Virus record (IMG/VR): IMGVR_UViG_3300031673_000434
Coordinates: 1-25,460 of that record
Strand: one strand, 5' to 3'
From: a virus
DNA length: 25,460 nucleotides
Positions within the stretch are counted from its first letter, which is position 1. Every line of letters starts with the position of its first letter. Below, piece by piece: positions 1-25,460 of the stretch. A model generated the notes under the pieces. That model ran no database searches. It was not told the origin of the DNA and worked only from the letters and a program-made list of their open reading frames with translations. A program made the translations under genes and the position numbers.

Positions 1-49
1 CCCCGGCCCCGGCCCCGGCCCCGGCCCCCGGCCCCGGCCCCCGGCCCCG
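1..49. repeat. (CCCCGG)n GC-only tandem repeat at the window edge
   Basis: Units of C4-5G2 are repeated about eight times without any A or T, then stop abruptly at TCTACTG. The complementary strand reads (GGGGCC)n, a sequence class known to form G-quadruplexes. The composition is unlike everything else in the window, and because the tract starts at base 1 its true length is unknown. It may be genuine, or an assembly or contig-end artefact. Confidence 0.8.
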
Positions 50-89
50 TCTACTGTTAAAAGGCGTGAAAATAATTCCGCGAATTCTC

Positions 90-118
90 TTGACGGCGCG
101 CACAGTGTAATGTAAATT
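90..118 (+). promoter_or_regulatory. Candidate sigma70-like promoter for the duplicated gene pair
   Basis: TTGACG at 90-95 matches the -35 consensus at 5 of 6 bases. A 17-base spacer leads to TAAATT at 113-118, which matches TATAAT at 4 of 6. Transcription would start near 125, just ahead of the AAAGG ribosome-binding site at 127-131. A short inverted repeat (AATTC-CGC-GAATT, 74-86) lies directly upstream of the -35 and could be an operator half-site pair, though its arms are only 5 bp. Confidence 0.45.
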
Positions 119-139
119 GAGGCATGAAAGGCGGTGAAT

Positions 140-544
140 ATGGATACGTTACGAGTCGCAAGAGACGTGCGTGATGGTTGTCGTGACGCGAAGGCGTTCG
201 GCGTCTCTGACGTTCAAGCCATAACTGAGCATAACCTGTTGACAAGTATCCGCGACAACCTAGTGAACGCCGATATTGCGCTGTCGAAACTACACGCGCA
301 TACTGACTGGATGCGTAGAGAATGCATCGATGACGTTGAAACTGCGCGGCTACTGGATGATATCATGAACCGCGTCGTTCGGCCTTTAGTCACGCATTTG
401 GACGTATTGCGCGGCGAAGGATGCGTCGAACAAGCTGGTGTCAGCGCATATGAATGTATCAACCAACTACGTGACAGACTCCGCACATTAGTCAAGCGTA
501 TACCCATCACGCATCCGAGCGCGAGAGTGCCGCTACGCGGCTAG
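140..544 (+). CDS. Small helical protein of unknown function, copy 1 of a tandem duplicate
   Basis: A 134-residue protein I do not recognise. The ATG at 140 was chosen because AAAGG (127-131) lies 8 bases upstream; the in-frame GTG at 134 would sit on the Shine-Dalgarno site. The composition (many Leu, Arg, Asp, few Gly or Pro until the end) suggests a bundle of about four helices followed by a basic tail ending VPLRG. It is roughly 80% identical over about 120 residues to the next gene, and the last 27 residues are identical. The homology continues past the stop codon into a shared GCTAGAGTATAAC or near-identical stretch, so the duplication is recent or maintained. This copy has only a short N-terminus before the shared GCRDA motif, whereas copy 2 carries a Cys-rich extension. 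Probably co-transcribed with copy 2 from the promoter at 90-118. Function unknown; a phage accessory gene is the safest label. Confidence 0.75.
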   Translation: MDTLRVARDVRDGCRDAKAFGVSDVQAITEHNLLTSIRDNLVNADIALSKLHAHTDWMRRECIDDVETARLLDDIMNRVVRPLVTHLDVLRGEGCVEQAGVSAYECINQLRDRLRTLVKRIPITHPSARVPLRG

Positions 545-572
545 AGTATAACTCTTGAAAGGAGTTGACAGA

Positions 573-1025
573 ATGCCGAACACGAACTGCCGAAACTGGA
601 GAAAAGGCGACGGGTTCACCTGTCATCTAGGTGGCCGAGCGGCCGACTGTGACGGCTGTCGTGACGCGACGACGTTCGGCGTCTCTGACGTTCAAGCTGC
701 GACGGCGCACAACCTGTTGACAAGTATCCGCGACAACTTGTTGAACGCCGATAATGAGTTGTCGGAACTACACGCGCATATCGACTGGATGATCCGAGAA
801 TGCATCGATGACGCTGAGACCGCGCTTCTACTGGATGATATCATGAACCGCGCCGTTCGGCCTTTAGTCACGTATTTGTTCGTCTTGCGCGGCGGCGAAG
901 GATGCATCGGACAGTCGAGCGTTAACGCATATGAATGCGTCAACCAACTACGTGACAGACTCCGCACATTAGTCAAGCGTATACCCATCACGCATCCAAG
1001 CGCGAGAGTACCGCTACGTGGCTAG
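573..1025 (+). CDS. Small Cys-rich helical protein of unknown function, copy 2 of a tandem duplicate
   Basis: A 150-residue paralogue of the preceding gene. The ATG at 573 has AAAGGAG (558-564) 8 bases upstream; an earlier in-frame TTG at 555 overlaps this site and is unlikely. The first 30 residues are absent from copy 1 and contain four cysteines and a histidine (NC, CH, then CDGC), which could bind a metal. The remainder aligns colinearly with copy 1 with one 3-base insertion (RGEGC against RGGEGC). Differences cluster in the helical middle, including charge changes such as K to E and R to I or L, while the C-terminal 27 residues are unchanged. The gene is followed 13 bases later by a strong hairpin, so the pair forms its own short transcription unit, separate from the virion genes. 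No function can be assigned. Confidence 0.75.
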   Translation: MPNTNCRNWRKGDGFTCHLGGRAADCDGCRDATTFGVSDVQAATAHNLLTSIRDNLLNADNELSELHAHIDWMIRECIDDAETALLLDDIMNRAVRPLVTYLFVLRGGEGCIGQSSVNAYECVNQLRDRLRTLVKRIPITHPSARVPLRG

Positions 1026-1038
1026 AGTATAACACTAG

Positions 1039-1065
1039 AGAGGGGTACGCTAGTCGTACCCCTCT
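1039..1065 (+). terminator. Perfect 11-bp hairpin terminator after the duplicated pair
   Basis: AGAGGGGTACG pairs without mismatch to CGTACCCCTCT around a 5-base CTAGT loop, and is followed by TTTA. The U-run is short, but stem strength and position directly after the last gene of a unit support a terminator. Confidence 0.7.
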
Positions 1066-1146
1066 TTAGTATCTAGTCGTACACCACAGTAGTACACACC
1101 ATAGCATAGTATACCAATAGAGGGTGGTGGGGTCAAATACCGAGAG

Positions 1147-1188
1147 GGGATAGAGCTATCCCAGTATAGTATGGATCCCGGATACTAT
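1147..1188. repeat. Two adjacent short hairpins upstream of the iteron array
   Basis: GGGATAG (1147-1153) pairs with CTATCCC (1156-1162) across 2 bases, and ATAGTAT (1166-1172) pairs with ATACTAT (1182-1188) across 9 bases. Both have 7-bp arms. They lie 12 bases before the A4T4 repeats. They could be protein-binding dyads or RNA hairpins; neither has a T-tract. Confidence 0.5.
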
Positions 1189-1199
1189 TCCGCATCATC

Positions 1200-1295
1200 A
1201 AAATTTTCTGTCAGAAAATTTTTCAGAAAATTTTTCAGAAAATTTTTCAGAAAATTTTTCAGAAAATTTTTCAGAAAAAATTTTTTAGAAAATTA
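1200..1295. repeat. Iteron-like array of CAGAAAATTTTT 12-mers
   Basis: Five perfect tandem copies of the 12-mer occupy 1212-1271. A variant with lengthened A and T runs follows (1272-1286), then a degenerate remnant. An inverted copy (AAAATTTTCTG, 1200-1210) faces the first unit across one base. Each unit has the self-complementary core AAAATTTT, a sequence known to curve DNA. Arrays of this kind are typical of replication-initiator or partition-protein sites in phages and plasmids, but no initiator gene is in the window. Confidence 0.75.
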
Positions 1296-1341
1296 AAATC
1301 AATACGCAGGCATCAATACGCAGCTACATAGATATGTCCCT

Positions 1342-1599
1342 ATGCTGGCGTCAGGATACATATACCCTATACCCTATACCCTATACCCTATACCCTATAC
1401 CCTATACCCTATACCCTATATGCTGGCGTCAGGATACATATACCCTATACCCTATACCCTATACCCTATACCCTATACCCTATACCCTATATGCTATATG
1501 CTGGCGTCAGGATACCCTATATGCTATACTACATGCTGGCGTCAGGATACATATACCCTATATGCTGGCGTCAGGATACATGCTGGCGTCAGCATACAT
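1342..1599. repeat. Composite satellite: TATACCC heptamers interleaved with a 20-bp unit
   Basis: Eight perfect TATACCC heptamers (1361-1416) and seven more (1439-1487) are separated by a 20-mer beginning ATGCTGGCGTCAGGATAC. The 20-mer begins at 1342, 1420, 1498 (18 bases), 1533, 1562 and 1580 (one mismatch). Single heptamer remnants occur in the later intervals. Several reading frames stay open through it, but only because the repeat lacks stop codons. The heptamer resembles telomeric or cyanobacterial-type short tandem repeats in form only. Confidence 0.85.
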
Positions 1600-1726
1600 G
1601 CCCTATGATTCTAACATCCCGCCGAACATTTTATTTATTTTATTTTGAACTTTTTAGAAAAATCGTGTTTATGTCTGTAGGTCGTATGGATGAGCGTAAT
1701 CATTCTTGGCAAGATTGGGGAATCAT

Positions 1727-2260
1727 GTGCCAGTAATCAAATGCGAACCAGATGATCCAAATCGCTGCCAGACGGTGACATCACAAGGGCAGTGTCTCAA
1801 TTTAGCCGTTCCCAATTGCAAAAATTGCGAAGCGCATGGGGCAAACAAGCAATTACAATCACAAGAGGCAGCATCACTCCGTAACTATCGCAAATCAAAG
1901 TGGCTGAGCAAAATCCATGAACATGCCGATTCATCTGGCCTCAAGAGCCTACGTGAAGAGATTGGGATTCTCCGAGTCATTATGGAGGAGCGCCTAGATC
2001 AGTGTACTGACGCAAGTGAACTAATCATGCAGAGCCAGCAAATCGCCGATCTTGTCATGAAGATTGAGCATATCGTTACGTCTTGTAACAAACTCGATGA
2101 TAAGTTAAAGCGCGTCGTGGATCGTAGCCAACTGTTGCAGTTTGCATCAGAGACTATTGACATCATCGCTTCGATAATCACGGATGAAATAATCCTTAAT
2201 ACTATCTCTGATCGCATACTATCGGCCATCGGTAAGTTAGGAGAATCTGATGCTAGTTAG
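1727..2260 (+). CDS. Zinc-finger plus helical DNA-binding-like protein, possible small terminase subunit
   Basis: A 177-residue protein. GTG at 1727 is preferred because TTGGGGA lies about 6 bases upstream; TTG codons at 1706 and 1715 are in frame but lack a site. Near the N-terminus C14, C23, C34 (or C31) and H37 make a C-x8-C-x10-C-x2-H arrangement inside a pattern of the CQ-x-G-x-C-x-N-x-A-x-C-x-H type seen in many small phage proteins. From about residue 65 the protein is helical: a segment beginning LREEIGILR, a second with regular Ile/Leu spacing, and a third around the ASETIDIIASIITDEI region. Small terminase subunits have a DNA-binding N-terminus and a helical oligomerisation domain, and no other candidate exists upstream of the large terminase, so this is a reasonable guess. 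Its separation from terL by three genes is unusual. It overlaps the next gene by 11 bases, so the two are translationally coupled. Confidence 0.6.
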   Translation: MPVIKCEPDDPNRCQTVTSQGQCLNLAVPNCKNCEAHGANKQLQSQEAASLRNYRKSKWLSKIHEHADSSGLKSLREEIGILRVIMEERLDQCTDASELIMQSQQIADLVMKIEHIVTSCNKLDDKLKRVVDRSQLLQFASETIDIIASIITDEIILNTISDRILSAIGKLGESDAS

Positions 2261-2507
2261 AACTTTGGCTGTGCCAACAACCGCGACCAATCTGGCTACA
2301 TTCCTCGGTGATGCTACAATCAGGGGTAAGGGTGTCGCGTTACAGGCACCCGCAGTGAACGCTGAAAACGTCTTCTTCGGTGACGCAGCAATGCAGCCTG
2401 CTTTCGTACCTCCCGGCGGTAGCTCGGATGTTATGCCAATCGCGGTATTAAGTGACCTGTATCTTTTGGGGACAGTGGGTGACAATGTGATTGTGATGGT
2501 GTTCTAA
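2250..2507 (+). CDS. Small beta-rich hypothetical virion protein
   Basis: An 85-residue protein starting at ATG 2250, with GGAG (2240-2243) 6 bases upstream inside the preceding gene. It is rich in Val, Ala, Gly and Pro with few charges. A central PPGGSS turn is flanked by alternating hydrophobic strands, and the protein ends in a VGDNVIVMVF strand. This pattern suits a small beta-barrel or sandwich capsomer or fibre accessory protein. It is wedged between the zinc-finger gene and the tail fibre, and its stop codon overlaps the fibre start (TAATG). I do not recognise a family; a fibre-attachment or head-decoration role is possible from position only. Confidence 0.6.
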   Translation: MLVRTLAVPTTATNLATFLGDATIRGKGVALQAPAVNAENVFFGDAAMQPAFVPPGGSSDVMPIAVLSDLYLLGTVGDNVIVMVF

Positions 2508-5500
2508 TGAGTATCATAAACAGTCCGTCAGCTGTAGGCGGCGGCGGTACAACAATCCGTACGCCAAAAAATGCCTTAAGCATCACTACAGATACACCCG
2601 GTGCCCCAAGCGTTGGTGACATATACGTTGTTCCCGTAGGTGCTACCGGCTTATTTTCTGGTCATGATAACGAGATCGCGACCTATACATCTGGTGGCTG
2701 GAGCTTCTACACACCCGTCGAGAGTGATATCGCATACGTTGATGATGCCGATGACTGTTTTCTTTTTACAGGGCTCGTATGGAAAGAGATCGAAACGGGC
2801 CTACCTATGGTCCATGATCTTGGTGGAGCACAACATGCCGCAGACACACTAGCGGATCTGAATACGAAGATTTCTGATGCTACTCTTGACGACTCTAGTG
2901 ATCCACGAACCCCAACAGCCCATGCCACGAGCCACGCAGATGGCGGCAGTGATGAAGTCACACCGCTCGCTATTGGTAGTAAGCCTTTGACTGGATTCGT
3001 GAATCGTGTAGACAGTGCACTCGCAATGAATGGTGCTGATCTAGAGATCACAGGTTCATACGATATCTGGAGTAACGGTAACAAATTTGCGAAAACCGGC
3101 ACCGTTGGTGTCACAGTTTCAAACGATAAAACATTACACTACGTCTATTTTGACACAAGCGGCGTTCTCCAGATTAGTACATCGATGTGGGATCTCGTTA
3201 GTGCCAATGTACTTGTAGCAACAGTCTTCAAAGACGGCGCTAATTATGTCATAACAGATGAGCGCCACAGCTATATCCGTGACCTGAATTGGCATAATTG
3301 GACACACGAGACAATTGGCGCCCGCTATGGCAGCGGTTTGACTGGGACATTCCTCGATGCGACTTTCTCCATAACACAGGGCACTGTTCATGATGAAGAC
3401 ATCGAGTATGACACTAGCAACACAAAAACGACATGCCAACTATGGTATCGTGATGTTGGTGTCGGTAACATGCGTGTTGAGCCAGCGACATCAACACCCT
3501 ATAAAGATAATGCCGGAGCAATCCAGTATGATAATGCTGGTGCATTGACGAATGTTGACTTAAATAGATACATTAACAACTATGTCTATGCGACAAACAG
3601 CGATGAGCCAATCGTTGTTGTCGTTGGTCAGGCACAACATGCAAACGTGGGTTCAGCACGTAACGAAGCATTACCATCAATACTCCTTTCAACAGCTGAG
3701 TGGAAACTACTTTACCGTATCACATACCGTAATGTTGGTGGAACACCAACATACAGGGAGGCTCTTGACCTCCGCTATACTAGCTCTGGTCCAGCCATCG
3801 CCGCTGCTGCAACAAGCCATGCTGGATTAACAGATCGTGATGCCGCGAACGCGCACCCGGCTGACACTATTGCCCCGGATGCAAGCGGTTGGAGCGGCAA
3901 TCTATCGGCGACAGACACAGACGTACAGGCAGCTCTCGACACACTCGACGCGATGTCCGGTGGCGTCGTTACGGTCATACCAGCAGATGGTAGCATAGCA
4001 ACTGTTCTCAACGCCGCGACCGATGGCTCCAGCTTCTGGCTCGCCGACGGGAGCCATGTCCCGAGTGCGCAGATCGACCTGAGTGGCAAAAGCAACATCA
4101 GCATCATGGCCGGGCGCGGGGCCGTGATAACGGCTGCTCTATCTGCGGCTCTTGACCCACTCTTCCTGCTTGGCGATAACGTCGGCCTGCACTTCCACGG
4201 AATCCGTCACGCCATCACGTCTGATGCGGCAAATCGTGCTGTCTATGGCTTCGACAACGGTACGCTAAGCAGTGGAATCACTTGGGACGACTGTGAGGCC
4301 ATCAATACGAGCGCTGGTAATCGGGCAATCTTCATCGACTACAAAGATGTATCTGGCAATACATCAGACTTCAGCGTCCGCGACTGCCAAATCTCGGGAC
4401 ACTGGCGCTCACTCGTGCGTCTCGACGCAAACAGTGGCACGCATGAGAAGTGGCTCATCAAGGACAACAGCGCCATCACATCCGCGACAGCGACACCCGA
4501 AGCGGCGGTCGAACTCCAAGACGGTGGAGCAACAGCCGTCAAGGACTGTCAGGTCGAGGGCAACCAGTTCGATGCTTTCTTCTATGGTATAAGCCTCGCG
4601 GCTGCTACGGAGTGTAGCATCTTGGGTAATAGTGTCTATGCGGCTGGTAGTCACGGTATTATTGTGGCGGGCGCGGGCCACATCATCAACGACAATATCA
4701 TCGATAACCCAACAACGAACGGCGTCGATGTCGCAGGCGCTGATAATACGATCAACGACAACAGAATAACGTCTGCCGTTATAGGCATTTCGACTGCCGG
4801 GGCACGCACGCTAATTAATGGTAACAAAATCTATGACCCAACCGGCGTCGGTCTGACTGTCGATGGAGCCGGGTCAGTATGCACAAACAACCACGTCTAC
4901 AGCGCCCAGAATCTAGGTATTGATATAAATGCCGCAGGTTGTATTGTCGATGGAAACATCGTTGACGACCCCGGCACAAACGGCATCGACGTAACCGGTG
5001 CTGACAACACGATCTCCAACAACAAGATAACAAGCGCCGCTATAGGTATTAACATCGCTGCTAGCAGCGACGACTGTATCGTCTCTGACAATAGTGTCAA
5101 AGATTCCACTGGTATTGGTATCCAAGTTGTAAGTTCTGCTCGTGCCTCTGTGCGCAGTAATAACATTGATACACCTGGCAACGTGGGTATTCTTTGCACC
5201 ACCGTCACGGATTCAAACATCAGTGGAAACACTTTTGTTGGTGGTGCAGCAAATGGGATCACGCTGACTGGTACAGGCTGTGTTCTCAATGACAACACAA
5301 TCAATAACCCAGGCATCAACGGCATCGGCGTAACTGGTGCGGACAACGTGATCAACGACAACAGAATAACGTCTTCCACTATAGGTATCGACCTCAACAC
5401 AGGCTCTGACAACTGCACCGTCAACGGCAACAGCATTGACACCTGTAGTGGCGATGGTATTTCTCTTACTAACTCAGACGATTGCCTTGTAGCCAACAAT

Positions 5501-6001
5501 GACATAACAGGCGTGGCAGCATACGATATTGATGAGGATGCTGATTGCGATGGTGGTACGTACTCTGCCAATGTACTCTCTGGAGAAGGTACAGCGGCAA
5601 CTCGCTTCTTAGGAACAAACCGTACGGTCTTTACAGAAACCGAAGTTTTCACAATGACATTCTCAAACGGAGGAGCTGTCCTGAACACTGGCTCCAGCAC
5701 TGCCGGATCTATTCAAATTCCATACGATTGTGAGATCGAGTCCGTTACGCTTCTTGCTGACCAGTCTGGTTCAGTAGTCGTTGATCTCTGGAAAGATACG
5801 TACGCAAACTTCCCACCGACAGTGGCTGATACGATAACTTCCGCGGCAAAGCCGACTATTACCACTGCAACAAAAAGTACGGACGCAACCCTAACAGGTT
5901 GGACGAAACAGATTACCGCAGGAGATATCATAATGCCAAATATCGATTCTGTGACCAGTATCACAGAGTTAAAGCTCGTCCTCAAAGTCAGGAGGAACTA
6001 A
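2507..6001 (+). CDS. Tail fibre/tailspike with right-handed beta-helix
   Basis: An 1164-residue receptor-binding candidate. Residues about 28-100 match the DUF2793 pattern of phage fibre heads (GDIYVV...GATG.FSGHDNEIA.Y..GGWSFYTP). Then comes a hinge with TAHATSHADGGSDEVT, typical of fibre shafts, and a beta-rich middle. From about 486 to 1040 there is a right-handed parallel beta-helix of NosD/PbH1 type with repeated rungs such as NGIDVTGADNTISNNKITS. The final 120 residues form a separate beta-sandwich-like module (IPYDCEIESVTLLADQSGS, then VVDLWKDTYANFPPT and a GWTKQITAGDII stretch) seen at the C-termini of many phage fibre and host-range proteins. Beta-helix spikes often cleave or bind surface polysaccharide, but catalytic residues cannot be assigned by eye. 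Translation is coupled to the previous gene by TAATG. Its place upstream of the terminase is unusual. Confidence 0.85.
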   Translation: MSIINSPSAVGGGGTTIRTPKNALSITTDTPGAPSVGDIYVVPVGATGLFSGHDNEIATYTSGGWSFYTPVESDIAYVDDADDCFLFTGLVWKEIETGLPMVHDLGGAQHAADTLADLNTKISDATLDDSSDPRTPTAHATSHADGGSDEVTPLAIGSKPLTGFVNRVDSALAMNGADLEITGSYDIWSNGNKFAKTGTVGVTVSNDKTLHYVYFDTSGVLQISTSMWDLVSANVLVATVFKDGANYVITDERHSYIRDLNWHNWTHETIGARYGSGLTGTFLDATFSITQGTVHDEDIEYDTSNTKTTCQLWYRDVGVGNMRVEPATSTPYKDNAGAIQYDNAGALTNVDLNRYINNYVYATNSDEPIVVVVGQAQHANVGSARNEALPSILLSTAEWKLLYRITYRNVGGTPTYREALDLRYTSSGPAIAAAATSHAGLTDRDAANAHPADTIAPDASGWSGNLSATDTDVQAALDTLDAMSGGVVTVIPADGSIATVLNAATDGSSFWLADGSHVPSAQIDLSGKSNISIMAGRGAVITAALSAALDPLFLLGDNVGLHFHGIRHAITSDAANRAVYGFDNGTLSSGITWDDCEAINTSAGNRAIFIDYKDVSGNTSDFSVRDCQISGHWRSLVRLDANSGTHEKWLIKDNSAITSATATPEAAVELQDGGATAVKDCQVEGNQFDAFFYGISLAAATECSILGNSVYAAGSHGIIVAGAGHIINDNIIDNPTTNGVDVAGADNTINDNRITSAVIGISTAGARTLINGNKIYDPTGVGLTVDGAGSVCTNNHVYSAQNLGIDINAAGCIVDGNIVDDPGTNGIDVTGADNTISNNKITSAAIGINIAASSDDCIVSDNSVKDSTGIGIQVVSSARASVRSNNIDTPGNVGILCTTVTDSNISGNTFVGGAANGITLTGTGCVLNDNTINNPGINGIGVTGADNVINDNRITSSTIGIDLNTGSDNCTVNGNSIDTCSGDGISLTNSDDCLVANNDITGVAAYDIDEDADCDGGTYSANVLSGEGTAATRFLGTNRTVFTETEVFTMTFSNGGAVLNTGSSTAGSIQIPYDCEIESVTLLADQSGSVVVDLWKDTYANFPPTVADTITSAAKPTITTATKSTDATLTGWTKQITAGDIIMPNIDSVTSITELKLVLKVRRN
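4681..5391 (+). repeat. Internal DNA-level repeats in the fibre beta-helix
   Basis: Three related segments of the fibre gene encode near-identical rungs. A 25-base stretch, GATCAACGACAACAGAATAA plus CGTCT, is identical at 4750-4774 and 5350-5374, exactly 600 bases (200 codons) apart. A diverged third copy (beginning CTGACAACACGATCTCC, from 5001) lies between them. Retention of nucleotide identity points to duplication or gene conversion within the gene. Confidence 0.7.
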
Positions 6002-8148
6002 TGTATAATCATAAGATTGCCACTAGGTTCTCAGAGCGAACTAAGAAGCGCCATCATGCAATGCGGCAGGTAGTCATTGCACAGGAAGCAAAGTATACAC
6101 AGAAGCCGGCTCTTCTATCTTCACTTCCCCGCTATGGAGCAATAGCTGCGGTGCTGCCTCTCTTATGCCTATCTGCATGGGCTATCGATGCAGTAGCCGT
6201 TCCCAACTTCCTAGCTCTATTCAAATCCGGCCCTACTATCGCGGTCGCTATCTTCGCCTCGATAATGGCATGCGTTGGAGTTCTTGACGCGACTCCAATC
6301 CTAGACGGGAAGAGACGCGTAGAGGTTCTATTCCACCGCACGGCGTCATGGACTATTGGGGAGACTCAGGAGCAATGTTGGAATCGTATGCGGTCGATAG
6401 ACGTCACTGCTTCAGTTGACTGCTACCCTGACGAGTATCCCGGCAAGGTGATATCAGTTCGTCCTGTGGCGGACATCGTCGAGAAGGGCCTACCGTCGCT
6501 CATGCAGATGGCCGACAAAGATCGGCCCTGCGTCACTCTCGACCTGACCGACGCCGAGATCGCCGGCCTCAGCACTCGCACACGAAAGATCGACGCCGAG
6601 ACGGAGCGGCCGGTGGCCGTCACGCTCGACGACCGCCACGGCGCGATCCTTTCCGATCTTGTCGAGAAGTACGGCTCGCGCGAAGCCGTCGAGGTCGCCG
6701 AGCAGACGGCGGACATCGAGGCGAAGGCGGCCGGGCTCACGCCCGAGATCCCCCACGAGCCGCACACGTTCACGCTCGACGTCCAGCGCCTCCGCAAGGC
6801 GCTCCCACCCACCGTCACGCACACAGGCACGGGCATGTATTGGGTCAAGGCTGCGCCGACGCATAACGACGACACACAGTCGGGCGCCGTCGCGGGCCAG
6901 GTCGTGACGCTCGTCACCGGCGGACTCGGCAGCGCATCGGCCTACGCTGGCGGTTACGTCACGAACGCGACGCGCTCGGAGACGCGCGCAATCGTGTCTC
7001 ACACGGACACGACCGTCACGTTCGAAGGCGACCTCAGGAACTGGCTCGATACCGACGACCTCGACATTTACGACGCATGGAGCACGATTCAGGCGGCGTG
7101 CGTCCAGCTCTACACGGATCAGGGCACGACAGAGTTCACTGCCATGCAGTACGTCCGGATCTTCGCGGGCACATACGTTGAAAACGTAATACCAGCGGCA
7201 GGCCTAAATCCGGACGCAGACGGCGGCGAGTGGTTCATCATTGAAGGAGATCCAGCAGACGACCGCACCAACATCAACGTGAATGGTCCATTAACCACTT
7301 TCAACTTGAATTACGACGCAGCATACCTCCGCCACGTGTCCATCACTGCCGGTGGAGGGACGCAGTCCGTCGTAATAGGCGTTGGGACCACTACAGCACG
7401 CGTCCTGGATTGTGCGATTTCCAGTCACGTGTCGGGCCGCAACTGCATCCAAACATCAAATGACTTCCTGTTAGTCGCGGATTGCGTACTGGAGCCCGAC
7501 CCCGACGATGTTGGGGTCCAACAGGCCAGCATAGGTAGCCTTCACGTGCGGCGATGCCGCATCACTGGTCAATCATCCGGTTATGGCATCTACAACTTAT
7601 CTTACGGGCCAGTCACCGTCGAGGCCTGCGTCTTTGATAGTCTCACTGTTGGCATTGAAGGACCCAACAAAGAGTGGAGCCCTGCCGACGTCCGCAACTG
7701 CACGTTCTACAGTTGCACGTATGGTATGCGGATGACGGGTGGCGCGCCGCTCACCCTCATCAATAACATTTTCCATACGACTACGAACGTGATGCAGTAC
7801 CAAGTGAACCCAGACGAGGCATCTGGCAGTTATGCCGGGCCAGTACGCATGTACAACAACTGTTTCTATACGTATACGACATTCTGTGTTGCCCTCGTGG
7901 ATCGCACCTATTCTGAGTTCATCGCTCAAGACGGCGTGGACGCGACTGGCAACCTCGATGCAACCGACCCGCTCATGTCCGCGCCGGCGGCGGGCGACTT
8001 CAGCCTTGCTGCTGGTTCACCATGCATTCATACAGGGGTTGGTTCGGGTGTGTCTTATGATAGCGATGGTAATCCATTTGATCCATATCATCCAGACATG
8101 GGTGCAGTTGGCACTGGCATTGGGCCAAATGTTGTATATGGCTCTTAG
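6001..8148 (+). CDS. Membrane-anchored beta-helix protein (choice-of-anchor-Q-like C-terminus)
   Basis: A 715-residue protein. The ATG at 6001 has a perfect AGGAGG (5990-5995) 5 bases upstream and overlaps the fibre stop codon (TAATG); the reading frame stays open upstream but has no start signal there. A basic N-terminus (SERTKKRHH) is followed by two hydrophobic spans, about residues 44-66 (YGAIAAVLPLLCLSAWAIDA) and 77-96 (GPTIAVAIFASIMACVGVLD). A charged, probably helical middle follows, then a pectate-lyase-like beta-helix from about 390 to 640 with rungs like PADVRNCTFYSCTYGMRMTG. The end (DPLMSAPAAGDFSLAAGSP, then PFDPYHPDMGAVG) resembles the conserved C-terminus of bacterial surface beta-helix proteins with the choice-of-anchor Q domain (DP.F..P..GDF.L..GSP.I..G.....D.GA). 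Roughly 6430-7150 is far more GC-rich than either flank, suggesting an acquired segment. It may be a second spike or a membrane-tethered surface enzyme expressed late. Confidence 0.75.
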   Translation: MYNHKIATRFSERTKKRHHAMRQVVIAQEAKYTQKPALLSSLPRYGAIAAVLPLLCLSAWAIDAVAVPNFLALFKSGPTIAVAIFASIMACVGVLDATPILDGKRRVEVLFHRTASWTIGETQEQCWNRMRSIDVTASVDCYPDEYPGKVISVRPVADIVEKGLPSLMQMADKDRPCVTLDLTDAEIAGLSTRTRKIDAETERPVAVTLDDRHGAILSDLVEKYGSREAVEVAEQTADIEAKAAGLTPEIPHEPHTFTLDVQRLRKALPPTVTHTGTGMYWVKAAPTHNDDTQSGAVAGQVVTLVTGGLGSASAYAGGYVTNATRSETRAIVSHTDTTVTFEGDLRNWLDTDDLDIYDAWSTIQAACVQLYTDQGTTEFTAMQYVRIFAGTYVENVIPAAGLNPDADGGEWFIIEGDPADDRTNINVNGPLTTFNLNYDAAYLRHVSITAGGGTQSVVIGVGTTTARVLDCAISSHVSGRNCIQTSNDFLLVADCVLEPDPDDVGVQQASIGSLHVRRCRITGQSSGYGIYNLSYGPVTVEACVFDSLTVGIEGPNKEWSPADVRNCTFYSCTYGMRMTGGAPLTLINNIFHTTTNVMQYQVNPDEASGSYAGPVRMYNNCFYTYTTFCVALVDRTYSEFIAQDGVDATGNLDATDPLMSAPAAGDFSLAAGSPCIHTGVGSGVSYDSDGNPFDPYHPDMGAVGTGIGPNVVYGS

Positions 8149-8163
8149 TTAAGGTTGATTATA

Positions 8164-9807
8164 GTGCACGCGCTGTTGAAAGAACTTAGTGAACGAGTAG
8201 CCACAGGACTCGTCCGACGGAGCATTACAACATGCTCCCGTTGGGCCGAGCAGTACCGTGTCATGGGTCAACCTTACCCCGGTCCTTGGAGTTTCAAGCA
8301 TCATCCGTGGTGCCGTGAGATGCACGATTGCCAAGTCGATATGGTTGGACAGAAGGGCGCGCAGCTAGGCTTCACCGAGACAGCGCTCAATAAGGTCTTC
8401 TTTGCTATTGACGTGCGAGCTGCCTCAGTATTGTATGTGTTACCAGCAAGTACGCCTGATGCCTCGGACTTTTCTACATCACGCTTCGATCCGGCCCTTG
8501 AGTCATCAGATCATCTTAGGAAACTTTTCTCTGATGTCAAAAACATCGGCCATAAGCGTGCTGGTCAGGCGAACCTATTCATCCGTGGTAGCAGGAGCAG
8601 GAGCCAACTTAAGTCGATACCTGTTGGTATCATTATTTTTGACGAAGTAGATGAAATGGTTCAGGATAACATCCCGCTTGCTTTCGAGCGCATGTCTGGA
8701 CAAGTAGAGAAACAGAAATTCCTCCTTTCAACGCCAACAATCGCAGGCTACGGCATCAATGCGTATTTCCAGAATAGTACACAGGGAGAGTTTTTCTTTA
8801 AGTGCCCCGCCTGCAGTAAGTGGACACAATGTGTCTTTCCAGAATCTATTGTCATTACAGCGGAAGACTATAATGATCCTAAGATCAAAGACACACATCT
8901 TATCTGCACAGACTGTAAGGCAATCTTACCCCATGCCGGTAAAGTAGATTGGCTCTCAACTGGTAAATGGGTCGATGCGAAGCCACAAATGCCAATGAAA
9001 GGCTTCCATGTTTCACAGTTGTATTCAATGACTACTACACCAGCTGAATTAGCCGTGTCTTTCCTTAAGTCATCCTCAAATGCGGCAGATGAGCAAGAGT
9101 TTTATAACTCAAAACTCGGTCTAACACACACTGTTAAGGGCGCAAAAGTCTCAGAAGAAGATATTATCGCTTGTATCGGTGAACATATGATGAAGGATAA
9201 GTCTACAGGCTTTATCACAATGGGCGTCGATATCGGTAAGTACCTTCACTGTGAAATCGTAGAGTGGAGAGTCCCTAAGCATAGACCTACACCAGATGTT
9301 AATCTTTTAGCCAAGGCCAAAGTTGTGCACGCCTGTAAAGTGAAAGAGTTTAATGACCTGCACGCATTAATGCGAAGGTTCCGCGTAAGATCATGTGTCG
9401 TTGACGCACAACCTGAGCGCCGTAAAGCGTTTGAATTCGCTGAAATGTATGCTGGTCGTGTGAAACTTTGTTTCTATGGCCGTGGTGTCAGAAGCCGGAC
9501 AATCAATGTGCACACAGACCGTGATCAAACAATCACGGTTGATAGGACAAACTGGCTCGATGTATCTTTGGGTCGATTCTTTCGTGGTAGTATCACATTA
9601 CCGAAAGATATTCCACTTGAGTACCGCAAACATGTACAGGCTTTGACACGCATATATAAAAAGGATGCTGATGGTAATCCTATTGGTATATATGTTAAGG
9701 CCGATAATGATGCGGATCACTATGCTCATGCTCGTAACTATTCTGAAATCGCGCTACTTCTCGGACTGTCTTTAGGTAAGTCACAAGATATAAGGAGCGC
9801 CCCGTGA
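8164..9807 (+). CDS. terL: Terminase large subunit, lambda gpA type
   Basis: A 547-residue packaging ATPase-nuclease. GTG at 8164 is preferred because TAAGG (8150-8154) lies 9 bases upstream; TTG at 8155 abuts that site. The deviant Walker A is K64-GAQLGFTE, aligning with lambda gpA KSARVGYSK, in which the lysine sits at the start of the loop. Walker B is IIIFDE with D160 and E161. Two CxxC pairs (C214/C217 and C248/C251) form the zinc knuckle common in this family. The RuvC-like nuclease acids are D356 (GVDIG), D414 (VVDAQ) and D518-H519 (DADHYAHA). This motor would fill the procapsid through the portal encoded next, with which it overlaps by GTGA. Apart from the missing classical GKT lysine, which is normal for this subgroup, every expected motif is present. 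Confidence 0.93.
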   Translation: MHALLKELSERVATGLVRRSITTCSRWAEQYRVMGQPYPGPWSFKHHPWCREMHDCQVDMVGQKGAQLGFTETALNKVFFAIDVRAASVLYVLPASTPDASDFSTSRFDPALESSDHLRKLFSDVKNIGHKRAGQANLFIRGSRSRSQLKSIPVGIIIFDEVDEMVQDNIPLAFERMSGQVEKQKFLLSTPTIAGYGINAYFQNSTQGEFFFKCPACSKWTQCVFPESIVITAEDYNDPKIKDTHLICTDCKAILPHAGKVDWLSTGKWVDAKPQMPMKGFHVSQLYSMTTTPAELAVSFLKSSSNAADEQEFYNSKLGLTHTVKGAKVSEEDIIACIGEHMMKDKSTGFITMGVDIGKYLHCEIVEWRVPKHRPTPDVNLLAKAKVVHACKVKEFNDLHALMRRFRVRSCVVDAQPERRKAFEFAEMYAGRVKLCFYGRGVRSRTINVHTDRDQTITVDRTNWLDVSLGRFFRGSITLPKDIPLEYRKHVQALTRIYKKDADGNPIGIYVKADNDADHYAHARNYSEIALLLGLSLGKSQDIRSAP

Positions 9808-11549
9808 ATCTAAATATAAAAGACATTACACATCCAGATTATAATAGGTTATTATTGGCTTGGCGTAAGTACCGTCTTGTTTTCAAGGGCGGAGCTGATT
9901 TTATTGAAGCATATCTTAAGTCATTCAACTCACGGGAAGACCCAATAGATTTTTATACACGTAAAGATTTATCATATGCACCTTCACACGCTAAAGCTGC
10001 TGTAATGGAAGTGAAGAATGCAATCTTTCAGCGTATGCCAGAGATTAAGCGGGCAAATGGTACTGTCTCATATAAAGAAGCCGTCGCTGGTCGCAATAGG
10101 GGTGTAGATCATAACGGTAATACAATGAACGGCTTTATAGGCCGTTTGGTGCTTCCGGACCTGCTCTCTATCGGACGTATAGGTGTCTATGTAGATCGTC
10201 AGCCATTGCCCGAGGATGCTTCTAGGCTTGATACACAGGCAAATACCCCTTATCTTTACACGTTTGCGGCAGAAGATATCCGTAGTTGGACAGTTGATCC
10301 AATAACACAGCAGCTTAAGACTTTATTGCTGCGTGATTCTGTTGATTATATTGATGAAGATACCGGATTAGTTAGTGATACTGTTCAACAGTTCCGCTTA
10401 CTACAAGCTGTAAATGGTACTGTAAAAATTACGATTTATGACGTTGAAGGCGTTGCGAAAGAAACTAGTATACTTAATATTCCAGCCATACCATTTGTAG
10501 TTTTTGAATTATCACATAGTCTTTTAATCGACATTGCAGATCATCAGATAGCCTTACTAAATCTAGCGTCATCTGACATGAATTATGCTATTAAAAGCAA
10601 CTTCCCGTTTTATGTTGAGCAATATGACCCTCAAGCAGAGATGTCATTCCTACGCACAGCTATTGATGAACAATCAGATATCGGTGAGGCGCTTGGTGAT
10701 GGCACAGCAGGTGAGGCAGCTGATGCCGCTATCGCTAAAGACCAGAGTATCAAAGTTGGTGTGACACAAGGTCGTCGTCACCCAATCGGTACAGACGCTC
10801 CTGGCTTTATTGCGCCACCGACAGCCCCGCTTCTCGCTAGTATGGAGAAACAGGAGCAGATTAAGGCTGAAATACTCCAGCTAATCAACTTAGCAGTTAC
10901 GACTCTCAAGCCTTCACGCGCATCAGCAGAGAGTAAGCGTGAAGATGCTAAGGGTCTTGAGGCTGGTCTATCATATGTTGGCTTAGAACTTGAGTATGGC
11001 GAACGACAGATTCAAGTAATTTGGGCAATGTATGAAGATTCCCAAATCGATCCGTCAGTTACTTACCCTCAGAACTATAGTCTGCGTACTGACGAATCAC
11101 GGCGGCAAGAAGCTAAAGAACTTTTAGAGTTCATGCCACAAATGCCCTCAAAAGATGCGCAAAAAGAGTTGGCTAAAGAGGTCGCAGAAATTTTATTAGG
11201 TCATAGAGTATCAGATCAGGAACTCCAGAAGGTTCGTAACCAAATTGACAATGCAGAAGTTATCGTTATTGACCCTAAAGTTATCTCAATGGACCTTGAA
11301 AATGGGTTAGTTAGCACGAAGACTGCCAGTGAGGCGCGTCTGTACCCCAAGGGTGATGTTAAGATCGCACAGAAGGAACATGCGGAACGGGCCGCTGCAA
11401 TTGTGGCCGCACAAAAGGGTGACGCTGCACGGGGATCAGAGGATACAGACCCCGACCCAAAGAAGTCAGCAACCATCGAGAAAGCAGCTTCACGTAATAC
11501 TGATAAAGATGTAATAGTCAAGGATAAGACACGCGGAGAGGAACGATAA
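9804..11549 (+). CDS. Portal protein
   Basis: A 581-residue protein starting at GTG 9804, with AAGGAG (9792-9797) 6 bases upstream and a 4-base overlap with terL. The N-terminal half carries a portal-like signature: HPDYNRLLLAWRKYR, a long helical lead-in, then LPDLLSIGRIGVYVDRQP, where portal subunits of the DUF4055-like group have a conserved G-R-x-G-x-x-V-D. The C-terminal third is helical, with KQEQIKAEILQLINLAV and ASAESKREDAKGLEAGL, matching the stem/crown helices, and ends in a Lys/Asp-rich tail. Twelve copies would form the DNA channel at one capsid vertex, contacting the terminase outside and the connector encoded next. Assignment rests on length, position and these motifs; the exact family is less sure than the role. 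Confidence 0.88.
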   Translation: MNLNIKDITHPDYNRLLLAWRKYRLVFKGGADFIEAYLKSFNSREDPIDFYTRKDLSYAPSHAKAAVMEVKNAIFQRMPEIKRANGTVSYKEAVAGRNRGVDHNGNTMNGFIGRLVLPDLLSIGRIGVYVDRQPLPEDASRLDTQANTPYLYTFAAEDIRSWTVDPITQQLKTLLLRDSVDYIDEDTGLVSDTVQQFRLLQAVNGTVKITIYDVEGVAKETSILNIPAIPFVVFELSHSLLIDIADHQIALLNLASSDMNYAIKSNFPFYVEQYDPQAEMSFLRTAIDEQSDIGEALGDGTAGEAADAAIAKDQSIKVGVTQGRRHPIGTDAPGFIAPPTAPLLASMEKQEQIKAEILQLINLAVTTLKPSRASAESKREDAKGLEAGLSYVGLELEYGERQIQVIWAMYEDSQIDPSVTYPQNYSLRTDESRRQEAKELLEFMPQMPSKDAQKELAKEVAEILLGHRVSDQELQKVRNQIDNAEVIVIDPKVISMDLENGLVSTKTASEARLYPKGDVKIAQKEHAERAAAIVAAQKGDAARGSEDTDPDPKKSATIEKAASRNTDKDVIVKDKTRGEER

Positions 11550-11551
11550 GC

Positions 11552-11992
11552 ATGTACGCTACGAGAGCCGAGGCGACTGCTTATTTCTTAGGACGCCTCA
11601 ATAGTGAGGCATATGATGACGCTGACGAAGCTGATCAAACAGCAGCATTAACTATGGCTACTATGTTAATGGACAGGCTCAACTACAGAGGGGACAAAGC
11701 TGATAGTGCACAAACATTGCAGTTCCCGCGTGGCTCGGATACTGCAATACCAGAAGACATCAAGAATGCTTGCGCTGAAATAGCATTAGCATTACTTGAT
11801 GGGGTTGACCCGGAACTGGAGTTCGAGAACCTGAGAATGAAGTCTCAGGCTTATGGGGTTATCAAATCTACCTATGAGGGTACACGATCTCCTGAGCACA
11901 CTGTGGCCGGAATCCCAAGTAGTCTGGCTTGGAGATTCATGAAGCCATATTTACGGAGTGTTCAGACCGTGAACATGCATAGGGTGTCCTAG
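11552..11992 (+). CDS. Head-tail connector/adaptor protein (DnaT-like/gp6-like fold)
   Basis: A 146-residue protein whose ATG at 11552 begins 2 bases after the portal stop; GAGAGG lies upstream. Helices with a TQAALTMATMLMDRLNYRG-type segment are followed by LQFPRGS and IPEDIKNACAEIALALL. That combination (a QFPR or QWPR turn, then IP-x-x-x-K/x-A-x-E-x-A) is the hallmark of short phage adaptors often labelled DnaT-like or connector proteins. Such adaptors form a ring beneath the portal and prepare it for the head-closure and tail proteins. Placement between portal and scaffold is slightly early compared with lambda or HK97, but common in phages with P22-type coat proteins. Confidence 0.78.
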   Translation: MYATRAEATAYFLGRLNSEAYDDADEADQTAALTMATMLMDRLNYRGDKADSAQTLQFPRGSDTAIPEDIKNACAEIALALLDGVDPELEFENLRMKSQAYGVIKSTYEGTRSPEHTVAGIPSSLAWRFMKPYLRSVQTVNMHRVS

Positions 11993-12000
11993 GAGGACCG

Positions 12001-12846
12001 ATGTTACTGAGCGCTAAGATTGTTAAGATTGTTAAGTATTGGAAGCCGGTATACGACGATGCGTCCGAAGCAGCAGCAGTTGCGGCCGCAGCAGCCGCCG
12101 AAGAAGCAGCAGCTGCTGCTGAAAAGGCTGCCGCCGAAAAGGCCGCTAAGGCCAAAGGTAGTGAGGGTAAGACATTTACACAGGATGAGCTTAATGCCAT
12201 ACTTGCAAAAGACCGCCGCGAGCATAAAGAGAAAAATAGTTCTCTCTTAGATGAGATCGAGGCTCTAAAAGCCAAGCAGAATCTCACCAATGAGGAGCGA
12301 GAGAATCTTGAAGCAAAGGTAAAAGAATTACGTCAGACAAATATGACTGCCGAACAGCTTAAGAAAGAACAGGAAGAGAAGCTTCGCACCGATTATGAAG
12401 GAAAGTTAACAGCCGCACTCCGTGAGAAGGAAGACTGGAAGAAGCTTTTCACAACGACTGAGATTCAGCGATCTATTGTAGATGCCGCCGCGGCACACGA
12501 AGCGTATGTCCCCGCGCAGGTTGTGGCGATATTAGGACCGACTACACGCCTTTCGGAAGCTCTTGATGATGAGGGTAAGCCGACTGGCAAGTACACTCCG
12601 TTGGTATCCTTACAGGATGTCAAGGAGGGCAAGCCGATTACTCTTGAACTGACTCCAGAAGATGCAGTCAAGAGGATGTCTGAGATGGATCAATTCCTGA
12701 ATCTTTTCAAAGGAAAGGGTGCAGGAGGTATTGGTGGTCAGAATCGTGGTGGTAGCGGCAAAGGTGGCAAACTGACTCAAGCCGAAGCTGCTTCCAAAGG
12801 ACCGGAATTCTATCGGAAATGGGTGAAGGAGAATCCAGATGCATAG
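12001..12846 (+). CDS. Capsid scaffolding protein
   Basis: A 281-residue protein. The ATG at 12001 has AGGAGG (11991-11996) 4 bases upstream, overlapping the previous stop. An Ala/Glu/Lys-rich low-complexity segment (residues about 20-56) leads to KTFTQDELNAILAKDRREHK, a typical phage scaffold start, then a long coiled coil to about 150. A more globular part follows (AAAHEAYVPAQVVAILGP), then a Gly-rich flexible stretch (GAGGIGGQNRGGSG) and a basic C-terminal helix ending WVKENPDA. P22-type coat proteins require an internal scaffold that leaves the procapsid, with a C-terminal helix that binds coat. Residues 12-18 read KYWKPVY, which recurs at the start of the coat protein. The gene overlaps the coat start by 8 bases. 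No protease domain is visible. Confidence 0.85.
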   Translation: MLLSAKIVKIVKYWKPVYDDASEAAAVAAAAAAEEAAAAAEKAAAEKAAKAKGSEGKTFTQDELNAILAKDRREHKEKNSSLLDEIEALKAKQNLTNEERENLEAKVKELRQTNMTAEQLKKEQEEKLRTDYEGKLTAALREKEDWKKLFTTTEIQRSIVDAAAAHEAYVPAQVVAILGPTTRLSEALDDEGKPTGKYTPLVSLQDVKEGKPITLELTPEDAVKRMSEMDQFLNLFKGKGAGGIGGQNRGGSGKGGKLTQAEAASKGPEFYRKWVKENPDA

Positions 12847-14230
12847 ACTTATCAAGAAGTATTGGAAACCCGTATACGCAAACGATAACTCCGCGCTAAT
12901 CCCTGAGTTATGGGCGCAGGAGGCTCTTCGTGTTCTTGATGCTAATCTCGTTGCTGCAAATCTTGTCTATCGTGATTTTGATGAAAAGGTTGCGGCCTTT
13001 GGTGATACGGTCAATGCCCATAGGCCGGCAAGTTTTACCATGAAGCGCAAGGTTGATACTGATGCTGTAACCGTGCAGGACGCAACGTCCACAAACGTGG
13101 CCGTTTTACTCGATCAGCACCTTCACACCTCTTTCCTGATTCGTGACGGGGAAGAGAGCAAGAGCTTCAAGTCGCTTCGTGATATGTACCTCACTCGTGC
13201 TGTTATGTCGCTCGCTCAGGGTATTGACCAGATCGTGCTTCTGCAGGTCTATGAGTTCCTTGCCAACTTGCAGGGTAAGATTGGCACTGCGCTTACAGCA
13301 GCGTCACTTATTGCCGTTCGTGAGAAGTTCAACGATCTTAATGCCCCGTTGGATGGCCGAAATCTTCTTCTTACGTCTTCGCAGGAAGCGGACCTACTTG
13401 CTGTTGACAGCCTAGTAGCTGCCGATAAGGTTGGCGATGAAGGTTCGGCTCTACGTGCTGGATCACTTGGTACCAAGTACGGTATCAATATGTTCATGTC
13501 ACAGAACGCTCCGAGCGTTGCAGCTGGCAGCACAGTCACAACCGACATGGCCATCAACCTCGGTGCTGGCTATGCTATTGGTAGCACGGTACTAGTCGTT
13601 GACGGCGGAAACACCACGGCTGTCGCTGGTGAGTGGTGCACAATTGCTGGTGACAACACTCCTCAGCTTATCACTGCTGTTACCGGTGGTTCTATAGTTA
13701 CTGGAATCACGATTTCACCGGGCCTCCGCTCGGCAGTCGTAGATGATGCAGTTGTGACTGTTTACAATTCAGGTGCCATCAACGAAGCTGCGACACCCGG
13801 ATACGCATCTGGTTGGAGTAAGGACATCGTAATCGATGGCTTTACAGTTGCGCCGAAGACCGGCCAACTTATAACAACTGGTGTTGCTGGCACATATAAG
13901 TATGGTGCCATGCCCACACCTACGACTGTTCTTATGCTTCTCAACCGTGCATTGGATGCGGCCCTTTCCAATGACGAAGTTGTTGGTGTTGGTCCTATGG
14001 GTCAGTATGGTCTGGCACTGCACAGGGATGCAATTGCGCTCGTTACACGGCCTCTTGCTACACCTATGCAGGGAACTGGTGCGCAGTCAGCCGTTATTAA
14101 CTTTAACGGTCTTTCGATTCGCGTCACGATCACATACGAAGGTCGCAATCAGGGCCACCTTGTAACTGTTGACCTTCTTTGTGGGGTCAAGACTCTCAAT
14201 AGTTCACTCGGTGTGCCGCTTGTATCGTAA
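12839..14230 (+). CDS. Major capsid protein, P22 coat-type HK97 fold
   Basis: A 463-residue coat protein. The ATG at 12839 has GAAGGAG about 7 bases upstream, inside the scaffold gene. After an N-terminal extension containing KYWKPVY (residues 7-13), the sequence follows P22-like coat patterns: ALIPELWAQEALRVLDANLV, then AFGDTVNAHRP, and later APLDGRNLLLTSSQEADLL, where this family has a conserved PxDGR turn. Residues about 225-320 are Gly/Val/Thr-rich beta sequence (GSTVTTDMAINLGAGYAIGS, then VAGEWCTIAGD), consistent with the inserted domain of P22-type coats. The C-terminal part (ALHRDAIALVTRPLATP; SIRVTITYE) completes the fold. Absence of a prohead protease agrees with an uncleaved coat. 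A G-rich hairpin follows, probably making this the end of an abundant transcript. Confidence 0.88.
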   Translation: MHRLIKKYWKPVYANDNSALIPELWAQEALRVLDANLVAANLVYRDFDEKVAAFGDTVNAHRPASFTMKRKVDTDAVTVQDATSTNVAVLLDQHLHTSFLIRDGEESKSFKSLRDMYLTRAVMSLAQGIDQIVLLQVYEFLANLQGKIGTALTAASLIAVREKFNDLNAPLDGRNLLLTSSQEADLLAVDSLVAADKVGDEGSALRAGSLGTKYGINMFMSQNAPSVAAGSTVTTDMAINLGAGYAIGSTVLVVDGGNTTAVAGEWCTIAGDNTPQLITAVTGGSIVTGITISPGLRSAVVDDAVVTVYNSGAINEAATPGYASGWSKDIVIDGFTVAPKTGQLITTGVAGTYKYGAMPTPTTVLMLLNRALDAALSNDEVVGVGPMGQYGLALHRDAIALVTRPLATPMQGTGAQSAVINFNGLSIRVTITYEGRNQGHLVTVDLLCGVKTLNSSLGVPLVS

Positions 14231-14240
14231 GTAGTATTAG

Positions 14241-14270
14241 TGGTGGGTGGGGAACAGTCCCCACCCACTA
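14241..14270 (+). terminator. Strong hairpin after the coat gene (partial terminator or mRNA stabiliser)
   Basis: TGGGTGGGGA (14244-14253) pairs perfectly with TCCCCACCCA (14258-14267) around ACAG, and the stem extends by G-C, G-U and U-A pairs. No T-run follows, so full intrinsic termination is doubtful. Its place immediately downstream of the most abundant virion protein suggests control of read-through into the tail genes or protection of the coat mRNA 3' end. Confidence 0.55.
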
Positions 14271-14283
14271 AATGGAGACTACC

Positions 14284-14553
14284 GTGGACCAGTTATTCAA
14301 GTTCATAGAACAGTTTGGCATTCCTGCCGCGTTGGCCACGGGACTTATTATTTGGGCATACTACAAAGATAAGCGGCAAGAAATACGGTATGATAAAGTA
14401 TGCAGCAAGATTAATGAAGTACAGGACGAGCAGCGCAAAGAACTCTTAGAGATTTCGCTCAAGGCTATTATTGTTCAGGCAGAAGCGACAGCAGTTCAAA
14501 AAGAGTTCATTGAAGAATTTCGTAAGCGACCATGTATTGCGAGGGTGGAGTAA
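14284..14553 (+). CDS. Small single-span membrane protein, holin-like
   Basis: An 89-residue protein. GTG at 14284 is preferred: ATGGAG (14272-14277) lies 6 bases upstream, whereas the ATG at 14272 is part of that site. One hydrophobic span, about residues 9-25 (EQFGIPAALATGLIIWAYY), is followed by a charged helix likely to form a coiled coil (KINEVQDEQRKELLEISLKA). An N-terminal span plus a charged coiled coil resembles BhlA- or XhlA-like phage holin or lysis-accessory proteins. No endolysin gene is near, and the position between coat and head-closure genes is unusual for a holin. It could equally be a minor structural or membrane-associated assembly factor. Its stop overlaps the next start (TAATG). 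Confidence 0.6.
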   Translation: MDQLFKFIEQFGIPAALATGLIIWAYYKDKRQEIRYDKVCSKINEVQDEQRKELLEISLKAIIVQAEATAVQKEFIEEFRKRPCIARVE

Positions 14554-14987
14554 TGTTTGATAATACTTTACGCCAGAATAAACTGATTGTGTATCGGCTT
14601 AAGCGCAATTATGGCGTGAGTATTGTGTATACGCGCATTACAAGTGTCGTTAATAATGTTGAAACAGGCGCGATAACACCAACCTTGCAAGAGATCAGTA
14701 TTCGTCGTGCTATTATTGGTCCGGCTTTGATTTTAAGGGATTTTGTGTATGACCTTTCTTTCATCGCAGCCAATAAAAACTTTACATATGGTGGTTATTT
14801 TGATACTGGCACACGTGCACTCATTGTTGACAGTAAAGATTTGCCATCAGGATTTGCCCCAAATCTGGACGACTATATTGTGTATGACGATGAGAAATAT
14901 GCTTTTAAAGAAGTGGCCCCACTGGCTAAGAAGTACGCTTGGGCGATGACACTTAAGCAAGTTGCTTCTATACCAGTGCCAAGTTAG
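14553..14987 (+). CDS. Head closure/head-tail joining protein (predicted)
   Basis: A 144-residue protein. ATG at 14553 overlaps the preceding stop (TAATG) with GAGGG 7 bases upstream; an earlier in-frame ATG at 14532 lacks a clear site. The sequence is mostly beta, e.g. LIVYRLKRNYGVSIVYTRIT, a central segment around YGGYFDTGTRALIVDSKDLP, and LDDYIVYDDEKYAFKEVAPL. The phrase 'D-Y-I-x-Y-D-x-x-K-Y' followed by a strand resembles stopper/head-closure proteins (SPP1 gp16, HK97 gp7 class), which define a base in terms of 'Y.V..V.P' strands. Order in the cluster (coat, then this, then tail completion, then tail tube) fits this job: sealing the filled head and docking the tail. Sequence similarity alone is weak. 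Confidence 0.6.
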   Translation: MFDNTLRQNKLIVYRLKRNYGVSIVYTRITSVVNNVETGAITPTLQEISIRRAIIGPALILRDFVYDLSFIAANKNFTYGGYFDTGTRALIVDSKDLPSGFAPNLDDYIVYDDEKYAFKEVAPLAKKYAWAMTLKQVASIPVPS

Positions 14988-14995
14988 GTGGAATA

Positions 14996-15472
14996 ATGTC
15001 TTTGAATCAGAACCTAACACGATGGATTATTGCTTCTATCTCAAAGCATTTTGAAGATAGAAAGCAAAGCTTAACTGTATTCATCGAAGGGCAAATCCGT
15101 AAGACCAGAGAATTGTTAGATTTCCTAGAGCTTCGTATTGATGGTCCGAATCAAACGGAGTTAAGTAAGGGTTTCTGGCAAGTATATGTGGAGATTAATG
15201 TTTTAGTACAGTCTGCACAAAATGCTGCAAATTATCATCGTATCTACAACTCAGTCGGTATTGCAGTGGCAGCGTTCACACAGTCGATTTCGATTTTAAA
15301 ACTAGGTACAGCTGTTGGCGACGATGGTTCATTAGTTGGATGTCTTAATCTTCAAGGGGACAAAGAAGCACGCGAACGTATTCAAATCAGCCATTTCGGT
15401 CAAGTCGAGCCTGAGACCGGTATTTTTCAATCTAGTGTCGAGGGTCATTACGTGGCGACGTTACGCGAATAG
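14996..15472 (+). CDS. Tail terminator/tail completion protein (predicted)
   Basis: A 158-residue protein with ATG at 14996 and GGTGGA about 4 bases upstream. A helical start (RWIIASISKHFEDRK) is followed by FIEGQIRKTRELLDFLELRI and an alternating strand region (FWQVYVEINVLVQS), then ISHFGQVEPETGIFQSSVEG near the end. An alpha/beta protein of this size, directly before the tail tube gene, matches tail terminators that cap the tube and join it to the head-closure protein. There is no diagnostic motif that I can read, so the call leans on order. AGGAGG for the tube gene overlaps its last codons. Confidence 0.6.
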   Translation: MSLNQNLTRWIIASISKHFEDRKQSLTVFIEGQIRKTRELLDFLELRIDGPNQTELSKGFWQVYVEINVLVQSAQNAANYHRIYNSVGIAVAAFTQSISILKLGTAVGDDGSLVGCLNLQGDKEARERIQISHFGQVEPETGIFQSSVEGHYVATLRE

Positions 15473-15481
15473 GAGGATGGT

Positions 15482-16030
15482 ATGAGACTTACTGGTAAGA
15501 GAGGATCGGTATGGGTTCCTGTCTATGCCCAAATCGATCTCAAGAAAGCTACCATCTCCATCAAAGATGGTGGTGTCGGATCAGCACAGAACTCACTCGA
15601 TATCACAATAGGTGAAGGCAACCTAACCTATACAGAGCGAAAGAATATCGAGTACACGTTGGACCGTGGGAATCTTGATGAAGTCCGTGAGGGCGATCAG
15701 GTTCCTGTGGACGTTTCTCTGGATGCCGTTTGGGAGTATATTTCTGGTGGCTCAGCTTCTGGTGCGACACCCACTATTGAAGATGCTCTCAAGAATACCG
15801 GTCCGGCAGCGGGTTGGATTTCGACAGACTCTGATGCATGTCGGCCTTTCGCTGTAGACCTTGTGATTACATACTTACCTACACCTTCAACCTGCGGTGA
15901 TCAGGAAATAATCACACTGTCGGATTATCGGTATGAAGAGTTGGCGCACGACCTCCGTGCGGGTACAATCGCAACGAGTGGTCGTTGTAATGTTGTAGAA
16001 GCAACTGCCGTTAGAACTGCACAGGTATAG
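15482..16030 (+). CDS. Major tail tube protein
   Basis: A 182-residue beta-rich protein; ATG at 15482 has a perfect AGGAGG (15471-15476) 5 bases upstream, consistent with heavy expression. The pattern KRGSVWVPVYAQIDLKKATI, GEGNLTYTERKNIEYTLDRG and REGDQVPVDVSLDAVWEYI fits tail tube proteins, where a beta sandwich carries a long hairpin loop that builds the tube lumen. Three of four cysteines lie in the second half. It precedes the chaperone pair and the tape measure, the invariant order in long-tailed phages; with no sheath gene beside it the tail is non-contractile. Function is inferred from size, strand pattern and order rather than from a signature motif. Confidence 0.78.
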   Translation: MRLTGKRGSVWVPVYAQIDLKKATISIKDGGVGSAQNSLDITIGEGNLTYTERKNIEYTLDRGNLDEVREGDQVPVDVSLDAVWEYISGGSASGATPTIEDALKNTGPAAGWISTDSDACRPFAVDLVITYLPTPSTCGDQEIITLSDYRYEELAHDLRAGTIATSGRCNVVEATAVRTAQV

Positions 16031-16071
16031 GAACCAACTACCGACCTACCGGGTAATGTAGGGGAGGGATC

Positions 16072-16542
16072 ATGAAGATCGCAGGCAAAGTATTATCAGG
16101 ACCGCGCATTGAGACAATTGTTCTGCCACGTCAAGGTGGGGACGTTGTTATTAGGGCGCAAGCTGTTCTTAATTTTGACGACTTTGAGAAGCAGTGCCCG
16201 CAGCCTGAGCCAGAGAAACGTATGTACCCAGGAGGTAAAGAGGTTCTTTTGGTTGACTCAAAAAAGTATAAAGATGCCTTATCAGCATACGCAGAGAAGC
16301 AAACAAACTGGATGATGATTAAATCACTAGCGGCCACTAAGGATCTTGAGTGGGACACTGTTAATCTCAATGACCCTGACACCTGGGGCAACTATATGAC
16401 TGAAATGAAGGAGTCTTTTACCTTCGCGGAAGTCGCTATGATTATGGGTGCAGTAACTGATGCCTGCGGGATGAATCGGGCCAAAGTTGATGAAGCGACT
16501 GAGCGTTTTTTAGCCGCTCAGGCGGAGATGCCAGAAGAGTAA
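16072..16542 (+). CDS. Tail assembly chaperone G
   Basis: A 156-residue protein; ATG at 16072 follows GGGGAGGGATC, with GGAGG about 4 bases upstream. N-terminal beta strands (IAGKVLSGPRIETIVLPRQG) are followed by FDDFEKQCPQPEPEKRMYPG and a helical half (YAEKQTNWMMIKSLAATKD, then ESFTFAEVAMIMGAVTDACG), as in small acidic tail chaperones. These bind the tape measure before tube polymerisation and are not in the virion. Near the 3' end (16506-16512) is a slippery heptamer in the right phase to move some ribosomes into the -1 frame, joining this protein to the next frame, as in lambda G/GT. Unshifted translation stops at 16540-16542. Confidence 0.8.
   Translation: MKIAGKVLSGPRIETIVLPRQGGDVVIRAQAVLNFDDFEKQCPQPEPEKRMYPGGKEVLLVDSKKYKDALSAYAEKQTNWMMIKSLAATKDLEWDTVNLNDPDTWGNYMTEMKESFTFAEVAMIMGAVTDACGMNRAKVDEATERFLAAQAEMPEE
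16506..16512 (+). promoter_or_regulatory. Programmed -1 ribosomal frameshift site (T TTT TTA)
   Basis: In the chaperone frame the codons read CGT TTT TTA, giving the canonical X-XXY-YYZ heptamer U-UUU-UUA. Slipping back one base continues at AGC (16512) with no stop until 16746-16748, producing a 225-residue fusion (147 residues from the 0 frame, 78 from the -1 frame). A small CCGC-TCAG-GCGG hairpin (16514-16525) lies 1 base after the heptamer; it is short and close, so its role as a stimulator is uncertain. Confidence 0.8.
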
Positions 16543-16748
16543 AGTTGGCCCAGTACCGTACAGAAGAATACGCAGTATGGCGGGCTTGTGAGAGATTAGG
16601 AATAAGGCCACCAAATGTTCAAGAAGCATGGGACGACACAGACATTTGGACACAGTGTATGGCTATCGCTTATAGCCGTATACGAGAATATGAAGATGCA
16701 GAAGAACACGAGAATCTCTTGCGGGCCAGTGGTCTGCAAATACGGTAG
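16512..16748 (+). CDS. Tail assembly chaperone T extension, made by -1 frameshift
   Basis: A 78-residue extension in the -1 frame of the preceding gene. It reads SRSGGDARRVKLAQYRTEEY and then a helical stretch with VWRACERLGIRPPNVQEAWD and MAIAYSRIREYEDAEEHENL. The YSRIREYEDAEE-type helix is common at the end of phage GT proteins, which recruit tail tube subunits to the chaperone-coated tape measure. An independent start (TTG at 16545 after AGAAGAG) is possible and would give 67 residues, but the in-phase slippery heptamer upstream makes fusion the better model. A G-rich hairpin follows 8 bases after the stop. Confidence 0.78.
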   Translation, partial: SRSGGDARRVKLAQYRTEEYAVWRACERLGIRPPNVQEAWDDTDIWTQCMAIAYSRIREYEDAEEHENLLRASGLQIR

Positions 16749-16756
16749 TAAAGCTG

Positions 16757-16783
16757 GTGGGGAGGGGCATAGTCCCTCCCCAC
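16757..16783 (+). terminator. Strong hairpin after the chaperone genes
   Basis: GTGGGGAGGG (16757-16766) pairs perfectly with CCCTCCCCAC (16774-16783) around GCATAGT. It is followed by TTAG and not a T-run. In arm sequence and loop it closely resembles the hairpin after the coat gene, so both are probably the same kind of element: partial terminator, or RNA-processing or stabilising structure. Confidence 0.55.
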
Positions 16784-16799
16784 TTAGTCTGGGGATATC

Positions 16800-17333
16800 A
16801 TGCGCATAATAGTCAGTGGTAATCTAGTGAATAATAAGAGAGTGCCTATACGGCAAGTTCTTAAAACATACCACAACCGCTTGAAGCAATTATGGCGTGA
16901 TAGTGTGAAGGAATTTATTTTGACAGCTGTAGATGCTATGAGTATTGACACTGGAATGTCAGTAGCATCCTTACAACCTTTGGCTACAAAAGTACAATTA
17001 AGATCAATTATCCTTGAAACATTACGTGGCAAAGGACCAAAACCTCGTAAGGGTTATGTGGATTTACAGGGTGTATATCATGCGGATCAAAATAAGTCTC
17101 GGGCGCATGGCGAGCGGCTTGGTAGCCATGCCTATAAATTGTCTTTTGGCACACCTGACAATCCTGATCTCAGATTCTCATTTGATATTGTAGTTTTTCA
17201 ACATCAGTTCCATGAACCAACATGGAACAGTCTTCAGAAAGGTAAAGAAGCTTTTATAGCATATTTTAAGTCGAATTTTGATGCAGTTGTGCGTGTCAAT
17301 GACCTTATTGCTCAATTAGTTACGGGGGTCTAA
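16800..17333 (+). CDS. Tail protein of unknown role between chaperones and tape measure
   Basis: A 177-residue protein; ATG at 16800 has GGGG (16791-16794) 5 bases upstream, right after the hairpin. A basic helical start (RQVLKTYHNRLKQLWRDSVK) leads into AVDAMSIDTGMSVASLQPLA, a phrase of the 'DTG-x-S-x-x-S' kind found in neck/tail completion proteins of the HK97 gp10 class. Then comes a segment with ADQNKSRAHGERLGSHAYKL and strand-rich FSFDIVVFQHQFHEPTWNSL, ending in a helix. Those proteins usually sit before the tail tube gene, so the position here is displaced. It may be a tail completion factor or a tape-measure-associated protein. The stop is one base before the tape measure start. Confidence 0.55.
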   Translation: MRIIVSGNLVNNKRVPIRQVLKTYHNRLKQLWRDSVKEFILTAVDAMSIDTGMSVASLQPLATKVQLRSIILETLRGKGPKPRKGYVDLQGVYHADQNKSRAHGERLGSHAYKLSFGTPDNPDLRFSFDIVVFQHQFHEPTWNSLQKGKEAFIAYFKSNFDAVVRVNDLIAQLVTGV

Positions 17334-17334
17334 G

Positions 17335-20300
17335 ATGCCAGAACAATTAAATTTTGGCGCACATGAAGAGGGTACAGTACGATTACTAAAAGACTTAGCG
17401 GCCACCGTCGCAGTTGTAACTAAAGAATTAGTTGATCTTAAAAAGTCTGCTGTTACCTTCAATATTGAAGGTGAAAAGATATCTGCTGTTCTAAAGGGCT
17501 GGAATGCGGCTGGCCAAGAAGTCACAGCAACAGTAAGCAAATTAGATAAAGAAGTAGCTAAAGTAAGTGTGGTAGTTGCAGAAAATACAAAGAAGACTAA
17601 GGATAATACAGCCGCGCTTAATGATCAGAAGAAAGCACAAGAAGAATTGATTAATGTTGCACAACAACGTGTTGAAGCGGAGAAAGTACGGCGTAGTATT
17701 TCACAGGGGCTCTCACAAAAAGACGTTTTTGCAACTGATGCTTCAAGACCAGAGATACTTAATTTACAAAGAGCTAGGTCAAATCTTATTGAGTATGTTC
17801 AGGCAACTAGAGTCTCCGCTAAACAGATTAATAAAATCTGGCGTGATGTTGCTGCTGATAATATACGTGCAGCAACTGGTGAGAATAGAAAACGCCAAGA
17901 ACTTGTTAATAAGGTTATTATAGCACAACGGCAGTTAGGTGATTCTGCAAAAAAAGCGATGAGCCAGACGAGCGATGCAACAAAGACTGCAACAAAATCA
18001 GTACAAGAGTTCACACTATCTTGGAAATCGATTAGACGAATCATAGAGATTCAGATATTGCGTAGACTCGTGTTTGGACTAAGTAATGTTCTCCGCCAAG
18101 CAACAGTACAAGCTAAAGAATTTTCTAAGGCTGTTGCAGAAATTCAGACGATATCCCAGAATGCTAAGCTTACAACACAAGAATGGGAAAGTGGATTAAC
18201 CCAACTTTCAAATGCTTTCGGATTAGATATTCTCGATGTAGCAGAAGCTGCCTATCAGACACTATCTAACCAAGTTGCTGAGGGTGCTGAAACATTTAAG
18301 TTTCTTGAGAGCGCCATACGGTTTGGCATCACTACACAAACATCGGCGACTGAATCAGTGCAGTTACTTACGTCAGCCATCAACGCATATGGTAAGGATA
18401 CTGATGAAGTAGAAGCAATTGCCGCAACATTCTTCAAGACAATTGAACTAGGTCGTATCCGTGGTAGCGAACTTGGAAATACATTTGGGCGTATCGCGAT
18501 TCTAGGATCACAACTTGGCATAGAACTTGAAGAACTACAAGCCTCACTAACAGTCCTTACACGACGCGGTGTTAAGACAAGTGAAGTCCTTACACAGATT
18601 AGAGGCTTCTTACTCAAACTTATCAAGCCAACTGGAGAAATGAAGAAGCTCTTTGAAGACCTAGGTGTGGAATCAGGCGAAGCAGCTATCGAGGCTTTCG
18701 GATTCAGTGGCTTCTTAAAGATTCTTGAAGCAAGGACTGCTGGTAGTAGTACGGAATTAGCAAAATTTGTTTCTAGAATCAGAGGACTCATCTCGGCTAT
18801 TGGTCTTACTGGAGAAGGCTTAAAATCTTTCCGTAAAGACTTAGACGAGATTAAAAATGCAACAGAGTCATATGAAACAGCGGCAGAACTTGCTTTCAAT
18901 AATGTTGGTCGTACCGCTGATAAAATCTTCCAAGAGATCACAAACACTTTACGTGACGAATTTGGTAAAGAAATTCTTAAACTGATTGTTGCAATCAATG
19001 AAAATTTTGTAACTTTTCATATATTGATAAAATCAGTTGGTAAAACCCTTATAGTCTTTGCTGGTTCGACTATATTAGTTAAAGTCCTTAGAGGGTTAGC
19101 GGCTTACATAGTTAGTATTAGGACAGCTACAACTGCAACAATTGTTTTTGGTGCTAAAGCCAAAACAGCAGGTGTACTTTTTGGTGCGGCTTTTGGGGGT
19201 ATTGTTACGGCTGCTGTTGTTGCACAAGGTGCTATTGAAGCAATGATACGTGACTGGATTGCCGTTCAAGATCGGGTTCATAAGGAAACAGAAGAGTTCC
19301 ATGATAGAACAGTCAAAGCTATCGAGGCACAGACACAAAAAGCTCTTAAGTTTTTTGATGACGTCGCACAAAGCATCCAGGATGAATATGCTATAGTAGC
19401 AGCAGAAGTTGCAGAAATTACGGGGGTTCTTGATAAAGAATATAAGATTCAAGCAGCCTTAAGTAAGAAGGCCGCAGAAGCTTTTAAAGCGGCTTACACA
19501 GAGTCAGAAAAAGTTATTACAGACGTCCTAAAAAGAATTAATGATGAACAGAAAACAGCGATTAGTGATATAGAAAAGCTGACTAAGTTCGTGAAATCTT
19601 TCCGTGATAGTGTTGAGCAAACACTCTTTAGTAGGAAACTTGAATTAGCACCAAATGTGGATGAGCAATTCTCTTTGATAGAGACACGTATAAGTGTATT
19701 ACGCGAACGACTTAACAATGCTTTTAAGACAGGTAATATTGACTTAGTGCAAGAACTATTCCGCAGTATCGCTGGCTTAAAGGGTGAACTAGCCTCTCTT
19801 GATCGCGAAGCTATTGACAAAGGCGGAGAAATTCGTAAGAAATTACTTGATAATAATCTAAAAGCGGCGCGTAAGATCGAAGAATTCCAAGATAAAATCA
19901 AAGAAGCTTTCCGTAAGCGCGATCGTAAGGCACTAAACACATTAGGTTCCCAACGCATAAAGGATATTAAAGAAGCTCGTGATGCCGAAATCGAATTGAA
20001 TAAAGAATTAGAAAAGGTTCAGAGTAAGCGTCTTGGTAAATATTTTAGCTCATTTTCAAAAGATCTTAACGCTCTTGTCAAGGAGGCAGAAGACAAAGGT
20101 AAGCAGATGCAAGCTAATCTCCTTGAAGAGGTCTTAAAACTTGAGCAAAAGAAACTTGCAACACAGCTCCGGAATGACCGAATCAGGGCGAATGTAGCAG
20201 AACTACGCGCTGAAAAGCCGGATGAAGATTTCTTCAAGAAGAATGCAGAAGAAATTAATAAGCTCTTTACAGAACGCATTAAGCTAGTACAGAAGACAGC

Positions 20301-21333
20301 AGCCGAGTTACGTTCATTTGGCCAAGAAACAGCTGCTTCAAAATTAGAGGCACAAGTAACATCCGAGCGTGAAGAAGTTATTATCAAACTTATCGCAAAA
20401 GATGAAAAAGATAGATTGAAAAGAGTTGGCGAACTTGTCAAACTTAATCTTGAGATTATTGACGGGTTAAAAATGCAGGGGGACGAAGCCCGTAAGAATT
20501 TGGAACTGGCCATACTTGAGGGCACCAAATTAGCTGAGTCTGGTGCACTTCTAGCAGATATAGAAAGAGCTAAAAGGAGGTTAATCCGTCTTGATAAACA
20601 AGGTGGGATATCATTTGGCGTATTAGACGCAACAGACGCAAAAATATTAACGCAAACCGTTAATACTCTTAACGATGATTTCAAAGTATTTTTAGATAAT
20701 GGCGAACGTAGTAAAGAAGTAGGAGAAGGTATTCGGAAGACCCGTGTACTTTTTGAACTTTTTGGCGCCAAACTTAGCAGCACTGCTAAGGACCAACTGC
20801 GATTAATCGAACAGCAAATAGCCGGCACTAGTGAATTACGTGGCTCTGTTGCGGATATTCTAGCAAAAGAGAAAGAGCAGCAGTCAATACTTAAGACGCT
20901 AAAGATCACACATAAAGACACTTCTGATTCTGCTGCCAACGATAACAAAAGAGAACTACAGACAATTGTTGATCTTCAAGGTGCCTATGCACAGCTTTCT
21001 CAAGCATTGATTGATAGGCCGGCTGTCAGAATACCAGAACCAGTAGTACCAGACACTTACGCAAGAGGTGGTATGGTATCGTCTTTTGATCGTGTGCCCT
21101 CGCTGCTGAGTCCTGGCGAGTTTGTTGTTAATGCCAAATCCGCACGTAAATTCCATAGTCAACTTGTGGGTATTAACAGTGGTATGGCACGCGGCGGTTC
21201 TGTATCGACTACAACAGTCGGTGATGTACATATACATGGCTTCCAACAGAGTGGTAGTCCTGATACAGACGTTGTACGACTTGGTAAAAGACTTCGCCGA
21301 CAGATACGGCGTGGAATGGTCAAACTATCATGA
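17335..21333 (+). CDS. Tail tape measure protein
   Basis: A 1332-residue protein, the longest in the window. The N-terminus is coiled coil (NTKKTKDNTAALNDQKKAQE). Residues about 240-500 match the TP901-type tape-measure core (AVAEIQTISQNAKLTTQEWE; DVAEAAYQTLSNQVAEGAE; RIRGSELGNTFGRIAILGSQ). Two hydrophobic stretches follow, about 562-597 and 602-637, including LFGAAFGGIVTAAVVAQGAI, likely to enter the host membrane during DNA injection. Then comes a charged coiled coil of about 600 residues. The C-terminus has the conserved ARGGMVSSFDRVPSLLSPGE motif found in many tape measures. At about 0.15 nm per residue the tail would be near 200 nm. ATG follows the previous stop by one base, and its TGA overlaps the next ATG. 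Confidence 0.93.
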   Translation: MPEQLNFGAHEEGTVRLLKDLAATVAVVTKELVDLKKSAVTFNIEGEKISAVLKGWNAAGQEVTATVSKLDKEVAKVSVVVAENTKKTKDNTAALNDQKKAQEELINVAQQRVEAEKVRRSISQGLSQKDVFATDASRPEILNLQRARSNLIEYVQATRVSAKQINKIWRDVAADNIRAATGENRKRQELVNKVIIAQRQLGDSAKKAMSQTSDATKTATKSVQEFTLSWKSIRRIIEIQILRRLVFGLSNVLRQATVQAKEFSKAVAEIQTISQNAKLTTQEWESGLTQLSNAFGLDILDVAEAAYQTLSNQVAEGAETFKFLESAIRFGITTQTSATESVQLLTSAINAYGKDTDEVEAIAATFFKTIELGRIRGSELGNTFGRIAILGSQLGIELEELQASLTVLTRRGVKTSEVLTQIRGFLLKLIKPTGEMKKLFEDLGVESGEAAIEAFGFSGFLKILEARTAGSSTELAKFVSRIRGLISAIGLTGEGLKSFRKDLDEIKNATESYETAAELAFNNVGRTADKIFQEITNTLRDEFGKEILKLIVAINENFVTFHILIKSVGKTLIVFAGSTILVKVLRGLAAYIVSIRTATTATIVFGAKAKTAGVLFGAAFGGIVTAAVVAQGAIEAMIRDWIAVQDRVHKETEEFHDRTVKAIEAQTQKALKFFDDVAQSIQDEYAIVAAEVAEITGVLDKEYKIQAALSKKAAEAFKAAYTESEKVITDVLKRINDEQKTAISDIEKLTKFVKSFRDSVEQTLFSRKLELAPNVDEQFSLIETRISVLRERLNNAFKTGNIDLVQELFRSIAGLKGELASLDREAIDKGGEIRKKLLDNNLKAARKIEEFQDKIKEAFRKRDRKALNTLGSQRIKDIKEARDAEIELNKELEKVQSKRLGKYFSSFSKDLNALVKEAEDKGKQMQANLLEEVLKLEQKKLATQLRNDRIRANVAELRAEKPDEDFFKKNAEEINKLFTERIKLVQKTAAELRSFGQETAASKLEAQVTSEREEVIIKLIAKDEKDRLKRVGELVKLNLEIIDGLKMQGDEARKNLELAILEGTKLAESGALLADIERAKRRLIRLDKQGGISFGVLDATDAKILTQTVNTLNDDFKVFLDNGERSKEVGEGIRKTRVLFELFGAKLSSTAKDQLRLIEQQIAGTSELRGSVADILAKEKEQQSILKTLKITHKDTSDSAANDNKRELQTIVDLQGAYAQLSQALIDRPAVRIPEPVVPDTYARGGMVSSFDRVPSLLSPGEFVVNAKSARKFHSQLVGINSGMARGGSVSTTTVGDVHIHGFQQSGSPDTDVVRLGKRLRRQIRRGMVKLS

Positions 21334-21818
21334 AATTTGAAGGACGTTTCAAAGTAGTACATAAGGATAAGACTGGCCAGATTAAGGGAGTCTACTACCT
21401 TAAGAATGGTGTCACAAACGTAGGTAAGGATCGTATTCTTGCCACGATGTTTAATGGTACGGCGCTTTCTTCGCCGTGGTATATCGGTCTTATTGATAAT
21501 GCTGGTTTTGTTGGCCTATCGGCTGCTGATACAATAGCACTCCGTGCTGGTTGGACCGAGTTCGTAAATTATGATGGGGATGTTAGGCAGACATGGGATG
21601 AAGCGGCTGTTTCTGGCCAAGAAATTGTAACAACTACACCAGCTACATTCACAATATCCAGTGATGGTTCAGAGATTATCGGGCTTTTCATTGTTGATGA
21701 CGATACAAAGGGTGGTACTGTAACTGGTACACTCTGGTCAACCGGTCTCTTTGACGCGGTTAAAACACTTGATGATGATGACACTTTGGATGTTCAATAT
21801 GAAATATCGGTGAGCTAA
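21330..21818 (+). CDS. Small conserved phage tail protein
   Basis: A 162-residue protein translationally coupled to the tape measure by an ATGA overlap; no strong Shine-Dalgarno is seen. The sequence VTNVGKDRILATMFNGTALS, WYIGLIDNAGFVGLSAADTI and AGWTEFVNYDGDVRQTWDEA belongs to a pattern I recall from many phage tail regions (YIGLIDN-x-GF ... AGWTEF), whose role is not established. The second half is beta-rich and ends in acidic DDDDTLDVQYEISVS. Its place directly after the tape measure suggests a component of the distal tail or tail tip. No enzymatic motif is visible. Confidence 0.68.
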   Translation: MKFEGRFKVVHKDKTGQIKGVYYLKNGVTNVGKDRILATMFNGTALSSPWYIGLIDNAGFVGLSAADTIALRAGWTEFVNYDGDVRQTWDEAAVSGQEIVTTTPATFTISSDGSEIIGLFIVDDDTKGGTVTGTLWSTGLFDAVKTLDDDDTLDVQYEISVS

Positions 21819-22189
21819 TGAGCTTCCAAATATATTTAACTTCTCCGTCAGATGGTATAGTATTACCTAATCCTGAGTTAGGCGATGCGCGCCGTTTGGA
21901 TACACAAGTACTTAATCGTGAGACACGTGGTGGCGAATATAAGTCTTTTAAAGATTCTGATTGGCCCGTTAAAGAAATACATGTCTATGAATGGCCGCTT
22001 TTGGATAATACTGAACGCGATAATCTTGAAGCGTTCTTCGTAGCAAATGCTGGTGAAGCAGTGCATATTATTGACCATAATTCTGATGAGTGGGATGGTG
22101 TATTTTTAACGGACGTTCTTGATATTAGAGTCAGTAAAGACGATTGTACATATGCCACTAGCCTAGAGTTTTTGGGGGTAAAAGCATGA
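21818..22189 (+). CDS. Distal tail protein A (paralogue of the next gene)
   Basis: A 123-residue protein starting in a TAATG overlap with the previous gene. Strands around LTSPSDGIVLPNPELGDARR and RETRGGEYKSFKDSDWPVKE lead to a helix (NTERDNLEAFFVANAGEAVH) and a closing strand DCTYATSLEFLGVKA. The order 'strand, GDxxR, strand, helix with AG-x-x-V/I, D-x-x-x-x-W-x-G, strand ending EF-x-G-x-K' is repeated in the next gene, so both share one fold. The layout resembles tail-tube-like or distal tail proteins that ring the tip. The next start overlaps by ATGA. Confidence 0.65.
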   Translation: MSFQIYLTSPSDGIVLPNPELGDARRLDTQVLNRETRGGEYKSFKDSDWPVKEIHVYEWPLLDNTERDNLEAFFVANAGEAVHIIDHNSDEWDGVFLTDVLDIRVSKDDCTYATSLEFLGVKA

Positions 22190-22569
22190 TAACTTTTGCT
22201 CATCCATATGCGGCTCCAACACTTAGCGTCATACTAAGAGATCCTGAGTATGGCGATTCGACGTTGGTTAATGTTAGAACACAAGTGCGGCAATCTATGT
22301 CAGGAGAGATTCACTCTTTCCGACGGACTTCTGCTACACGTGATTTGTTACTGACATTTTCTGAGATATCTAAGCCAAAGGTACAGGAGTTAATAGACTT
22401 TTTGACAACTGCGGCTGGCGATGAGATCAAATATACTGATTATGAAGCAGTAGTATGGCGTGGTTGGTTAATAACTAATCCGGCAGAATTTATAACCAAC
22501 AGCAAGAAAGATGGTACTTGTATTGAAGTTTCAACCATAACGCTTGAGTTCAGAGGGAGCAAAGTATGA
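22186..22569 (+). CDS. Distal tail protein B (paralogue of the preceding gene)
   Basis: A 127-residue protein starting in an ATGA overlap with gene A and itself overlapping the hub gene by ATGA. It aligns end to end with A: LRDPEYGDS against LPNPELGDA, GEIHSFRRTSATRD against GEYKSFKDSDWPVK, the helix KPKVQELIDFLTTAAGDEIK against TERDNLEAFFVANAGEAVH, VVWRGWLITNP against DEWDGVFLTDV, and LEFRGSKV against LEFLGVKA. Identity is low but the motif order is the same. It is probably a second ring protein of the distal tail, or a hetero-oligomer partner of A. No separate Shine-Dalgarno is evident, so stoichiometric coupling is plausible. Confidence 0.65.
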   Translation: MITFAHPYAAPTLSVILRDPEYGDSTLVNVRTQVRQSMSGEIHSFRRTSATRDLLLTFSEISKPKVQELIDFLTTAAGDEIKYTDYEAVVWRGWLITNPAEFITNSKKDGTCIEVSTITLEFRGSKV

Positions 22570-25460
22570 GAACACTAACAGCTACCGCTGCAACTCAGGC
22601 AGCGCAGAATCTCGGCACTGAGCCAATCATCATTGTCAAGATAGAGTGGGATGGCGGCGATGAATATTATTCCGAGAAGACTTTCACACTCGGTACTGGA
22701 TCAGCTGGTATATCAGCACAAGGTAAATTAGTAGATTTTAATCCTGTACAAGTTTTAAAGAAGGTTGATTCAGTTGGTGAAGCTGGTGGAGTCACATTAA
22801 TCCTTGATGATACAGATGAATCCTTAAAAGCAATAGTTAATACTGAGGTTATAGAGGGTAAATCTGTTACAGTCTATCAGCATTTTGAAGGTGCATTAGT
22901 ATCAGATTTAACAACGCTACTTGTCGGTAAAATCACCGGTGGTATTGGTTGGTCAGAAAGTGAACGAACACTTGCGATTACTATTGACTCAAGTATAGAA
23001 GATAAAGAAGTGGGTTTTGCGCCCGATGAAGACGATTTAACAGATATTAACCCCGATGCAGTTGATGTGCCTTGGCCGTTATGTATTGGATCAGTTGTTC
23101 ATGTTCCAGCCGTTCGCGTCAAGCATGAACCAACAGGCAAACTTGATGTTGGAATCAATCATAACTTTTCATCTTTCAAAGTTAAGGGTGGGGATCTATT
23201 TCCGCAGTCTCCGACATTAGTATATATCCATATCAACAATATTCGTTACTATGGTTCATTTGTTGGCGAGTTATTTAGAGTGAAAAGTCGGAATCTTGCA
23301 CATCATACTAACATACTTTTCGCAAATCGCTTAGCTAATGATATCCATGTTAACGACCCAAGTGTCGCTTGGATTAATGAAGATACAGTTATTACAGGAT
23401 TGTATTGCTATGTTGAAACACGTGAAGGTTACGCCGTTAATCAGTGTATAAGTCAAGAAGGTCGTAAATGTTTCTTTCTTGAACCTTGGGGTGTGCATTC
23501 TTTTGGTATCGTGAAGCATGTTGTACTTGGACTCGGCGAAGATATAGAAGAAACAGCAGGTATTCCTAGAAGTTCTTGGTCTGTAGATTTTATTATCGAG
23601 TCACTTAGTACACCATATACTTTAGCCATGACAGGTGAAGTTATTAACTTAGTAGATGGATTAACAATCGTTCGTCGTGGTCGATGGGCGCTGATAAGTG
23701 GTGCAAAAGTTATTCTTAAAGTTGCATATGATAATTTGTATATTTGTAATTTAGTACCATCTACGGAGATTCTAGCTGTTTATGGTTATCGTCAAATTGA
23801 TGACCAAAAGGTCTTCGTACCAATACCTTCAACATATTATACGAAGACGCTCTCTGGCTCTCTTGCTGGTCAGACAGCAACATATCTTGAATTTGCTACA
23901 GCATTAGAAGAGTATGAAGATGAAAATTGGGAAGGCAGTGTGTATGTCACATTACGATCTTCTATTGGTTCAAATGTGGCGCAACTTATTGAGTGGTTAC
24001 TAACAACATATTCAAATCTAACAGTTGATGCCTCTTTCGCGGCTGTTGCTGCCAAGGTAGGACAATACCCGGTTAATTTTGCGATCTTTGATCAACCGAA
24101 TGTACTTAAGTTAGTTGAAGAAATTGCTTGGCAGGCACGTTGTGCTGTAGTTATTCGTGAGGGTGTCGCTTCAATCATATATCTTTCAGAGCTAATTGTG
24201 GCAGATGTTACTCTGGATGAGGATGATCTAGAACTTAAAACACTTGAGTTAGGATTTAGTGAGACAGACGACATAGTTACAAAACTTACTGGTAATTGGC
24301 TTAAAGATTATTCTGAGGAACCTGACTCAACTAGGCGTGTTATATATAAGAATAATATATCTCTCTTTAATCTTGTTGAAGAAGAACGAGATTTCTTTAT
24401 CTATAATAATGCTAATCTCGTGAAACTCAGCGTCTTCTTTTGGGGTTATCGTTGGTCGAATTCGTGGCGTAAAGTTGCATATAAAACATTTCTTGATACA
24501 TTGGCCCTTGAACCATTTGATACTGTTGGGCATGATATCGGGATACTATCTACTAATGAACTTCGTGGAACAATCGAGGATACTTCACAAGATTCAAATG
24601 AGCAGTCAATAACCATTAAGGCAGAGCTTGCCTCAAAAGCTGGAGACTCGGATGCCGGACAACCTATCGAAGATTTAGGTTACTATTTAGGTGACCCAAC
24701 TTATCCAGTAGATATCTGGAATAATCCAGTTGAAGTTAGTGATCCAGTCGACGGCTTTGAAGAAGTTGATTATACGATCCCACATGACACAAATGACGGT
24801 ACTGGTGATAACACAGGTGGTGACGAAGAAGTACCACCGCCAGATGCTAAATTCTTTATCGTTATTGTAGAGTATGTAGATCCAGTAGAACGTGGTGTAG
24901 CCTTTGATTTCCGTGTTGAATTACGAGATGTCCAAGATAAAGTAGTTGGGCTTAATGTCACAGCCTCATTAGAACTACAGACATCTGGCGGGGACTCATT
25001 AGATGTACTCTCGATACCTTTAGTAAGCGGAATTTTTGAGGGACAATTAACTATTGATGGCGGTGCTGGACAAGAAACTGGCGCAATAATTGTCTCAGCT
25101 GAGAATTATGAGGCTGATGAAACAGCGATATTTGATATTGTGCCACCATTGGGTAATTTAGTCTTTGTGGGGCCAATACCAAATGTCGCCAGAGAAACAG
25201 GTCAAGCGGCCCTTAAAATCCTCTCAGGTGGCTCTCTTGATGATGTTATGGATGTATCACTTAATACATCTGCCGGTGATAAATTGTATACCTCTGGCGG
25301 TGTGCAAATTACATCTGTAACAGCTGATGGTGCCGGAGAATTTTTCTTGCCGCTTAACTGGAATATTAAAGGTGGCCAAGGTAATGTTCTGGGTCAATTA
25401 GTTTTCAAAGACACAACGCAGTTACTGTATAATGATATACAAAGTAATAATTTTAATATC
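22566..25460 (+). CDS. Large tail-tip/baseplate hub protein, 3' end beyond the window
   Basis: An open frame of 965 codons with no stop before the right edge, so the gene is partial. ATG at 22566 overlaps the previous stop (ATGA). The first 150 residues are strand-rich with GGVTLILDDTDESLKAIVNT and LTTLLVGKITGGIGWSESER, a hub-like pattern (define a coordinate, 'D-x-x-D-x-L', then 'G-x-I'). Residues about 400-700 include DVTLDEDDLELKTLELGFSE and SVFFWGYRWSNSWRKVAYKT, resembling the hub domains of long tail-tip proteins. An acidic Gly/Asp/Pro linker, about 742-758, leads to two consecutive Ig-like/FN3-like beta domains (about 759-850 and 860-965). The protein should close the tube and bear the receptor-contacting tip. 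Exact family membership is not certain. Confidence 0.75.
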   Translation, partial: MRTLTATAATQAAQNLGTEPIIIVKIEWDGGDEYYSEKTFTLGTGSAGISAQGKLVDFNPVQVLKKVDSVGEAGGVTLILDDTDESLKAIVNTEVIEGKSVTVYQHFEGALVSDLTTLLVGKITGGIGWSESERTLAITIDSSIEDKEVGFAPDEDDLTDINPDAVDVPWPLCIGSVVHVPAVRVKHEPTGKLDVGINHNFSSFKVKGGDLFPQSPTLVYIHINNIRYYGSFVGELFRVKSRNLAHHTNILFANRLANDIHVNDPSVAWINEDTVITGLYCYVETREGYAVNQCISQEGRKCFFLEPWGVHSFGIVKHVVLGLGEDIEETAGIPRSSWSVDFIIESLSTPYTLAMTGEVINLVDGLTIVRRGRWALISGAKVILKVAYDNLYICNLVPSTEILAVYGYRQIDDQKVFVPIPSTYYTKTLSGSLAGQTATYLEFATALEEYEDENWEGSVYVTLRSSIGSNVAQLIEWLLTTYSNLTVDASFAAVAAKVGQYPVNFAIFDQPNVLKLVEEIAWQARCAVVIREGVASIIYLSELIVADVTLDEDDLELKTLELGFSETDDIVTKLTGNWLKDYSEEPDSTRRVIYKNNISLFNLVEEERDFFIYNNANLVKLSVFFWGYRWSNSWRKVAYKTFLDTLALEPFDTVGHDIGILSTNELRGTIEDTSQDSNEQSITIKAELASKAGDSDAGQPIEDLGYYLGDPTYPVDIWNNPVEVSDPVDGFEEVDYTIPHDTNDGTGDNTGGDEEVPPPDAKFFIVIVEYVDPVERGVAFDFRVELRDVQDKVVGLNVTASLELQTSGGDSLDVLSIPLVSGIFEGQLTIDGGAGQETGAIIVSAENYEADETAIFDIVPPLGNLVFVGPIPNVARETGQAALKILSGGSLDDVMDVSLNTSAGDKLYTSGGVQITSVTADGAGEFFLPLNWNIKGGQGNVLGQLVFKDTTQLLYNDIQSNNFNI

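Follow-up and report, generated by a model that had tools for sequence, protein, structure and literature searches.

The coat protein and the scaffold of Staphylococcus phage 80alpha lose 13-14 residues through cleavage at F↓A by Prp, a protease of the host (PMC5744158). This cleavage site is shared with ribosomal protein L27 of Firmicutes, the phage substrates being the scaffold gp46 and the coat gp47, and the same motif is found on the major tail protein of another phage (PMC5744158, PMC9405229). Cleavage of the 80alpha scaffold leader is dispensable but the leader itself is essential, and the authors suggested that a common chaperone is involved (PMC5744158). Phage prohead proteases, for example gp245 of SPN3US, also trim both scaffold and coat (PMC10052503).

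The locus described here bears on a puzzle that includes 80alpha, namely why a common N-terminal leader is carried by head and tail proteins. Similarly to the Prp system, one short N-terminal leader is present on an unrelated scaffold and coat (and, in the Prp case, on a major tail protein of another phage), an aromatic residue precedes the junction, Ala often follows it, and leaderless homologues begin at the junction. Unlike the Prp leaders, those found here do not follow NLQ[FL]F (the window has KYWKPVY↓A and none of those listed has the motif), they change in lockstep between genomes, the scaffold junction is usually followed by D/E, and some portals carry the leader too. As with prohead proteases, one protease would serve several head proteins, but here the tail tube bears a leader as well, and leaders are restricted to N-termini.

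A peptide shared by scaffold, coat and tail tube

The window, the whole stretch of DNA analysed, is a virus record of 25,460 bases with a siphophage-type structural cluster made of terminase, portal, adaptor, scaffold, P22-like coat, neck genes, tail tube and tape measure (Table 1). The initial annotation had reported the peptide KYWKPVY at the start of two otherwise unrelated proteins, and both parts of this claim were confirmed. The peptide is exactly shared by scaffold residues 12-18 and coat residues 7-13, and the underlying DNA (12034-12055 and 12857-12878) is equal at 20/22 bases. The scaffold matched PHROG_206, whereas the coat matched PHROG_283 and the Pfam P22 coat family, with both coat matches extending over the domain (E-values in Table 1). 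The scaffold ATG is preceded by AGGAGG.

Scaffold and coat have one copy of KYWKPVY each, and the remainder of the window has none. The chance expectation of a seven-residue identical run between two 30-residue N-termini of such composition is ~6e-6; together with the permutations of the co-variation analysis below, this rules out a chance origin of the sharing. A third, weaker copy that the initial annotation had missed was found in the gene at 15482, which starts with MRLTGKRGSVWVPVY↓AQIDLKK. The product of this gene had no match in PHROG. Its AlphaFold model (mean pLDDT 84.7) gave a best Foldseek match to a virus tail chain (E 1.7e-4), followed by many tube proteins at a TM-score of ~0.5, and we assign it as a probable tail-tube protein from this fold similarity at moderate TM-score.

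Table 1. Genes and leaders of the window, with the two prophage loci discussed in the text (↓, putative junction).
Feature	Position	Strand	Remarks
Portal gene, VNLNIKDITHPDY	9804..11549	+	Leaderless in the window phage; PHROG_145, E 1e-31
Scaffold gene, 281 aa, MLLSAKIVKIVKYWKPVYDD	12001..12846	+	PHROG_206 head scaffolding protein, E 4e-11
Scaffold leader, MLLSAKIVKIVKYWKPVY	12001..12054	+	Match to coat leader; Y18↓D19
Major coat gene, P22-like, 463 aa, MHRLIKKYWKPVYANDN	12839..14230	+	PF11651, E 1e-27; PHROG_283, E 5e-62
Coat leader, MHRLIKKYWKPVY	12839..12877	+	Y13↓A14; leaderless relatives start M↓AND.. or M↓ANS.. here
Predicted tail-tube gene, 182 aa	15482..16030	+	AlphaFold model and Foldseek matches to tail-tube proteins
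Tail-tube leader, MRLTGKRGSVWVPVY	15482..15526	+	Third-best N-terminal match in the window; Y15↓A16
Bacillota prophage loci with Prp-type scaffold leaders	L239, L243	minus (each locus)	

The scaffold linker past the leader (12055-12140) is repeat-rich, with Ala/Glu in the window and Gly/Asp/Pro in relatives. Its start is mostly acidic even though the sequence is not conserved.

Leaders alike within genomes and different between them

Relatives were collected by profile scans of viral contigs, which returned several hundred coat relatives, at most 80 of which were read per scan. These contigs are metagenomic and often partial, and start codons were picked by Shine-Dalgarno score. A first genome scan with the coat as a query returned no relatives, scaffold and portal had no match among cultured phages, and the exact DNA pattern for KYWKPVY gave 10 matches in all viral contigs, none of them at a coat or scaffold N-terminus.

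Nearly all the relatives read displayed a matching peptide at both N-termini, the scaffold leader resembling the coat leader of its own genome and differing from those of other genomes. In the two contigs closest to the window, whose coats are 71% identical to its own, KFFKPVY was found in scaffold and coat alike, indicating that the peptide had changed in both. More distant pairs include KIWTPVF/KIWLPVF (L063), PVMACY/PTLACY (L088), IQLTYC/IQLTYC (L074), ADARPIAH/ADARPIAH (L225), GWSTVG/GWCSVG (L177) and YYSLICF/YYSLICF (L342).

A set of 92 genomes, from which redundancy by coat similarity had been removed, was used to quantify co-variation; 89 of them had a leader. The mean local score of the coat leader against the scaffold N-terminus of the same genome was 34.2 for these 89, as compared to 16.7 for permuted pairs (sd 0.66, maximum 19.3); 0/20,000 permutations reached the observed value. 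The own scaffold also outscored that of the nearest relative 62:26 (p 2.9e-8), and this nearest-neighbour test, which is the sole control for relatedness in the analysis, rules out shared ancestry alone. Controls in an earlier set of 79 genomes gave no signal, with scores of 14.9 for shuffled leaders, 12.7 for the scaffold interior and 12.0 for the coat body; the value for shuffled leaders, compared with 34.5 for the real ones, rules out amino-acid composition as the cause. Over the last seven leader residues, coat and scaffold were 56% identical within a genome and 30% between genomes. Leaders drift fast: leader identity between orthologous coats was 19% where the bodies are 50-60% identical, and 74% where they are 80-90% identical. 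The leader is thus neither a product of chance nor special to the window phage.

The initial annotation had also suggested a duplicated translation-control element. This was not supported when codon and peptide conservation were compared. The same codon was used at 44.4% of 453 identical leader residues, as against 44.1% predicted from genome codon usage (z 0.14), and the 30 bases upstream were no more alike within a genome (similarity 0.294) than between genomes (0.290). Because codons are shared only at the predicted rate and upstream bases are not shared, selection must act on the peptide, and RNA or DNA copying is ruled out as the general cause. The high DNA match of the repeat in the window is atypical among genomes.

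When the N-termini of all ORFs of a contig were compared to the leader, the best matches were scaffold and coat and, in many contigs, the homologue of the 15482 gene. A tail-tube copy was present in 46/69 leader-bearing genomes, including that of the window, and the tube was leaderless in the other 23. Coat-tube and tube-scaffold leaders also co-vary (n=46). For example, L059 has RFVPSLFTPAH↓AN in the coat and MRFVPSLFTPAH↓ARIDMKD in the tube, and L223 has MQFNGLMAPIRVPVF↓AND and MQFNVLMAPIRVPVF↓AQIDLK, respectively. Portals carrying a copy were found in L037, L053, L057, L063, L228 and G012. In this large group of uncultured phages, the leader, ~8-25 residues long and with KYWKPVY as its core in the window, is therefore on scaffold and coat nearly always, on the tail tube often and on the portal sometimes.

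Three members of the group (L083, its close relative L165, and L182) had no leader on coat, scaffold or tube, showing an all-or-none pattern across the three proteins. Their coats start with MANDISAF, MANDLSMF and MANSLTAY, and their tubes with MAIVELK and MAKIDFK. Distant leaderless coats start with MANT or MAND, and leaderless tubes also with M↓AQIDLK or MAKIDLK. Leaderless homologues thus begin right at the leader/body junction (M↓AN.., M↓A.ID..), and the leader end therefore corresponds to the position of their initiator Met, before Ala. In leader-bearing coats, Y or F precedes the junction in 58/75 and A follows it in 47/75; in tubes, the corresponding figures are 34/43 (F or Y) and 32/43. 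The residue before the junction is at times G, H or C, and the scaffold mostly has D/E after it, which does not readily fit a single fixed specificity. In the models, leader residues are poorly ordered and fall outside the folded domains, with pLDDT <50 for coat residues 1-16. Collectively, these data establish the sharing of a genome-specific leader, its co-variation at the peptide level, its all-or-none pattern and a junction located at the ancestral N-terminus.

A probable removable tag and its alternatives

Since the leader end coincides with the start of leaderless proteins, a removable presequence is indicated rather than a docking element, and, given the architecture shared with 80alpha, processing by a common protease is the reading we favour. 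We consider it somewhat probable that the leader is a removable tag, putatively cut from the virion proteins by one shared protease. Cleavage, the enzyme, its timing and the purpose of the leader are what we infer from this comparison. A single protease of host or phage origin would recognise the leader on every carrier protein and cut at a junction made of Y or F followed by A, D or E, giving mature N-termini AND.. for the coat and AQIDLK.. for the tube. Until processing, the leader would probably aid folding, or delay and coordinate assembly. We propose that the leaders change together because a single active site has to accommodate every substrate. Among the matches listed when 45 proteins of contig G012 were compared to Pfam and PHROG, none was recognised as a prohead protease.

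Fast leader drift, with scaffold, coat and tube following one another, amounts to a natural experiment repeated many times. Leaders in lockstep make a common partner, protease or chaperone, searchable, and many matched and mismatched leader sets are available for swap tests. A leader match also provides a simple rule by which virion genes can be assigned to the same phage and start codons corrected.

The initial annotation had proposed a docking or delivery tag for procapsid assembly. The idea of a shared functional tag stood, as the peptide is kept on both proteins, changes in step and is absent from both together; docking restricted to the procapsid became less likely, given the leader on the tail tube and on some portals. 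For the same reason, the tail tube not being a procapsid part, mimicry between scaffold and coat at one site, also put forward in that annotation, is less likely. A broader version, where the leader is retained and a shared partner (a pocket of the coat, a site of assembly, or a chaperone from phage or host) gathers the tagged proteins, is in our view unlikely. It would agree with the 80alpha scaffold leader being essential when its cleavage is not, with the common chaperone suggested for that phage (PMC5744158), and with co-variation of the kind expected from ligands of one pocket. An exact fit to the ancestral N-terminus, however, is not needed for docking, and the tail tube is tagged besides the procapsid proteins.

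We judge it quite improbable that the enzyme is host Prp and that the leader copies the host L27 extension, as in Staphylococcus phages. The architecture is that of 80alpha, but NLQ[FL]F is absent from the leaders found here. When L27 from 84,980 species was scanned for [VIM]YA before the body, only NLQMYA (Lachnospiraceae) and one match that was not L27 were returned; no case of host L27 mimicry with VYA was therefore found. Prp was not detected in 20 contigs of relatives, and Prp-bearing control genomes responded in the same search. Given the non-Prp motif, the acidic scaffold residue and an L27 scan yielding NLQMYA alone, the system is best described as working in a Prp-like manner; we regard it as Prp-like in architecture and do not assign it to the Prp group. 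Among 398 Bacillota genomes searched for prophages, 9 had distant P22-like coats, and those that could be read were leaderless. In two such prophages, the scaffold leader is of the Prp type (RINLQHF↓S and KLNLQLH↓A) and the coat has none (Table 1). The Prp motif in distant prophages of Prp hosts speaks for the reading with host Prp and agrees with a leader that follows the enzyme at hand. In Lachnospiraceae genomes (L026-L028, L030-L033), the L27 extension ends in NLQMY↓A, with Tyr preceding the cleavage site where Phe/Leu is usual.

A code of self-identity, holding together the virion proteins of a given phage when cells are co-infected, would account for leaders that are private to a genome, drift fast and change in lockstep. 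We consider it very improbable: close relatives often have nearly the same leader (the 74% identity given above), and we know of no reader of such a code. The least credible explanation, a recent DNA duplication, gene conversion or shared translation-start element, finds some agreement in the 20/22 matching bases of the window and in a similar case in its nearest relative, but is contradicted as a general cause by the codon and upstream comparisons and may contribute in the window alone.

A candidate peptidase and other features of the window

If the leader is a removable tag cut by a shared protease, a phage-encoded enzyme is one candidate. A protein family of ~155 residues was found in 22 contigs carrying this coat family. 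Its alignment (A9) displays Cys in 22/22 members, His in 22/22 and Asp in 21/22, in the order Q-x5-C .. H .. D with the Gln ~6 residues before the Cys, and on these residues it looks like a C39/papain-type cysteine peptidase. The C39-type peptidases of bacteriocin export are papain-like cysteine peptidases removing an N-terminal leader that ends in double glycine. The candidate family shares the Q-C-H-D order with them; unlike theirs, the leaders described here have no double glycine end, and what ties the candidate to the leader is circumstantial.

The family was absent from the one long leaderless contig, G008 (83 kb), and was missing in the leader-bearing G010 and G002, both of which may be incomplete. 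Searching every viral contig for the family gave 21 contigs, and all those of at least 48 kb also encode this coat family. Six newly found contigs bearing the candidate had leaders on both scaffold and coat, five with a clear match and one (L341) with a weak one. The candidate had no Pfam match at E <1 (one member scanned), no match in the PDB or among cultured phages, and no clear match in PHROG (best E 0.011). Candidate divergence did not follow leader divergence across 20 genomes once the coat body was controlled for (r -0.02, p 0.57). As only one leaderless lineage is informative, the evidence for this peptidase as the leader-cutting enzyme is circumstantial, and the gene may be a mere core gene of the phage group. 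A bolder reading, in our view less likely than not, is that the phage group as a whole has a leader-peptide system of its own, in which a dedicated peptidase, possibly the C39-like family of the larger contigs, reads the genome-private leader on scaffold, coat, tube and sometimes portal, and so gates maturation. If true, one enzyme with a fast-drifting, phage-specific code would gate the maturation of several self-assembling proteins. Members of the candidate family include L315 (contig G012), L316, L319-L322 and others, and are apparently confined to this phage group.

Repeated sequences were also observed elsewhere in the window. The ORFs at 134-544 and 555-1025 encode near-identical proteins (DGCRDA..FGVSDVQA..HNLLTSIRDNL..), an apparent tandem gene duplication. 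The ORF at 1334-1650 is made of TLYPIPYTLYPICWRQD and MLASGY/MLASAY repeats and is probably a DNA tandem repeat, not a gene. Within 21818-22569, the adjacent tail genes starting at 21818 and 22186 belong to one protein family and are likely to have arisen by duplication.
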